From NCBI GenBank assembly GCA_021162935.1, contig JAGGXR010000093.1, forward strand, positions 1 through 63,317: a stretch of DNA of 63,317 nt, read 5' to 3'. The notes under the pieces are model-generated. The model ran no database searches and was not told the origin of the DNA. It worked only from the letters and a program-made list of their open reading frames with translations. This document shows positions 1 through 63,317 of the stretch, in pieces. A program made the position numbers and the translations under genes. This DNA comes from Deltaproteobacteria bacterium. Its GTDB lineage: Bacteria; Myxococcota_A; Polyangia; HGW-17; SLPX01. Each line of letters begins with the position of its first letter. Within the stretch, counting starts at the first letter, position 1.

Positions 1-260
1 CGGCGATGGATTTACCTGGTCGGGGCACGAGACGTGCGACGATGGCAACCACGTGAACACGGATTCCTGTCCAGACGATACGGCGAACGGTGGGACCTGT
101 CAGACTGCGAGCTGCGGCGATGGATTTACCTGGTCGGGGCACGAGACGTGTGATGACGGGAATCAAGACAACACGGACAACTGTCCCGATGGCGTGGGTG
201 GAACCTGCCAGCCAGCGGTCTGCGGCGACGGGTTTATCTGGTCGGGGCACGAGGCCTGTG
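1..260 (+). repeat. Tandem Cys-repeat units at the left edge
   Basis: Three copies of a near-identical segment begin at about 1, 115 and 223 (periods 114 and 108 bp, all in frame). The core GGCGATGGATTTACCTGG is identical in copies 1 and 2; copy 3 is diverged. They encode the CGDGFxWSGHE Cys units of the partial gene, and the array probably continues left of the window. Confidence 0.75.
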
Positions 261-1414
261 ACGGCTCAGACTTCGGCTCGGCGTCCTGTTCGGATTATGG
301 AAACGATGATGCCGGAAGCCTGCTGTGCACGGGTTGCGTGATCGATCCGAGTGGTTGCTACGAGAGCTGTACGACAACTTCCGATTGCGACGTGTCCGGG
401 CAGCAATGCATCCTGACGACGACACCACACTTCTGCGACGACGTGGGCGATACCTGTGACAAGAATCCGACGCTCATTTCGGGGACTGGTTCGTATACGT
501 TCAACCACGACCTCGAGAACCTCAACGACAGCTACAATGGAACGAATTGTGGCGACATCGGCCTCAGTGATTCGGAAGGTCGTGATCGCGTCTATGCCGT
601 GACCATGGCGGCAGGTGACTACCTGGTCGCATGGCTCGAACCGAACAACTGGGATGCGGTGTTGTACCTGAGTACGAGCTGTGGTCCGCCTCTCGACCTG
701 TCGTCGGGTGGGTGTCCGGTGGGGTGGCATCGAAGCGACAGCTATGGTGACAACGAGCGATTGGATTACGTGGCCAGCTCTGCGGGCACCGTCTATCTCG
801 TGGTGGATCAGAACAATGCGACATGGGTCACTCCGCGCGACTATACCCTGGACGTGACCATCGGTCATGGCGCCCTGCACCCGACGAGCGCCGGTGATGT
901 GGTCATTACCGAGATCATGGCTGACGCCGGCGGTAATGATTGTGAGTGGATGGAACTCTACAACTCGACGGGGAACCCGCTGGATTTGAACGGGGCTCGA
1001 ATTTACGATCAGGACAACAGTTCCTTCGACATCGGCTATCCGCTCATCCTCAGGCCTGGCGAATACATGGTCATCGGCCGGACTGCGGATACGAGTTCGA
1101 ACTGCGGCCTGGACTGGATGTCCTGGTCGGATGGTGGGTTCGACCTGGATGCAGGGCCGGGCCACAGCTACGTGAGTCTGCGGTGGGATCCGAGTGGCAG
1201 CAACACCCTCATCGACGAAGTGGACTATCCTAAAGACTGGAGCACGTCGAAGCACGCCATGTACCTCTGTACGAACCACAACAACGCCACGGATAACGAC
1301 GACACGGCGAACAACTGGCAGAAAGACGATTCGGACCAGTACACGACCAACTACTACGGCACCCCGGCGGACGAGTCGTATGAGACGGACGGCAACCCAT
1401 CGACCTGCAACTGA
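2..1414 (+). CDS. Cys-repeat protein with C-terminal lamin-tail domain (5' partial)
   Basis: The reading frame is open to the left edge, so the N-terminus, including any signal peptide, is missing. The visible part begins inside Cys-rich repeats of the DUF4215 kind ([11 protein letters not shown] then CDDGN, with paired Cys), followed by a region rich in Asp, Gly and aromatic residues. The last ~140 residues read [11 protein letters not shown], then EWMELYN and LDLNGARI, then [11 protein letters not shown], which is the lamin-tail (LTD) beta-sandwich pattern found at the ends of secreted bacterial proteins. The likely role is a cell-surface or extracellular structural or binding protein; no catalytic motif is seen. 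The stop is followed by 65 bp and then the convergent end of the GT-C gene. Confidence 0.8.
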
Positions 1415-1479
1415 AGCGTGTTTCGAGGGAGCCTTGGAAGCGAGGTCCTGGCCAACCGTAGATTTGCGATGCGATCGGT

Positions 1480-2994
1480 TCAGTCTTTCTTGACCACCCA
1501 GGCCAGGGCCACCGCGGCTCCAGTCCACAGGACGACCAGGGGAACGAGGCTGACGAGGCCAGGCAGGTGCATGTTCAGACCGACGTTGCTGCTTGCGATG
1601 TTGAGGGCGAGTTCGCCGTGAAGGAAGTGAGGCCAGATGTAGGCGGTCAAAGGATCGAACACGCCGAGCGGCGCCTCGGGGCCCACTGCCGTCGCGGCGA
1701 GCATGTTGGCCATGGATATGACCGCTGCGGTCCACACGAGGCCACGGGTCCATGAGGCGGCGCGTCCCGGCTGTGATGGGTACGCATAGCCGAGAGCGAC
1801 GGCAGCCAGGCCGAGGCTTGGGATCATGTGTCTGGGACCCAGAGCGGCGCCGCCGTCCCACATGTAGTAAGACGCGTTGAGGAGCAGGAACGCGGTGATG
1901 ACCGCAGTGATGGCGATGGCCTCCATTTGATGCCGTCGCCACAGGACCGCGATACCCATGGGCACGAGTACGAGCACGGGACTTTGGTAGAGCAGCCCTC
2001 GATGCGGCCCTGCCAGGATGCGCAGGAGCACGATTGGGTTGGGAATCGTGATGCCCACCAGGCCTTTGCTCATTCCTTGGGCGAATTGTTTGTTGGCCAG
2101 GTGCTGGTAGCCGAGGCTGAACGGACCACCGAAGCAGGCGTTGTGGTACAGGGCCAGGGCAACCGCAGGAAGCAGCGCGCCGGCCGCCAGGAATGCCACC
2201 GTTGCAGCGCGGCGAGAAGAACGCATCAGGATCACGACCCCGACGACGATCGAAGCGAGGGCTGCCGGGTACTCGATGGCCACGGCCAGGGCGAGCAGGA
2301 AGCCCATCACGGCTTCGTGCCACCAGGGTTTCGGTGGACCGTCAGGGGGGGCGTGGAGGGCCCAGATGAAGGTGATGAGAAGGACCGAGCCTGCCGCCTG
2401 GTGCCCATAGAACAGGGTTGCATAGGGAAAGGCCAGGCTGCCGAGACCATAGGCGATGGCGGCGAAGAAGGCCGCGCCGATCGTGTGCGGCCGTCGTCTG
2501 GCTATGAAACCGAACAGGAGCGCCACGGCCAGGGCCGCAGGGAGGGCGTTGGCGAGCAGGTTCGAGAAGTACAGACCCCGTTTGTACGCGGCGTTGTACC
2601 GCATGATGGGATGGAGCAGCGGACGACCAGTGACGGGATCAGGTTCTCCCGTCGTTCGTTCCACCCACTGGCGCGGCAGCTCCTTGCCAACGGCATGGCG
2701 CAGCGCATAGAGGCCGGCATAGGCCGGGACCGCTAGAAAGGAGACGCCAGGTGCCTTGTCGCAGTAGTAGTGCCCTCTGTAATAGGCCTTGTCCTGTGTG
2801 TTGACGTGGTACGGATCGATGTCGAGGCGACCTCGTTCCACCACGGACCTGGTCAGGTCGAATCGAGAGTTTTCGTTCCATTGGGCCGCCGAAGAAAAGT
2901 AGGCGTAGGTGGACAGGAAGAGCCCGAACAGGGCAAGTTGGAACGTGCGGATCCGAACATTGGTCAGAGGAGATGAAGTTTGTGAGTCGGGCAT
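1480..2994 (-). CDS. GT-C-type polytopic membrane glycosyltransferase-like protein
   Basis: About 504 residues with roughly ten hydrophobic segments. The first helix (LALFGLFLSTYAYF) is followed by an extracytoplasmic loop NSRFDLTRSVVERGRLDID and then GHYYCDKAPGVSFLAVPAYA, the pattern seen in GT-C (family 39-like) enzymes that use polyprenyl-phosphate sugars; the Asp of RFDLT could be the catalytic acid. The ATG at 2994 is chosen because the stop of the upstream gene (2996-2998) lies one base before it, suggesting translational coupling; an in-frame ATG at 3054 would overlap that gene and has no Shine-Dalgarno. It is the last gene of a minus-strand run behind mutL. Acceptor and donor sugars cannot be told from sequence. 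Confidence 0.7.
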   Translation of the reverse strand: MPDSQTSSPLTNVRIRTFQLALFGLFLSTYAYFSSAAQWNENSRFDLTRSVVERGRLDIDPYHVNTQDKAYYRGHYYCDKAPGVSFLAVPAYAGLYALRHAVGKELPRQWVERTTGEPDPVTGRPLLHPIMRYNAAYKRGLYFSNLLANALPAALAVALLFGFIARRRPHTIGAAFFAAIAYGLGSLAFPYATLFYGHQAAGSVLLITFIWALHAPPDGPPKPWWHEAVMGFLLALAVAIEYPAALASIVVGVVILMRSSRRAATVAFLAAGALLPAVALALYHNACFGGPFSLGYQHLANKQFAQGMSKGLVGITIPNPIVLLRILAGPHRGLLYQSPVLVLVPMGIAVLWRRHQMEAIAITAVITAFLLLNASYYMWDGGAALGPRHMIPSLGLAAVALGYAYPSQPGRAASWTRGLVWTAAVISMANMLAATAVGPEAPLGVFDPLTAYIWPHFLHGELALNIASSNVGLNMHLPGLVSLVPLVVLWTGAAVALAWVVKKD

Positions 2995-2995
2995 G

Positions 2996-3583
2996 TCACC
3001 GGTTTGGGCGTTCGGCGAGCAGGGTTCGTCGTGCATGGATACGGCCCTTGGCATGACGGCGGCGGTGGTTTGCAGAAGCTTTCCTCTTTCGGTTCATAGA
3101 GGCCCGTCGATGTCTGCGTCCGGCGATCCTGGCATGCGTGCGTCTCACGGGCAGGACACGTTTGGCGCCCTTTCGTTGTCGAAGGAGCGTCCTGCGTCCA
3201 GTTCGGCCGTTCATGATTCCGTAGGCACTGATTCGCGGAAGGCGCATGCAGCGACCTGCGGGATTGAGGAATCGGCCTGGTCCACATTTCCAGGATCGAA
3301 CGAGGGTGCAGCGTTTCCGCGCGTCTCGGCGGGAGCCCCGCGGACAGCGCTTTGCGAGACAGAGCTTGCCCTGCTTGACGAATCCTCTTGGACAGGTCCG
3401 CAGATGGCACGCCAGGTCGGCGCCTCGCGTCCATCCAAGCGGACAGGTATCCCGCACACACGTGTTAGGAGCACTGTGGTGCCAGCCTGCTTTGCACGAG
3501 GATCGTCTCGATGCGGCTGCCTGTGCGTCGAAGGACCAGATGAAGGTGACCAGGGCGATGCTTGTCCAGATGATGCGTTGCAT
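2996..3583 (-). CDS. Small secreted Cys- then Arg-rich protein, unknown function
   Basis: 195 residues. A clear signal peptide (IIWTSIALVTFIWSFDAQA, probable cut after AQA) is followed by four or five short Cys units of the form CPxGWxR / CPRGFxxxGKLC, then a very basic C-terminal half made largely of Arg, Lys and His. GGAG sits 8 bases before the ATG. The gene starts 68 bp after the mutL stop and ends one base before the GT-C start, so it is probably in the same transcript. I do not recognise a family. The basic tail could bind nucleic acid or acidic polysaccharide, but that is only composition. Confidence 0.6.
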   Translation of the reverse strand: MQRIIWTSIALVTFIWSFDAQAAASRRSSCKAGWHHSAPNTCVRDTCPLGWTRGADLACHLRTCPRGFVKQGKLCLAKRCPRGSRRDARKRCTLVRSWKCGPGRFLNPAGRCMRLPRISAYGIMNGRTGRRTLLRQRKGAKRVLPVRRTHARIAGRRHRRASMNRKRKASANHRRRHAKGRIHARRTLLAERPNR

Positions 3584-3651
3584 GGTTGCGCTCCACTTTT
3601 TGTTTCATGATGGTGGGACGCGTCGATTCGGGCAAGTTTTGGGGGGATTTC

Positions 3652-5748
3652 TTACGTGCGATGGAACCATTTGCGCAGGTCCGATTCGGACAGGCGCACG
3701 ATGACCGGCCTGCCGTGGGGACAGTGGTCCCACGGCCCCGGTGTTTCCATGTCGCCGAGCAGCGCATCGACCTCCTCGGGGCTCATGCTGCGTCCGGACC
3801 GGACCGAAGCGTGACAGGCCACAGTGGCCGTCATGCTCGAATAGAGCGATTCGGGGTCGGCCTGCACCGATGGGTCCTGGATTTGATCGAGGAGTTCACG
3901 CACCACGGCCTCCGGGTCGGATTGTCCTTCGGCCACCAACAGGGGAACCGCCTTGAGCACGAACGTGTCTCCACCGAACGGGTTCAGCTCGAAGCCGAAC
4001 CGAGCAAGATCCTGGCCATGCGCCATCGCGGTCGCCGCCTCACGTGCAGTCAGCGAGAGGGTCTGCGGAACGAGCAGCCGCTGGCTCGGGATGGCTTGCG
4101 CGCCAAGTTGCGCCATGATGCGGTTGTAGTTCACTCGTTCGTGCGCTGCGTGCTGGTCCAATAGGACCAGCTCTCCGTCTCCTTCGAGCACCAAAAAGGT
4201 GCCCAGGACCTGGCCCACGAAGCGAAGACTGCGCAGCCCTCGGTCCTCCCACAGGCCAGGTTGACGAACGGATCGATCCGTCTGTGAGTCTTGTGCTGTT
4301 GGCTGGTCGTTTGGAGGCCGTGGGCCGTCTGGGCGCCGGTTGGTTTCGCCCTTTGGGCCATCGAAGACACCTTGGTTGACCGGTCTGTCCGGCGCCAGGA
4401 ACCATGGGGACGGGACGGTGCCAGACGTCGATGGATGGGAACGCGTTCCAGCGTCAGGGCGACCGACGCCCGACGAGGCGTCGGTCCATGCGCCACGGTT
4501 CCGGGATCGTGATCCGTCTGCCCACTCGTCCCGTCCGGGCTGGGCGTCTGTGTTGGTGCGATATGCTGCCGAAGATTCGGCCGCCCGGCCACTGTCCGTT
4601 GCAGCAGGTCCATCCGGCCCATCCGGTGCCATGTGGGAGCCTTCATCGTGGAGCCGATAGGACCGAGCCGGTTGGCTCCAGGGTGCGCGTGCCACCTCGT
4701 CCGAGACGAGACGACGGACCGCGGCGGCCACCTGGCGTTCGTCTCGAAATCGAACCTCGGTTTTTTGTGGGTGTACGTTGACGTCCACCGCCTCCGCCGG
4801 CACATCAACGAGCAGGACCGCCACTGGGTATCTGCCCTTGGGGAGCACGGCTCCAAAACCACCGGTCAGTGACCTGAGCAGGATTTTGTCCCGCACCGAT
4901 CTGCCGTTGACGAACTGGTAGCACCATCTGGCCGTTCCAACCGAATCGTCGGGTCCGGCCAGGAACGCTTGGACCGTGGTCTGACCCAAGGTGATGGCTG
5001 CATGGTGGAGCCCGGCCTTGGCGCGGCGAGTCAGAGCCGACTCGACCCTTGTGCGGAGGTCCACGTGACCAGGTAGATCCAGGGCCCGTCTGCCGTCCAC
5101 ATCGAGCACGATGTGCAGATTGGGGCGCACGAGGCCCAATCGCACGAGCGTTTCCTGGACATGAGCCGCTTCGGTGGAAGGCTTCTTGAGAAACTTTCGT
5201 CGGGCCGGAACATTGAAAAACAGATCCGACACTTCGATTGTGGTCCCAGGGGCGCAGCCCACCTGCGAAATCGTGGGCGGCCCGTCCCCTTGAACCACCA
5301 CCAAAGTACCCACCTCTTCGTGGGCCGGTTTTGTCTTGAGTTTGAGGCGACTCACCGAGGCGATGGAGGCCAGGGCCTCGCCGCGAAATCCCATGGTCCG
5401 TATCGCTTCGAGGTCTTCGATGCTGCGAATTTTGCTCGTGGCGTGGGGCTCGATGGCGAGCACTGCGTTGTCCCTGGTCATGCCTCGGCCGTCATCGGTG
5501 ACCCGAATACTCGTCGTGCCGCCGTCCTTGATGGCAACCGAGATCCGACTGGCCCCGGCGTCCAGACTGTTTTCGCACAGTTCCTTGACCACTGATGCCG
5601 GCCGTTCGACCACCTCGCCGGCAGCGATTTGACTGGCCAGGTCCGGCGACAGGACACGAATCACGTCCTGTCTGCTGCCTTCTCCGGCTTGTTCGTGGGG
5701 CACGATGCCTTGCGTCGGGTCCGTTGCGTCTCGTATGCGTTCATCCAT
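3652..5748 (-). CDS. mutL: DNA mismatch repair protein MutL
   Basis: About 698 residues. The N-terminal GHKL ATPase has all key motifs: IAAGEVVERPASVVKELCEN, then NSLDAG, DDGRGM and GFRGEAL. A low-complexity Pro/Asp/Arg linker follows, then the C-terminal dimerisation domain (RFVGQVLGTFLVLEG) with LLDQHAAHERVNYN and CPHGRP near the end. MutL couples MutS mismatch recognition to strand incision. In the endonuclease motif DQHA-x2-E-x4-E the last acid is Asn here (DQHAAHERVNYN), so nicking activity is uncertain. The ATG at 5748 is preferred because AAAAGG lies 6 bases upstream; in-frame ATGs at 5778 and 5871 lack a ribosome site and would extend the protein beyond the family's usual start. Divergent from the CNNM gene at 5860. 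Confidence 0.95.
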   Translation of the reverse strand: MDERIRDATDPTQGIVPHEQAGEGSRQDVIRVLSPDLASQIAAGEVVERPASVVKELCENSLDAGASRISVAIKDGGTTSIRVTDDGRGMTRDNAVLAIEPHATSKIRSIEDLEAIRTMGFRGEALASIASVSRLKLKTKPAHEEVGTLVVVQGDGPPTISQVGCAPGTTIEVSDLFFNVPARRKFLKKPSTEAAHVQETLVRLGLVRPNLHIVLDVDGRRALDLPGHVDLRTRVESALTRRAKAGLHHAAITLGQTTVQAFLAGPDDSVGTARWCYQFVNGRSVRDKILLRSLTGGFGAVLPKGRYPVAVLLVDVPAEAVDVNVHPQKTEVRFRDERQVAAAVRRLVSDEVARAPWSQPARSYRLHDEGSHMAPDGPDGPAATDSGRAAESSAAYRTNTDAQPGRDEWADGSRSRNRGAWTDASSGVGRPDAGTRSHPSTSGTVPSPWFLAPDRPVNQGVFDGPKGETNRRPDGPRPPNDQPTAQDSQTDRSVRQPGLWEDRGLRSLRFVGQVLGTFLVLEGDGELVLLDQHAAHERVNYNRIMAQLGAQAIPSQRLLVPQTLSLTAREAATAMAHGQDLARFGFELNPFGGDTFVLKAVPLLVAEGQSDPEAVVRELLDQIQDPSVQADPESLYSSMTATVACHASVRSGRSMSPEEVDALLGDMETPGPWDHCPHGRPVIVRLSESDLRKWFHRT

Positions 5749-5859
5749 GGCTGGCCTTTTCCTGTCTGTTCGGTCCATGTCCAGGCAGTTTGTCCCAGGC
5801 GGTGATGTTTCGCAAGCGACCTTTCCCTGGGACGGGAAATGGGTATGATACATCTCATG

Positions 5860-7014
5860 ATGGCCGATCACATCCCACGCCTGATCCTTATTCTGGTTCT
5901 GCTGGGTCTGTCCGGCTTCTTTTCAGGGTCGGAGACCGCGCTCTTTTCTTTGGGCCTGGTGCAGAAGCGTCGCATCGGTGTGGGGGTGTCTGGGACCGAC
6001 CGCGCGTTGCGTTGGCTGCTCAGCCAACCGCGTCGTCTCATTGCGACCCTTTTGGTGGGGAACGAACTGGTCAATATTTCGATTTCGACTGTCATTGCGG
6101 CGTTGGTCCATGACTTTTACGACGGACGGTCCCAGCTTTATCAGGCCCTGGTGTCCATGGCCATCGTCGTGACCGTCGTGCTTCTGCTCGGCGAGGTGAC
6201 TCCGAAAACCATTGCGATCAAGATTCCGGAAGCCTGGTCGCGGGCGGTGGCCCGGCCGCTTCGGGTGTTCTCGGCTGGGATCACTCCGCTTCGTTGGATG
6301 GTCCGAAGCTTTGCGGACGGGGTCATTAACCTGCTGGGCGGACGGCCACCCGAACGGGAACGTCCGTTGAGCGAGGAGGAATTCATTTCCTTGGTGGACC
6401 AAGGATCCCGTCGTGGCGAGCTGGACGATGAGGAGCGAGACCTGATCCACAGCGTGTTCGAGTTCGGAGATCGTCGGGTGGCCGACGTCATGACGCCTGT
6501 CGCCAAGGTGTTCGCCCTTTCCTATAGCTTGCCCTTGGAGCGGATCGTCTCGCAGGTGATTGACCACCATTTTTCCCGCGTCCCCATCTACAAGGGACGG
6601 CGCAGGCAGGTGATTGGGGTGCTCTACGCGAAGGACCTCGTCGGGTTCGGTCACGTCCTGGAACTGACGGGGAAGAGCCTGGAGGATCTGCTGCGAAAGC
6701 CGTTCTTCGTGCCTCGATCCACCAAGTGCTCCCGACTGTTTCGAGAGTTTCGCGAGCGGCGCATCCACATTGGGATCGTGGTGGACGAGTATGGGACCAT
6801 GGTGGGACTGGTGACCATGCAGGACCTGCTCGAGGAACTTTTCGGCGAGTTGGGAGATGACGAGGCCCAATCTTCGCGAGATGGGCCTCCATCGGTCGGC
6901 CGCGAGGATGCCCGTGCAAGTCGACAGGATGGCAAAGCAATCCGGGATGAAGTCCAGGCCAATGGCGCGGAGGAGCAGACAGGGCGCGACCACGACGAGG
7001 GAGGGCGCCCATGA
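5860..7014 (+). CDS. CNNM/CorC-family membrane protein (DUF21 + CBS pair), first copy
   Basis: About 384 residues. Residues 1-180 form the DUF21/CNNM transmembrane domain (four hydrophobic helices; GFFSGSETALFSL near the N-terminus), followed by two CBS domains (DVMTPVAKV, then IPIYKG-like and IHIGIVVDEYGTMVGLVTMQDLLEELFGE). The family is linked to Mg2+ or Co2+ efflux and resistance. The usual C-terminal CorC_HlyC domain is absent: after the second CBS domain there are only about 60 polar residues. Two adjacent ATGs at 5857 and 5860 are possible. The stop overlaps the next start (ATGA at 7011-7014), so the pair is translationally coupled and may act as a heterodimer. Confidence 0.85.
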   Translation: MADHIPRLILILVLLGLSGFFSGSETALFSLGLVQKRRIGVGVSGTDRALRWLLSQPRRLIATLLVGNELVNISISTVIAALVHDFYDGRSQLYQALVSMAIVVTVVLLLGEVTPKTIAIKIPEAWSRAVARPLRVFSAGITPLRWMVRSFADGVINLLGGRPPERERPLSEEEFISLVDQGSRRGELDDEERDLIHSVFEFGDRRVADVMTPVAKVFALSYSLPLERIVSQVIDHHFSRVPIYKGRRRQVIGVLYAKDLVGFGHVLELTGKSLEDLLRKPFFVPRSTKCSRLFREFRERRIHIGIVVDEYGTMVGLVTMQDLLEELFGELGDDEAQSSRDGPPSVGREDARASRQDGKAIRDEVQANGAEEQTGRDHDEGGRP

Positions 7015-8258
7015 GCTTCGTGGTCCTGGTGGTCGTCGTCTGTGTTCTGTTCGAGGCGTTCTTTTCCGGTTCGGAAATCGCCGTTGTTTCCGCTGATCGA
7101 CGGGTTCTCAAGGACAAGGCGCTCAGGGGGGATCGAGGTGCTGCCTTGGCGTTGAGGTTGCTGGCAGATGCCAAGACGCTTCTGTCCACGACCCTCGTGG
7201 GGACGAATCTATCGGTGGTCATCGCGACAGTCACGGTGACCCTCCACCTGCTCATGACGCATCCGGACATGGCCGAGATCGATTCCTTGGCCATCATGTC
7301 TCCAACCCTGCTTCTTTTGGGTGAGGTCATTCCCAAGTCGTTGTTTCAGCAGCACGCGGATGTTTTGGCCACCAAGGTCGTCTATCCGCTCGTCGTGTTC
7401 CGGTGGCTCTTTGCGCCCATGTTGTTGGTGGTCACAGGCTTTACGAGCGTCGTGACTCGGCTGCTCGGCGTCAAGGGGGACAGGCCACTGGTGACCAGAG
7501 AAGAGTTGCAGAACATCATCGAGACGGTGGGCGACCAGCGGGAAGGCGAGATCACTGCGGGCGAGGCCGAGATGATCTCGAACGTTCTGGCGGTCGAGGA
7601 CCGGATGGTGGAGCAGGTGATGATTCCTCTCAGTGAGGTCTGTTCGCTGGACGTGGAGCGTTCGGTCATGGAACTCGTGCACCTCGCCCGTGTCAAGAAG
7701 CACACGCGGATTCCCATCTATTCCGATCGGATCGACAACATCATCGGCCTCGTACACGCCTTCGATCTCATCGACGTGGATCCATCCAAGGAGACCATTC
7801 GCGATCTCATGCAGCAGCCGACCTTTGTGCCAGAGACCCAACTCGTGCTTGACCTCGTGAGTCAGCTCCAGCGTGTGGGCCAGGAGATGGCCGTGGTGGT
7901 CAACGAATACGGCGGGGCCGAAGGTGTGGTGACCGTGGAAGACGCCATCGAGGAGATCGTGGGCGAGATCGAGGACGAGTACGACACGGACTGGTTCGCG
8001 TTTCGCCAGGAACATACGGGGGTCATACGCCTGGAGGGTCGGGTGCCTGTTGAGCACGTCAACAAGCGCCTGGGGCTGACCCTGCCTGAGGACGAGGAGT
8101 ACGAAACCATGGCCGGTCTCGTGCTCGATCGGATCAAACGGATGCCTCGCGTGGGCGACCGGGTCCAGGTGGGTCAAGCCGACATCGAAGTGACTCGGGT
8201 GACCGATCGTGCCATCAAAGAGTTACGTGTCACCCTGGGTCGACGTCGTCAGTCGTGA
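7011..8258 (+). CDS. CNNM/CorC-family membrane protein with CorC_HlyC domain, second copy
   Basis: 415 residues with the full family layout: DUF21 transmembrane domain (FFSGSEIAVVSADRR at 20-35, LLLLGEVIPKSLFQ near 105), two CBS domains (VMIPLSEVCSLD; MAVVVNEYGGAEGVVTVEDA) and a C-terminal CorC_HlyC domain (IRLEGRVPVEHVNKRLGL through MPRVGDRVQVG). It is a paralogue of the preceding gene and overlaps it by four bases. The likely role is divalent cation transport or control. Its last 10 bases overlap the end of the convergent squalene synthase gene. Confidence 0.88.
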   Translation: MSFVVLVVVVCVLFEAFFSGSEIAVVSADRRVLKDKALRGDRGAALALRLLADAKTLLSTTLVGTNLSVVIATVTVTLHLLMTHPDMAEIDSLAIMSPTLLLLGEVIPKSLFQQHADVLATKVVYPLVVFRWLFAPMLLVVTGFTSVVTRLLGVKGDRPLVTREELQNIIETVGDQREGEITAGEAEMISNVLAVEDRMVEQVMIPLSEVCSLDVERSVMELVHLARVKKHTRIPIYSDRIDNIIGLVHAFDLIDVDPSKETIRDLMQQPTFVPETQLVLDLVSQLQRVGQEMAVVVNEYGGAEGVVTVEDAIEEIVGEIEDEYDTDWFAFRQEHTGVIRLEGRVPVEHVNKRLGLTLPEDEEYETMAGLVLDRIKRMPRVGDRVQVGQADIEVTRVTDRAIKELRVTLGRRRQS

Positions 8259-9367
8259 TGTGGGTCCGGCTGTAGGGTCGGGCGGTGAATGACTCCGGAT
8301 CGGGGGGCATCCGGTCTTCCGTTTATGGAAGCAGGGGATTCGATTTTGCGTTCGAGCTCATGGATGAGGTGCTCGAACCAGAGCCGCAGGCCCAGGTCGG
8401 AGCGGCAGGCCATTTTGGCGATGGCCACGGTCTGCTTGGTTTGGCTCCGCGTCATTTTGACCGGCCTCGGCTCGAAGAGCGCCGGGTTGAGCACGGACAT
8501 GGTCAGCGTCTGTATGGCCATGGCATAGGGGATGATCGCGAAAAGGCGCAAGGCGGCCTGATGTCGTGGGATTCCCAGGATGAAGGCCGAGGCGAGCCGC
8601 ACTGAAGGTAGGAGCCATGTGGCCATTTTTCGTCCCGCTTCAAGCACTTGGATCCGACGGTTTTCGTTGAGGAGGTCTGGGGCCGAAAAGTCGGAGAACA
8701 GGGCCCGCGGATAGAAGATGTGTCCGTGTTCGTGGTCGTCCCGGATGTCCCGAAGGATGTTCGTGACCTGGAGGACCAGGGCCAGGGCGCGACCGGCCCC
8801 GAGCATCTGGGCGCGGCGGTGGACCGGCAGGTTCGGCATGGTGGTCAGGAATCGGTCCGTGAGGAAGTCGCCTACGGTGCCAGCCACGTAGTAGCAATAA
8901 CGGTCGAGCGCACCCTGGTCCGGCAGGGTGACGAATCCGTCCTTGCGATGGTCGCGCTGGATTTCCGCCATGCCCTTGAACATGATGTCGGCCTGTTCGA
9001 GGAGCGAGGCCTTGGCGGATGGATCCAGTTCGGAGAATGCGGTGATGATCGGATCGCACAGGCGCATCAGCTCGTGTTCCCCTTCGGTCAGGTCGGTCCA
9101 AAGGTCGGATTGTCGGGCCTGAAGCTCGGCGGAAAAGGGCTGACCCGCGGCGAATGCCTGGAGCAATGCAGACAGGAGGTGTGACTTTTCGTCTGGCGAG
9201 AGGCTTGCCGTGTCTTCGATGTTGTCTCCGAGTCGGAAGAGAAGGTAGGCGACCTGAACCTCGCGTCGAAGGGGCTCGGGAAGTTGATCGATCACGAAGG
9301 CAAAGGAACGGGAGACCTTTTGCACCTGGTCGGTGAGGATGTTTTCGACTGATTCCACATTGTGCAT
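8249..9367 (-). CDS. Squalene synthase, eukaryotic ERG9/FDFT1-type
   Basis: 372 residues. Trans-isoprenyl-synthase fold with SRSFAFVIDQLP (19-30), first Asp motif DNIED (48-52), YCYYVAGTVGDFLTDRF (157-173) and second Asp motif NILRDIRDD (203-211) followed by HIFYPRALF. The order and spacing match farnesyl-diphosphate farnesyltransferase of eukaryotes (SRSFAAVI, DTLEDD, YCHYVAGLVG, NIIRDYLED) more closely than the HpnC/HpnD type. It would join two farnesyl diphosphates head to head into squalene, the precursor of sterols and hopanoids. The C-terminal membrane anchor of eukaryotic enzymes is not seen; the tail is polar. The ATG at 9367 is chosen because a sigma70-like promoter ends just upstream; an ATG at 9397 lies inside that promoter. 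Confidence 0.85.
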   Translation of the reverse strand: MHNVESVENILTDQVQKVSRSFAFVIDQLPEPLRREVQVAYLLFRLGDNIEDTASLSPDEKSHLLSALLQAFAAGQPFSAELQARQSDLWTDLTEGEHELMRLCDPIITAFSELDPSAKASLLEQADIMFKGMAEIQRDHRKDGFVTLPDQGALDRYCYYVAGTVGDFLTDRFLTTMPNLPVHRRAQMLGAGRALALVLQVTNILRDIRDDHEHGHIFYPRALFSDFSAPDLLNENRRIQVLEAGRKMATWLLPSVRLASAFILGIPRHQAALRLFAIIPYAMAIQTLTMSVLNPALFEPRPVKMTRSQTKQTVAIAKMACRSDLGLRLWFEHLIHELERKIESPASINGRPDAPRSGVIHRPTLQPDPHHD

Positions 9368-9378
9368 GACACGGCAAT

Positions 9379-9408
9379 ATACTAAGTGAAATGGCATTTT
9401 CCAGTCAA
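9379..9408 (-). promoter_or_regulatory. Putative sigma70-type promoter of the squalene synthase gene
   Basis: On the minus strand, TTGACT (9408-9403) and TAGTAT (9384-9379) are separated by 18 bp. Transcription would start near 9372, about five bases before the ATG at 9367, so the message would be nearly leaderless; no Shine-Dalgarno is present, which agrees. Confidence 0.5.
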
Positions 9409-9446
9409 AAATAAGGTGGCGAACCAGTCAAAAATAAGGTGGCGAA
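9401..9446. repeat. 23-bp perfect tandem duplication over the squalene synthase -35 region
   Basis: Two identical 23-bp units (9401-9423 and 9424-9446), each containing AGTCAAAAATAAGGTGGCG. Each unit carries one copy of the -35-like TTGACT read on the minus strand; only the inner copy has a matching -10. Confidence 0.9.
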
Positions 9447-9513
9447 CGACGAGAGAGGATCGGATGCGTTGAGACGCCAGACTGTGCGAGGCGGGCCCAA
9501 TCGGAGAAGACCA

Positions 9514-10455
9514 TCAAGATGGGCGTGCGATTGGTGATTTGACCACCAGGACCGGGCAGGGCGACAGGCGGAGCAGATGGCCGGCCACGGAACCGATGAG
9601 GCGGTCCATCAGATTCGTTTCGCCCTGGGACGACATGACGATGAGGTCCACGGTGTCCTGCCTGGCGAGATGGGCCAGGGTTTCGGGAACGGGGCCGCGT
9701 CCGATCACTATTTTGGCAGGTTTTTCGGCGGTCGGAAACAGGCGTCGCTCCTCTTCGACGAGACGAGCATGAGCCTGCGTCGTCGCCTTGTCTGTGCTAT
9801 CGATGCCCTGGTCGTCGACCAGGACGGGTTGCTGCATGCGTTCAGGCACCACGTGGGCGAGGACCAGGTCTGCATGGGCAGCATGAGCCATCTTGGCCGC
9901 CAAGTCGGACGCGGTTTTGGAGGCGTCGGAAAAATCAGTTGGGCAGAAAATTCGGTCGAGATGAATGGTGCCGTCCGGATCCACGAAGTTGCGTTCGTGC
10001 TGGTTCACTACCAGGACCGGGCGGGTCGAATATTCGACGACCTTCTCCGCCACGCTTCCCAGCAACACGTAGTTCAGGCCGGTTTTGCCCCTGGTTCCCA
10101 TGACGATCATGTCCACGTCGTTGTCAGAGGCATATTGCAGAATGGCGTCGTAGGGCGACATGGAACGAACCAAAGCAGTCTCAACGTGGACCGCCTCGTC
10201 CACGTTTGCTTTGGCTCGTTTCTCCATTTCTTCGGTCATGTGGACTTCCATTGCCTGGATCATGCCCTGGAGTCCGTCCAAGGTGGTTCGTGCCATGGTC
10301 GGGTCATACGCATGGACCGTCATGACGTGAAGAACATGGAGTTGTGCCCCTGATAGTTTGGCCAGGGAAGACGCATAGCGCAAGGCGGCGTGAGCGTCCT
10401 CCGACAGATCGGTGGGTATGAGGATTCGGTTCAATCGAAAGGCATGGTCGGCCAT
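9514..10455 (-). CDS. Universal stress protein with two UspA domains
   Basis: 313 residues in two similar halves. Domain 1 starts RILIPTDLSEDAHAALRYA and carries MGTRGKTGLNYVLLGSVAEK (about 135-154). Domain 2 starts RIFCPTDFSDASKTASDLA and carries MSSQGETNLMDRLIGSVAGH near the C-terminus. Both halves keep the G-x2-G-x9-G-S/T type ATP-binding motif, in domain 2 with SSQGETN rather than GTRGKTG. These are cytoplasmic stress-response proteins that bind ATP or AMP. GGAGGT lies 5 bases before the ATG. The gene diverges from 10619, so a promoter region for both lies between 10456 and 10618. Confidence 0.9.
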   Translation of the reverse strand: MADHAFRLNRILIPTDLSEDAHAALRYASSLAKLSGAQLHVLHVMTVHAYDPTMARTTLDGLQGMIQAMEVHMTEEMEKRAKANVDEAVHVETALVRSMSPYDAILQYASDNDVDMIVMGTRGKTGLNYVLLGSVAEKVVEYSTRPVLVVNQHERNFVDPDGTIHLDRIFCPTDFSDASKTASDLAAKMAHAAHADLVLAHVVPERMQQPVLVDDQGIDSTDKATTQAHARLVEEERRLFPTAEKPAKIVIGRGPVPETLAHLARQDTVDLIVMSSQGETNLMDRLIGSVAGHLLRLSPCPVLVVKSPIARPS

Positions 10456-10618
10456 GGAGACCTCCGTCTATTGGGGTTGCCGATGGTTTGTAGCACGATG
10501 GACGCTCCAGGCAAGGATGATGGATTGGCGTCTGTTCCTTTCATCCTCTCATTGTGCTCTTGACCTGGGACCACAAGGTTCCATATGATGCGCTCTGTGA
10601 CCGTAGGCCGATGGATCC

Positions 10619-11359
10619 ATGAACAGGTCGAAGAGCAAGGCGGTAGGTATGTTTCCATATGATCGAAGAAACGCAGCGGTGGACAGACTGTTTTTGGAGG
10701 CCGGTCTCTTCATCGCAGCAGGGATGATGGCGGCCTGCGTGGCCAAGGTGGCGCCTATGCCTGGCACGACTGTGCTCAAGGCCTACGTCCAAGCGGTGGA
10801 ACAGAACCGACCACACGATGCCTACCAGTTGATGGACACGAAGTACCGCAAGCGGGTCAATGAACGATCGTTTGTGCGTCATTGGAAGGCATATTATCCC
10901 GAGTTGAAACTGGACGCCATCCGACTGCGGAAGCTCTTGGCGGATATGGGCAAGGTTGAGAAACACAAGAAGGGCAAGAAGGAGCATGCGGCCATTCAGG
11001 CACGAGCCATGGGCGAGTCCAAGGCGGGGCAGAAGGTGATTCTGACCTGGTCCAAGGGTTGCTGGGGCGTCGAGTCTGGGGCTGGTGTGCAGTTTGCGGG
11101 AGTTGGGCCCAAGGGGACGCTGCTGTCGCTCGTCCATGCCATTCAAAGTCAGGATTTCGCCGCGTTTGTGAGGCTGCTGTCTCGTGGGCGGCGGCGGGCG
11201 TTGCTCGATGCGATGGGATCCAGGCTCATCAAACTCAAAGCGGCCCTGTCCCAGCCTGTGCAGGTCAACGGGAACAGAGTCCGTTTCTACTACGGTCCGT
11301 CCTATTTCGTGGAACTCATACGTGAGGACGGTGTCTGGAAGGTGGTCGATTTCAACTGA
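10619..11359 (+). CDS. Putative lipoprotein with NTF2-like N-terminal region, unknown function
   Basis: 246 residues from the first ATG. The segment LFLEAGLFIAAGMMAAC resembles a lipoprotein signal with the Cys as residue +1, but the n-region is long and carries an RR, so the true start may be the ATG at 10649. The mature part begins TTVLKAYVQAVEQNRPHDAYQLMD with FVRHWK further on, the pattern of small NTF2-like or DUF4878-like domains, and a second similar stretch follows (LLSLVHAIQSQDFAAFVRLL). It ends with YFVELIREDGVWKVVDFN, typical of such domains. No catalytic residues are recognised. Confidence 0.6.
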   Translation: MNRSKSKAVGMFPYDRRNAAVDRLFLEAGLFIAAGMMAACVAKVAPMPGTTVLKAYVQAVEQNRPHDAYQLMDTKYRKRVNERSFVRHWKAYYPELKLDAIRLRKLLADMGKVEKHKKGKKEHAAIQARAMGESKAGQKVILTWSKGCWGVESGAGVQFAGVGPKGTLLSLVHAIQSQDFAAFVRLLSRGRRRALLDAMGSRLIKLKAALSQPVQVNGNRVRFYYGPSYFVELIREDGVWKVVDFN

Positions 11360-11485
11360 TGCGTCTGTGAAGGGGATGGGAGCGCGGCATTGCCTGACTG
11401 TTCGCCGGGAACGATCATGATGCGGTGGTCTGCCCAGATGTTCGTCAGGGAATGGCTGTGTCGTTGTGGTCTGTCCGGATCGCTG

Positions 11486-12526
11486 CTACGGGAAGACCAT
11501 GACCTGGTCCCAGCCGTATCGGATGATGAGTTCCGCCACGCGATTCATGATCAGGGCACGCCGATGGAAGAGGGCGTCCAGCTCACGAGGTGAGATCAGA
11601 AAGGTCCAACAGCCGTTCGGTTCTTTGGCGAGGGCCTTAGTGAGACCCTGTTTCGTCAGATGCCCAATTGCCTGGACCAGGGAAATGGAGAAGCGTTGGA
11701 TCGACAGGAAAATGGTTCGGGATCGAAAGCGCCCAGTCGGGTTGGGAAACAGAGACAGGGCGTTGTCCATGAAGTAGACGTGGCGTCCGTCGGGCGTTGC
11801 CACCACGTTCGATCCGCTGAACCGGTCCTGATTGTTCATCAAGAAATCGAAGGTGATCATGCGGCTGATCTGGCCGGCCCGCTCGTATCCGGCCGGTGGA
11901 ATCCGCCGCCCTGCAAGGAGCCACCTGGACCATCGGCTGTACAAGGATGGCTGGTGGATCTGTAGGAACTTGATGCGAGGGATCCACCAGGACAGGGTGC
12001 CGTGCATGGACCAGTCGTAGAGACGGAGGCCGGCGAGCATTTTGTGACGTAGAGCGGCGCCGTCGTCCGTGTTTCGGTAATAGGTGGTCATAGAAACGGG
12101 CCGGGCGGTGGCCGGAGGGACCCGGCTCAGTCCGAGGAGTCGGTTGAGGCGATAGGCCACGATTTCTTTTCTCGGGATGCTGTGCTGTTCCACCTGGGTC
12201 GGCTTGAACAGGGCTCTGGTGCCTTGGAGACCCATGCGGAAGGAAATGGAAAGTCCGCCCTTGTTGAACCGCATGGACCGGATGCGACCATGGCGCAGCC
12301 GGCGCAGAATGCCTTCATCGTCCAGACCGCAAAAATGGCCAGGGCGTTCGACCAGGTCCGAGTGGGGCCCCATGGTCAGTCTGCTGAACGGGTCGAGTGG
12401 GGTGCCACCTTGGGCCGAGTCTGACGGACAGAGTCGTTGACTCCAATCATCCTGGATTGGAGCGGGTCGGCCGGCCCCGGCCGCCACCGTCAGGGCCATC
12501 AGGATAATGGAATTCCAGCACGCCAT
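11486..12526 (-). CDS. Secreted FAM20/Four-jointed-like kinase homologue
   Basis: 346 residues with an N-terminal hydrophobic signal (IILMALTVAAGAGRPAP). The core follows the FAM20 atypical-kinase pattern: ALFKP with K108 as candidate ATP Lys, then RKEIVAYRLNRLLGLSRVPP with E121 as the helix-C Glu (human FAM20C has EIAAFHLDRIL-FRRVPP), then FDFLMNNQDRFSGSN with D234, and VYFMDNALSLF with D254 in the DFG-like place. FAM20 enzymes phosphorylate secreted proteins or glycans in the animal secretory path; bacterial relatives are poorly studied. Start 12526 is chosen because GGAG lies 5 bases upstream and it gives the signal peptide. It stands alone between a putative lipoprotein gene and a pseudogene. 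Similarity is judged by eye. Confidence 0.65.
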   Translation of the reverse strand: MACWNSIILMALTVAAGAGRPAPIQDDWSQRLCPSDSAQGGTPLDPFSRLTMGPHSDLVERPGHFCGLDDEGILRRLRHGRIRSMRFNKGGLSISFRMGLQGTRALFKPTQVEQHSIPRKEIVAYRLNRLLGLSRVPPATARPVSMTTYYRNTDDGAALRHKMLAGLRLYDWSMHGTLSWWIPRIKFLQIHQPSLYSRWSRWLLAGRRIPPAGYERAGQISRMITFDFLMNNQDRFSGSNVVATPDGRHVYFMDNALSLFPNPTGRFRSRTIFLSIQRFSISLVQAIGHLTKQGLTKALAKEPNGCWTFLISPRELDALFHRRALIMNRVAELIIRYGWDQVMVFP

Positions 12527-12798
12527 GCACACTCCGTCATGTGGACCCGCCTGTCCACATGGTCCCATTGGCTTCATGGAAACCGACCACGTTTATGCGA
12601 CTCGATCGTGTCCGCGTGCTTCCATCATAGTCGTAGGTCCCGGCCATGCCAAAAAAGTTCCGTCCTGTTTCGCGCGTGAGATCCACAAAAGGAGACGAAC
12701 GGTCAAAGCGTCCTTTGGACGAGGCCCGTCGGATCGAGGACTGATTGGGCATAGGGCTGTTTCCATTCACGAGGATGTGTCCCATGGTGAGGATTGAG

Positions 12799-13806
12799 AT
12801 GCAGGCGAAATCAGTGGCGAAGATGGTGACTGGAGTTGCGTTGCTGCTTGGGTTGTGGGCCTGCATTGAGCGGCCCATGCGGAAGGCGAGCAATGCATCG
12901 GCCCGGGACAGCGATACCTCGTGGACGTGGAGCCAGCGAACTGCAAGGCGGACAGAGGGCAAGATGGGCAATGTGCCTCGGATTCCTGTACTCAGGCCGA
13001 CTGCGATTCGGTGGCGCAGGCCGGCGAGCATCTCGTTTTGAGCCATGATTCGAGTGGCTGTCCTAGGTGCCGAAATTACGAGGGTACGCTACAGGATGCA
13101 TTTCAATGTCTGGCCAAGGTGGGGAGCAATGGATGCGGATTCGAGCAGCAACTCGAGGCGGTCACCAAGGCGCTCGACGAGAATGAAACGCCTGAGAATC
13201 GCGGCTTCGTCAGAGATGGATCTTTGCTCGCGGTGATCTTCATCACCGACGAGGACGACTGTTCCGCACAGGATCCGAACACGCTGTTCCGCGGTGACCC
13301 ATCGGGCGGCACGTGCGATGACACCCTTGGTTGTCGCAGCAACTATCGCTGCTGCGATTTCGGCATCCGTTGCGATGTCACCGATCGCACCGTCGGGCCA
13401 TGACGAGCATCTGCGCCGAAGACTTTTCTTCGGCGCTTGCCGGGATCGGTGCCAAGGTGCGAGACTCCATTGAGCCATGCATGGCCCAGCCGCTTGCAGG
13501 CTGTTCGCAGGGCACGTCCGGCACGTCCTGTTCCCCCTGTCTGCCGACCTGTCAGGTCACCGACCTGGTGCATTGGAGTCGTCAGGACCAGAAGCAGTAT
13601 GACGTTCCGTGGTGTGGAGCCCTGTGCCAGCATGGGCTCTGCACGAAGTTGGACCTCAGCCCATGCAGTTCGGACGACCATGGTCGTTGCACCTGCAACG
13701 CAGGCCTCTATCCGACGAAGACTGCCTCATCGACGCCCAGGACCCTGACTGCGCCGCTCCTGTCGATTCCAAGGACAGCACACCCTCTCATACCGTCGGA
13801 TTGTAG
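12799..13806 (+). pseudogene. Broken VWA-type Cys-rich lipoprotein gene
   Basis: A good start (GAGG before ATG 12799) gives a lipoprotein signal ending GVALLLGLWAC, then the frame is lost. The next frame, from about 12890 to 13400, carries LVDVEPANC, GCPRCRNYEGTLQDAFQC, GSNGCGFEQQLEAVTKALD and LLAVIFITDEDDCSAQD, which is the second half of a VWA-like family common in myxobacteria. At about 13400 it shifts again to SICAEDFSSALAGIGAKVRDSIEPC and LPTCQVTD, and near 13715 once more to DEDCLIDAQDPDCA before a stop at 13804. At least three frame changes, plus loss of the first half of the VWA region between the lipobox and LVDVEP, make this a decayed gene, unless the assembly has several indels here. 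Confidence 0.75.
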
Positions 13807-13817
13807 GCCGCTGCATG

Positions 13818-13845
13818 CTGTGCGTCCGAGGTCGCGGACGCACAG
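13818..13845. terminator. Strong hairpin after the broken lipoprotein gene
   Basis: Perfect 11-bp inverted repeat CTGTGCGTCCG / CGGACGCACAG with a 6-base loop, 12 bp after the final stop of the pseudogene. There is no T-run after it, so it may terminate by a hairpin-only route or be a different kind of site. Confidence 0.45.
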
Positions 13846-13853
13846 CGTATCCG

Positions 13854-14072
13854 TCATCGTTGCGGGGACGAAAAGATCACCTGGAACCCGGAATCGGAAA
13901 GCTTGCTCACCACCAAATCTTCACCAAAATATCGCCCCACCCCTCTGGCCAAACCAACGGCAAAATCCACCAGACCGCGATTGGACGTGTAGTCCACCTG
14001 GAGCGTCTTGTCGTCCTTCCACGTGTAAGCGAACCTGGGCGGCCGAGCACCACGGATCGACCGCATGATCAT
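13854..14072 (-). pseudogene. Possible fragment of a heme-NO-binding/V4R-like domain
   Basis: A 72-residue frame reads RFAYTWKDDKTLQVDYTS, NRGLVDFAVGLARGVGRYFG and EDLVVSKL. This resembles the C-terminal part of heme-NO-binding or 4-vinyl-reductase domains (W-x-L-x-x-x-Y-x-S-x-R-x-L-x-x-x-x-x-G-L). Those domains are about 150-180 residues and the N-terminal part is not found upstream in any frame; the frame before it (to 14383) is unrelated in appearance and overlaps by ATGA. It is either a decayed fragment or a small gene of unknown function. Eye-based call only. Confidence 0.35.
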
Positions 14073-14356
14073 AACGTGAATCTGATTCCTAAAAAAACGA
14101 GCAAGTGATCGAACTTGAGAGTGCCGTATTCGCGATTTTTCTCCTTCATGTGTATGCGATCAACCGAATCCCCTCCATCTCGATCCAGTTCTATCCGGAG
14201 CCCCGACACAAAAATTGATACATCACCGGCCATGTGGCCAGGTTTGACAGAAATCATCCTTCGGCTATATCGTGGCCAAGGTGGATTCGATCCAACGGCA
14301 ACGGTTCTCCTGGAGACCTCGTCCGGGGGCATCTTCGAACCTCGAAAGACGGGATC

Positions 14357-15550
14357 ATGGCAAGAGTCCTGCAATGCAGCCAATGCGGCGCTCCCCTCAG
14401 ATCGGAAAATGCCGTCAACGGATATGTCCGATGCGAATACTGCGGCAACCAGACCAGCATCCTGCCCGAGGCGTCCAACCAGGTGCCATCAGCAGTGAGG
14501 CCGCAGTCCACCCCCCCCAACACCCCACTGGTCACGCCTCCCTCCACGGTGACCGCGGCATCCTCTTCCAAGACCATGCTGGTGGGCACGCTCTTCTCGA
14601 TTCTCCTAGCCATAGGCATGGGCTTCTTCATCTACACGATGCAGCAGCGTGCGCATCGACGTGCAGCCGAGGCGATCCAGAAGGCCACCTCCTCCACGAT
14701 GCAGCAGCGTGCGCACCTTTCCTGGTCGCTCGTCGAGCCCGCATGCCTGCTCCGTGTGAACCACGACGACGTGTTGGACGTGGGCATGCTCGCCCGCTAC
14801 GCCAAGGAGGAATACGAGGTGCACTTCCTGGACGGCAAGACCGGAAAGCTCCTCGGCAAGACCCGTCGCATGAAGGGAGTACAACGGGCCAAGTCCATCT
14901 GCCTGGGGCCGCTTCACATGGGGGTCGTGGGCAAGGACCTCAGGCTGAGGATCGTCTCTGCCAAGACCATGAAAATTGGGCCGAGAGTGACGCTGCGTGA
15001 CCGGGTGACCAACGTGGCGGCCAACGACGGCTGTGCCGCCATCCGGACCGCAGATCGCTCTGTCCTTGGCCTGAGCCTGCCCGACGCCAAGCCCACACAA
15101 TGCAAGGCCGGTCCACTCAAATCACTGACCAAGTCGCCCGGCATGCCGACCTTTGTGAAGAAGCGTATTTTCGTAGACGGTAAGACGAAGTACCGGATCG
15201 ACGCCCGTAGGGCAGGATCGCCCGTCCTCACAGTGTCGGCCCGGCAGGGGAAGAAAACCCTGTGGAAAAGGGAACTCGACATCACCGCCACCAATTTTGG
15301 TATCCCCGCCCTGCTCACCCATCGTACCGTCATGATCGTCGGAGCCCTGCATCCACGTCACAAGAAAGCCTACCTCGTCGGTCTCGATCTGGCCTCCGGC
15401 GAGAGGCGCTACCACAACGATCTCGACAACTCGAGCATCTCCACGTTCGGCTGCGCCATCGTCTCCAACGGACCGTACGCCATCATCTGGTCACACCAGC
15501 TCATCGCCGTGGATCCGGCATCGGGACGGATCGTTTGGAGAGCCAAGTAA
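14357..15550 (+). CDS. Membrane-anchored zinc-ribbon protein with PQQ-like beta-propeller
   Basis: 397 residues. The N-terminus is a zinc ribbon (CSQCG at 7-11, CEYCG at 27-31), followed by a Pro/Thr/Ser-rich stretch, one membrane helix (MLVGTLFSILLAIGMGFFIY) and a long C-terminal part with repeated strands such as VHFLDGKTGKLLGKTR, YLVGLDLASGERRYH and LIAVDPASGRIVWRAK, the DP/D-x-x-S/T-G-x-x-x-W signature of PQQ-type propeller blades. The predicted topology is ribbon in the cytoplasm and propeller outside. The ATG at 14357 is preferred because upstream in-frame residues do not belong to the ribbon. Function unknown; it may sense or scaffold at the membrane. Confidence 0.65.
   Translation: MARVLQCSQCGAPLRSENAVNGYVRCEYCGNQTSILPEASNQVPSAVRPQSTPPNTPLVTPPSTVTAASSSKTMLVGTLFSILLAIGMGFFIYTMQQRAHRRAAEAIQKATSSTMQQRAHLSWSLVEPACLLRVNHDDVLDVGMLARYAKEEYEVHFLDGKTGKLLGKTRRMKGVQRAKSICLGPLHMGVVGKDLRLRIVSAKTMKIGPRVTLRDRVTNVAANDGCAAIRTADRSVLGLSLPDAKPTQCKAGPLKSLTKSPGMPTFVKKRIFVDGKTKYRIDARRAGSPVLTVSARQGKKTLWKRELDITATNFGIPALLTHRTVMIVGALHPRHKKAYLVGLDLASGERRYHNDLDNSSISTFGCAIVSNGPYAIIWSHQLIAVDPASGRIVWRAK
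14635..14715 (+). repeat. 21-bp direct repeat, 60 bp apart, inside the zinc-ribbon gene
   Basis: Positions 14635-14655 and 14695-14715 are identical over 21 bp (core ACGATGCAGCAGCGTGCGCA) and in frame, encoding TMQQRAH twice just outside the membrane helix. It suggests a recent 60-bp duplication followed by drift of the part between. Confidence 0.85.
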
Positions 15551-15881
15551 CGGAAGCAAAATCGACAACGGTCGGGGTCCACAGAAGGCGGGTGGGCCAC
15601 CCGGCCAGTGACGGCGGCGTCTGAACCACGCTGCGCCCACAGCCAGATGAAGAGGAGTGTAACAATTTGACCTCCAAAGGCCTCAGTGCCATGTGATGCT
15701 CCTGGCAGAATCTGAGCAACGCTCAGAAGGTTCTTCCCGATAGGTTCCCCGGTGACAGGCTTTCCCGACAAGTCTTGGCGGTGCTCTGTGGCTCTGTGGC
15801 TTGACGTGCGCCATTTGATGACTACTCTGCCAGGATGCCGATGGAAAGTGGTCTTCTATCGGCTTTTCCTGTGGAGGTGAT
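15551..15881. other. Intergenic region without a recognisable gene
   Basis: 331 bp between the zinc-ribbon protein and the sulfatase-fold gene. Only the ribosome site TGGAGGTGAT directly before 15882 is clear. The minus strand is open for about 120 codons but shows no family resemblance and no ribosome site. Confidence 0.5.
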
Positions 15882-18056
15882 ATGAACGATTCACGCAAGA
15901 ATTGGTTCGATGCCATCCTGGCGTCGATGCTCGTGGGCCTGGCGACGGCGTTCCTGTTGGACGGAATCGATCTGGCGCGGATCCTGCCTCATGGTGGGTT
16001 GCTCGTGGTGGTGTCACTGACGGCGATGTACCTGACCGTCGGGCTCGCCGTCGGTCTCGGGGTGGGCCTCGTGGCGGCGGGAATGAAGGCGACCCTCGGC
16101 AAAGGCATGGAGGACCTGACGAGCAAGGTGGCCAAGGATCGGGCGTTCGATGTCCGACTGGCAGGATGGTTGCTGGCCGCGGCCGCCAGTTTCGGCCTGC
16201 TCGCCGCAGTCGTGTTCATGGTCCATTACAAGGTCAGCTCCAGATTCGTTAATCCGTATCTTGGTGCCCTGTTTATCGGGGGCGTTTCCGCAGCCGGCGC
16301 CGTGATGGCTCTGGCGGCGTTCTTTCCTCTTTGGGCGTTTTCGAACTGGATCGTCGGCCTGCTCCCGATGAATCGCAGGACCTGGATCGTGCTGGCGTTG
16401 GAGGTAGGACTTTCCGTGGCGGCCATCGTCGTGGTGATCACCCGCGCGGATTGGAGGGTGCTCAATCTTGGGCCATACGTGGTCGGGCTCATTTTGCTGG
16501 CCGTGGTGGCTGCGGCAACCGGGCCGGCGGTTCGCCTCGCCCGGCGTCTGACCTGGAAGGGGTGGACCGTCGTAGCGGCTGCTTTCGTTGTGGCGGTTGT
16601 CTGCTGGCCCTGGGCTGGCTCAGCTTTGAACAAACGTCAGGTGGCCACGAAGGTCCTCCAGGATCGTTCGTGGATGGGCGGCCCTTTCCTGAAGATCGGG
16701 CGCAAGATGACCGATTCGGACGGTGACGGGTTTGCCAGCAGTTTTGGCGGCGGCGATTGCAATGATCACGATTCGAAGATCCACCCCGGGGCCAAGGACG
16801 TTCCTGGTGACGGGATCGACCAGGACTGTCTGGCTGGTGATGCGAAGCCTCCCAGGGTGCTGGTTCGCATCAATCGGGCCAGGCTGGCTGCCGCCGATCC
16901 ACTCAAGACGTTCAAGTTCAAGGGCAACTTCGTGGTGATTTGGGTGGACACCTTGCGCGAGGACCGCTTGGGTATCGAAAAGTATCGTCGGGCCATCACC
17001 CCGAATCTCGACAAGCTGGTCTCACAGTCCGTGTTCTTCCGCCACGCGTTTTCCCAGGGCAACCGCACGCCCCATTCATTCAGTTCGTTTTTGACGTCGC
17101 GCTATCCGTCGAAGGTTGCTTGGAAGCGCCCCGGGTCGTCCTATTCGCCCCTGTCCGATTCGAACCTGATGATTTTCGAAGCGATGGCTCAAGCGGGCTA
17201 CCGGAACGTGGCGGTGTTACGGCATTTTTATTTTAGTCCCAAGCGAAACCTTCAGCAGGGGTTTGCGCCTGGTGATTGGGTCAACCGACCCGATCTGACC
17301 ATCAAGGCGACGAACACGGATATTGCGGCGCCGGACGTTACGGCTCGGGCCATTGCCAGGCTCAAGGAACTCAAGGCAGCGGGCAAGCCCTTCGTGTTGT
17401 GGGTGCATTATCCAGACCCACACAGCCGGTACATGACCCATCCCGAATTTCCGATTACGCTGCATGGGATTCCGGGCCTGATGCAGAAGTACGACTACGA
17501 GATCAAGTTTGCTGACACGTACGTGGGACGCCTGCTGGCCGAATTGGACCGACTCGGCATGAGCAAGAACACGGCCGTCATCGTGCATGCGGACCACGGC
17601 GAAGCCTTTGGCACTCATCGGATGAAGGGCAAGCGCATGTTCTTTCACGGCCAGACCCTGTACAACGAGTTGTTGCACGTGCCGCTCATCATGCGGGTTC
17701 CCGGCATCAAGCCCAGGGTGGTCGAAGACCGGGTCATGCTTTTGGACGTGGCATCGACCATGGTGGACATGATCCGCAAGCCGATTCCCAAGTCCTTTAT
17801 GGGGTCGAGCCTGGTCCCGTACTTCTTTGGCAAGAAGCTGCCGCCTCGGATCATTCGGGCCGAGGCCCTTCCCTATCCCCAGTGGAAGGAGCGGATAGTG
17901 ATGATGATTCAGGGCAAATGGAAGCTCATCTATCGGATCACCGACAACCTGTTCGAGTTGTACGACCTGATGGCCGATCCAAAAGAGAAACACAATTTGG
18001 CGTCACGACGTCGCGAAGTGCTCGCCAAGATGAAAAAAGAGATCATGCGCTTCTAG
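15882..18056 (+). CDS. Membrane-anchored alkaline-phosphatase/sulfatase-superfamily enzyme
   Basis: 724 residues. Residues 1-250 hold about six membrane helices. A D-x-D-G-D metal-binding unit follows (DSDGDGF, GGGDCNDHD, IHPGAKDVPGDGIDQDC, about 280-315), then the catalytic domain: FVVIWVDTLREDRLG, QGNRTPHSFSSFLTSRYP, LWVHYPDPHSRY, AVIVHADHGEAFG and FFHGQTLYNELLHVPL. The metal ligands of the sulfatase fold are present. The CxPxR formylglycine site is replaced by RTPHS, so a Thr or Ser nucleophile, as in phosphoglycerol or phosphoethanolamine transferases, is more likely than a true sulfatase. A strong Shine-Dalgarno (GGAGGTGAT) sets the start. Probably an envelope-modifying hydrolase or transferase; substrate unknown. 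Confidence 0.8.
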   Translation: MNDSRKNWFDAILASMLVGLATAFLLDGIDLARILPHGGLLVVVSLTAMYLTVGLAVGLGVGLVAAGMKATLGKGMEDLTSKVAKDRAFDVRLAGWLLAAAASFGLLAAVVFMVHYKVSSRFVNPYLGALFIGGVSAAGAVMALAAFFPLWAFSNWIVGLLPMNRRTWIVLALEVGLSVAAIVVVITRADWRVLNLGPYVVGLILLAVVAAATGPAVRLARRLTWKGWTVVAAAFVVAVVCWPWAGSALNKRQVATKVLQDRSWMGGPFLKIGRKMTDSDGDGFASSFGGGDCNDHDSKIHPGAKDVPGDGIDQDCLAGDAKPPRVLVRINRARLAAADPLKTFKFKGNFVVIWVDTLREDRLGIEKYRRAITPNLDKLVSQSVFFRHAFSQGNRTPHSFSSFLTSRYPSKVAWKRPGSSYSPLSDSNLMIFEAMAQAGYRNVAVLRHFYFSPKRNLQQGFAPGDWVNRPDLTIKATNTDIAAPDVTARAIARLKELKAAGKPFVLWVHYPDPHSRYMTHPEFPITLHGIPGLMQKYDYEIKFADTYVGRLLAELDRLGMSKNTAVIVHADHGEAFGTHRMKGKRMFFHGQTLYNELLHVPLIMRVPGIKPRVVEDRVMLLDVASTMVDMIRKPIPKSFMGSSLVPYFFGKKLPPRIIRAEALPYPQWKERIVMMIQGKWKLIYRITDNLFELYDLMADPKEKHNLASRRREVLAKMKKEIMRF

Positions 18057-18167
18057 GGTGGCCCGCCACGAGGCTTGGTGCGTGGCCTGCGATGGGGTGT
18101 GATAATATGTGCGCGACGAGAGGTGCGACACGACGGCTGACAAGGCCTGTGACAAGGAGGAAACCGG

Positions 18168-19130
18168 ATGTTTGAGACCAAGTTGACGGAACTACTCGGG
18201 ACCCGTTATCCGATCATCGGAGGGACGATGATGGATCTGTCCCGTGCTCCCTTCGTAGCGGCAGTGAGCAAGGCGGGTGCGCTCGGCGTGATCGCATCGG
18301 CCATCTATCGAGACTACGAGACATTCCGCAGCGACCTCAAGGCGGTCAAGGACGCTACGGATCAGCCTTTTGCGGTCAACATCAACCTGTTTCCCATGAT
18401 GGACAAGCTCGACAACTTCAAGTACCTCGAAATCATGGCTGAACAGGGCGTGACCATCATGGAGACGTCGGGATTCGCCCCGCCCGAGGATTTGGTGTCC
18501 AAGGCCAAGGAGTACGGTTTCGTCTGGCTCCACAAGTGTGTGGGCGTGCGGTACGCGAAGAAGGCAGCCGCCATGGGCGCGGACGCCGTAACCGTGGTGG
18601 GCTATGAAAACGGTGGGGCCACAGGCAACCTGAACGTAACCACGTTGGTCCTGGTGCCCTCTACCGTGGATGCCGTGGACGTTCCCGTGGTGGGCGGCGG
18701 CGGCGTGGTGGACGGCAGGACCATGTTGGCGGTGCTGTCGCTTGGCGCCTCGGGCGTTATCGTGGGGACACGCCTGCTCCTGTCCCAAGAATGTCCCATT
18801 CATCCGGATTTGAAGAAGGCGCTCGTGGCTGCGTCGGAGTTGGACACGGACGTGGTCATGCGGTCCGTCGGGTTTGCCCACCGAATTTGGATGAACGGCC
18901 CGGCAAAGAAGACCGCCGAGATCGAGGCGCAAGGCGGTGGAATCGAGGAAATCTATCCCCTCGTTTCAGGCAAGGCGGCCCGGACCATGTACGAGACGGG
19001 GGACCTGGAGGTCGGCACGGTCTCCTGTTCTCAGGGTGTGGGCCTGATCCACGACGTGAAGCCCGTGGCCGATATTATCCAAGAGATGGTGGAACAGGCG
19101 TCGCAGGCCCACGGTTCCCTCCTGTCGTAG
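18168..19130 (+). CDS. Flavin-dependent oxidoreductase of the nitronate monooxygenase/FabK family
   Basis: 320 residues forming an FMN TIM barrel: TRYPIIGGTMMDLSRAPFVAAVSKAGALG at the N-terminus, ADAVTVVGYENGGATG (139-153), and the phosphate-binding VPVVGGGGVVDGR and GASGVIVGTRLL. The family includes nitronate monooxygenases, enoyl-ACP reductase FabK and related YrpB-like enzymes. The catalytic His found in the G-G-H-x-G motif of nitronate monooxygenase and FabK is absent; here it reads ENGGATG, so the substrate may differ. GGAGG is well placed before the ATG. The gene ends 12 bp from the convergent protease gene. Confidence 0.8.
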   Translation: MFETKLTELLGTRYPIIGGTMMDLSRAPFVAAVSKAGALGVIASAIYRDYETFRSDLKAVKDATDQPFAVNINLFPMMDKLDNFKYLEIMAEQGVTIMETSGFAPPEDLVSKAKEYGFVWLHKCVGVRYAKKAAAMGADAVTVVGYENGGATGNLNVTTLVLVPSTVDAVDVPVVGGGGVVDGRTMLAVLSLGASGVIVGTRLLLSQECPIHPDLKKALVAASELDTDVVMRSVGFAHRIWMNGPAKKTAEIEAQGGGIEEIYPLVSGKAARTMYETGDLEVGTVSCSQGVGLIHDVKPVADIIQEMVEQASQAHGSLLS

Positions 19131-19142
19131 CGCATCTGTTTT

Positions 19143-20390
19143 TTAGGAGCGTGGCGTCTTTCGGCGGCTGCGCAGAATGGAAAATAGGGTCAAGACGATC
19201 AAGATGATGGGGACGCTCGATCCGTGGGAAGGAACCTGCGACCGTGTTCGGCATCCACAGCCTCTGTCCGGGCCGGGCATGAGGTCAGGATCCGCGCCGT
19301 CCTTCGCGCCTCCGTCACGGCTCGCATCGCTGAATGCCCCATCTGCGAGGCCTGCGTCAGGCGCGGGAATTCCATGGCACGGGGCGAGGCATCGGCAGGC
19401 GTCTTGGCCGGTCGGCTTCAGTCTGGCGCAGGTACCTCCCGGGCCGCAGTCCATGTCTTTTGCGCAGGGATTCATGAAGTTTCCTGGTTCCAGACCCACG
19501 AGGACGCAGTGATTCGGTTGGTCGAGTTGGGGCAAACAACGCAGCGCGGCCGGGCAGTTGGTGTCGTCGGTGCATGTGCTGCTGCAAAGCTGTCCCGGGT
19601 CCAGGGCGTCGTCGGGCCAGCCCGAAGGCGCCTGGTCGGCCATGGCGAGAAACGGGTCGATGAAGTTGGTCCGTGCTGCGTCCACCCGGACGTTGACCGC
19701 ATATTGGGTGCAGCCTTGGTCGCCGGATGCCGTGACCCCGATGAGTTCCTCTGCGTTGGTGCCGGATCGAAAGATGGGGCCGCCGCTGTCTCCCTTACAG
19801 CTCATAGACGGGGCCGGCACGGTTACAAACGAGGCATCGGTCACGTCTGAAATCTGCATGGTTCCGCGTTGTCTCATGCCGACCGACGTGGCGTCCTGAG
19901 TCCGTTGTCCGAATCCCACCACGGTGACCGTGTCGCTCACGTCAGAAGCATCCATGGTTTCAGTGGTCAGATGAGCCGGCGTTATCGAGGAGGGGCTTGC
20001 GAGCAGGAGCAGGGCCAGGTCCCAGGCGTGGGCATTCGGGTCGTAGTCTGGATGGATCTTCGTCTCCATCACGACGGACCAGGAGGCCTGGGCGTCGGAT
20101 CCATCCACCGAAGGCGCGAACAGGACTTCGTATCCGCCCTTGGGGCCCAGCATGTCGAGACAGTGGGCTGCTGTGAGCATCACCCTGGGCGCCACGAGGG
20201 TCGCGGTGCAGAGAAGTTGGAGTTCGGTCTCCACGCATCGGGTCCGTCGGGCCACCAGGGCGCCCACCGCCTCGTGTGATCGGTCCGGCGTTCCGTCGAT
20301 GACGGGAACTCGCGAGGTGGGCGGGGCCGCGATCGCTGCGGCGGACCATGCAGCAACGGCTGCCAGGGGCGCCAGCCTGGCTGCGACTCG
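19143..20390 (-). CDS. Secreted trypsin-like serine protease with MYXO-CTERM-like tail
   Basis: S1 protease with the full triad: LTAAHCLDM (His), HAWDLALLLL (Asp), MSCKGDSGGPIF (Ser). After the protease domain come a Cys-rich part (CSSTCTDDTNCPAALRC; CAKDMDCGPGGTC), an Asp/Gly linker and a C-terminal GCGCRTRS - helix IILIVLTLFSIL - RSRRK tail of the MYXO-CTERM kind. The 5' end is unresolved: the frame clearly codes for VIDGTPDRSHEAVGALVARR and, before it, a signal-like RLAPLAAVAAWSAAAIAAPP, but the first standard start inside is a GTG at 20267, after the signal. An ATT at 20441 or an upstream indel could explain this; the end given marks where signal-like coding begins. The lipoprotein gene upstream is in the same direction. 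Confidence 0.75.
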   Translation of the reverse strand, partial: RVAARLAPLAAVAAWSAAAIAAPPTSRVPVIDGTPDRSHEAVGALVARRTRCVETELQLLCTATLVAPRVMLTAAHCLDMLGPKGGYEVLFAPSVDGSDAQASWSVVMETKIHPDYDPNAHAWDLALLLLASPSSITPAHLTTETMDASDVSDTVTVVGFGQRTQDATSVGMRQRGTMQISDVTDASFVTVPAPSMSCKGDSGGPIFRSGTNAEELIGVTASGDQGCTQYAVNVRVDAARTNFIDPFLAMADQAPSGWPDDALDPGQLCSSTCTDDTNCPAALRCLPQLDQPNHCVLVGLEPGNFMNPCAKDMDCGPGGTCARLKPTGQDACRCLAPCHGIPAPDAGLADGAFSDASRDGGAKDGADPDLMPGPDRGCGCRTRSQVPSHGSSVPIILIVLTLFSILRSRRKTPRS

Positions 20391-20454
20391 AAACGAGGGA
20401 GGCGGTAGCGCACGATGTTGACGATAGGCAGAAAGGAAAATTATGGCGATGGCC

Positions 20455-20694
20455 TCAGGGCTGAGGTGAGCCCGAAGACGGGCTCTGTGAACCAGGCGCC
20501 CCGGTAGGCTGGCTGACCGGTTCCGTGTTTGGCTCCTGCTGCTGCGGCTTGGTCCCGGTCGCCGGTTTGGCCTGGTTCGATGGCGATGCTGTGTGTGTCC
20601 CCTTCAGACCTTTGGTCTCCGTTGGATCCGTCGTGTCCTGGCAGGCAGCCAAGAGCAAGGCGGCGGCGAAAAGCCAATAATGGGAATGTCTCAT
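20455..20694 (-). CDS. Small lipoprotein, unknown function
   Basis: 79 residues: lipoprotein signal LFAAALLLAAC, then a disordered tail rich in Pro, Thr, Ser and Gln (KPATGTKPQQQEPNTEP). AGGAG lies 8 bases before the ATG. No family is recognised. It precedes the protease gene on the same strand by only a few tens of bases and probably shares its transcript. Confidence 0.6.
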   Translation of the reverse strand: MRHSHYWLFAAALLLAACQDTTDPTETKGLKGTHTASPSNQAKPATGTKPQQQEPNTEPVSQPTGAPGSQSPSSGSPQP

Positions 20695-20705
20695 GGCGAA
20701 GCTCC

Positions 20706-20739
20706 TTTTCTGTTCGTGTTTCGCGGTATTTTCTGTTCG
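20706..20739. repeat. Direct 11-bp repeats upstream of the small lipoprotein
   Basis: TTTTCTGTTCG occurs at 20706-20716 and 20729-20739 (23 bp apart, about two helical turns), read as CGAACAGAAAA on the gene's strand. Further CGAACA boxes lie upstream. The spacing would suit a dimeric regulator on one DNA face. Confidence 0.4.
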
Positions 20740-20844
20740 CCATCAAACAAACAGCAATAATCATGCCTTATTGAGATTGTTCGCTAACGTTTGGAAATGA
20801 TGAGTATTTCACTGTTGTTCGTTGGCGCGTTGTTGTGGGCTGAT

Positions 20845-20870
20845 TTGTTCAATGTTTAAACATTGAACAA
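20845..20870. promoter_or_regulatory. 26-bp perfect palindrome, probable operator
   Basis: A perfect AT-rich palindrome with half-site TTGTTCAATGTTT, lying about 150 bp upstream of the small lipoprotein/protease start and 190 bp downstream of the PilZ stop. There is no unpaired loop and no T-run, so a protein-binding operator (TetR-like in form) is more likely than a terminator. It sits in the only strongly AT-rich patch of this area (20695-21063), which holds no gene. Confidence 0.55.
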
Positions 20871-21063
20871 CAAACAGGGCAGTGGGGCCGGAGTTGGGCG
20901 GTCCAAGGGAACCCCACGTCCGTCTTCGGATTTGTTTTGGTTGTCATTTTGTGTAGATTTTGAACAAGGCGACACGGACGCCGTGGGTTCCGGGAGACTC
21001 ACAAAGCCCATCTTGTTCCTACTGTTATGATTTTAAAGGAGATTCCTGCAATGTCCTGAAACG

Positions 21064-21402
21064 TCAGGCTGCGTGGGACTTGCCGGCAAAAAATTTGTTG
21101 AGTGCCCAAACGTGCTTGGCTCGCAGTCCCTGAAACTGAAGACCCACGCCCTGGGTGATCCCGCCATCCTTTTCGACCCATCGTACTTGAGATTCGATTT
21201 CGATGGGTTCCTTGATGGCCGGGACGCGAAAGCTGACCTGGACAGTGCTTCCATATGGCAGAGGCGCCGCTGTTTCGATGAATACACCGCCGACCGACAT
21301 GTTTCGGCTTTGAGCCTGATACTCTTTTCCGTCATACACGAAGTCCACGGAGATTCGTACGTCATAGCGTTGCTGTATCCGTCTGCTCGTCTGGTCCGCC
21401 AC
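21064..21402 (-). CDS. PilZ-domain protein, probable cyclic-di-GMP receptor
   Basis: 112 residues, almost only a PilZ domain. The binding signatures are present: RRIQQRYDVR for the RxxxR motif and NMSVGGVFIE for the D/N-x-S-x-x-G motif, followed by VRWVE and GVGLQFQGL strands. Single-domain PilZ proteins of this kind act as cyclic-di-GMP adaptors for motility or exopolysaccharide control, often in myxobacteria. The start is GTG at 21402 with GGAG 8 bases upstream. Confidence 0.9.
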   Translation of the reverse strand: MADQTSRRIQQRYDVRISVDFVYDGKEYQAQSRNMSVGGVFIETAAPLPYGSTVQVSFRVPAIKEPIEIESQVRWVEKDGGITQGVGLQFQGLRAKHVWALNKFFAGKSHAA

Positions 21403-21593
21403 GGTTTCTACTCCGTTGTCAGAGGGCCAAAGTTATGGGCTGTGATCGTCCTGCCTTGATTCGAATCTAGCATCACCTTCGGAGGGGGTCAACGCGTTAT
21501 CGTGGTTATTGTCATTTCCCAAGACAAAGTCTGGATGTCACATTTTGTTGAGCTTATGAAAATCATTCGTGTTTTGGGCAACTTTCAGTCGAC

Positions 21594-22703
21594 TCATCCG
21601 TTGGTATCGAGCAGGTCATACCGGCGCAGGAGTTTATAGAGATACGCCCGGTCCACCTGAGCCATGCGAGCGGCGGCAGAGATATTGCCGTGCGTTTTTT
21701 CGACCAGATGCTCCAGATACCTTCGCTCGAACCTGGATGTCCATTCTTCCTTGGCAGGTTTGAAGGGCTGCCCGAGCAGGTCTGCTGGCACCTGATCGTC
21801 CGTGGCAGCATCCGATTCGGGCGTCGAGCCAACGCCTGGTCCGTCCCCCACTTGTGGCCTGGATGTACCCCTTGGCGTGGACGCCACCCTTGCGTCGAGC
21901 GTGGGTGCTGGCGCAGAGCCAGACAAGGTGGGAACCTTGCCACGTCCGGACGTCGACGGCAGGCCTGCTCCCTGCGGTCCGTCTTCCGATCGTCCAGTTT
22001 CCGGCCGTGCGTCTCCCAGGTTGGCGTTCATGGGGCGCAGGTCGGGCTGCGACAGGGTCACCATGCGTTGGACGTGGTTGAACAATTCTCGAATGTTTCC
22101 CGGCCATGCGTGTGACCTGATTTGCTCCACGGCCTGAGGCGACAGGTAATCCGAAAGCGAATCGTCGGGCAATCGGCCCAGCAGACGACGCAAGAACGTT
22201 CGAGCCAGGAACACGATGTCCTCTGGACGGTCGCGAAGGGGCGGGAGGTTCACCTGAATTACGTTCAATCGATAGAAGAGATCCTGACGAAAATGGTCCC
22301 GGCCCACTTCGGCCGCTAGGTCACGGTTGGTGGCTGCCACGACTCGGACGTCCACCTGGAACGAAATCGACGTATTGCCGATCTGGATCCGGTCTCCGGA
22401 CTGGAGTTCCGCCTCGATGACCTTGACGCCGTTGACGAACGTTCCGTTCGAGCTTTCCAGGTCGCGAATCCGGACTGCATCTCGATGGAGATCCAAGCTG
22501 CAATGCACCCGGGACACGTCAGGATCCGTGAGCCGGAAGACACAGCTCTCGTCCGTGCCGAAAATGAATCGGCTTCCATCGAACGTATGCTCCACGCCCA
22601 GGTCCGGGCCGGACGTCACCGTCAACTGGGACTGACGGATGAGGATCTGCGGCCTCGTCGGGCCGCCCATGATTATGGTGACCTTCGTCGCATTCGGAGA
22701 CAT
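21594..22703 (-). CDS. FHA-sigma54 activator relic lacking its ATPase core
   Basis: 369 residues in one open frame. Residues 40-115 form an FHA phosphothreonine-binding domain (FGTDES, SRVHCSL, SSNGTFVNG). Directly after it (ISFQ/VDVRVVAATNRDL, 112-129) the sequence resumes in the middle of a sigma54-interaction AAA+ domain: sensor I ATNRDL, FRQDLFYRLNV, PLRDRPEDI, AWPGNIRELFNHVQRM. A linker and a Fis-type helix-turn-helix (GNISAAARMAQVDRAYLYKLLRR) end the protein. Walker A (GESGTGKE), the GAFTGA loop that contacts sigma54, and Walker B are all missing, some 170-190 residues. It should not hydrolyse ATP or open sigma54 promoters but could still bind DNA and phosphopeptides. Confidence 0.85.
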   Translation of the reverse strand: MSPNATKVTIIMGGPTRPQILIRQSQLTVTSGPDLGVEHTFDGSRFIFGTDESCVFRLTDPDVSRVHCSLDLHRDAVRIRDLESSNGTFVNGVKVIEAELQSGDRIQIGNTSISFQVDVRVVAATNRDLAAEVGRDHFRQDLFYRLNVIQVNLPPLRDRPEDIVFLARTFLRRLLGRLPDDSLSDYLSPQAVEQIRSHAWPGNIRELFNHVQRMVTLSQPDLRPMNANLGDARPETGRSEDGPQGAGLPSTSGRGKVPTLSGSAPAPTLDARVASTPRGTSRPQVGDGPGVGSTPESDAATDDQVPADLLGQPFKPAKEEWTSRFERRYLEHLVEKTHGNISAAARMAQVDRAYLYKLLRRYDLLDTNG

Positions 22704-22897
22704 GTCAGCATCCTAACGCCTCGATGCCAGAACACACCCCCCCGGGTTGCCCCAGGTCTGATAGGTGATCTCCATGGGCAGAGGATCTTGGCCCCGGAGA
22801 TTGCATCACCGAGCGACCGTCCCGTGAGCGAGCCGAAACGCGGCGAGACCACGGCCTTTCCGCCGGTGGCGGCTTGATCACGGGCTATCTGGCGGAC

Positions 22898-23961
22898 GGG
22901 TCGGTGAGGGCCGTGTTCAATCGACCGCCAGGGTTGCCTGTTGGCTGTCGAGCGCCGTCTCGAAGGTCAGCATGATCGCCTTGAACAGCGAGCGCCAGCT
23001 CAGCGGCTTGGCGTAGTTTCCCTCCTGGGTCTTGCGCCGCAGACGCCGCCGCCGGAGCATCTGCACGAGGTTGTAGGCCATCAGCCGCAGCAGGCTCAGG
23101 CCGACTGCGGCGTTGCCCTTCGTGCACCAGATTCCAGAGTCCTCGCGCCATTGCAGGTCCAGCGATCGGCCTCCGGGGCTTCGTCGTCGGCCCGCGGCTC
23201 GAGCAGGGCTCGCGCTTCCTCGTACAGCTCCGGCTGGTTGCCTTTGAGCCCGAAGATGTACGTGTATCCCAACTCGTTGACGTGATGCGCATTGGCCAGC
23301 GAGATGAGCCCCGCATCGCCGTCGATCACCTCGAACATCCCGCTGCGGCCGTAGGCCCGGTGCAGGTTGTCGACCAACTCGCAAAACGCGGTCGCCTCGC
23401 CCGTGCCGGGCACCAGCGCCTGTTGGTAGATGACCGGCCGCGCCTGCGCCGATGTCAGCGCCGCCCGCAACACGGGCACGAGGAAGTACTCATCGCCCTT
23501 CGTACTCCCGGGCCGGTGCCACTTCTTGTTGTCCTTCGACCGCACGTGGCCCGCGCCGCCCGCGTCGTGGTCCAACGTCGCCCGCGTCCTGCTCCAGCGT
23601 CGCCAGGTTCCTGCCGTCTACCGTCACCACCCTGCAGCTCAGACCCACCGGCCTCAGCATCTTAGTCCGGTAGTCCTCGCGCACCTGTTGCACCAGCTTG
23701 CCGGTCAGGTACTGTACATCCAAGCGCCGTGACTCCGTATCAAACGTCGTATCCGAGATCGGCACCGGCACCAAGGCCCGCAAGGAGATTCGTAGATCCT
23801 GCGTCAGCTCTTCCACGGCCCGCAGCGTCGACTTGTTCGTCGTCAGCCCTAGCAGCAGACCGCTCAAAATGTGTTTCTGTCCATGTGTTACCTTCCCACC
23901 ATGGCCGCCGGAAGCCGACGGCTAGATGCACAAAACGGACAGGTGATTTCTGACCGGGCCC
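22898..23961 (-). mobile_element. Decayed insertion sequence with broken DDE transposase
   Basis: The minus strand holds transposase pieces in several frames: THGQKHILSGLLLGLTTNKS and VEELTQDLRISLRAL (about 23900-23490); then YRTKMLRPVGLSCRVVTVDGRN; then IDGDAGLISLANAHHVNELG and YIFGLKGNQPELYEEARALL (about 23350-23200); then WCTKGNAAVGLSLLRLMAYN and KPLSWRSLFKAIMLTFE (about 23130-22940). This is the order of an ISAs1/IS4-like DDE transposase. Two frameshifts and an apparent internal loss before the WCT motif make it inactive, and no start codon is left at the 5' end. Candidate imperfect ends are GGGTCGGTGAG (22898) and, on the other strand, GGGCCCGGTCAG (23961). It sits beside the deleted sigma54 activator. 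Confidence 0.7.
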
Positions 23962-24060
23962 TAACCCCCATCCTTCGATCACTTCCTGGTCTTTTTACGA
24001 AATCGACCCGACGATTGAGGCCATGTTGCTGTCATGACGATCTGTTGGGTTGTTTGGAGG

Positions 24061-24090
24061 TTGCGGCGAGGCGAAGTTTGGACCTATAAT
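24061..24090 (+). promoter_or_regulatory. Putative promoter of the CBM9 lipoprotein gene
   Basis: TTGCGG (24061-24066), 18-bp spacer, perfect TATAAT (24085-24090). Transcription would begin near 24098, fitting a start codon at 24116 with AAGGG just before it. Confidence 0.45.
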
Positions 24091-24115
24091 TGGACCCATG
24101 ATGCAACAAGGGCCC

Positions 24116-25480
24116 ATGGATTTGGGTTGGCAGCAACATTTCGAGTCGAGAGGTCAAATATTGATTTTGCGGCATCTGTTTGTGTCTGTCTTTTTTCTCT
24201 TCGGAAATTTTGGTTGTATGCTGCATTTCCCCGATGTCGCAGCATGTGGAGACGGGGTCGTGGTTTCCGGGGAGGAATGTGACGACGGTAACGTCGATGA
24301 CGGGGACGGATGCTCGGCGGACTGCCGGGTGGAGACTGGTTGGTCCTGTACGGGGGCGCCGAGTCGCTGTGAGTCGAGCTGTGGCAATGGAGTGATCGTC
24401 GGGCAGGAGGAATGTGACGACGGTAACGTCGATGACGGGGACGGATGCTCGGCGGACTGCCGGGTGGAGACTGGTTGGTCCTGTACGGGGGCGCCGAGTC
24501 ATTGTGAGTCCGGATGCGGGGATGGCGCGATCGTCGGGCAGGAGGAATGCGACGACGGCAACGCCGATGACGGGGACGGATGCTCGGCGGACTGTCGGGT
24601 GGAGAGCGGTTGGTCCTGCACGGGGGTGCCGAGTCATTGTGAGTCCGGATGCGGGGATGGCGCGATCGTCGGGCAGGAGGAATGTGACGACGGCAACGGT
24701 GACGGCGGCGATGGATGTTCTGAGGATTGTCGGGTGGAGACCGGCTATTCGTGTGTGGGCCAGCCTTCCGTGTGCGACTCGACCTGTGGCGACAGAATCG
24801 TCGCTTTCGACGAAACTTGCGATGACGGCAATACAGAGGACGGCGACGGATGTTCGGGAGACTGTCAGGTGATGGATCGGTATTTCGTTCCAAGGGCTGC
24901 TGGCCCGATGGTCGTGGATGGACGCTTGGATGAGTATGAAGGTGTGCAGAGAATCGTCTTGACCGTCCCGGAAACCGGGGCAGTGGCTGTCTTTCGGTTG
25001 ATGTGGGACGACGTGGGCCTTTACATAGTGGTCGATGTCCGGGATACCGACCTCGAGGCCACGATAACGGAGCAGGATGGCCAGGTGTGGCGCGATGACG
25101 CAATGGAGATTGTTCTCGATGTCGGTCGGGATGGGACCGGAAATACGTCTGATGCCCACATAATCATAAATATTCTCGAAGTGGTCATAGACAGTTTGCA
25201 TGGTGACATGTCGTGGTCGGCGACACTTGCCACCGCGGTCCGGATGCAGGGAACCTTGGGGGATCCGTCCGACGAGGATCTGGGCTATCAAATGGAAGTG
25301 CTCATCCACTGGGACAGTCTTGGGGTCCCCGCCCCCATGCCGGCGGAGGAATGGGGCATGGATGTCCAGCTGTCGGACCGCCGGGGGGACGAGTATTGGC
25401 AGGTTCCCTGGTGGAACAGTGACGGTGGGTGGACTGGGAATCCACAAGGATTAGGGACCATGGAATTCATGGGGCAGTAG
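24116..25480 (+). CDS. Secreted DUF4215 repeat protein with C-terminal CBM9-like domain
   Basis: About 454 residues. The N-terminus has a hydrophobic segment (ILILRHLFVSVFFLFGNFGC) that could be a lipoprotein signal. Five DUF4215-type units follow, each with CGDG, ECDDGN, DGDGCSADC and a further Cys pair, spaced exactly 45 residues. The C-terminal 190 residues (VVDGRLDEYEG, FRLMWDDVGLYIVVDVRD, WRDDAMEIVLD, YQMEVLIHWDSLG) match the CBM9/DOMON-like carbohydrate-binding fold. The likely role is surface-displayed carbohydrate binding on a rigid Cys-repeat stalk. ATG 24116 is chosen from the promoter and ribosome site; earlier in-frame starts at 24050 and 24098 are possible. Confidence 0.75.
   Translation: MDLGWQQHFESRGQILILRHLFVSVFFLFGNFGCMLHFPDVAACGDGVVVSGEECDDGNVDDGDGCSADCRVETGWSCTGAPSRCESSCGNGVIVGQEECDDGNVDDGDGCSADCRVETGWSCTGAPSHCESGCGDGAIVGQEECDDGNADDGDGCSADCRVESGWSCTGVPSHCESGCGDGAIVGQEECDDGNGDGGDGCSEDCRVETGYSCVGQPSVCDSTCGDRIVAFDETCDDGNTEDGDGCSGDCQVMDRYFVPRAAGPMVVDGRLDEYEGVQRIVLTVPETGAVAVFRLMWDDVGLYIVVDVRDTDLEATITEQDGQVWRDDAMEIVLDVGRDGTGNTSDAHIIINILEVVIDSLHGDMSWSATLATAVRMQGTLGDPSDEDLGYQMEVLIHWDSLGVPAPMPAEEWGMDVQLSDRRGDEYWQVPWWNSDGGWTGNPQGLGTMEFMGQ
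24247..24870 (+). repeat. Five in-frame 135-bp tandem repeats
   Basis: The marker GAGGAATGTGACGACGG recurs at about 24272, 24407, 24542 and 24677, with a diverged fifth copy near 24812: always 135 bp apart. Copies 1 and 2 are nearly identical over 90 bp and copies 3 and 4 share other changes, pointing to stepwise duplication and ongoing homogenisation. Confidence 0.9.
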
Positions 25481-25569
25481 GCCGGCTGGGTGCCGGGTTC
25501 CCGTGTCCCGTTTCCTTCCGTGCCTGTGGACGAGACCGTCCAGGTGAAACCACGAGTTGATTTCGATAG

Positions 25570-26334
25570 TTGAACCATCACATTTTTCTACCGCACTCCA
25601 TCATCGCACCACCAGATTTTCCCGTCACCTCCCTCATGGCATGGGGACAAATGAGTGAGGGGTGGGACTGGATGAAGGCCAATCATGGGCCGGATTCAGG
25701 TGCGGACCGCTGGACCGCATCGGGATATGTCTATGACTATCTCAGCAACGATTTCTACCCGAACGAGCGACTCATGGACCTCGGTAATGCAGACTGGCAG
25801 AACTATTGGTACGAGACGCTGATGGACGACCTGTGGGGAGGTGCCAAGGGCCAGGATCACACCGGGTCAGACGGAATCTTTGCGGACAACACCGGGTATC
25901 ACGTCATCTGGAGCGACCATTGGTTCGACGAGAACTATCCGGGAGATTCTGATTGTTCGGATGAGCCCCAGGATTACTATCACGACGGTGCCTACGACGA
26001 CGACGCCTGGAAGGCGGACATGAATGCGTTTTTCGGCACGGCCTGCGCAGTCGGAGAGACTTGTCGCCAGGGCAGTTGTGTGGGCGGCGACAGGGATGCG
26101 GGCACACACGACACGGGCTTGGCCGAGGACGCCACCGTGGAAATCGATGGTGGCGGATCGACGGCAGACGGTTCGACCCGGCGGGGATCGGATCATTGGA
26201 CCGCGATGTCGAAGACTCCGGCCACGTCGAAGACTACGACCCGTGGGTATTGGCGGGTCAGATACCACCGCAGACTTCCATGGCCTTCGTTGGTGTCCCG
26301 GTCCAATGTGCCAGTAGGGGGAGACGGGGCCTGA
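25570..26334 (+). pseudogene. Fragment of a secreted glycosidase-like protein
   Basis: The frame starts without ribosome site or signal peptide and runs straight into a TIM-barrel-like core: RLMDLGNADWQNYWYETLMD followed by HTGSDGIFADNTGYH, similar to the RLNMTKDYVAEYQAHY and DDGCFFDNFM stretch of the intact gene at 34074. After DMNAFFG the catalytic part stops and a Cys/Asp linker follows at once (CAVGETCRQGSCVGG, then DAG), normally found just before a C-terminal anchor. The tail then shifts into an Arg-rich nonsense frame. Both ends and the middle seem to be lost. Not expected to be active. Confidence 0.6.
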
Positions 26335-27090
26335 CGAGTGTCGACATGCAGGATTGCAGGTGGCCGGGGTCCTCCCCAGGCAGCCCGTGAGTGGCTGCCT
26401 GGGACATAGAATCACATCGCGATGGAAGCAGAACGACCGCCACAGAAAATTAGCAACGAGGCTTCGCAGCATGGCAACAGCACGGCGTCGCCGCCATGTG
26501 TTTCATCGAAGCCGAGACGAAACAGGATCCGCACGTTGGACCGATCGGGGCGTCTGAGCGCCGCTGCAGGGCGTTTCGACCTGCTGAAGGCGTCTCAGCC
26601 GAGGCGCAGCCGAACGCGGCCTTTGGGGCCGCGTTCACACAAGCCGTCCGAGCGAGGACAACGTGCAGATCCCCAGTCTCGGCCAAGATGTATCTCGGCC
26701 AGGCACGAGCGCTGTGCCGCACCCGTGGCTACCATCGCAAGGCGATGGAGGTCGGCGATGGAAGTCGGAGAAGTCGTTCGACCGATCGTAGGCTCCAGAC
26801 TGTAGGGTGGAGTCTACAGGTGCTCCGAAAACTGTAGGGTGGAGTCTACAGATCGACTGTTTTGGTGCCGATCCGTGCGTTTCAAACAGACAGAGACCGA
26901 CGCGCAGAGCCGCATGGGATAAGCAGTTGCGAGTAAAATATCAACTTTTCCAGGACGGGATGTGTCCGCGGCACGGCGGTTGCAGAACTCACAGGTCAGA
27001 AGGTCACGCGGGCAGAAGCAGAACAGGATGCCTGGTTCGTGCAGACCGAAACAATGGATTCGAACGGTTCAACTCAAGGAAAGGAGGCTC
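26335..27090. other. Long non-coding stretch with hairpins and repeats
   Basis: About 750 bp with no convincing gene. It holds a perfect 10-bp stem hairpin at 26612-26636 (GAACGCGGCC, loop TTTGG, GGCCGCGTTC) and the duplicated 21-bp element at 26799-26851. AAGGAAAGGAGG at 27079-27087 is the ribosome site of the next gene. Confidence 0.55.
26799..26851. repeat. Duplicated 21-bp hairpin element
   Basis: CTGTAGGGTGGAGTCTACAG, preceded by A, occurs at 26799-26819 and 26831-26851. Each copy has CTGTAG/CTACAG ends that can pair, and GCTCC precedes both, giving a 32-bp period. Confidence 0.8.
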
Positions 27091-27614
27091 ATGATGAAAA
27101 CGACAGTGAGAAGGTACGGGGCGGCATTGGCGGTGGCACTGGGATTCGTGCTGACGGCAGGCTGTTCGACCGATCAAGGCGGTATGACTTCACAGGAGGC
27201 CCAGCAGCGGCTTTCGCAGGACAATGGTGGATACGCCATGGTGGACGAGGTGCCGCAGTTCGACCAAATGGCCCTCTTTGCGTCGCAAGATTTGGACGTT
27301 GAGTTGCCAGCAGTGACCGATGCCATGGAACCCCAGGTTCAACAGGCCATGGCCAAACCTGGTGCCAGGGCTTAGGTGGTGGCCGCCGTTTGGGGTCAGA
27401 TGACCTTCAACCCGGACATTCGCGCGGCCTAATCGTGGGCGAATACGGTGAGGGACACTTCCAGGCCAAATGGCTGGATCGCGGCGGCGAGCGTGGAGCT
27501 CTCGGTGGCCTGTACGTCGAGAACAAGCCGGGCCGACAGACCGGTGGCTACTTCCTCGGTGGCTGGGCCCAGACGGCCTGTGGCATCTACGACGATGGTT
27601 CCGTTCCCGAGTGA
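27091..27614 (+). pseudogene. Lipoprotein gene interrupted by TAG and a frameshift
   Basis: A strong ribosome site and start give a lipoprotein of 94 codons (signal ALGFVLTAGC, then MALFASQDLDVELP) ending in TAG at 27373. The same frame continues straight through the TAG as VVAAVWGQMTFNPD, then stops again at 27429-27431. A different frame from 27390 carries GLIVGEYGEGHFQAKWLD, LGGLYVENKPG and GYFLGGWAQTACG to 27614. These are the W-G-Q and G-x-F-x-x-x-W repeats of a secreted myxobacterial protein type, so the original gene spanned the whole stretch and has a nonsense codon, a deletion and a frame change. The 94-residue N-terminal piece could still be made. Confidence 0.65.
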
Positions 27615-27799
27615 TTCGCCCCCCCCTTCTTCTCTGCCTGACCCCACACATCCCCCGTTCATGACCGTCCTTTCCGTTCGTTGCTGACACGTCCGAGTGC
27701 GTTCCATCCTGACCTCAGGTCTCCGTCATTGCGGTGTGGACCGGTTCGGAGCATCCCGGGCCACGAGACCAAAAGATGTGCCGTTTGCATTCGATCCGA

Positions 27800-29542
27800 T
27801 CAGTTGGGCGGGGGAGGAGGCGGCACGAAGCCCTGCACCACGTACACCTGGCCAGCGTACTCGCCGCCCCACGTCAAGAAGAGGAAGTCGCCGCTCACCT
27901 TGTCGAAGTAGGCCCCCCATGGTTTTGGAAATGTGGTGAAGAAGTCTTGTCTCGTGGTGGTGGTGGGGTCACCGTTTTGGTCCACAAGGTAGACGGCCAC
28001 CTTGTTCGCGGACCATTCCGCCACGATGAGGCTTTGGCTCGCAAATCCAGGCGATCCAGCCGGCACATACGCGAAGCCGCCTGGGCCTCCCTGCAGGCGC
28101 GATGCAGCCACCTGGACCGGATTCGACAGGGTGAACAAAGAGCCGTCGGCCTGGTAGTCCATGTGGTACCAGCATCCGCCGCTCCAGGTGGAAAGCCGCA
28201 TCTGACCGGCAGCCGTCAAGTTCGGCGGCACGAACCCGATGCCGCCTGGTCCTTGGTCTGCGCCCCCGCAACCAGAGGCCAGGGCGCTCACGTCCGTCTC
28301 CCTGTCTGGCGTCGTATGCCCGGGCAGAAGTTGGCCGACTTTCTGGACCGGCCATTCCGTGTAGAAAAGATCTTGGGCGGGCCCGTACACGAGATTCGCG
28401 TCCACGTAGGGTGTGGTCGCAAGCGGCGTCGCGTCTTGGAATGCGAGCAGGTGGCCACAGGGGCCGCGCTGCACGCCCACTTCGTAGATTTGGCCGCCCG
28501 CTTCTTCACTGTTGACCGCCACGAGGAGGATGTCGTTGTCCCAGGACGAGATGGTCATGCCGCCGAGGTGGGTCGTGGTCACGCCCGGGATCGCGCCGAG
28601 ACGGTAGGTGCTGTACAGGCTTGAAAAATGGGTGGCGAGCTGCGCCTCGGATCCGGCCAGCGTCGACGGGGTTTCGCAGATGTCTCCACAGTCCGTGTCT
28701 GTGATACCATCGCAGTCGTCGTCGATGCTATTATCGCATGCCTCGATTGCGCCCGGGTGCACATCCGGGTCGCTGTCGTCGCAGTCGCCGTTGGTTTCGG
28801 TCCAGCCGTCGCCGTCGATGTCTTCGTCCACGAGGAAGTCGCAGTTGTTGTCGATGCCATCTCCCGCAATTTCGGGAGCACCCGGATGCACGTTCGGGTT
28901 CGTGTCGTCGCAGTCGCCGCCACAGGGACCGTAGCCGTCACCGTCCTGGTCCGGTTCCTCGGAGTCGGTGGCTCCGTTGCAGTCGTTGTCGATTCCGTCG
29001 TAGCAGTTCTCGGCCATACTCGGGTTCACCAATGGGTCGTGATCGTTGCAGTCCCCATTGGCTTCGGTGTAGCCGTCTGTGTCGAAGTCGCCATCCACGA
29101 CACCGTCGCAGTTGTCATCTTTGCCGTTGCCCGCGATCTCCTCGGCGTGGGGATGCACGTTTGGGTCGCCGTCGTCGCAGTCCCCCAGGCAAGGGCCGTA
29201 TCCGTCACCGTCGGCATCGGGCTGCTGGTCGTCGGTGAAGCCGTCGCAGTCGTCGTCCATGCGGTTTCCGCAGACTTCGACCGCACCTGGGTGCACATCC
29301 GGATTGCTATCGTCGCAGTCGCCTTGGATTTCATTGTACCCGTCGTGGTCGTCGTCCGATTGGATGTCCGGCCCGGCGTCGACGGTCGCGCCGTCCACCG
29401 TCGCGCCGTCGACGGTCGCGCCGTCCACTGTCAGCGCGTCATCCCCTGGTCTTTGCCCGCAGGCTCCGATCAGGAGCCACAAGAAGACCAGAACGCCACT
29501 CAATCCGTTTTTTTTTCTCCTGCTCGATGCAATGCCACTCAT
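27800..29542 (-). CDS. Lipoprotein with D-x-D-G-D metal-binding repeats and propeller-like C-terminus
   Basis: 580 residues. Lipobox LIGAC, then a linker of repeated TVDGA units (15-bp DNA repeat), then about six metal-binding repeats of the type DADGDGYGPCLGDCDDGDP followed by NVHP and DDNCDG (residues 60-270). The remaining 300 residues have no clear motif but alternate short strands with Gly/Pro turns (GGMTISSWDNDILLVAV, GGPGGFAYVPAG, DFLFLTWGGEY), as in a beta-propeller. It ends in six Pro and an Asn. The repeats bind Ca2+ in related proteins (family knowledge). Probably a surface protein; function unknown. Confidence 0.75.
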   Translation of the reverse strand: MSGIASSRRKKNGLSGVLVFLWLLIGACGQRPGDDALTVDGATVDGATVDGATVDAGPDIQSDDDHDGYNEIQGDCDDSNPDVHPGAVEVCGNRMDDDCDGFTDDQQPDADGDGYGPCLGDCDDGDPNVHPHAEEIAGNGKDDNCDGVVDGDFDTDGYTEANGDCNDHDPLVNPSMAENCYDGIDNDCNGATDSEEPDQDGDGYGPCGGDCDDTNPNVHPGAPEIAGDGIDNNCDFLVDEDIDGDGWTETNGDCDDSDPDVHPGAIEACDNSIDDDCDGITDTDCGDICETPSTLAGSEAQLATHFSSLYSTYRLGAIPGVTTTHLGGMTISSWDNDILLVAVNSEEAGGQIYEVGVQRGPCGHLLAFQDATPLATTPYVDANLVYGPAQDLFYTEWPVQKVGQLLPGHTTPDRETDVSALASGCGGADQGPGGIGFVPPNLTAAGQMRLSTWSGGCWYHMDYQADGSLFTLSNPVQVAASRLQGGPGGFAYVPAGSPGFASQSLIVAEWSANKVAVYLVDQNGDPTTTTRQDFFTTFPKPWGAYFDKVSGDFLFLTWGGEYAGQVYVVQGFVPPPPPPN

Positions 29543-29576
29543 GTGCCACCCCGTTGCTTGTATCCGTGCTCTCTTT

Positions 29577-29620
29577 TGTTCCGAACGACCATCCTATGTA
29601 TGTTCCGAACGACCATCCTA
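29577..29620. repeat. 24-bp tandem repeat in the leader of the metal-repeat lipoprotein
   Basis: TGTTCCGAACGACCATCCTA occurs at 29577-29596 and 29601-29620, separated by TGTA. It lies 35-78 bp before the minus-strand start at 29542, in a promoter or leader position. The rest of 29621-29868 holds no gene. Confidence 0.75.
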
Positions 29621-29868
29621 CCATCCGATGATATCGATCCATTGCGTTCGGTGCAACGGCAACCCTTTCTGACTGCATCACTTTGGTGCGCCGACGAGGA
29701 CCTGACTGGTCTGGTCGTAGGTTGCCTGACGGATGGTCTGCGCGCTGTCTTCGTGCAGCTTCTAAAGAAAAAATATACATTCCAGAAAACAAAATGCTGT
29801 ATGCTGTTCCGTCACAGCCGATACCTCATTCGTCACAGGATGACAGGAATCGCGAGAGGAGGTCTATC

Positions 29869-30552
29869 ATGCGATATGTTTTCGATCCCCAGGTCATTCA
29901 CGAATGTTCGCTCAAGGGCCTTGGTCTGCCCAAACCCGAGATGTTCGATGCGATTGCCGATGCGTTCGAAGAGGCCTATCCAGGCCGGATCAATCGGACG
30001 CAGCCCTGGATCTACAGCATTGCGGGCGGCGCCATGATCCAGATGAAGATCTACTTTGCCTCGACCATGGAGTACCTCATCATTTGGGGCACGCCCATTG
30101 GGTCCGAGGGCCACTCGGGGCGCCACGCCGTGGCGTTCTGGGACACGGTCATCGACGGCAAGATGTGGTACTACGCCGAGGGACAGTTCGAAAAAAAGGT
30201 CTACAAACCAGGCGATCGCGTGTTCGTGGGCAAGGGTCAGGCCCGGGCCATGAATTTTACCGATGGCGTCTGGGCGGTGGAGTACGCAAGGGGCCCGATT
30301 CCGCTGTCTCTGCCCTTCGGTTTGGCCGACGAGCTTTTCAGTACCCTGGATTTCGCCACGGCAGCCCAGACGGTGGGCGGCTACATGGAGTTGCTCGGTC
30401 GCCATTGGACCGATGCGGAGGTTCAGGCGCAGACGGCTCCTTTGCTCGGGCCGGTCAAGCGCGTCGTGGGCTGGATTCCGAGACTCGCCGGTCCGGTCAT
30501 TGCGCGCCTCAGTCAGCCAAAGCCTCCCACGGACGAGATCCCCGACGGCTGA
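29869..30552 (+). CDS. ERG2: C-8 sterol isomerase, ERG2/sigma-1 receptor family
   Basis: 227 residues that match fungal ERG2 almost end to end: MRYVFDPQVIHE, LGLPKPEMFDAI, QPWIYSIAGGAMIQMKI, EYLIIWGTPIGSEGHSGRH, VYKPGD, AVEYARGPIPLSLPFGLADE and LFSTLDF. The two acids tied to isomerase activity and to ligand binding in sigma-1 receptor are kept as D92 (WDTVI) and E138 (AVEYARG). The enzyme shifts the sterol C8-C9 double bond to C7-C8. The N-terminal membrane helix of eukaryotic members is missing; a 60-residue C-terminal extension with a hydrophobic patch follows the core. AGGAGGT is ideally placed. It converges on an SDR gene with 5 bp between stops. Confidence 0.88.
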   Translation: MRYVFDPQVIHECSLKGLGLPKPEMFDAIADAFEEAYPGRINRTQPWIYSIAGGAMIQMKIYFASTMEYLIIWGTPIGSEGHSGRHAVAFWDTVIDGKMWYYAEGQFEKKVYKPGDRVFVGKGQARAMNFTDGVWAVEYARGPIPLSLPFGLADELFSTLDFATAAQTVGGYMELLGRHWTDAEVQAQTAPLLGPVKRVVGWIPRLAGPVIARLSQPKPPTDEIPDG

Positions 30553-30557
30553 TTCAG

Positions 30558-31370
30558 TTACGAGTTGTACATGGCCTTGGTTCCGGCGGACACCATGTGG
30601 CGCTGCAGGCGGCCTGGCAACAGACGGGTGATCCTGGCCGTGAGTCGTGCGGTCGCCTGTGGGATCACCACCGGGCCTCGGCCCAAGGCGTCCAGGGTTT
30701 GCCGGGCGACCAGGTCCGGACTTGCCGGGCGAGGCAGGAGCCACAGGGGCAGGTGTGGCTTGGTCCTGCGGAAGGCGGGCGTGTCGATGGGGCCTGGGCA
30801 GCTTGCCAGGACGTCCACGCCCATGGGACGTAGTTCCTGCCACAGGCCTTCGGCCAGGACTCGCAGATACGCTTTGGTGGCCGCGTAATGGGCCACGAGC
30901 GCCGTTCCCTGGAACGATGCCATCGAGGACATGAGCAGAATGCCACCGCGTCTGCGGGCGACCATCTCGTTGCCGTAGTGGTGCACCATGGCTTGGGTGG
31001 CCAGGCAGTTGAGCGCCACGGTTTGGTCCTGAATCTCAGCGTCTTGTTCCAGAAATGGGCCGATGGGGGCGAGGGCGGCGTTGCAGAGCAACAGGCCTAT
31101 CTCAAGGTCGGCGGTCTGTTGGAATAGATCTGCGACCGCCTGTCTGCTTGTGAGGTCGGCGGCGATGGTTCGGACCTGGCAGCCGTGCTGGTCTCGCAGG
31201 TTTCGGGCCGTCTCGTCGAGCCGTTGTCGGGAACGGGCCACCAGGACGAGGTCGAGTCCCCGGGTGGCAGCTTGGGCCGCGAGGCTGGCACCGAGACCCT
31301 CCGAGCCGCCCGCCACCAGGGACCAGGGGCCGTATCGCCGAGCGAAGTCTGTTTGTGGTGATGCAGTCAT
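30558..31370 (-). CDS. Short-chain dehydrogenase/reductase (classical SDR)
   Basis: 270 residues with the Rossmann signature LVAGGSEGLGASLA (20-33), a variant of TGxxxGxG with Ala in place of Thr, the acidic-strand region, NAALAP for the NNAG motif, SSMAS for the catalytic Ser, and YAATK for the Tyr/Lys pair. An NAD(P)H-dependent oxidoreductase of alcohols or ketones. GGAGG lies before the ATG at 31370. It converges on the ERG2 gene (5 bp between stops), so the two do not share a transcript, but the adjacency leaves room for a steroid substrate; that is only inference. Confidence 0.85.
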   Translation of the reverse strand: MTASPQTDFARRYGPWSLVAGGSEGLGASLAAQAATRGLDLVLVARSRQRLDETARNLRDQHGCQVRTIAADLTSRQAVADLFQQTADLEIGLLLCNAALAPIGPFLEQDAEIQDQTVALNCLATQAMVHHYGNEMVARRRGGILLMSSMASFQGTALVAHYAATKAYLRVLAEGLWQELRPMGVDVLASCPGPIDTPAFRRTKPHLPLWLLPRPASPDLVARQTLDALGRGPVVIPQATARLTARITRLLPGRLQRHMVSAGTKAMYNS

Positions 31371-31680
31371 GAAACGAAACCTCCCAGTTGTTCGGACCGC
31401 GGCGCCGCCATCCAACGAGTCGGAAAGACTGACGATGGTCATGCAAGAAAATGGATGCCCGGCGACCGAATGTGTATCATCATCCGTTCGTGTGGTCATC
31501 CGTTTGCATGAGCCGAGTGCTTGCAACGAGGCCCATGTGTGGGATACGAAGCGTTGCAGGCGCGATGGCCCACGGGCGTTCGCGATGGCCCACTGCCGTT
31601 CGCGATGGCCCACCGGTTCCCGGGATGGGCGATGGATGACCTGCTGCTGAAACGAAATACCGATCGATGGAGACCTGATC
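31371..31680. other. Intergenic region between divergent genes
   Basis: 310 bp between the SDR gene (minus) and the acyl-CoA synthetase beta gene (plus), so promoters for both should lie here. It is marked by the 20-bp tandem array at 31561-31620; no gene is seen. Confidence 0.5.
31561..31620. repeat. Three 20-bp tandem repeats
   Basis: CGCGATGGCCCAC recurs at 31561, 31581 and 31601 with a 20-bp period; a weaker fourth copy begins near 31621. There are no spacers, so it is a minisatellite and not a CRISPR array. Confidence 0.85.
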
Positions 31681-32487
31681 ATGGATGCGAATGGAACGAA
31701 CGAAAGAATTCGGACGAAGGACCGAGAGGACGGAAAAGAACGAGGCGGCGCAGACGGTGCGACTGTGGATCGCCAGGCGTTCTCGGATCGCAAGGCTTTG
31801 GAGGCTGCGTGCCGAGAAGCGATAGGAGACCGACCTGCGGGCCTGTGTGAACCTGACGTTGCGGCCAGGCTGGCCGCGACGGCCGGGATTTCCGTGGCGT
31901 CGTGGCGCTTCGTCTCCAAAGAGGAGGATCTGGCCCAGGCGTCGGCCCAGGTTGGGTATCCGTTGGTGCTCAAGGTGGCGTCGCCCGATATTTCGCACAA
32001 GAGCGACGTGGGTGGCGTGCAGGTCGGGATCGGCGACGAGGCGCAGCTCGTTGCTGCCTACCATACGATGATGGAGCGCCTCGGCGAGACGGTTCCGGAT
32101 GCGGCGATCGAGGGGGTCACTCTCCATGCGCAGCATCGTGGTGTGGAACTGGCGCTTGGCGCGAATCGGGATGCACAGTTCGGCCCCGTGGTTATGTTCG
32201 GGGTGGGCGGCCTGTTCGTGGAGCTGTACCAGGATGTGGTTTTCCGCGTGGCGCCCTTCGATGAGTCGGACGCGCTGGACGCCTTGTCGGAGATCAAGGC
32301 GCAGGCCCTCCTCAATGGTTTCCGCGGCCTGCCGACCGTGGACCGCAAGGCGGTCGCCCTTGCCGGCGTTGGCCTGGGTCGGCTCATGCTGTCCTGCCCC
32401 AGGATCGCCGAGGTGGACCTGAATCCGGTGATCGTTTCCGGTGCGGATGTGATTGCCGTCGATGTGCGGGTCGTGCTGTCGAATTGA
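31681..32487 (+). CDS. ADP-forming acyl-CoA synthetase beta subunit (ATP-grasp_5)
   Basis: 268 residues. After a polar N-terminus the ATP-grasp domain reads GISVASWRFVSKEED, YPLVLKVASPDISHKSDVGG, GVELALGANRDAQFGPVVMF, GVGGLFVELYQDVVFRVAPF and EVDLNPVIV, the order of the beta subunit of NDP-forming acetyl-CoA synthetases. With an alpha subunit, which carries the CoA-binding domain and the phosphohistidine, it converts acyl-CoA + ADP + Pi to acid + ATP + CoA. No alpha subunit is in the window, so the partner must be elsewhere or this acts alone. GGAG lies shortly before the ATG. Confidence 0.85.
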   Translation: MDANGTNERIRTKDREDGKERGGADGATVDRQAFSDRKALEAACREAIGDRPAGLCEPDVAARLAATAGISVASWRFVSKEEDLAQASAQVGYPLVLKVASPDISHKSDVGGVQVGIGDEAQLVAAYHTMMERLGETVPDAAIEGVTLHAQHRGVELALGANRDAQFGPVVMFGVGGLFVELYQDVVFRVAPFDESDALDALSEIKAQALLNGFRGLPTVDRKAVALAGVGLGRLMLSCPRIAEVDLNPVIVSGADVIAVDVRVVLSN

Positions 32488-32529
32488 GGGTCGAAGTGGG
32501 GAGATTGAGAACATGGTGAGGCCGAGTTG

Positions 32530-32690
32530 ATGAAGACGATTGTTTTCTGCAACAACAAGGGAGGGCGGAACGACGACCGTCGTCTCTCACGTGGCATGGT
32601 CCCTTGCCGCCCCTGACCTGACAATCCAAGGAGAGGGTAAAGGGATTCGGGGAGGCAGCGGAGGTGGCCCGGGCTGGTCCTTTCCAATGC
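32530..32690 (+). pseudogene. 5' remnant of a ParA/Soj-type ATPase gene
   Basis: ATG at 32530 opens MKTIVFCNNKGG, the start of a ParA-family protein with the deviant Walker A. The motif is broken at once: the bases for VGK are lost and the frame shifts, then TTVVSHVAWSLAAPD follows in the next frame to about 32620, where similarity ends. Only the first ~30 codons remain. Confidence 0.6.
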
Positions 32691-33859
32691 TACAGGTCGC
32701 CTAGTTCACAGACGAGAGGTTTGTGGTCGAACAGGTGGTAGGGATAGATGTCTGGGTGGCCGCTGGTGACGCCGGGGGTGTAGCAGGTGCCGGTGAAGGC
32801 GTCGCTCACCACGTTGTCGATGTTGAACTTGCCGTCGTAGGTGGGCTCGGCGGACGGACCGTAGGGCGAGACCCATTGGAACGGCTGGTTGCGGCCCACG
32901 TACTTGTTCCATTCGGCTGAGCTCGGATCGAGGAATCCGGGAATGCGGCCCGGGTCGATGTTGAAGTCGCCCATGATCACGTTGCGGGTGCCGTTTGCTC
33001 CCGGCTCTCCATCCATGTCTTCAAAGATCTGATCGACCTGTGCAACTCGGCAGTCCATGTCGTCACGCTTGACGCCGGATGTTGCGTGGATATTGACGAC
33101 CGTGATCTGGCCGCCCGCCACCAGGTCGATGGTGGCACGAGCCACACGGGCACCGCCGCCGCAGTCGTTGATGTGTTCGCCGTCGAGGCCTTCGAGGCAG
33201 AAGTCAGGGTCGTTGCACTGACGAATCGTGCCGAAGCTCTTCTTGACGGCAATGCACTTGTCCGGCTTGCCGGGGTGGCAGGCGACCTGGTAACCGGCTC
33301 CCACCAGCACTTGGGAGACCGTGGGATTTCCTGCCTGCCAGGTTTCGCACACGAAGCCGGGATAGGCCGACGCTGGTATGGACGGGCACTCGCCACTGTA
33401 GAAAATTTCCTGGAACGCCACCACTTCTGGTTGCAAAGCGATGAGCCAGGTCTTGACGCGGTCCACCGCCTCGCCCCAGGCGAGACCATTGCCGTAGTAT
33501 TCGTCTTCGAGGTCGGCCTGCGCGCTTCCATAGTTGTCGCCGTCGCCGTCGACCTGCATGCCGCTGCTCGTTCCCGTGTTGAACGTGACCACGATGAAAT
33601 GGTTGGATGGGATGCCGCCGTCGACCTGGGCATCGGTCTGGGCGTCGCCCGTGGTTTCGGCATCCCGGGCGGCGTCCACGAAGGCGCCGTCTCCCGCATC
33701 CGAGTTGGTTTGCGCGTCGTTCGTGGACGCGGCGTCCAAAGATGCATCTGGACTGCCCGAGCCGGTTCCGTTGTCTCCGCAGGCCGGGAGCGCTGACCAG
33801 ACCAGGCCGACGAGGATGGCAAGAATCGCATGTGTCACGCTTGTTCGTAGGACTTGCAT
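32690..33859 (-). CDS. Lipoprotein with endonuclease/exonuclease/phosphatase (DNase I-like) domain
   Basis: 389 residues. Signal with lipobox SALPAC, an Asp/Ala-rich linker of about 70 residues (DAARDAETTGDAQTDAQVDGG), then an EEP-fold domain: FIVVTFNTG, LQPEVVAFQEIFY (metal-binding Glu), VVNIHATSG, VIMGDFNIDP (catalytic Asp/Asn) and LFDHKPLVCEL (His). Enzymes of this fold cut DNA, RNA, sphingomyelin or phosphoinositides; the extra Cys residues and surface location suggest an exported nuclease or phospholipase. GAGGAAA lies before the ATG at 33859. Divergent from the large glycosidase-like gene. Confidence 0.82.
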   Translation of the reverse strand: MQVLRTSVTHAILAILVGLVWSALPACGDNGTGSGSPDASLDAASTNDAQTNSDAGDGAFVDAARDAETTGDAQTDAQVDGGIPSNHFIVVTFNTGTSSGMQVDGDGDNYGSAQADLEDEYYGNGLAWGEAVDRVKTWLIALQPEVVAFQEIFYSGECPSIPASAYPGFVCETWQAGNPTVSQVLVGAGYQVACHPGKPDKCIAVKKSFGTIRQCNDPDFCLEGLDGEHINDCGGGARVARATIDLVAGGQITVVNIHATSGVKRDDMDCRVAQVDQIFEDMDGEPGANGTRNVIMGDFNIDPGRIPGFLDPSSAEWNKYVGRNQPFQWVSPYGPSAEPTYDGKFNIDNVVSDAFTGTCYTPGVTSGHPDIYPYHLFDHKPLVCELGDL

Positions 33860-34073
33860 GGGCGTTTCCTCTCGGTGAGGGGCTCTTTGGGGCTCGTTCC
33901 GCCTGGCTCCCGTGGTTCGTTTGCTTCGTTCGTCTGGAACGATACTTAGAAGACGCTGCAGTCGCAACGGCATTGTTGTGCTGTGTCGGATCGGATTCGT
34001 TTCATGTATACTCGGAGAAGACATGAGAAGTTGGGCGCAGGATGCGGAAGGAACGACAGGGAGGATCGTGGCC

Positions 34074-37000
34074 ATGAAGTCGGGAATGCATGTTCGTACG
34101 CTGTTTGTCGGGGTCTGTGTGTGGGCCGCAGCGTTCTTCGGTTCGCAGGTCAGTCGTGCGGCTCCGCCTCAGTGCCAGGCGGCCACGGTGCGTTTCTCTC
34201 CGGACTTTTCAGTACTCGTGGGCAACGGAGACTACGCCGATTTTGACGGGGACCTGGAATCCGGCAGCATGTACCGATGGCTCGTCAACGGGCAGCCGGT
34301 CGAGCAGGGACCGGTGGGAGAACTGCTCTTTTTGTCGTTCGACGATACGTTGGACGGGGCGGGCGGCCAGTCGCCCACTGCTTCGAGTGGGGTCGCCTAC
34401 GACCAGGGGCTGTGGGGTTCGGCGCTTGCGCTGCAGACGGGCGGGGCGATAAGCTACCAACGCGAGGGGAACCTGAATCTGAGCGAGGGGACCATCACGA
34501 TGTGGGTGGCCCTTCGAGCGGATGGGGACGATTCGACCTATTCGGACCGGTCACACGTTTTGTTCCAGTACTGGGCGGACAACGGGGACACCTTGTCCAT
34601 TGCGCAGTCGGACAACTCCGGCGTGGTTTATGCCGGCGGCAAGACCGACGGTCAGTGGCAGAGTGCGTATAGCGGTCGGGCGACCATGACGGGTTGGAAG
34701 GCAGGGCGGTGGCATTGGCTCGCGTACTCGTTTTCCGAGTCTGGGAACTTCATGCGGTTTTACCTCGACGGCGTGCTCGTGGCGGACACGAACGAGGACC
34801 AGTACGTGGCGCCCGCGGCTACGGGCGGGGCGTTCCGAATCGGCGCGGACCGTTGGGACAACGAGGCCTACTATCTCATCGATTCGGTGCGCATCCTGGA
34901 CCATCCAGCCGGTGATGAGGCTCTGGCTGCGGCAATGGTGGAGCCGGAACCATTTCAGCGTGAGCTGGCCACATCGCAGCTTCAGGTGGGCGACCAGGTC
35001 GTCTTCGAGGTGACGCCCAGCGACGGAAGCGAGATGGGGTCTGCATGTGCGAGCGATCCGGTGACCTACCCGGGCATTCCTATCCTGGATCCGGACCCGC
35101 CCAGCACGATTCTTCCCACTGGTGCGGAGCACGTGAACCTGACGGTGCATACGATTTCCGGTATGGACGTTCGCTATTCGGTGGGCGACGTGGCCGCCTA
35201 TGCCGCCATGACGCCCTTCGATAGCGGGGATGGAACCACGGATCACAGCACGGTGGTGTCCGGGATCGATCCGGACCCGAACGTGGTGACCCACGTGTAC
35301 GTGCGCTGCAGTGCCTATCCGGATTTCGTGATGGACCTCAAGTACCGCTCCTTGTCCGACGCGAGGCCGAGCTATCCCAAGACGGGGAACCTATGGGGCT
35401 CGTCGCAGTACTGCAAGGACGACCTGTCCAAATGCGCGCGCGTCGATCTGTGGCTCGGTGCGCATTTCAACGCGGATCAGATCCGACAGCTTCGCGCCAT
35501 GAATCCGAACATCTTGGTGCTCACGTCCATCAACACCATCGAAAACGACGGGTTGCCCGACGACTACTACCTCAAGGATGTGGACGGGAAGAAGGTGGAG
35601 GTTTGGCCCGGATCGTACCGGCTCAACATGACCAAGGACTACGTCGCCGAATACCAGGCCCACTATGCCTATCAAAAGATTTTGGACAACGGGCTCATGG
35701 ACGATGGCTGTTTCTTCGACAACTTCATGACGAGTCAGTCCTGGCTCAAGCACGATATCTACGGGAATCCGTTCCACCCCGATGCGAACGAAGACGGTCA
35801 GGAAGACGACCTGGACGCACTGGACGTGGCCTGGAAGGCAGGTGTGTTCCATGAGATGGAGACGTTTCGTCGGCTCATGCCCGGCGCCCTGGTTTGCGGC
35901 CATTCCATGGATATTTACCAATCGGGAATCGCCGAGCGCTTCAACGGAATCAGCATCGGATTTTGGACCACGGATGTGATCGAGGGCAAACGGAGTTTCG
36001 ACGACTTGTGGGCCCGATACGTGGCCTGGAACGAGTTGGCGGTCGCCCCGCACGTTACCATGATCGAGTCGTCGCCGCCGGACCAGATCAGCTATGGATA
36101 CGACTATTCGCCCTGGGAGAAGATACCTCCTTCGACCCTCGAGTTCGCCCGGACCTACTACCCGTACGTTCGGTTCGGCCTGGCGTTCACTCTGATGTAC
36201 GATGGCTACTTTGCCCATGAGTTCGGCGACACGTGGCACGGAAACAGGTGGTGGTATGACGAACTGGACTATGACCTGGGGCAGCCGCTCGGAGCGGCAC
36301 AAACGGTCAGCGCCACGCCGGACGGAGGGGAGAACCTGCTTGCGAACGGCGACTTCGAGCAGGACATCTCGTCGTCGGACTGGACGTTTCACGTGAACGA
36401 GGCAGAGGGATGCGCCGGGTCTGTGACTCGGGACACGAGCGACGCCACGGCGGGGCAGTCTTCGATTCGCATGCAGGTGGACCAGACCTGCGGCGAGGTT
36501 TGGAGGGTGGAACTGACCCAGCAGGGGCCCCATCTCGATGCGGACCAACCCTACGTCCTTCGATTTTCGGCCAAGGCGAGCGCCGAGCGCCCCATGCGGC
36601 TCAACATCCAGCGGAATAAGAGCCCATGGGACAACTTTGGCCTGAGCCAAACGGTCGCCTTGAAGACGGATTGGACCGAGTACATCGTGCCCTTTGCCGC
36701 CACCGAGACCACCGACGAGGCCATCACGGAGTTCATGCTGGGTGACGCCACGGGAACCGTGTGGCTCGACGACGTTCGGCTCTTCGTGCGACATCCGTAC
36801 ATCATGCGACGCGACTTCGAGAACGGCCTGGTGTTGCTCAACCCGCTCCACCATGCCCAAACGGTTCCGATCGAGTCTGGTTTCCATCGGATCACCGGGA
36901 GCCAGGCGCCGTTTGTGGAATACATCGTGGACGACGCCGATGACGGGGTGACCTTCCAGGGCACCTGGACCGGGCAGGAATACGACAGCGGTGAGTGGAA

Positions 37001-37655
37001 GGCGACTAGGCCTTTTTATCATAATTGGGGACCTGGGTGCCACGAGTCCTCGGGCGACCAGGCAGAAGCGTCGTTCCCTTTGTCCATTCCGCAGGCGGAC
37101 GAGTACCACGTTTTGGCCTGGTGGGCCGCCGCACCGGCCGCGTCGTCCTGGAGCAAGGACGTGGAGTTCGCCGTGCTCGTCAACGACGAGGTCGTGTCCG
37201 CCACGAACCTGGATCAGTCCACGGGCGGAGACGAGTGGCACGAGGTGGCGGTGCTGCCGCTCGACCCGGACCAGGACGTGCGGGTCCGCGTGCGCGCCAT
37301 GGATGGGGCGGATTGCGTGGCAGATGCGCTGCATGTTTGGTCCAAGGCTCGGTACAACGACGGGTCCGATGTGTCCACCGTGACCCTCGGCCCCATGGAC
37401 GGCATCCTGCTCGCCCGAGCCGGACACGAGGCAAATCACGATGGGGGCGTCGACGGCGACGGTTCGGCCTCGGGAGACGGCGGCGGAGCCAGTGGCGGGT
37501 CGAAGAGTGGCTGCGGCTGCCACAGCGGAGGAGGAGGAGACCAGGTGCCGTTGTGGCTCCTGGTGATCGGATGCCTTGGTCTGCTCGTGCGACGTCGAGG
37601 TACGCCGAAGAGCACACCAAGGCTCATCCAGAACAACGCCAATCGAAAGGAATGA
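34074..37655 (+). CDS. Large secreted LamG + glycoside-hydrolase-like protein with MYXO-CTERM-like tail
   Basis: About 1193 residues. Signal peptide LFVGVCVWAAAFFGSQVSRA; LamG domain at about 80-290 (LLFLSFDDTLDGAGG, EGTITMWVALRADG, WHWLAYSFSESGNFMRFYLD); a TIM-barrel-like domain at about 430-740 with RLNMTKDYVAEYQAHYA, DDGCFFDNFM, MPGALVCGHSMDIY and IGFWTTDVI, like putative glycoside hydrolases of the GHL15 type; a CBM4/9-like module (LLANGDFEQD, MRLNIQRNKS); a golvesin-like module (YHVLAWWAAAP, ADALHVWS); then SGCGCHSG - helix - RRRG. Asp residues in DDGCFFD are candidate catalytic or substrate-binding acids. It leads a run of three closely spaced secreted genes. Start 34074 has GGGAGG 9 bases upstream. 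Confidence 0.75.
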   Translation: MKSGMHVRTLFVGVCVWAAAFFGSQVSRAAPPQCQAATVRFSPDFSVLVGNGDYADFDGDLESGSMYRWLVNGQPVEQGPVGELLFLSFDDTLDGAGGQSPTASSGVAYDQGLWGSALALQTGGAISYQREGNLNLSEGTITMWVALRADGDDSTYSDRSHVLFQYWADNGDTLSIAQSDNSGVVYAGGKTDGQWQSAYSGRATMTGWKAGRWHWLAYSFSESGNFMRFYLDGVLVADTNEDQYVAPAATGGAFRIGADRWDNEAYYLIDSVRILDHPAGDEALAAAMVEPEPFQRELATSQLQVGDQVVFEVTPSDGSEMGSACASDPVTYPGIPILDPDPPSTILPTGAEHVNLTVHTISGMDVRYSVGDVAAYAAMTPFDSGDGTTDHSTVVSGIDPDPNVVTHVYVRCSAYPDFVMDLKYRSLSDARPSYPKTGNLWGSSQYCKDDLSKCARVDLWLGAHFNADQIRQLRAMNPNILVLTSINTIENDGLPDDYYLKDVDGKKVEVWPGSYRLNMTKDYVAEYQAHYAYQKILDNGLMDDGCFFDNFMTSQSWLKHDIYGNPFHPDANEDGQEDDLDALDVAWKAGVFHEMETFRRLMPGALVCGHSMDIYQSGIAERFNGISIGFWTTDVIEGKRSFDDLWARYVAWNELAVAPHVTMIESSPPDQISYGYDYSPWEKIPPSTLEFARTYYPYVRFGLAFTLMYDGYFAHEFGDTWHGNRWWYDELDYDLGQPLGAAQTVSATPDGGENLLANGDFEQDISSSDWTFHVNEAEGCAGSVTRDTSDATAGQSSIRMQVDQTCGEVWRVELTQQGPHLDADQPYVLRFSAKASAERPMRLNIQRNKSPWDNFGLSQTVALKTDWTEYIVPFAATETTDEAITEFMLGDATGTVWLDDVRLFVRHPYIMRRDFENGLVLLNPLHHAQTVPIESGFHRITGSQAPFVEYIVDDADDGVTFQGTWTGQEYDSGEWKATRPFYHNWGPGCHESSGDQAEASFPLSIPQADEYHVLAWWAAAPAASSWSKDVEFAVLVNDEVVSATNLDQSTGGDEWHEVAVLPLDPDQDVRVRVRAMDGADCVADALHVWSKARYNDGSDVSTVTLGPMDGILLARAGHEANHDGGVDGDGSASGDGGGASGGSKSGCGCHSGGGGDQVPLWLLVIGCLGLLVRRRGTPKSTPRLIQNNANRKE

Positions 37656-37662
37656 GTCGACC

Positions 37663-39297
37663 ATGAATGCAGCGAAACGTGACGTGCGAAACAAACAGGG
37701 CATGACCTTCGTGTCCGGACGTTCGATGACGACAGGGGCGCGCTACGCCTGGTGGCTGGCAATCGTGTCCATGGCATTTTTGCCATTGTCCTTTGCGGTT
37801 GGCTGCGGCGACGACAGCGGCGGGGGCAACAATCAGGGCAAGGATGCGTCCGTGGATGCATCCGGGACGCATGATTCGGGCCACAACGATGACGCGCAGG
37901 TTCAACAGGACGGCGGCGGCGCAGATGGAAGCGTTCAGGATGCCGGTATGCACGAGTGGAATCCCGATGACTTTGCGCATGTCTATGAGGTGGGACCTGG
38001 TCACGAATATGCAGATCCCAACGAGGTGCCCTGGGAGTCGTTGCCGACCGACAGCCTCGTGCTCATCTACTGGCGCAGCGCTCCGTATCGCAGTAAGTGG
38101 GTCATCAACACCGAGGGCACCCAGGACGCCCCGGTGGTCGTGCTCGGTGTGCCCGATTCGGGGCGGCTGCCCAAGATTTCGGGTCAGGACGCGACCACGC
38201 GTCAGGAACTGGACTACTGGAACGAGAACCGGTCAGTGATCAAAGTGGGCGGATCGAGTCTTCCAGACGAGAATCGCGTGCCGTCGTACGTCTACATCCA
38301 GGGCCTCGACATTTCAGGAGCGCGGCCGCCCTATTCGTTTACAGGCCACTCAGGCAGCGTGGCAACGTACAGTGAGAACGCTGCGGCCGTGCACGTCGAA
38401 ATCGGCGATCACATCACCATCGAAGGGTGCGAGATCCACGATGCTGGGAACGGCATCTTCACCGGATGGACTGGATCGCACATCGTGATCCGAGCGAATC
38501 ACATTTTTGACAACGGAATCGAAGACAGCCAGTACGCGCACAACAACTACACCGAGAGTCTGGGCATCCTTTTCGAATACAACCATTTTGGGCCGCTTCG
38601 CAGTGGATGTCGTGGGACGAATCTCAAGGACCGGTCTGCTGGAACCGTGATCCGATATAACTGGATCGAGTCGGGTAACAGGCAACTCGACCTGGTGGAG
38701 AGCGACCACGCGGAGTTGCGCCAGGATCCGTCGTATCGAACCACGTTCGTCTACGGCAACATTTTGGTGGAGCCGGACGAAGCGGACAACAGCCAGATCC
38801 TCCATTATGGCGGCGACGGTGGTGACACGTCCATCTACCGGAAAGGAACGCTCCATTTCTACAACAACACGGTCATCTCGATGCGGTCGGGCAACACGAC
38901 GCTCCTGGCTCTTTCTACGAACGACGAGCATTGCGACGTGCGCAACAACGTGGTCATGGCCACAGCGGGTAGCGGACTGCTTGCCATCGTGGACGCCAAA
39001 GGCACCGTGGAACTGCGACGGAACTGGTTGCAGGCGGGTTGGGTGGACACCCACAACGGGACCCTGGAGGGCACGGTCCAAGACTTGGATAACCTGACTG
39101 GGACCGACCCCCTGTTCGTCGACGCTGCAAACAGTGATTATCGCCCGGCGTCCGGGTCACCCTGCATCGATGCCGCTGGCCCATTGGCCGATGCGGCGGT
39201 CCAGTATCCAGTGACCGAAGAGTACGTTCTGCATCAAAACGGAAAGACGCGTTCCGACGACGGTTCCCTCGACATCGGCGCCTTCGGAGCACAGTAG
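37663..39297 (+). CDS. Secreted right-handed parallel beta-helix lipoprotein
   Basis: 544 residues. Signal with FAVGCGDDSGG (lipobox Cys), an Asp/Gly/Gln-rich linker, then repeated beta-helix turns: YVYIQGLDISGA, HITIEGCEIHDAGNGIFTG, HIVIRANHIFDNGIED, TVIRYNWIESGNRQLDLVES, TLHFYNNTVISMRSGNT, CDVRNNVVMATAG and VELRRNWLQAG. This is the pectate-lyase-like fold used by polysaccharide lyases and epimerases. Near the end, SDYRPASGSPCIDAAG and DIGAFGAQ are the usual closing motifs. The start is 7 bp after the stop of the glycosidase-like gene, so the two are co-transcribed. No definite catalytic residues can be named. Confidence 0.82.
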   Translation: MNAAKRDVRNKQGMTFVSGRSMTTGARYAWWLAIVSMAFLPLSFAVGCGDDSGGGNNQGKDASVDASGTHDSGHNDDAQVQQDGGGADGSVQDAGMHEWNPDDFAHVYEVGPGHEYADPNEVPWESLPTDSLVLIYWRSAPYRSKWVINTEGTQDAPVVVLGVPDSGRLPKISGQDATTRQELDYWNENRSVIKVGGSSLPDENRVPSYVYIQGLDISGARPPYSFTGHSGSVATYSENAAAVHVEIGDHITIEGCEIHDAGNGIFTGWTGSHIVIRANHIFDNGIEDSQYAHNNYTESLGILFEYNHFGPLRSGCRGTNLKDRSAGTVIRYNWIESGNRQLDLVESDHAELRQDPSYRTTFVYGNILVEPDEADNSQILHYGGDGGDTSIYRKGTLHFYNNTVISMRSGNTTLLALSTNDEHCDVRNNVVMATAGSGLLAIVDAKGTVELRRNWLQAGWVDTHNGTLEGTVQDLDNLTGTDPLFVDAANSDYRPASGSPCIDAAGPLADAAVQYPVTEEYVLHQNGKTRSDDGSLDIGAFGAQ

Positions 39298-39315
39298 ACA
39301 ATGGTGGGGACGGCC

Positions 39316-41406
39316 ATGACGAAGCAGTTAGGGGGCGTTCGAGGAACGTCGGCTTCGGTCGCCTTGGTTGCCTCGGTTGCAGGTGTGGCCTTGGTCGGCC
39401 TGGTGACCTCGTTGACTTTGGCGGCCGTGCTGGTGACGGCTGGCTGTGGATCCGGAGGGCGTGGCGGGAATCGGGATGCATTGGTGCTTCGAGACGGTGA
39501 CTCGGACCGCGATGGGCCGCTGTTTTCCGATGCAGCACTCGATCCCTGTCGAACGCGGTCGGGCGATGGCGGGGCCTGTGTGGACCTCCATGGGGACGGC
39601 GGACAGGACGATCTTCCAGACCCGGTCCTGGATGTCTGTTGGTCGTTGGATAGCGATGTGAGTCAGCGGTCGGGGCCCCAGCTCGTGGCGTTTCGAGATG
39701 GATGTGGTCTTGCGTTCGAGGCGACCCAGGGAACGCGGTATGGCCTGTCGGGGCAGGATGCGCAGGCGCTCCGTTTCCAGGGCGGGTTTACCATTGTGGC
39801 CGAGGTGCGGCTGGATAGGCGTCCGCCTGGTCGGGGCGTGATCGTTTCGCGTTGGGCCGCGTCCCACAACGGTCGTTCCTACGAGCTTGGGCTGGACCGG
39901 ACGCAGCAGCCGTACTTGGTCGTGAGCAGCACGGGAAAGTGGGATTCTGGGGCGAAGCAGGTGACGAGCCAGCGTCAGCTCCGACTGGGCAAGACGAACC
40001 AGGTGGCGGCCGTGTTCGAGCCTGGCGCGAGGATGGAGATTTTTATCGACGGCGAGTCCACGAGGAAGACGACGGGTGGGGTGCCCGAGTCGGTGTTCGA
40101 CGCGGACACGGATCCCCTGTTGGGAAACAGGCCGGGCAACGAGGGCAGTGCGGGTCTGACCGGTGTGTTGGGGCGCGTCACGTTCTACGATGTGGGCCTG
40201 AGCGCCGATCAGGTCGCGGCCCTGTCCAAGATAGTTGCGCTGGACGATCCGCCGGCCGGGTATGCGCCGGTGCAGGCTCTGACCAAGGGGCCGTTGTTCC
40301 ACTGGTTCGGCTACTACGACAAGCTGGAGTTCGACCCTTCGGGACGATACATCCTTGGCCAGGAGGTGGCTTTCGAAAATCGTTCCCCCGAGCCCGACGA
40401 CGTGATCCACGTGGGGATGGTGGACCGCCAGGATGGCAACCGTTGGATCGAGTTGGGCGAGACGAGAGCTTGGAATTGGCAGCAGGGCTGCATGCTCCAG
40501 TGGCGTCCTGGCTCTTCGAACGAGGTGTTGTGGAATGATCGTGACGGAGACGGGGACGACGCCCATTTCGTGACCCGCATCCTGAACGTGGAGACCCACG
40601 TGCTCCGTACCTTGCCCAGGCCCGTCTATCACGTCCGGTCCGATGGGAAGTGGGCGCTCGGCACGGACTTTTCTCGGATTTCCGACCAACGCCCCGGGTA
40701 CGGATACGCGGGGATTCCCGACCCGAACGCGGGCGTGCCCGCCCCGGCCGATTCGACCATCTATCGCATCAACCTGGACACGGGTGAGTCCGAAGACATC
40801 ATTTCTTTGGCAGACATTGCCGCCATCCCTTCGCCGCATGGTGATTTTTCCGACGCCATGCATCGGTTCAACCACATCCAGTGGAATCCGTCCGGGACAC
40901 GATTCTTGTTCTTTCATCGTTGGAGGGCCAGTGACGGGGCCGGCTACACGCGGATCTTCACGGCGAACCCGGACGGGTCCGACGTACGGCTGCTCACCGA
41001 CGAGTCGAATCTGAGCCACGACGCCTGGATGGACGACCGGACGATCTGCATCTGGTCGGGCACGCGGGGTGGGTTCGCGCTGTTCGAGGACGGAGTCGGC
41101 TACATTCGGACCCTCTACACGTACGAGGACGGTCACGAGTCCTTCCTGCCTGGCGGCAAATGGATGCTCGCCGATACCTACCCAGACGGCGACGGGAACC
41201 ACAATCCGTATCTGTACAACCTGACAACCGATGAGATCGTGGTGCTCGGTCACTTCTATTTGCCAGGGAGCTATGGATGGGGCGAGTGGCGCGTGGACAC
41301 GCATCCGCGGCACAGCCCAGACGGCACCAAGGTGGTGATCGACTCGCCCCATGAAGGCGGGCGACAGCTTTACCTCATCGACATTTCAGGGATCGTCGCG
41401 CCATAG
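39316..41406 (+). CDS. Lipoprotein with LamG domain and TolB-like beta-propeller
   Basis: About 696 residues. Long hydrophobic signal ending AAVLVTAGC, a short linker, a LamG/concanavalin-like domain (about 125-310; FTIVAEVRLDRRPPGRGVIV, VAAVFEPGARMEIFIDGE), then a propeller with FHWFGYYDKLEFDPSGRYIL, AWNWQQGCMLQWRPGS, HIQWNPSGTRFLFFHRW and TRIFTANPDGSDVRLLTDE. The last type resembles oligogalacturonide-lyase-like and TolB-like propellers. It follows the beta-helix gene by 18 bp (or 3 bp if the ATG at 39301 is used). Together the three genes look like a secreted polysaccharide-handling operon; the substrate is unknown. Confidence 0.78.
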   Translation: MTKQLGGVRGTSASVALVASVAGVALVGLVTSLTLAAVLVTAGCGSGGRGGNRDALVLRDGDSDRDGPLFSDAALDPCRTRSGDGGACVDLHGDGGQDDLPDPVLDVCWSLDSDVSQRSGPQLVAFRDGCGLAFEATQGTRYGLSGQDAQALRFQGGFTIVAEVRLDRRPPGRGVIVSRWAASHNGRSYELGLDRTQQPYLVVSSTGKWDSGAKQVTSQRQLRLGKTNQVAAVFEPGARMEIFIDGESTRKTTGGVPESVFDADTDPLLGNRPGNEGSAGLTGVLGRVTFYDVGLSADQVAALSKIVALDDPPAGYAPVQALTKGPLFHWFGYYDKLEFDPSGRYILGQEVAFENRSPEPDDVIHVGMVDRQDGNRWIELGETRAWNWQQGCMLQWRPGSSNEVLWNDRDGDGDDAHFVTRILNVETHVLRTLPRPVYHVRSDGKWALGTDFSRISDQRPGYGYAGIPDPNAGVPAPADSTIYRINLDTGESEDIISLADIAAIPSPHGDFSDAMHRFNHIQWNPSGTRFLFFHRWRASDGAGYTRIFTANPDGSDVRLLTDESNLSHDAWMDDRTICIWSGTRGGFALFEDGVGYIRTLYTYEDGHESFLPGGKWMLADTYPDGDGNHNPYLYNLTTDEIVVLGHFYLPGSYGWGEWRVDTHPRHSPDGTKVVIDSPHEGGRQLYLIDISGIVAP

Positions 41407-41465
41407 GCGGGCGACAACTCTACCTTATCGACATCTCCGAGATCGTCGAGATCGTCGCGCCATAG
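41356..41465 (+). repeat. Tandem duplication of the propeller gene's 3' end, stop codon included
   Basis: 41356-41406 and 41407-41465 are diverged copies of the same segment (GGCGGGCGACA ... ATCGTCGCGCCATAG). The second copy has an extra internal GATCGTCGA duplication and lies after the stop, so it is not translated. Confidence 0.8.
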
Positions 41466-41523
41466 GCCAATTCAGCGCGATACGGCGGCACAGGGTCATC
41501 GCCTCACGACGATCATCTGTCGC

Positions 41524-43329
41524 CTATTCTTTTGGAATGCCCTGGTATTCGTCCCACATGTCACACTCTGCACTGTGCAGGCCTTCGCCGCTGCTGATCG
41601 GGTCGTCGAGGATGACGTAGGGGTCGGTCCATTCCTTGCCTGCTGCTGGTGCTTCGTACATGGGCCAGGCAGGCAGGCCGTCCACGTCGTCTGGGCGTCC
41701 TGACTGTGCCGCGGAGGTCCAATACATCTGCATGGCCGAGGAAAGGCGCGCGTCCGCCTCGGTGGGCGTGTACCAGGACATGATGTTCAGTGTGTCGAAG
41801 ATGTAGGGCAGCTCCAGAGTGTGCCAGGCACCGGTGATGTCGGCGTGCGCAACGTCGAGTATTCGTGAGAAGTAGTAGCGGTAGACGGGCTCGCTCTGGC
41901 CTCGCGCTGCGTTGCGGGCCATGTGGCGCGCTGGGCAAATGAACGCGAGGTCGGTCATCAGGGCGATGAGCGATTTTCGTGACTGGTCCCCCTGAGACGG
42001 ATAGAAGGTGAGGATCTGGCTGTCATAGGGCGGGTCGAACGTGTCGTGGACCCACGTCTCGTAGGCCTTGGCCGTGACTTGTTTGGTGAGCCAGAAGGCT
42101 GCTTCGGCGGAGTTGACCCCGAACACGATGGGCACATGGTTGTGGTCGTCCTTGGCAAGGGCGTCGATGGGTGAGGTCATGAGAAGCTGTCCGTCCACGA
42201 CAGCCACGTAGCGCTTTTCCGTCATGCGGCCGAAACCATCCTTGACCGGGTCTGCTGCCGGTACGGTGTTCAGGACCGTTGTCACGTCCAGGTTGCGCAG
42301 GCAGGTGACGGTCTTTTGTGGGTCTGCATCCTGGCAACCAGTGGCGGTTACGAAGTCGGCGTTCCCTTTCACTACTTCGCTTGCATCGTCCACTCCGCAG
42401 CCTCCACTTTCGATGATGGCTGCGCTGAACAGGCCAGCCGCCTTGGGAGAAGCGACATGGATGCAGACATCGGTGGCACCGCCTGATTCGCCGAACAGCA
42501 GGACGTGGTTTGGGTCGCCGCCGAAAGCGGCAATGTTTTCCTGGACCCACTCGAGGGCGAGTTGTTGGTCCAGCAGACCGTAGTTGCCCGACACGCCTCG
42601 CGGGTCCTGGGCGGCCAGGGCCGGGTCGGTCAGGTAGCCCAGGTTTCCGAGTCGGTAGTTGATGGTGACCACCACGACGTGGCGTTGGCGGGCGAGAGGG
42701 TCTCCGTCGTACAGGTAGGTGTTGTTGAGTTTGGTAGAAGACGATCCTGCGACGTTGCCTCCGCCGTGGATGAAGAACAAAACGGGCAGGGCCGGATCGG
42801 TGGGGTCGTAGTCCGACGGAGTCCAGACGTTCACAGAGAGACAGTCTTCGTCGCCCGCCGGGTTGCCATCCTGGTCCAGTTGGGGGCACTCGGGGCCGAA
42901 TTGGTCCGCCACGAAGGGGTCGGCCAGACACCCGTGTGGCTCGGGCGGCGCCCATCGCAGGTCGCCCACGGGAGGCTCTGCATAAGGGATCCCAAAGAAG
43001 GCGTAGACGCCCGATTTGTCCGTTCCCTGGATGGCGCCTTCGGTGGTGATGACCAGGCCCGGCTCCGGGCTGCGGGTCGTACAGGCCGTCTGGTCGCCGT
43101 CCACCGTGCCATCGGTGCCGCCGTCCACGGTTCCGTCCAGGGCTCCATCGCTGCCACTCATGTTCGAGTGGTCGCCGCAGGCGCCAAGGCCGATCAAGGC
43201 CCACAGTCCGAGCAAGGGCACGACGACACGGAGCAGGGCGGTGCTTTCCGACGGACGCTCGACCCGGCTTTCGGTGTCTGGTCGCTGCAGCATTGTCCGT
43301 GGAGTGGTTTGAGATTGTCTGGGATCCAT
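41524..43329 (-). CDS. Secreted type-B carboxylesterase lipoprotein
   Basis: About 601 residues. A polar N-terminus leads to a hydrophobic segment with lipobox IGLGAC, then a TVDGGTDGTVDGD linker and a full alpha/beta-hydrolase of carboxylesterase type B: GVYAFFGIPYAEPPVGDLRW, EDCLSVNVW, VLFFIHGGG (oxyanion hole), LLFGESGGATD (nucleophilic Ser), FGVNSAEAAFW (Glu region) and ITGAWHTLELPYIF (His). It would hydrolyse ester bonds outside the cell. ATG 43329 has AGGAGG 7 bases upstream, better than the ATG at 43368. Confidence 0.88.
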   Translation of the reverse strand: MDPRQSQTTPRTMLQRPDTESRVERPSESTALLRVVVPLLGLWALIGLGACGDHSNMSGSDGALDGTVDGGTDGTVDGDQTACTTRSPEPGLVITTEGAIQGTDKSGVYAFFGIPYAEPPVGDLRWAPPEPHGCLADPFVADQFGPECPQLDQDGNPAGDEDCLSVNVWTPSDYDPTDPALPVLFFIHGGGNVAGSSSTKLNNTYLYDGDPLARQRHVVVVTINYRLGNLGYLTDPALAAQDPRGVSGNYGLLDQQLALEWVQENIAAFGGDPNHVLLFGESGGATDVCIHVASPKAAGLFSAAIIESGGCGVDDASEVVKGNADFVTATGCQDADPQKTVTCLRNLDVTTVLNTVPAADPVKDGFGRMTEKRYVAVVDGQLLMTSPIDALAKDDHNHVPIVFGVNSAEAAFWLTKQVTAKAYETWVHDTFDPPYDSQILTFYPSQGDQSRKSLIALMTDLAFICPARHMARNAARGQSEPVYRYYFSRILDVAHADITGAWHTLELPYIFDTLNIMSWYTPTEADARLSSAMQMYWTSAAQSGRPDDVDGLPAWPMYEAPAAGKEWTDPYVILDDPISSGEGLHSAECDMWDEYQGIPKE

Positions 43330-43737
43330 GATGTCGCCTCCTGGATGGTCCATGATTTCTTGCTGCATGTTTGGTCCCCTGCCGATCTCGTGCGCGCATC
43401 TTCAACCTTCGTCGGTCGAGTGCGCCTCGGTCACGTTCACCACCACAGCAGTCAGTCATTCAAAGAGAGAGTAGCATCGTCGAGGCGGGCGATACAACAG
43501 GAATTGTCGGCTGTGCGTCCCGAAAGCCCGTTTCGAGCGCCCTGATCCTTTGCGCCGAATGGATGCGGGCCCGGACTTGACGGCAGGTCGCGCAAAGAGG
43601 ATACATACCAGGACCAATGCAGGAGCGAGTGGGCTTGTGTGTTGTGCATGGCCCTCGTGCTGGCTGGGTTCTAGATTGTCCATTGAAGTATTTGTGTGAA
43701 ATCGGTTCGCTTGTTTTTTTTCATCAGGAGGTACGTG
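43330..43737. other. Intergenic region between divergent secreted-enzyme genes
   Basis: 408 bp that must hold promoters for the esterase (minus) and the subtilisin (plus). CAGGAGGTACG at 43727-43736 is the ribosome site of the latter. No gene or strong repeat is seen. Confidence 0.5.
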
Positions 43738-46467
43738 ATGCGACGATTCGAGGCTTTGGTTGCTTTTGCCGCATGGTCGATGGTGGTGCATGTTTCGGTG
43801 GCGCAGGCCGCTGGTTCGAGTGCAACGGTTGCAGTGGCGGGAGCATCGGTCGCCGGCAGGGCAATCAGGACGCCGTCACGATTTTTTTGGGGGCGAGTGA
43901 TGTGGCGTCACGGGGAGAAGGTGCCCTTTGTCCAGAACGGCACTCGGTTGGCCCTGCCCGGGTCGTCGCGTAGGGTTGCTCATGCGCTGGAACAGAATCT
44001 TCCTGCAGGAATCCGTGCCATGGAAGTGGTCGAGATTGTGCCGCATGGCGTGTGCCTCGTTCGGTTGGGACCAGTGGACCGTTTGCCCACGAACGAAGCG
44101 GGATGGCGGGCTCTTGCCGGCACGATTGTCACCAAGGGCAGGTTTGCCTGGGCAGGCCCCGTGTTCTTTGACGCTGAGGCGACCGAGCTGCCCACGGGCA
44201 ACCTGTGGGTCTTCTTCGGGCCGAAGGTGGACCGAACCATGGCGGCATCAAAGCTGTCAGGTGTCGGTCTGAGGCTGGTGGGTTGGATCAAGGGCGTTAG
44301 CCCCATTGCCGTGGCGACGACGGTCAAACCGACAGCGGACCTGTTCGAGTTTGCAACGCAGCTGTGGCTGGGCCATGGCCTGGACGTGGTGCCGGAACTG
44401 ATGCAGCGCTTCTATCCGAGGATGACACCCACTGACACCTATTACTCTCGGCAATGGACCATGAACAATACGGGGAATAACGTGACGTCGCCCCTCAGTG
44501 GACAGCCCATTGCGGGGCTCGCCGGCGCGGACATTCGAGCCGAGGGGGCCTGGGACGAGACCACGGGGGATGCGAGCACCATCGTCGGCGTCATCGACAC
44601 CGGCGTGGATTGCACTCATCCCGAGCTGGCGGACAAGTGTCTGTCACCACTGAATGCGATCACGAACGTGCCCGATGCGAGCCCGCCAGATCCATCCACG
44701 GATCGCGGATCCGGCCATGGAACCTCGGTGGCCTCCATCACGTCGGCTCCCATGGACGGAGTCGGAGTGGTGGGCGTGTGCCCGGAATGTACCGTGGTTC
44801 CCGTGCGGCTCATCGAGCAGAACACGTATCTGACCGATGCCATCATGCTGCGGGCGTACACGCACGTCGTGGACGCAGGAGCCGTGGTGATCAACAATTC
44901 TTGGGGTCCCCAGGCGGTCGGGTTCTTCATTCCAGTGTCCACGGGCGAACAGCAAGGTATGGCCTATGCGCTCAACAACGGCCGAGGCGGGTTGGGTACG
45001 GTGGTGGTCTACGCCGCGGGGAACGACAACCAGTCCACGGATTTTTATGGGCACCTGCAGACTGGGCTCGCCAACGTCATGGCGGTTGCCGCCTCGGATC
45101 AGTTCGATGCGAAGGCGGAGTATAGCAACTATGGGCCGGACATCAACGTGTCGGCCCCTTCGAGTGACGGGTACGTGGATCCAGCCGTGTATGCGGCCGA
45201 GATTCGTGGCAACGGGAACGTGGTGAACGACTACACCTCGCAATTCGGCGGCACGTCGGGAGCCGCCCCCATGGTTTCCGGCGTGGTGGCCTTGGTGCTG
45301 ACCGTGGCGCCGAATTTGACTGCGGCCGAGGCGGTGCAGCTCATCGAGGACACGGCGGACAAGATCGACCCGGACGGAGGCCGCTACGATGGAAACGGCT
45401 ACAGTATCAAGTACGGATTCGGTCGGGTCAACGCCCTGCGGGCCGTGCTGTCGGCCGAGGGCCAAAACGATCGACCCTGGTGTGACAGCCCGGCGGCAAC
45501 CGAGGACTGCGACCAGCATCGAGACGATAACTGCGACGACATGGTGAACGAAGGCTGCAATCCTTTGGGAAATGTGGGCATGGCCTGTTCCATTGCGGGT
45601 GATTGTGGGCCCCAGATGAATTGGTCCTGCCCGACCACCGGAAAACAGAAGGGGCTGTGCACCGTGCCCTGCACGAACACGAATTGCCCCGGTGGCAGCG
45701 CTTGTGTGAATGGGTATTGCAGCAAGGAATGTGCCTCGAACACAGAGTGTCCGGACGACTTCGTGTGCACGAACGATCAGTTGGGTATCTGTTTGCCTGC
45801 TTGCACCGGTGATTCGGACTGTGGGACTGGTGAGCATTGCGACATGACGACGCACCTGTGTAAGCTGACCACGGATGGGAAGATCGGATCTCCCTGCATC
45901 GAGAGTGCCGACTGCCTCAATGGGACCGGATTCTGTCTGGGTTCCATGATGGGATTTACGAACGGGTACTGCACCACCTCCTGCAACAACGACATGGACT
46001 GCGGTGGGGACAGCAATCGCTGTGTGCTCATTACGGAGCATGGAAAGTTCTGCTACGCGGGCTGCTCTATGGATGGAGACTGTCGGCCATCGTACGTGTG
46101 CGAACAATCCGGTCCCAGGAAAGGGACCTGCTACAAGCACTGCGACAAGGACGAGCAGTGCACCGGCGGCGATCCGAATTGGGACGGCATCGTGTGTGAA
46201 CTATCTTCGGGGCGCTGCATCGACGAGCGTGAGCCCGATGCTGGCGTGGACGCTGCGGTGGATGGCTCCGTGGTCGACGCCTCCGGGAATCTGGACGGAA
46301 CTGTGACCAACGATGCGTCGGTAGGCGACGGTGGATCCAACGTCCAGGGCGGTGGCGGCGGTGGGTGCAACTGTCGCGCGTCCGGGATGCCCGCCCCCGG
46401 TTCCTTCATTTTCTTGTTGGGGCTAATCGGCCTGCTGGGATGGCGCCGTCGCGGATCCAACAGGTAA
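43738..46467 (+). CDS. Secreted subtilisin-family protease with Cys-rich region and MYXO-CTERM-like tail
   Basis: 909 residues. Signal peptide VVHVSVAQA, an N-terminal propeptide-like region (about 30-230), then an S8 domain with Asp287 (GVIDTGVD), His327 (GSGHGTSVA), oxyanion Asn in YAAGNDN and Ser507 (FGGTSGAAPMVSG). The next 280 residues carry many Cys pairs (CSIAGDCGPQMNWSC, CASNTECPDDFVC), then an Asp-rich linker and GCNCRASG - helix FIFLLGLIGLLGW - RRRGSNR. The order protease, Cys repeats, anchor suggests a surface protease released or sorted by the myxosortase route. AGGAGGT is ideally placed before the ATG. An SDR gene follows after 9 bp. Confidence 0.92.
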   Translation: MRRFEALVAFAAWSMVVHVSVAQAAGSSATVAVAGASVAGRAIRTPSRFFWGRVMWRHGEKVPFVQNGTRLALPGSSRRVAHALEQNLPAGIRAMEVVEIVPHGVCLVRLGPVDRLPTNEAGWRALAGTIVTKGRFAWAGPVFFDAEATELPTGNLWVFFGPKVDRTMAASKLSGVGLRLVGWIKGVSPIAVATTVKPTADLFEFATQLWLGHGLDVVPELMQRFYPRMTPTDTYYSRQWTMNNTGNNVTSPLSGQPIAGLAGADIRAEGAWDETTGDASTIVGVIDTGVDCTHPELADKCLSPLNAITNVPDASPPDPSTDRGSGHGTSVASITSAPMDGVGVVGVCPECTVVPVRLIEQNTYLTDAIMLRAYTHVVDAGAVVINNSWGPQAVGFFIPVSTGEQQGMAYALNNGRGGLGTVVVYAAGNDNQSTDFYGHLQTGLANVMAVAASDQFDAKAEYSNYGPDINVSAPSSDGYVDPAVYAAEIRGNGNVVNDYTSQFGGTSGAAPMVSGVVALVLTVAPNLTAAEAVQLIEDTADKIDPDGGRYDGNGYSIKYGFGRVNALRAVLSAEGQNDRPWCDSPAATEDCDQHRDDNCDDMVNEGCNPLGNVGMACSIAGDCGPQMNWSCPTTGKQKGLCTVPCTNTNCPGGSACVNGYCSKECASNTECPDDFVCTNDQLGICLPACTGDSDCGTGEHCDMTTHLCKLTTDGKIGSPCIESADCLNGTGFCLGSMMGFTNGYCTTSCNNDMDCGGDSNRCVLITEHGKFCYAGCSMDGDCRPSYVCEQSGPRKGTCYKHCDKDEQCTGGDPNWDGIVCELSSGRCIDEREPDAGVDAAVDGSVVDASGNLDGTVTNDASVGDGGSNVQGGGGGGCNCRASGMPAPGSFIFLLGLIGLLGWRRRGSNR

Positions 46468-46476
46468 GAGGCGACC

Positions 46477-47292
46477 ATGTCGGATACACATGGACCGGAC
46501 GGTCGGGTTGCCCTGATCACCGGGGCCTCGTCGGGGATCGGTGCCGCCTTCGCGCGGGCGCTGGCACGCGAGGGCCACGACTTGTGGCTCGTGGCCAGGC
46601 GGCGGGAGCGGCTGAAAACACTCGCGCAGGAGCTGCATACCCGGTACGGTGTGCAGGCGGCGGTTCGCGTCTGCGACCTGTCGGACGTGGATGCCCTGTC
46701 GGAACTGTGCGACGAGGTAGCCGAATCGCGCTCGGTGGATCGGTTCGTGCACGCTGCTGGCTTCGGCACGAGGGCGCCCTTTGCCGAGGTGCCCGGCGAG
46801 ACGCTGACCTCCATGGTCCGGGTGCACGTGGAGGCTGCGGTTCGATTGAGCCGAGCCGTCCTTCCCGGCATGTTGGATCGAGGGACCGGTCGGATCGTGT
46901 TCGTTGCCTCCATGGCGGCCTTCTTTACGACGAAACGCTACGTCCTCTACTCGGCGACCAAGACGTTGCTCAAGACATTGGCCTTGGGGTTCCGCGAGGA
47001 ACTGGTGGGGACGGATGTGCGCGTTCAGGCCCTGTGCCCGGGGCTGACCAGGACCGAGTTTTTCGAGCGGGACGACTTTGGTTTTTCCTACTCGGACGTT
47101 CCTCATTGGGCCTGGATGTCTTCCGACTCCGTGGTGCGGTCGAGTCTGGCAGGGCTGCGGCGGAATCAGACCATCGTGATTCCAGGGGTCGCGAATCGGT
47201 TGTTTTTTTTCGCGCTGGAAGCTCCTGTATTCGGCACGCTGACCAGGATCGGCATGCGCCTCGCGAGCCGTTCTGGCAAAGAAGTGTACTGA
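46477..47292 (+). CDS. Short-chain dehydrogenase/reductase
   Basis: 271 residues with a complete classical SDR set: ALITGASSGIGAAFA (13-27), VARRRER for cofactor choice (favouring NADP(H)), HAAGFG for the NNAG region, VASMAAF for the catalytic Ser, YSATK for Tyr/Lys, and CPGLTRTEF. The C-terminal part includes a hydrophobic stretch. It lies 9 bp after the subtilisin gene in the same direction and is probably read from its transcript, though no functional link is apparent. Confidence 0.88.
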   Translation: MSDTHGPDGRVALITGASSGIGAAFARALAREGHDLWLVARRRERLKTLAQELHTRYGVQAAVRVCDLSDVDALSELCDEVAESRSVDRFVHAAGFGTRAPFAEVPGETLTSMVRVHVEAAVRLSRAVLPGMLDRGTGRIVFVASMAAFFTTKRYVLYSATKTLLKTLALGFREELVGTDVRVQALCPGLTRTEFFERDDFGFSYSDVPHWAWMSSDSVVRSSLAGLRRNQTIVIPGVANRLFFFALEAPVFGTLTRIGMRLASRSGKEVY

Positions 47293-47421
47293 ACGTCTGG
47301 GCTCCAGTCTCGGCGGAGATGGACCGTCACCTGGGTTTACGCTGGTCGGAGTCGATCACCAGATGGCCGTCGGTACTTCCCGCATCGCCTTGCGATGTGA
47401 GCAGAATGGGTGGTGGGCCCT

Positions 47422-48126
47422 CTATTTTTTTACATATCGACAGGGGATGAGTCGGAAGCTGCGATCCGGCTGGAACACCTGGCGGTGGCAGATGAGTTGG
47501 CAGGTTTTTGGGGCCAGGAAACTATAGGTGAGCAGGTAGGTCGCCCCGTCGTACATGGCCACGGTCAGGTGGGCGGAACAGCCCCCAAGATACCTCGTGC
47601 GCGTCTGCCAGACGAGTCGTTCCCTTCGCACCTGCTTGGGGCAGGTGGACGACTTGTAGCCGCAGCGGTACTGGGAGTGGCCCTTGAAGTACTGCGTCGA
47701 GCATTGGTACTTCATGCAGGGTTTGTCACGAGTCTCGTAGTATACTTGGCGGACCTGGACGCTGTAGCTTTGCCTGTACGACGATTGGATTGCGAAGGTC
47801 CTCCATCCAGGTTTGACCCTGGTCCATGTGGCCGTGACTCCGCTTTGAACGGGCCTGTAAGGCAGCGACCGACCGTCGATCGTCAGCAGGCTGGTAAGGA
47901 TCGGTTGCGAGACGAATCGGGCCGCAAAAGGGAGAGTGTCCCGAGGTCGGTACTGATGGCCGATGCGGAACTTCACCGTGGCCGCTGGTTTGCCCGACTT
48001 GGGTGGATGATGGAGTGGGATGACGCGACAGCCCGAGGTCAGGACGAGTGCTGTCGTGATGGAGAGCATTGCGATCGGCCACTTCGATGTCGCAGGGGCA
48101 CATAGGAGATGGTCGTTCATGGTCAT
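47422..48126 (-). CDS. Cys-rich lipoprotein, unknown function
   Basis: 234 residues. Lipoprotein signal SITTALVLTSGC; a first half with WTRVKPGWRTFAI; a second half with paired Cys (CMKYQCSTQYF, YRCGYKSSTC, CQLICHRQVF). No family is recognised. The ATG at 48126 overlaps the stop of the upstream gene (ATGA), so the two are coupled. The Cys spacing suggests disulfides and a periplasmic or surface site. Confidence 0.65.
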   Translation of the reverse strand: MTMNDHLLCAPATSKWPIAMLSITTALVLTSGCRVIPLHHPPKSGKPAATVKFRIGHQYRPRDTLPFAARFVSQPILTSLLTIDGRSLPYRPVQSGVTATWTRVKPGWRTFAIQSSYRQSYSVQVRQVYYETRDKPCMKYQCSTQYFKGHSQYRCGYKSSTCPKQVRRERLVWQTRTRYLGGCSAHLTVAMYDGATYLLTYSFLAPKTCQLICHRQVFQPDRSFRLIPCRYVKK

Positions 48127-48359
48127 GGGCAGGCCCGCCTGCAGGCGATCAATGTCTGGTCGCATTGGTCCAACTCGGCCGGGGTCTGGCCGGTGGTCAC
48201 GCAGGTACGGTGCTGGTCGAGACAGGCCTGCATGCAGGCCGAACGATGGGCCACGCATCCACTTTCCGCCGCCAGGCCCATGGTCAGACCCACGGCGCCG
48301 GCCAAAATTCCTGCCAGCACGATGTTTTTGACGGTTTTTTTGTTGGTACGGTGCATCAT
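48123..48359 (-). CDS. Small Cys-rich exported protein, unknown function
   Basis: 78 residues from ATG 48359. A membrane or signal segment (NIVLAGILAGAVGLTMGLAA) is followed by CVAHRSACMQACLDQHRTC and CDQTLIACRRAC, a twin CxxxC-like pattern of helical hairpins. An upstream in-frame ATG at 48431 adds a polar stretch but has no better ribosome site. It is coupled by ATGA overlap to the next lipoprotein and starts 79 bp from the 3' end of RNase P RNA. Confidence 0.55.
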   Translation of the reverse strand: MMHRTNKKTVKNIVLAGILAGAVGLTMGLAAESGCVAHRSACMQACLDQHRTCVTTGQTPAELDQCDQTLIACRRACP

Positions 48360-48437
48360 CTTTCGTCCAGATATTTTTTGTTTTCCCGCGTCGGCCTGTT
48401 TTGTATCGGCTTGGCGTAGCGACTTGGGCAAACAAAG

Positions 48438-48836
<399 letters not shown>

Positions 48837-48841
48837 CATCT

Positions 48842-48872
48842 TCTACATGAGCCGACCCGGAGACGATGTCAA
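48842..48872 (-). promoter_or_regulatory. Putative rnpB promoter
   Basis: Perfect TTGACA at 48872-48867 and TGTAGA at 48847-48842 on the minus strand, 19 bp apart, placing the start about 6 bases before the P1 stem at 48836. The -35 is strong; the -10 and the long spacer are weak. Confidence 0.5.
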
Positions 48873-48887
48873 CGAAATCCGAAAGGC

Positions 48888-48928
48888 TTGGCTCACAATG
48901 ATGCACAGTTGGTTCACAATGACGCGCA
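48888..48928. repeat. Imperfect 21-bp tandem repeat upstream of rnpB
   Basis: TTGGCTCACAATGATGCACA (48888-48907) and TTGGTTCACAATGACGCGCA (48909-48928), with a partial third copy GTGGTTGACAATGG from 48933. It lies between the rnpB promoter and yjbQ. Confidence 0.7.
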
Positions 48929-49104
48929 AGCCGTGGTTGACAATGGGCGGCGGATCTCCGATCGTCAGGACGTAGAAACGGGCGTCATTGGGCTCCAGGG
49001 GCCGCGATGGCGCAGGAATCGGCCACTGAGTTGAGGCCAAGGGGCCTGCGACGTGAGGGGCCGGCGGCGTGAGGGGCCAAGAGGCGCGATGGAGGTTGTG
49101 TGAG

Positions 49105-49524
49105 GTGACGTTTTTGACCGTAGAACTGGAGCGGCAGACGACCGCCGGCACGGACATCGTGGACATCACGGACGAGGTGGCGCAGGCGGTGCGTCGGTCC
49201 TCGGTGGCACAGGGACGGGTGCTCGTCTTCGTGCCAGGATCCACGGCGTCGATTACGACCATTGAGTACGAGTCGGGCGTGGTCGACGACCTCCGCAGGG
49301 CCATCGATCGGATGGCGCCCTGCGACATGGAGTACGAGCACAACGCCCGTTGGGGAGATGGGAACGGATACGCCCACGTGCGCGCTGCCCTCATGGGACC
49401 GGGCATCGACATTCCCGTGCAGGAGGGGCGGCTGGTGCTGGGGACTTGGCAACAGGTGGTGCTCTGCGATTTCGACAACAGGCCCAGGCGCAGGCGGATT
49501 CTGGTCCAGGTCATGGGGGAATAG
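49105..49524 (+). CDS. yjbQ: YjbQ-family protein (UPF0047)
   Basis: 139 residues filling the whole family: IVDITDEVAQAV at the N-terminus, GRVLVFVPGSTASITTIEYE in the core, HNARWGDGNGYAHVRAALMG, and GTWQQVVLCDFDNRPRRRRI near the end. Members are small cytoplasmic trimers; some show thiamine-phosphate synthase activity. A canonical family residue, the His of VPHTTA, is replaced in VPGSTAS, so that activity is doubtful. The start is GTG at 49105 with GGAGG 9 bases upstream. phoH follows 6 bp later. Confidence 0.85.
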   Translation: MTFLTVELERQTTAGTDIVDITDEVAQAVRRSSVAQGRVLVFVPGSTASITTIEYESGVVDDLRRAIDRMAPCDMEYEHNARWGDGNGYAHVRAALMGPGIDIPVQEGRLVLGTWQQVVLCDFDNRPRRRRILVQVMGE

Positions 49525-49530
49525 ACGCGC

Positions 49531-50583
49531 ATGGGTACTGGCACAGGACGCAAGGATCCGGCTGTTCCGGCTGCGGCTGGGCTGGGCACCGGGGTGGTCC
49601 AAACAAAGCTGGTCGAGTTTGAACGGAATGACGTGGTCCAGGCGGTGTTCGGGGAGCACGGTTCCCACCTGACCCTGATCGAGAAGCTCATTGGGGTGGA
49701 GGTGCACGCTCGTGGAAATCAGGTGACCATCGTGGGGTCCGAAGGGCGGGTCGCGGTGGCGCGTCGGGTCCTCGACGAACTGTATGAGGTGGCCACGAGG
49801 GGGCATCTCATCGGTCCGAGAGACGTGGAGCAGGCGGTTTCAGACCTTGGTGAGAGTCGTGATCTCCGGCTTTTTTCCATCCATGGGAAGACCATTTTGG
49901 TGTCCAGCCGGGGTCGGAGCATCAGGCCCAAGGGGCTGGCGCAGAAGCGGTACGTGGAGGCGATCAGCCATCGCGACATGGTTTTCGCCATTGGACCGGC
50001 AGGTACGGGTAAGACCTATCTGGCCATGGCCATGGCGGTGCGAGCCTTTCAGGATCGGGCGGTCAAGCGGATCATCCTGGCGCGTCCGGCGGTGGAAGCC
50101 GGTGAAAAATTGGGGTTCCTGCCCGGTAGCATGTTGGAGAAGGTCAATCCCTATCTTCGGCCCCTCTATGATGCGCTCAATGACATGATCGAGCCGGCCA
50201 GGGTTCGTGAGTTGGTCGACAAGGGAGTCATCGAGGTTGCACCGTTGGCGTTCATGCGGGGGCGGACCCTCAATGATTCGTTCGTAGTGCTCGACGAGGC
50301 CCAGAATTCCACGAGTGAGCAGATGAAGATGTTCCTGACGAGGCTGGGGTACAATTCTAAGGCCGTGATCAACGGGGACATCACCCAGACGGATCTGCCT
50401 GCTGGTCGGGGTTCCGGCCTCGTCGAGGCCCTCGACATTCTGGCTGGCATCGAAGGCATCGTGTTCTGTTCCTTTACGGACAAGGATGTGGTGCGCCATC
50501 CGCTCGTTCAGCGCGTCATCAAGGCCTATGAAAAATGGGAGTCGAAACGGAGGCAGGGGCCTCGCCGGGATGGTGACGAGTAG
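49531..50583 (+). CDS. phoH: PhoH-like ATPase
   Basis: 350 residues. A KH-like N-terminal part (LIEKLIGVEVHARGNQVTIVG) is followed by the PhoH domain with Walker A GPAGTGKT (155-162), RPAVEAGEKLGFLPG, AFMRGRTLND and Walker B VVLDEAQN, then ITQTDLPAGRGSGL. PhoH/YbeZ proteins are RNA-linked ATPases that work with YbeY in rRNA maturation. It heads the conserved order phoH, PgpH-type HD gene, ybeY. Confidence 0.95.
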   Translation: MGTGTGRKDPAVPAAAGLGTGVVQTKLVEFERNDVVQAVFGEHGSHLTLIEKLIGVEVHARGNQVTIVGSEGRVAVARRVLDELYEVATRGHLIGPRDVEQAVSDLGESRDLRLFSIHGKTILVSSRGRSIRPKGLAQKRYVEAISHRDMVFAIGPAGTGKTYLAMAMAVRAFQDRAVKRIILARPAVEAGEKLGFLPGSMLEKVNPYLRPLYDALNDMIEPARVRELVDKGVIEVAPLAFMRGRTLNDSFVVLDEAQNSTSEQMKMFLTRLGYNSKAVINGDITQTDLPAGRGSGLVEALDILAGIEGIVFCSFTDKDVVRHPLVQRVIKAYEKWESKRRQGPRRDGDE

Positions 50584-50880
50584 GAGTTTGTCGCGTCTTG
50601 TTGTTCCATCTTTTTTGTAAAGAAATTGGATAAGATCCCTCGTTGCGGATCTCGTGACCGATGCTACTATGTCGCTGATGTCGGCGGTAGCCCGGATCCG
50701 GATCCGGATCCGAATCCAAATCCGCCCGTGGGCGTCTCGCTCGTTGAGTTTTCGATATTCGGTTTGAACGTATTTCGGTGACAGAGGTACCTGCGTCTCT
50801 TGGGAGACGATGATAATCGCGCGGTGTCGAGTGTTCGGTGCTCTGATTTTCAGGCATTGCCGCCGCGACGGGAGTGTGTG
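50584..50880. other. Intergenic region with GGATCC microsatellite
   Basis: 297 bp before the HD-domain gene, with no gene. At 50692-50722 the hexamer GGATCC (degenerating to GAATCC and AAATCC) repeats about five times. GGGAG at 50870-50875 is the ribosome site of the next gene. Confidence 0.6.
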
Positions 50881-53800
50881 ATGACCACGGGAAAAGGCCC
50901 TGGTTCAGATGATGGGGCACGCCGTCGAAAGAGGGCTCGTGTGTCCCAGACCATGGGTGCTTCCGGTCGCTCCGGATCCGGAAATTCGCGTGGTGATGAC
51001 GCAGCTCCCCAGGATGGAATCGGCCGCAGGATCCTCGATTCCATGGGGAAACTCCTGGATCGGATCCTGAGCCGACCCTCGGTTCGAGTCCTCTTCGTGA
51101 TTCTGTTTTCCGTGACTGGAGCCCTGGTCCTGACGCCGGGCCTGCGACGCAGAGGTCCCTTGCTGAAACCCTCGGATGTGGGGCGCCCTGCTCGTCGGGA
51201 TGTGAAGGCCTTACGGAGTTTTCAGTACATGCCCCCGCCCGATGTGCTCCGGGAGAGACGCCAGACGGCGGCAGACGGGTCCTTGACGGTCTACGATTAT
51301 TATCCGACACGGCTGCATTACGTGTATTCGGCATTGCAGAAGGCCCTGGCTATTGCCACGAAACAAGATGGCCTGTACCGCACGCCTCCTCGGTCGACGT
51401 CTGGGCATGCCGGGAGGGGACAGGGCGGTACGCCCGCTGGATCCAAGGCGGCCATGGGGGCTGCGGGTGGAGGGATGGCTTCCACCAGCGGTCCCGGCGG
51501 GCAGGGGGGGCCGTCGGCCGGGACGGGAATGGCGGCGTCTTCTCCGCTGGATGTGTCTGGCATGGGCGGTCCTGGAATGGAGCGCCCCGGGGCGACGGGC
51601 GGCCACGCTGTGGCGGTGGCCCGGAGGCCTCCAGTCGGGGAGCCGAGGGGCTCGGGAACGCCGAAGCACCACGGAGAGAAATTGGACCCGAAGAAGGTGC
51701 GTGCGGCAATGGGAGTTCGCTTCAAGCTGTTCACGCAATTTTTGGACAAGGAACTGGAGCGCATCGTCCGAGCGCCGCGTCGTCTTTCCAAGGACGATTT
51801 CGCGGTTCTGTATCGATACGTCTTTGCGGATCCGGCGAATCGTCAGGTCATCGATGGGGTGCTTCGGTCCGTGCTGCTGGACGAGGCCCTGCTGGACAAG
51901 AAGTTCGTGCGTTCCGTGTCCGACCTCAAGTCGGATCAGGGCAAGCTGCAGCAGCGGATCGTGGTCCGGACCATGCGCGCCGTGGCAGGTGGCCGCCAGA
52001 TGCCCAGCAGGGAGCAGACCCTGGAGAGCATGAGTTCCATCCAGGTTTTGCAGGACCTCCAGGACCGGGTCGCTCTCAAGGTGACCGGTATCCAGAAGAT
52101 CAAGAGCAGGGAATTGCGTCGCGCTCTTGCATCGCTGGTCATGTTGGGCGTGGTCCAGAACATGGTCAGGAATGATAAGGAAACGGAACGTCGCAGGCAG
52201 GAAGCGCGCAATCGAATTGCAGCCAGGCCCATTCCATATGTCAAGGGGCAGATTTTGGTTCGTCTGGGTCAGATCGTGAGCGAAGAGGATCTGCGGATCG
52301 TCGAGGCCATGGAGGGCGATCGGTCCATCATTGGTCCATGGCAAGTGGCGGGCGGAATGGCCCTGTTCCTGTTGCTGTTTTTCTTCGTCTTGGTGCGATA
52401 TGGGCACAAGGAACTGGATGGTTTCTTCGTCGAGACGCGGGACCTGTTCGTTGGAGGGACGTTGCTGTTGGGGTTGCTCGGCTTTGCGGAGCTACTCTCC
52501 CTGCTGGGAAATGCCCTGGACTGGTCTCCGTCGCTTGTCAATGCGTTCATGCCCCTGGCTGCGGGTGCGACCCTGGTACGGCTTCTTCTGGGTGGTCCGG
52601 CCGGGTTGGCCTTTGCCGCAGGAGCCGCGGGATTTGCCGCCATGGCACTGGACGGCGGGGTTCCGGTCGTTCTCTATCTCTTCGTCGGGAGTCTCGTCGG
52701 CGCTGGTGCGGTGGCTCGGGTGGAGAATCGTTTCGTCCTGTGGCGTGCCGGTGGCCTAGTTGCCCTTGCAAACGTCGCCATGGTGCTCTTTCTTCGCACA
52801 TTCGCCGGAAGCGTCTGGAACACCGGTACGTTGCTTGCTGGCACCGCCGGGATCTTGGGTGGCCTTGCGGCCGGGTTCCTGGCGTCGGCACTCCTGCCGG
52901 TTCTAGAATGGATGGGGGGATACACGACTGACGTCATTTTATTGGAGTTGGCGAATTCGAACCATCCGTTGCTCCAGGAGCTGATCAAGAGGGCACCCGG
53001 TACCCATCACCATTCGATGATCGTGGGAACGCTGGCCGAGGCGGGGGCGAATGCGGTCGGGGCCAAGGGGCTGTTGGCTCGTGTGTCGGCCTACTATCAC
53101 GACGTCGGCAAGATGAAGAACCCGCAGTATTTTGCAGAGAATCACCAGGGCGACAATCCGCATGAGCGCCTCAAGCCGTCCATGAGCGCCTTGGTGATCA
53201 AGAACCACGTGAAGGATACGCGGGAAATCTTGAATCGCTATCGGATACCCAAGGTCATCCAGGAGACGGCGTTGAGCCACCATGGTACGACCCTCATCGA
53301 GTATTTTTACGAGAAGGCCAAGACGCAGGCTGGCGAAGACGAAGAAGTCTTCATGGATGATTTTCGCTATCCTGGTCCGAAGCCACAGACGCGTGAGGCG
53401 GGTATCTTGATGCTGGCCGATGCGGTGGAGGCAGCGGCGAAAAGCCTTGCCAATCCCGACGAGGAGCAGCTTCGGTCCGTGGTGGATCGGATCATCAACA
53501 AGAAATTCATCGACGGCCAGCTTGCGGAATGCAATCTGACGTTACGGGACCTGAGCGATATTGCAGGAGCCTTCTTGAACGTCTTGATGGGCATGTATCA
53601 TCATCGTCCCGTGTATCCCGGTCAGAAGGAGGGGTGGCGGGCTCCCCATGAGAGTCCCCAGTCGGTCAAGGCCATTACGACCACGAGGGACCTGAAGATG
53701 GCATCACGAGCCAAAGAACGCGCGGAGAAACTCGCAAGGAACACCGAGAGGCTTTCGATGGATGCCTTGGCAGCCCAGGGAAATGACGTTGATACGGTTC

Positions 53801-53904
53801 CACCCGAGGGTAAGTCGGGGCCTGACGAGGGCCATCAGGGCCCTGGGGAAGAGGGACAGCGGGATAACAAGACGAAGAACTTTTCGTCGAGGAAAGGGTC
53901 TTAG
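50881..53904 (+). CDS. pgpH: 7TM receptor-like HD-domain phosphohydrolase (PgpH/YqfF family)
   Basis: 1007 residues. A basic N-terminus, one helix (VRVLFVILFSVTGALVL), an extracytoplasmic 7TMR-HDED region (about 100-470), seven membrane helices (about 480-690), then an HD domain: NHPLLQELIKRAPGTHHHSMIVG, AYYHDVGKMKNPQYF, LSHHGTTLIEYFYEKA and ADAVEAAAKSL. The family hydrolyses cyclic-di-AMP in Gram-positives; in proteobacteria its ligand is less sure. The extracytoplasmic part carries an unusual insert of about 100 residues made almost only of Gly, Pro, Ser, Ala and Met (from RTPPRSTSGHAGRG to GTPKHHG), not typical of the family. A long polar C-terminal tail ends 5 bp before ybeY. Confidence 0.92.
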   Translation: MTTGKGPGSDDGARRRKRARVSQTMGASGRSGSGNSRGDDAAPQDGIGRRILDSMGKLLDRILSRPSVRVLFVILFSVTGALVLTPGLRRRGPLLKPSDVGRPARRDVKALRSFQYMPPPDVLRERRQTAADGSLTVYDYYPTRLHYVYSALQKALAIATKQDGLYRTPPRSTSGHAGRGQGGTPAGSKAAMGAAGGGMASTSGPGGQGGPSAGTGMAASSPLDVSGMGGPGMERPGATGGHAVAVARRPPVGEPRGSGTPKHHGEKLDPKKVRAAMGVRFKLFTQFLDKELERIVRAPRRLSKDDFAVLYRYVFADPANRQVIDGVLRSVLLDEALLDKKFVRSVSDLKSDQGKLQQRIVVRTMRAVAGGRQMPSREQTLESMSSIQVLQDLQDRVALKVTGIQKIKSRELRRALASLVMLGVVQNMVRNDKETERRRQEARNRIAARPIPYVKGQILVRLGQIVSEEDLRIVEAMEGDRSIIGPWQVAGGMALFLLLFFFVLVRYGHKELDGFFVETRDLFVGGTLLLGLLGFAELLSLLGNALDWSPSLVNAFMPLAAGATLVRLLLGGPAGLAFAAGAAGFAAMALDGGVPVVLYLFVGSLVGAGAVARVENRFVLWRAGGLVALANVAMVLFLRTFAGSVWNTGTLLAGTAGILGGLAAGFLASALLPVLEWMGGYTTDVILLELANSNHPLLQELIKRAPGTHHHSMIVGTLAEAGANAVGAKGLLARVSAYYHDVGKMKNPQYFAENHQGDNPHERLKPSMSALVIKNHVKDTREILNRYRIPKVIQETALSHHGTTLIEYFYEKAKTQAGEDEEVFMDDFRYPGPKPQTREAGILMLADAVEAAAKSLANPDEEQLRSVVDRIINKKFIDGQLAECNLTLRDLSDIAGAFLNVLMGMYHHRPVYPGQKEGWRAPHESPQSVKAITTTRDLKMASRAKERAEKLARNTERLSMDALAAQGNDVDTVPPEGKSGPDEGHQGPGEEGQRDNKTKNFSSRKGS

Positions 53905-53909
53905 TCATC

Positions 53910-54452
53910 ATGTCGGTGGCTCGTAGTCTGGTGAGAGTGGCGGTGCAGCCCGAGGCTTTGGCGGCCTTGGAGATGCAAGGGAACGTGGGAGTCTGGACGG
54001 GCCCGGTTCTGGCGCGTCTGCTACGAACCTCCGGACTGGGCGCGCTGCGGCACGTGGGGCTCAAGCACGTGGAGCTTTCCGTCGTGGCGGCGGGAGACGC
54101 AGAGGTCCGGGAGCTGAATCGGTCCTGGCGAGGGTTGGACCGTACGACCGATGTGCTCAGTTTCCCCCTCCTTTCCATGGAGGAGGTGGAGACCTGGCGT
54201 TCCATGCAGCGGTTTCCGCGGGAACGGCTGCTGTTGGGAGATGTGGTCATCGGCGTTCCGGCCGTCGTCCGCCGGGCGGACGTGGATTTCGTCGAAGATC
54301 TCGTGCGCGTCCTGGTCCATGGAGTCCTGCACCTGTGCGGTTGGGACCATGTCCGACGTTCGGAGCGTCGGAGCATGAGAGAGGAAGAAGTTCGGATTCA
54401 ACAATTGGTGCTTCCGGCGGTCGAGAAGGTCGGGACGCCTGGCGTGAGGTGA
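53910..54452 (+). CDS. ybeY: Endoribonuclease YbeY
   Basis: 180 residues. ELNRSWRGLDRTTDVLSFPL and GDVVIGVP precede the zinc-binding motif HGVLHLCGWDH with H137, H141 and H147. YbeY trims the 16S rRNA 3' end and takes part in ribosome quality control. It lies five bases after the HD gene and its stop overlaps the start of the TPR gene (TGATG), so all are co-translated. A 20-residue segment (LLSMEEVETWRSMQRFPRER) between the SFP motif and GDVVI is longer than in short homologues. Confidence 0.95.
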   Translation: MSVARSLVRVAVQPEALAALEMQGNVGVWTGPVLARLLRTSGLGALRHVGLKHVELSVVAAGDAEVRELNRSWRGLDRTTDVLSFPLLSMEEVETWRSMQRFPRERLLLGDVVIGVPAVVRRADVDFVEDLVRVLVHGVLHLCGWDHVRRSERRSMREEEVRIQQLVLPAVEKVGTPGVR

Positions 54453-56959
54453 TGGTGCGGTCGAACACTCCATCCAACAGCGAGCCGAAGCGTGCCCTTT
54501 CGAGTCCACGTCTGCGTCTCGTGGTCTCCAATTCGCATCCCGAGATGGATGCAGTCGAGACGCAGGTCCGCCAGCCCAAGAAGAGGTCCTGGTGGAGGAT
54601 GCCCTTGGCGCTCGTTGGCATCGCGGCATTGCTGTCTGCCCTGGCGGCGACCGGCTGGCTCGTGTATCACGATGCCAAGAAAAAGAAACTGAACGCTTCT
54701 TTGCGCGGCGTCGATCGTATGCTCCGCCGTGATACGGAACTGGGCTACCACGAGGGGGATCGGAACCTGGCTGCGTTATCTCGAAAGGCAGGGTCCGTGG
54801 CCGTGTTGGGTCGCCGTGCGGAAGTGAATTCGATCTTGTGGGGGAGATTCGGGGCAGGGAAGCAGGCGGAGCACCTGGCGCGTCGCCTGCTGAAATCTAT
54901 GGCCAAGGATACGAAGCGCAAGCAGGTGATCACCGCCTATCTGGACCTTTATGGAGGCCATCCAGATCGGGCTGCCGATCGGGCGGAGCGGGCCTTGCTC
55001 CATCATCCGAGGTCGGCCAAGCTCGCCTACATTCTTGCGATGGCCAGGCTGCGATCAGGCGACCTCGATGCCGCCGAGGCCACGCTGCGTCTTGCTGCGA
55101 GTTACGACCGGAAGTTCATTCCAGCGCGGTACCATTTGGCGGTCGTCGAGCGTCTCAGACGACGATTCGAGCAGTGTCGTCGTTCCCTGGAGCAGGTCCT
55201 GGCGCTCAGCCCCGAACACCAAGGTGCTCACGTGGAGATGGCGGTTCTCGACGCCCAGGCGAAAGGGACATTGACATCGTTGGACCTGGACGGGTTGGAG
55301 AAGTCGGCAGGACGTTCGTTGGAATACCAGGCGCGTGTGCTGTACCTGCGGGGTGAGAAGGCCCGACGACGGGGGGAGTATGCCGAGGCTCGGCGGTGGT
55401 TCCGTCGGGCGGCGGTGCGTCGTCCCGATGAACCGGAGTATGCCCTGGCGCTCGTGGATGCATTCCTGGCGCCCGGTGGGGACGTGTCGGCGGCTCAACG
55501 CCTTCGCCTGCCCCCTTGGAAGCAGATGCGGCAGTATCCCGCTGCTGCGCTGGTCATGGCGAGGTTGGCCCTGGCAGGGGGGGGGAGTCGACGGGCGCTG
55601 TCCCGTCTGGACGAGATTCGGTGGAGTGCGCTGGATTCGCTATCGCTCGCCCGGGCCTTGGCGTTGCGCGTTCAAGCCCTCGATGAGGCGTGGCGGTTCA
55701 GCGACGCAGCTCTCGTGTGTGGCAAAGCCATGACCGGGGGGGCGTCAGGTACGAAGGAGGCGGTGAAGGTTCCCGTTCTGTTGGCCGATGCCTGCGTCCG
55801 GCACGGCCTGCTGGTTGGCGATCAGACCTTGGTGCATCGGCTTCGTCTTCTGGTGGCCGACCCGGAACGAAAGAGGCTCTATCGCGGTATCGAGCGGTTG
55901 GTGGCGCATCGTCCCGAAGATGCGCGTTCCGACCTGAAAATGGTATCTCGTGAGCATTTTCCATCTTTTCTGGACGTGAAGGTGCGTGCCTTGTCAGAGC
56001 TTGGTCGCCCCCGGGCCGCCTTGGCCCTGGCACGGTCTCTGAGTGACACGGCAGGAGGTGCTGCGCGTTCCCGGCTCGTTCTCGTTCGGGCGGAGATGGC
56101 GGCCGGACAAAGAAGGAAGGCGTCGAAGGAGGCTCGCGGTATCCTGCATGCACTCAAGCCGGAGGCAGTGGGAGTCTTGTTCGAGTTGGGCCGTCTGTTG
56201 TTGGAATTGGGTGAGCCCTCACGAGCGTATCGATTGGCACGGCGATTGCGGAAGCGGAGTGATGGACGAGGGCTGGGGGCATTTTTGCAGGGGCTGTATT
56301 GGACGTCCAAACGCCGCTACAACAAGGCGGCCCACTGGCTCGAAAAGGCTCTGTCGCAGGCGCCTGATCTGTGGCAGGCCAAGGATGAGTTGGCTCGGGT
56401 TCGGTTCCTCCAGGGAAGAAAATTGGTCGCTTTGCGACTGGCGAGGGAGGCCTATCGCCGTTCAGGGAAGGATCCGGACGTCCTGGCTGGCCTCGTTCGT
56501 CTGTATCTGGCCGGTCCTGACGTGCGATCCGTGGGAAGACTGCTTGCCAGGACGGCACGTGCATATCGTCACGACGGGGCGACATGGAGGGCATCGGAAC
56601 TGTATGGCCGCTATGCCGATGTCCTTTCTCGGCAGAAGGCCGTCAATCGGCGCAAGGTTGCCCGGTTGTTCAAACGGGCTTTGCGGCATCGGTCGGCGTC
56701 TCCAAAGGCCTATTTTTTGTACGGCGAGTATTTGCGACGCAGAGGGAAGCTCGATCGGGCCGTGCGTTTCTATCGGAAGGCGGTTCGGGCCTGTCCGGAG
56801 GATACGGACGCTCTGTATCGCTTGGGTTGGGGGCTCGTGCATCTGAAGAAACGTCGGGTCGAGGCGATGGAAACGATTGAGATGCTTCGTCGCCTCGAAC
56901 CAGGCAGAGCGCGTTCGATCCGAGCCGCCAGGTGGCTTCGTCGGTTGCACCATGGATGA
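54452..56959 (+). CDS. Membrane-anchored TPR-repeat protein
   Basis: 835 residues. A polar N-terminus, one membrane helix (LALVGIAALLSALAATGWLV, about 50-70), then a long alpha-helical region of TPR-like pairs: LAYILAMARLRSGDLDAAEA, RYHLAVVERLRRRFEQCRR, ALVMARLALAGGGSRRALS, LFELGRLLLELGEPSRAYRL and YFLYGEYLRRRGKLDRAVRF. The C-terminal pair PEDTDALYRLGWGLVHLKK is the clearest. It probably scaffolds envelope proteins. It overlaps ybeY by one base and the HEAT gene by eight. Confidence 0.85.
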   Translation: MVRSNTPSNSEPKRALSSPRLRLVVSNSHPEMDAVETQVRQPKKRSWWRMPLALVGIAALLSALAATGWLVYHDAKKKKLNASLRGVDRMLRRDTELGYHEGDRNLAALSRKAGSVAVLGRRAEVNSILWGRFGAGKQAEHLARRLLKSMAKDTKRKQVITAYLDLYGGHPDRAADRAERALLHHPRSAKLAYILAMARLRSGDLDAAEATLRLAASYDRKFIPARYHLAVVERLRRRFEQCRRSLEQVLALSPEHQGAHVEMAVLDAQAKGTLTSLDLDGLEKSAGRSLEYQARVLYLRGEKARRRGEYAEARRWFRRAAVRRPDEPEYALALVDAFLAPGGDVSAAQRLRLPPWKQMRQYPAAALVMARLALAGGGSRRALSRLDEIRWSALDSLSLARALALRVQALDEAWRFSDAALVCGKAMTGGASGTKEAVKVPVLLADACVRHGLLVGDQTLVHRLRLLVADPERKRLYRGIERLVAHRPEDARSDLKMVSREHFPSFLDVKVRALSELGRPRAALALARSLSDTAGGAARSRLVLVRAEMAAGQRRKASKEARGILHALKPEAVGVLFELGRLLLELGEPSRAYRLARRLRKRSDGRGLGAFLQGLYWTSKRRYNKAAHWLEKALSQAPDLWQAKDELARVRFLQGRKLVALRLAREAYRRSGKDPDVLAGLVRLYLAGPDVRSVGRLLARTARAYRHDGATWRASELYGRYADVLSRQKAVNRRKVARLFKRALRHRSASPKAYFLYGEYLRRRGKLDRAVRFYRKAVRACPEDTDALYRLGWGLVHLKKRRVEAMETIEMLRRLEPGRARSIRAARWLRRLHHG

Positions 56960-58283
56960 CCAGGAACGAGCGAGCAAGGAACCGATTGCGGGTGCGAAGG
57001 GTGGCTGGACGCTCGTCGTGACGGCCCTGCTCCTCAATGGGGTAGCCTATTGGTACAATATCGAAGTCACGGGGTACATCCGTCGGCAATCGGGGTCGAT
57101 ATCCACCGACTTGGCACTCCGGCTGGCCTATTTTGCCTTGATGGTGGCAGTGACGGCATCGGAAGTCCTTTTGGTCGATCATTTTGCATTTGGAGGAGGA
57201 TGGCGGCGCAAGGTGCTTTCGGGTATGAGAGGACGCATGGAGGGGGAGGTCGGTGACGCCCCTTCGTTGGGGCGCTCCTTGTTTCGAGACTATACGGCAC
57301 ATGTTGCCGTGGCGTTCCTCGTGCTGCTCGGGCTGAACTACGTGCTTTTCAACGCGAGCAATGGGTGGTTCGATTCTTACTATCGCAAGGTTGGGCATTT
57401 TTATACCGAGCTTCGTTCCTCGAACGAACGGGACCGGATCCGGGCCATCGATGAGTTGGCCCCGATTCGGCATGCCGGCGTGTCGGCCAAATTGCTTGAA
57501 CGGCTCATCAAGGGCACTGTGAAGGAAAAGACGTGGTCCGCCTGGGCTCTTGGTTATCGCGCCGCCTACGACTTGATCGAGGACGATTTGAAGGAAAAGG
57601 CACAGGATGCTGCGTTGGCGTTGATTCGAAGTGATGCGCCTGACCATGATCGCGCCGTGGTCGCCATGGCCCTGGCGAGAATGAATTCGTTCGAGTGGAT
57701 GGAGTCCGGACTCAAGGGGTTGGCCTCGGCGAGTCCGGATCCGCAGTTCGCCATCGCCTTCGGTTGGCTCGAGGACCATCGTTCGAAGGTGTTGGAGGCT
57801 TTGGGACGCCTGCTGGACCGAGGCAAGGGAGTGAGAGCCGAGGCAGCGGCCTGGGCCCTCGGACAGATGAGGGATTCGGTTGCTGCATCCATCCTACGCA
57901 AGCGTCTCCGTACAATCGATCCGGAGGCTCTTTGCATTGCTGTCGAGTCTCTGGGTCGGCTTTCCGACGTGGCGGCGGTTCCGTTGCTCGTCAAATTGTT
58001 CGAGGCCAAGAAGTCCGACCGGGAGTGCAAGCAGGTGGTCGTGCGGCTCAAACCCAATGGCTCGGGGGATCGTTTTTATCTCTATGCACAGGCGGGCAAG
58101 GCGTACAAGTCGCTTGGTTGTGTGAGACGACACGAACCGCTTCGTGTGCGGATTTTGAAAGTTTTGGCGCGCATCGGGGACAAGAGCGTTCTTCCGTGGG
58201 TCCGGCGGATGGCGACGAACCAGGGGGTCGGACGTTCTGTGCGCGACTGTGCCGTTCGAGTGTACAATGCGGCTGTCGAGTGA
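56952..58283 (+). CDS. Membrane protein with HEAT-like repeats
   Basis: 443 residues. About three membrane helices in the first 150 (LVVTALLLNGVAYWY; LAYFALMVAVTASEVLLV; VAVAFLVLLGLNYVLF), then helical repeats with HEAT/PBS-lyase character: ERDRIRAIDELAPIRHAGVS, VLEALGRLLDRGKGVRAEAA, CIAVESLGRLSDVAAVPLLV and LRVRILKVLARIGDKSVLPW. Its start overlaps the TPR gene by eight bases, so the two are likely partners in one complex. Function unknown. Confidence 0.8.
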   Translation: MDDQERASKEPIAGAKGGWTLVVTALLLNGVAYWYNIEVTGYIRRQSGSISTDLALRLAYFALMVAVTASEVLLVDHFAFGGGWRRKVLSGMRGRMEGEVGDAPSLGRSLFRDYTAHVAVAFLVLLGLNYVLFNASNGWFDSYYRKVGHFYTELRSSNERDRIRAIDELAPIRHAGVSAKLLERLIKGTVKEKTWSAWALGYRAAYDLIEDDLKEKAQDAALALIRSDAPDHDRAVVAMALARMNSFEWMESGLKGLASASPDPQFAIAFGWLEDHRSKVLEALGRLLDRGKGVRAEAAAWALGQMRDSVAASILRKRLRTIDPEALCIAVESLGRLSDVAAVPLLVKLFEAKKSDRECKQVVVRLKPNGSGDRFYLYAQAGKAYKSLGCVRRHEPLRVRILKVLARIGDKSVLPWVRRMATNQGVGRSVRDCAVRVYNAAVE

Positions 58284-58432
58284 GCGACGATTGGTCGAAC
58301 GCAAGGCTGTGACTCGTCTCGGCCCAGCTTTGGACGGCTCAGCGGCGTTGGTATTTCTCGGTCTTGTGTTTCACAGGTTTTCGCTTACACTGAAGTGAGG
58401 AGAGGTCGACTGCAGAATCGGAAGAGAGTGTC

Positions 58433-59386
58433 ATGGAAGAAAAGGCATTCAGTCATCCAGGGGTTTTTGGTCATGCGTTGGAGAGCCTCGACTCCATCAA
58501 GGAGTTCCGCAAGGCGGTCCTAGAAAACCTGGAGCACGAGGAGCAAAGTCTGGCCGACCTAGCGTGGCGACAGAAATTCCGGCGCGAGCTTCCCTATTGG
58601 CAACTTCTGGGTGATGAGCAAAAGAAACATGTGCGAGGTATCTTTTCGCACATGCTCCCCGACCCGGACATTGTGGTGGACGCGTTCGACAAGAACGAAC
58701 TCCTCTGGCTCGATGCGGTGGCGGAGCAGTATGTGCGCCAGGCCCTCGTGTTCGCGGAATCCGTGGGTGACAATGACTATCGACTCGTTCCCTCCGTGGA
58801 ACGGGATCGGGAGAGCCGGTTCGTGGTGCTGACCCTGAGTGCCTCGCTGTTTACGTTCGATGTGCCCGATGAGCTTGGGAAAAGAGCGTATCAATATAAA
58901 AATATTTATGGGAATCGGTCCATTCCGCTTTCGGGGCGTTGTCGGCTCAAGGGTGGAATCACCGTTGGGGAACAGCTCAAGACGGTCGAGTTCCATTCAT
59001 CGCCTGTGCAGCTGGTTGCGCAAGGCGACGCAGAGGTGGTGATTCGCGGGTTCGATCAGGACAGTCACGTGTTCCATCGCAGTTTCAACGACAGCTTCTC
59101 ATCCATTCCGATGAAGTCCCAGAGCGTGGTGGTTTCTTTGAGTCGAGAGTTCACTGCATCGCAGGCTTCGGCTCCTGACGAGGTCCAGAAGGATGCCGAT
59201 TCGTCTTCCGGATCGCATCTCGGCATTCGGGACATGGTGGAGAGCCGGAAGTCGGCTTTGGAGATCGATGTTGAGGCCTCCAAGGGGAGCGACCAGGATC
59301 AGGTGCCCGACGGGAGCCGTGATGAGGATCGCAGGGACCACCCGGATGATGGTGCTTCTTCGGACGGAGGCTCACAGGATTCGTGA
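58433..59386 (+). CDS. Cytoplasmic protein of unknown function
   Basis: 317 residues with no signal peptide or membrane helix. The first 120 residues are helical and acidic (LENLEHEEQSLADLAWRQKF); the middle has strands (FVVLTLSASLFTFDVPDE, LKTVEFHSSPVQLVAQGDAE); the last 80 are disordered and very acidic (DEVQKDADSSSGSHLG, then DEDRRDHPDDGASSDGG). AGAG precedes the ATG. No family is recognised. Confidence 0.65.
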   Translation: MEEKAFSHPGVFGHALESLDSIKEFRKAVLENLEHEEQSLADLAWRQKFRRELPYWQLLGDEQKKHVRGIFSHMLPDPDIVVDAFDKNELLWLDAVAEQYVRQALVFAESVGDNDYRLVPSVERDRESRFVVLTLSASLFTFDVPDELGKRAYQYKNIYGNRSIPLSGRCRLKGGITVGEQLKTVEFHSSPVQLVAQGDAEVVIRGFDQDSHVFHRSFNDSFSSIPMKSQSVVVSLSREFTASQASAPDEVQKDADSSSGSHLGIRDMVESRKSALEIDVEASKGSDQDQVPDGSRDEDRRDHPDDGASSDGGSQDS

Positions 59387-59432
59387 TCCATCGGGTCCGA
59401 TGTGATCGCCTCATGCTTTTTGGTGTGGATGC

Positions 59433-60296
59433 TTATTGGGGCTCCGCGTTCCAGGTCGCCGTGAGGCTGGATGTGACGCTCCGTTGCTTGCCGTCTGCAG
59501 TGACGGTCACCACATCTTTCGTCGAGAGGGTGGCACGGGATGGCTGTCCCGCGGTCAGGTTCCATTGGATGGTCGCCGTGCCTGCGGTTTTGCCGGCAAT
59601 GTGCATGACGTGTCCAAGGGGGTGGATGATCCCTGAGTATTTCGACGAGAGTCTTGCCTGGATGTGGGCTTTGCCGTTCGCAAGGTTGGTCCAATGGTAC
59701 TGGATCCGTTCCGTCACGACGAGGGTGCCGGTTCCCGTGGGACCGGGCAGTCGCATGCTGAATCGTTGGTGGAGGCTCCACTTGGCCCCAGGTCCTACAG
59801 GCTGATTCGGGAGGGCCGGCATGAGATGTCGGAAGAGGAGTGCCAGGTCTGGGAGGCCGCGCAGATTCTCCGATGGAAGTTGATCCGTGACGAATCGGAG
59901 CGTCTTGCCCCGATCCGAGAGGATCCACCGTGCTTTTTGAGCATGGTCCCACGTGGGACCCGGGTCGCGGTGAGCCATCTTGAGATTCACGAGTTCCATG
60001 TCCAGTTCGACGTTGTGGCCCTGGCGAGTGATGGGTCGAGCCGCCCAGGTCATGGTGGCCTTTTCGACGACCTGGACGCCTTTTGCGTGGGCGGAGATGG
60101 TCAGGGTTCCCACGGTGGGTTGGTCGTCGGAAAACCGGTACGTGAGCTTGTGGGTCGGGGTCTTGCCCGTGGCCTCGATGGACATGGCCCACTGATCGTC
60201 CGAGGATGCGTGTGTCGTGCGACAGGCGGCCCAGGCAACGATGGCAATGGATGCGGCGAGCAAGGACGTGATGCGCATTTTGGCATGAAAGTTCAT
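59433..60296 (-). CDS. Putative lipoprotein, DUF6263-like
   Basis: 287 residues. Signal with SIAIVAWAAC as lipobox. The mature part is beta-rich (KLTYRFSDDQPTVGTLTISA, VEKATMTWAARPI, LPNQPVGPGAKWSLHQRF, TATIQWNLTAGQPSRATLS), with the P-x-x-P-V-G-P-G-x-x-W motif of secreted DUF6263-like proteins. Function unknown. ATGs at 60296 and 60277 are both possible; neither has a good ribosome site. It ends close to the stop of the upstream gene on the other strand. Confidence 0.7.
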   Translation of the reverse strand: MNFHAKMRITSLLAASIAIVAWAACRTTHASSDDQWAMSIEATGKTPTHKLTYRFSDDQPTVGTLTISAHAKGVQVVEKATMTWAARPITRQGHNVELDMELVNLKMAHRDPGPTWDHAQKARWILSDRGKTLRFVTDQLPSENLRGLPDLALLFRHLMPALPNQPVGPGAKWSLHQRFSMRLPGPTGTGTLVVTERIQYHWTNLANGKAHIQARLSSKYSGIIHPLGHVMHIAGKTAGTATIQWNLTAGQPSRATLSTKDVVTVTADGKQRSVTSSLTATWNAEPQ

Positions 60297-60327
60297 ACGT
60301 ATAGCTGTAGTCGCCGGGAAGGAACTG

Positions 60328-62952
60328 TCAAGACCTGTTGCGCCAGGCCCTGTTCGGCGTTGAGGGAATGGTTCGGTGTCTGGAGGTTCGATTCGGCCGC
60401 GATGGATTCGATTCAAATGTGATGGGGCGAGGCTTTGCAATGGACAGGACGAATCGAATAGGAGCCCTGCGGTCGATGGTGTCTCCGTTGCGTTTCAGTC
60501 TGCGGATGATGGTGCGAAACAGATAAGTCATGCACAGGCGCAGGGGCACCGTGCCGCCGGATATGGAAATGGATCCGTTCGGCCGGAGGACGACGGTCAC
60601 CAGAAATTTGGATGACTCCGACATCGATCGGCGCAGGCAGACAGATGATTTCAGACGTTGCACAATGCGTTTTCGGTAGATGCGCACCTTGTTCGAAGCG
60701 ACATTTTGCATCAAGGAGACGGAAACGACGAGTCCGTCCGACCCTGTTTTCGGCGTTCTTTTGGTACCAGAGTCTGGGGATGCCATGGCCATTGGCTGTC
60801 CACCAAACTGCGCCGCGTGGTTGTCGGCGGCCCGTTTCGATGGCGGGTGCGACGCGGTGCTTCCCGGTGCCCTGAGTCTTCGGGCCGGAACATGGACGAG
60901 GGGGAGCGGTTCTGCGACAGGAAGGATGATCCGGCCGAGCGCTGTCGCTTGCTCCCGGTCCACCGCCACGAACGAGGTGAAGGCGGTCAGAAGATGATAA
61001 TTTAGACCCAAAGTGGTGATGGCGTCACGAATTTCTGCATTGTTGGGAAGCAGGGTGAGTTGATCGGTCAGGATTTCGATCCACTTCTTGGCCCAGAGGA
61101 AGCGGATGGGGCGGTTAGAGGGACGTGCCGACTTGGCCGAGATGGTGATGGTTTTTTTGTATGGCCCCTTTTGCGTCTGGCCGGCCACGGTGATCCGCGC
61201 CGTGCCCCGGCCCCTGTACTTGCCCACGACCAGGATGGGGCGTTCCTGAAGGAGATCGGGGAGGGATTTCGGTAGGACGTCGTAGGTTCCCATTCCCTTT
61301 GTGGTGACTTCGATATTCGTCAAGACGGGGCGGGCGATGTACGAGACGAAGCGCTTTGCTGCTGCGTCGGCATCTTTGGCGTCGAGCACGATGAAGGGGA
61401 CCCCCATACCCGCACGAGCCAGGGATTCGATGAGCCATCGGTTGACCGATGTGCCGATGCCGAATGCAAACAGGTTCGCACGGCCCAGGTTGCGGCGCAC
61501 GAAGCGGAAGGCATCGGCTTCGATGGTTACCAGACCGTCGGTCATGACCACAATGGTTCTAGACAGGGGCAGGGACGAAGGGCTGGGCAGAGCATAGGCA
61601 TGTCGTAGGGCGCCCATGAGTTCCGTGCTGCCTCCTCCTTCTTGTTGATTGGTCAGGGCCAGGATTCGTTGCAGATTTGTCTTGGTGGCCGGTAGGGATT
61701 TTGGGCTGAGCACTCGCGCCGACCCTGCGAACAGGACGAGATTGAACCAGTCCGTGGGCTTGAGGGTTGCAAACAGTTGTTGGATGACTCGTTTCGCTGT
61801 GTCCAAAGGGAAGCCTTTCATGGACCCTGAAACATCAAGGATGAACACATACTCGCGTGAAGGAATTCGATCCGGGACAGGGGCCTGCGGCGGTTCGATC
61901 ATTGCCATGAAGAACCGTTCAGGCCGCCCATCTTTTTTCGCCGTTCCCTCATAAAGGAGGACTCCACTGTCGATGCGGTCACTGGCAAGGCGATATCGAA
62001 GCACGAAGTCGCGATTCCCCTCGAGACCGTCGGGCAGCGTCACGGCGGCGGACGTTTTGGAGGCAAAGTGCACGTTGATGCTGTGGCTCGGACTCGTCAA
62101 TTCTTGAATGCCAATTGGGCTCTCCATGTGGAGGGTGACCCCGAATCGATAGGAGGGAGTCTTCGTTCTGGAAGGAGCTTTCGGGACGGAGTCTTCGTGG
62201 TGGTCTCTTGAGCTGTCTCGGCCGTATCGTGGTCCCACCACGGCCGGGTACATGAAGGAGTACAAACCGGCTACAGGCACCATGAGTTCTTGGTAGTCAA
62301 GTTCCACCTTGATGCGATCACCTGGCCTGATGTTGGCCACATGCATGGTGAAGATGTTGGGGCGGTATTGATCGAGCAGCGATGCTCGGATCCCCAGTGC
62401 ACGTGCGTGTTCGTAAGCCGCTGCAGCCTCGGAGCGCCTGCGGATTGTCGCCTCGATGATGCGTTTGCCGATGGTCATCTTCATTCCCGAGACTGCTGCT
62501 CGGGTGCATGCCGGAAATACGTATGTCGCTTCGATGGGGGTCCTGCCGCGATTGACGTATGTTTGAAGGACACGGACCTGGGCGATGACACCTGCAATGT
62601 GTACGTCCACATGGGTTCGTTCGAGGGGAAAGTGCTCGACCGCACCGGGTTGGCCGTCTGCCAGGACGAAACGAGGGCTCTCGTCCGGGGCGTTCACGTT
62701 GTTCGTTTTTTCCGCATAGGCGGCATAGGCGATCCTGGTGACCCTGCCGATGGCCGCCACCTGTCGTTCGGTGCGTCGGAGAACGCCGTCCATGTGCCCG
62801 GTTCCGGCTTTGGACTTCGATCCAGACGGCACCTCGACTGTCGCAGACGATGGGGGTGCCTGTTCATTCCTTGTCCGGGACGATCGTGGTGTGGGGCTGC
62901 AGCCGGTCACGATCGCGAACGCAAACCAGAGCCACGCGTGTCGTTTCAGCAC
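60328..62952 (-). CDS. Lipoprotein with VIT and von Willebrand A domains
   Basis: 874 residues. Lipobox AIVTGC, a disordered linker, a VIT domain (about 105-230; EATYVFPACTRAAVSGMKM, RSEAAAAYEHARALG), then a VWA domain with a full MIDAS: DVSGSMKG (from 373), a Thr/Ser loop (GGGSTELMG) and VVMTDG. After it a beta-rich part and a C-terminal domain (about 765-850) with two Cys in SSVCLRRS and LRLCMTYL, resembling the AgmX/PglI C-terminal domain of myxobacterial gliding proteins. VIT-VWA proteins bind other proteins in a metal-dependent way at the surface. The start is GTG at 62952 with GAGGAGGAGGT just upstream. Confidence 0.88.
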   Translation of the reverse strand: MLKRHAWLWFAFAIVTGCSPTPRSSRTRNEQAPPSSATVEVPSGSKSKAGTGHMDGVLRRTERQVAAIGRVTRIAYAAYAEKTNNVNAPDESPRFVLADGQPGAVEHFPLERTHVDVHIAGVIAQVRVLQTYVNRGRTPIEATYVFPACTRAAVSGMKMTIGKRIIEATIRRRSEAAAAYEHARALGIRASLLDQYRPNIFTMHVANIRPGDRIKVELDYQELMVPVAGLYSFMYPAVVGPRYGRDSSRDHHEDSVPKAPSRTKTPSYRFGVTLHMESPIGIQELTSPSHSINVHFASKTSAAVTLPDGLEGNRDFVLRYRLASDRIDSGVLLYEGTAKKDGRPERFFMAMIEPPQAPVPDRIPSREYVFILDVSGSMKGFPLDTAKRVIQQLFATLKPTDWFNLVLFAGSARVLSPKSLPATKTNLQRILALTNQQEGGGSTELMGALRHAYALPSPSSLPLSRTIVVMTDGLVTIEADAFRFVRRNLGRANLFAFGIGTSVNRWLIESLARAGMGVPFIVLDAKDADAAAKRFVSYIARPVLTNIEVTTKGMGTYDVLPKSLPDLLQERPILVVGKYRGRGTARITVAGQTQKGPYKKTITISAKSARPSNRPIRFLWAKKWIEILTDQLTLLPNNAEIRDAITTLGLNYHLLTAFTSFVAVDREQATALGRIILPVAEPLPLVHVPARRLRAPGSTASHPPSKRAADNHAAQFGGQPMAMASPDSGTKRTPKTGSDGLVVSVSLMQNVASNKVRIYRKRIVQRLKSSVCLRRSMSESSKFLVTVVLRPNGSISISGGTVPLRLCMTYLFRTIIRRLKRNGDTIDRRAPIRFVLSIAKPRPITFESNPSRPNRTSRHRTIPSTPNRAWRNRS

Positions 62953-63317
62953 TACCTCCTCCTCGAGTCAGGGACCATGCCCCATCGTTGCTCCGGTTGG
63001 GCGAGCACCGAACGCATCGGTCGAGTTTGAAACATACTCCATTTTGCCACGGACGGATGGAATTGGGTAGGGGGTGTCTCGACGAGTCTCGATGTGTCTC
63101 GACGAGTCTCGATGTGTCTCGACGAGTCTCGATGGTTTCTGCTGCCATTGCGATGGGACCTCATGGGAAGGGCTTCGCCAGGTGCGGTTCTCTGGGACGG
63201 GCCCCACAGGCCCTACGGGCCATGACTGGCCCTCGCCGCCGGTCTTGCAGGCCATTCGGCCTGAGCGACTCGACGGGAACGCCCTTTCGAACCGCGACCT
63301 GGGCTGCGCCCTCCCCA
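62953..63317. other. Region upstream of the VIT/VWA gene
   Basis: 365 bp to the right edge with no convincing gene. It includes the 20-bp tandem array at 63074-63133 and short GGGCC/GGCCC-rich stretches at 63200-63260 that could fold, possibly the end of a gene outside the window. Confidence 0.45.
63074..63133. repeat. Three perfect 20-bp tandem repeats
   Basis: GTGTCTCGACGAGTCTCGAT occurs three times without spacers (63074, 63094, 63114). Each unit contains TCTCGA twice, giving a 10-11-bp sub-period close to one DNA turn. It lies about 120 bp upstream of the VIT/VWA start. Confidence 0.92.

Follow-up and report, generated by a model that had tools for sequence, protein, structure and literature searches.

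A divergent bacterial member of the ERG2/sigma-1 receptor family from a Myxococcota genome that also encodes an oxidosqualene cyclase

Bacterial ERG2 is already known in the literature, where sterol gene clusters with ERG2 or C-8 isomerase homologues have been published (PMC9531527, PMC10202945, PMC13277303). They include the clusters of sponge symbionts (PMC9531527) and a Calothrix homologue assigned to 'C-8 isomerization' (PMC10202945). Enhygromyxa salina, an ERG2 carrier (loci L110 and L148 of the current analysis), is a cholesterol producer in which cholesta-7,24-dienol and zymosterol accumulate (PMC10202945). Zymosterol and cholesta-7,24-dienol are the substrate and the product expected of an ERG2-type step and hence support an isomerase reading of the bacterial members, which in general are, at our best guess, sterol double-bond isomerases. 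The sigma-1 receptor, which belongs to the same family, is not known to be an isomerase, and its Xenopus structures among the PDB matches of this study hold progesterone and DHEAS.

In the current analysis we describe a protein of this family encoded in the window, which is the whole stretch of 63,317 nucleotides that was analysed, from a Myxococcota MAG of 5.13 Mb (97.1% complete). PF04622 (ERG2_Sigma1R) is its sole Pfam family (177.6 bits, cut-off 21; E 2.7e-52), with residues 2-172 aligned to positions 21-198 of the 210 in the profile, and the match to the ERG2 family proposed in an earlier note, made from the letters of the DNA, is thereby confirmed by a profile search. No NCBIfam model was found for the protein. 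The closest solved protein by phmmer is the human sigma-1 receptor (5hk1; E 3.9e-30, residues 3-174). An AlphaFold2 model, for which 70 aligned proteins of the window and the related loci served as input, has a mean pLDDT of 90.6, and its top PDB matches in Foldseek are all sigma-1 receptors (E down to 1.4e-22). The model superposes on 5hk1 with a VIA-align Z of 29.3 and 1.6 A over 184 residues; the next-best fold is that of other cupins (Z about 11). The cupin-like barrel and the C-terminal helices of the sigma-1 structure are both present. The window protein is thus a genuine but divergent member of the ERG2/sigma-1 receptor family and fold. It shares the fold and the D126/E172 positions with the human and Xenopus receptors (5hk1, 7w2b, 8w4b), and differs from them in having 35% identity, no N-terminal transmembrane helix and a longer C-terminal helix.

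The features of the locus are collected in Table 1. The good ribosome-binding site that had been noted is present as AGGAGG ahead of the ATG. An N-terminal membrane helix is absent, as had also been noted: averaged over 19 residues, Kyte-Doolittle hydropathy peaks at 0.34 near the N-terminus and at 0.97 for the whole protein, and the in-frame extension upstream of the ATG, to 29683, is hydrophilic. The protein starts at the FDP motif at which the extracted prokaryotic copies generally start, and these likewise have no anchor. The lack of an anchor distinguishes all of them from fungal ERG2 and does not mark the window protein as a special soluble form, as had been supposed; membrane contact could instead be made via the C-terminal helices. 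The extra C-terminal helix extends past the '...GK[IL]' terminus of most bacterial homologues in the alignment, and the confidence of the AlphaFold model is 66-75 from residue 181 on. L084 and L105, considered as full-length homologues with such an extension, align to residue 225 in tblastn and do not have it.

Table 1. Coordinates of the ERG2-family gene in the window and of genes at the oxidosqualene cyclase (OSC) locus of the same genome
Feature	Position	Strand	Remarks and basis
ERG2/sigma-1-receptor family CDS	29869..30552	+	ATG to stop, 227 aa, no N-terminal anchor; PF04622, AlphaFold, VIA
Ribosome-binding site AGGAGG	29857..29862	+	6 nt 5' of ATG; read from sequence
D92 codon GAC, sigma-1-type acid (human D126 position)	30142..30144	+	alignment
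E138 codon GAG, invariant acid (human E172 position)	30280..30282	+	alignments
C-terminal part, residues 179-227, with extra helix	30403..30549	+	alignment and model helix 183-214
OSC	G000:C139:151-2031 (L032:145-2115)
U32-family gene beside OSC	L032:3397-4692		PF01136, 45 bits, cut-off 22.4
U32 and DAHPS/CM pair	L032:3397-5999 (C139)

Other genes of the window were also noted. A short-chain dehydrogenase gene (30558-31346, minus strand) lies tail to tail with the ERG2 gene, the stop of which is 5 bases away; the nearest NCBIfam models for the dehydrogenase are mycolate reductase and 7beta-HSDH, with scores far below cut-off, and a similar gene occurs at 46477-47292 (plus strand). The proteins encoded at 24050-25480 and 27800-29542 contain repeated 'EECDDGNxDDGDGCSxDC' and 'DGDCDDxxPxVHPGAxE' motifs, which are probably surface or metal-binding repeats.

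The human residues aligned with D92 and E138 are the Asp in 'EISDTI' and the Glu in 'WMVEYGRG', which we take to be D126 and E172 of the sigma-1 receptor. E138, within an [LV]E[YL] motif, is invariant in the 70-sequence alignment and in a larger one. Asp at 92 is common in the larger alignment to most prokaryotic copies and sigma-1, whereas in the E. salina ERG2 clade the acids are at 89-90 and position 92 is Phe, a pattern presumably followed by yeast ERG2, with an acid at 90 and Phe at 92. The window protein has A89 and F90 ahead of D92 and thus no fungal-like D/E at 89-90. Judged from the alignment, D92 is the sigma-1-type acid position and not the fungal one, so that the two acids placed by the earlier note at the sigma-1 receptor/ERG2 positions are where the human receptor has them, while the acid of the fungal-like clade is at 90 and not at 92. 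As residues 89-96 form a strand in the model, the side chains at 90 and 92 can face the same way, and the two acid patterns may be equivalent. The protein differs at 8 of 38 highly conserved columns, including G57I, L62Y and E98K, and in the larger alignment more departures are found only in sigma-1 (11 each) and L062 (9).

The main rival to an isomerase is a non-catalytic sterol- or lipid-binding protein resembling the sigma-1 receptor. Its probability is appreciable, though we consider it the less likely reading; it would fit with the sigma-1-type D92 in place of the fungal pattern, with the eight changed columns and with the sigma-1 receptor being the nearest PDB fold. However, bacterial copies encoded beside C-14 reductase genes, for instance those of Methylotuvimicrobium (L139) and Spirochaetes (L120), usually have Asp at 92 as well, so that this residue is no mark of a receptor. 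We know of no bacterial sterol receptors of the ERG2/sigma-1 family.

A tree of 88 rows, in which the eukaryotes are represented by two sigma-1 sequences from the PDB alignments and one yeast ERG2, places the latter in a clade (100/99) otherwise made up entirely of Myxococcota, E. salina among them. The window protein falls outside this clade on a long branch (end branch 0.77), near sigma-1 and other long branches and without support, and its forced placement within the clade is not rejected (p-AU 0.39). It differs from fungal and E. salina ERG2 in the acid at 92 rather than 90, in several changed conserved residues and perhaps in its position in the tree; with these and the bacterial sterol-cluster ERG2s it has in common the nearly full-length PF04622 match, E138 and an OSC in the genome. 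The long and unsupported branch, together with the presence of ERG2 in only two of the 13 genomes of the source order, could also point to a divergent remnant or a horizontally acquired gene acting on a non-sterol substrate. We hold this to be unlikely: the reading frame is intact, the ribosome site good, the acids conserved and the fold confident, and an OSC is encoded in the same genome.

The family had been described as essentially eukaryotic, a view that is contradicted by its occurrence in many bacterial phyla and in Asgard archaea. PF04622 is found in 34 of the 379 genomes of the source phylum, and 85 relatives turned up in GTDB species genomes. Those of the Myxococcota are from Enhygromyxa, Plesiocystis, Paraliomyxa and other MAGs; the others are from Mycobacterium, Chloroflexota, Bacillota, Spirochaetota, Acidobacteriota, Methylococcales and MAGs of Loki- and Heimdallarchaeota. 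Individual copies from Bacillota, Spirochaetota and Asgard archaea were confirmed with Pfam. No relative was found in the viral contigs searched.

The ERG2/sigma-1 genes of Loki- and Heimdallarchaeota MAGs are at L114, L136, L137, L138 and L149. Homologues have also been identified in MAGs of mostly anaerobic groups, namely Oscillospiraceae of the Bacillota (L098, L102), Chloroflexota (L101, L103, L109, L111, L133) and Spirochaetota (L119, L120), and in L120 an ERG24-type reductase lies directly 3' of ERG2. It is possible that these groups use ERG2 on scavenged sterols. In several species of Mycobacterium (L075, L077, L078, L081, L083, L087) a conserved ERG2 adjoins a gene on the opposite strand that is regulator-like in appearance.

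In the relatives ERG2 is associated with genes of sterol synthesis. OSC-like cyclases, which TIGR03463 tells apart from hopene cyclases (scores of about 340-910 bits, with 280 at most for the latter), are present within the source phylum in 27 of 34 genomes with ERG2 and 36 of 345 without (p 8e-18). Among the 68 genomes with OSC, ERG2 or both, CYP51 and C-14 reductase each occur in 28/34 with ERG2 and 10/34 without (p 2e-5 each). The full set of epoxidase, CYP51 and C-14 reductase is held by 24 of the 34. L033-L035 have ERG2 inside sterol clusters with OSC, squalene epoxidase, CYP51 and C-14 reductase; C-14 reductase is a shared neighbour in 16 of 87 ERG2 loci, in most of these directly beside ERG2; and in L105 ERG2 is separated by 44 bases from a gene similar to that of the sterol demethylase subunit SdmB. 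Three genomes (G001, G080, G356) encode ERG2, CYP51 and C-14 reductase, and a search of them for OSC and epoxidase found neither, as if they modified imported sterols.

The sterol context of the source genome is new. The OSC whose presence the earlier note had made a check of its reading is encoded there, scoring 805 bits to TIGR03463 (cut-off 851) and 272 to the squalene-hopene cyclase model TIGR01507, and has the motifs ISDCTAE (DCTAE) and ECSSS. It is on a separate contig (C139) from ERG2, and its gene ends 145 bases from the contig end. The tetranucleotide usage of the OSC contig is closer to the source genome than to the others compared, and contamination is therefore not indicated. Adjoining the OSC is a protein of the geranylgeranyl-reductase (GGR) family with a YxWxFP motif, a motif described for the myxobacterial C-24 sterol reductase whose activity was shown by experiment (PMC12004948).

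Searches of the source genome found no squalene epoxidase (PF08491), no P450 (PF00067) and hence no CYP51, no C-14 reductase (PF01222), no match to the alternative isomerase EBP, no UbiH-like flavoprotein and no heme-copper oxidase. A second FAD protein (C150), considered as a squalene epoxidase, has its best match in the GGR family and was matched weakly by the squalene epoxidase queries. In a fragmentary MAG with its OSC near a contig end, these absences are strong evidence without being conclusive. In that no C-14 demethylation genes were found the source genome differs from the fungal and bacterial-cluster ERG2 systems, and the normal role in late sterol synthesis assumed in the earlier note is not borne out by the gene content, with neither C-14 demethylation and reduction genes nor squalene epoxidase found. 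Since C-14 reductase, CYP51 or any other P450, EBP and squalene epoxidase were not found, the usual ERG2 substrates could not be made here by known routes, an apparent absence that also favours the non-catalytic binding protein. Without CYP51, the genes found in the source genome account for two modifications only, reduction at C-24 and isomerisation of a ring double bond.

The missing genes might lie in the unassembled part of the MAG, in which case the window protein would be a canonical Delta8-Delta7 isomerase of a complete aerobic pathway. The nearness of the OSC to a contig end, the completeness below 100% and the full aerobic set of most ERG2-bearing genomes of the phylum are in line with this explanation. 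We regard it as improbable, since P450, heme-copper oxidase and any UbiH-like or squalene-epoxidase flavoprotein were all searched in the source genome and none was found, and a second genome with ERG2 and OSC and without the same genes (G009) has the same arrangement of genes at its OSC, as described below.

On balance the window protein may well be an ERG2-type double-bond isomerase of the Delta8-to-Delta7 kind, acting on the product of the organism's own OSC or on a scavenged sterol; from sequence and genomic context we give this reading about even weight. Against it stand the absence of the genes for the usual substrates, the different contigs of ERG2 and OSC, the departures at conserved columns and the unsupported placement outside the fungal/E. 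salina clade. As an isomerase the protein would be cofactor-free and oxygen-independent. E138 and D92, in a buried cupin pocket, would add a proton to the ring alkene and abstract another from the opposite side, and the protein would probably sit on the membrane surface via its C-terminal helices. The likeliest substrate would be the tetracyclic triterpenol from the OSC, which the adjoining GGR-family enzyme may first reduce at C-24, or an environmental sterol.

Whether the OSC is supplied with a substrate made without O2 is a question separate from, and more speculative than, that of the isomerase. The gene order near the OSC on C139 is a U32-family protein (430 residues), a fusion of DAHP synthase and chorismate mutase (DAHPS/CM; NCBIfam PRK12595, 473 bits, cut-off 279) and then a farnesyl-diphosphate-synthase-like gene. 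The U32 and DAHPS/CM pair is found at the OSC of five Myxococcota genomes in all, the others being G009, G002, G385, which is of the source order, and G155 (loci L171, L187, L169 and L174), and these four homologues of the U32 protein also match PF01136. The G009 cluster contains HpnC/HpnD-type squalene synthases and mevalonate-pathway genes, and in this genome, with both ERG2 and OSC, epoxidase, CYP51 and C-14 reductase were searched and not found.

Among 47 OSC neighbourhoods, U32 occurs in 5, squalene epoxidase in 21 and both in none (p 0.056); the fusion occurs at 8, none of them with epoxidase (p 0.006); and every neighbourhood with U32 also has the fusion (U32 at 5/8 with the fusion, 0/39 without; p 4e-5), all these p-values being descriptive, as the groupings had been seen before being tested. 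In the loci read from genomes with ERG2 and OSC, U32 is at the OSC in both of those without epoxidase (the source genome and G009) and in none of the nine with it.

U32 oxidases such as UbiU/UbiV, RlhA and TrhP hydroxylate without O2, with prephenate reported or suggested as the oxygen donor (PMC11574389, PMC10470549). The OSC neighbour has in common with them PF01136 and conserved cysteines, and a dedicated DAHPS/CM, which would supply prephenate, adjoins it. It differs in an extra C-terminal CX4CX2CX2C, in its place in a squalene/OSC cluster and in resembling the E. coli proteins only remotely; one or two Cys align with the four-Cys [4Fe-4S] sites of the latter (model pLDDT 58). The OSC-linked U32 proteins share 59-74% identity with one another and eight Cys that are invariant in the five homologues. 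A literature search of incomplete coverage found no paper linking U32 to squalene or sterols. We tentatively raise the possibility, on the evidence of gene neighbourhoods and doubtful as yet, that the source bacterium and its relatives make oxidosqualene without O2 by a U32 iron-sulfur enzyme that takes oxygen from prephenate and replaces squalene epoxidase. The OSC, the GGR-type C-24 reductase and ERG2 would then complete an O2-free route to a 14-methyl sterol, for example lanost-7-enol.

That PF04622 occurs in many bacterial phyla and in Asgard archaea, some of the MAGs being assigned to mostly anaerobic groups, bears on the origin of eukaryotic ERG2 and sigma-1. On the accepted view O2 is required for making sterols, and the presence of steranes indicates both oxygen and eukaryotes. 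An O2-independent sterol route, if true, would change this reading of steranes.
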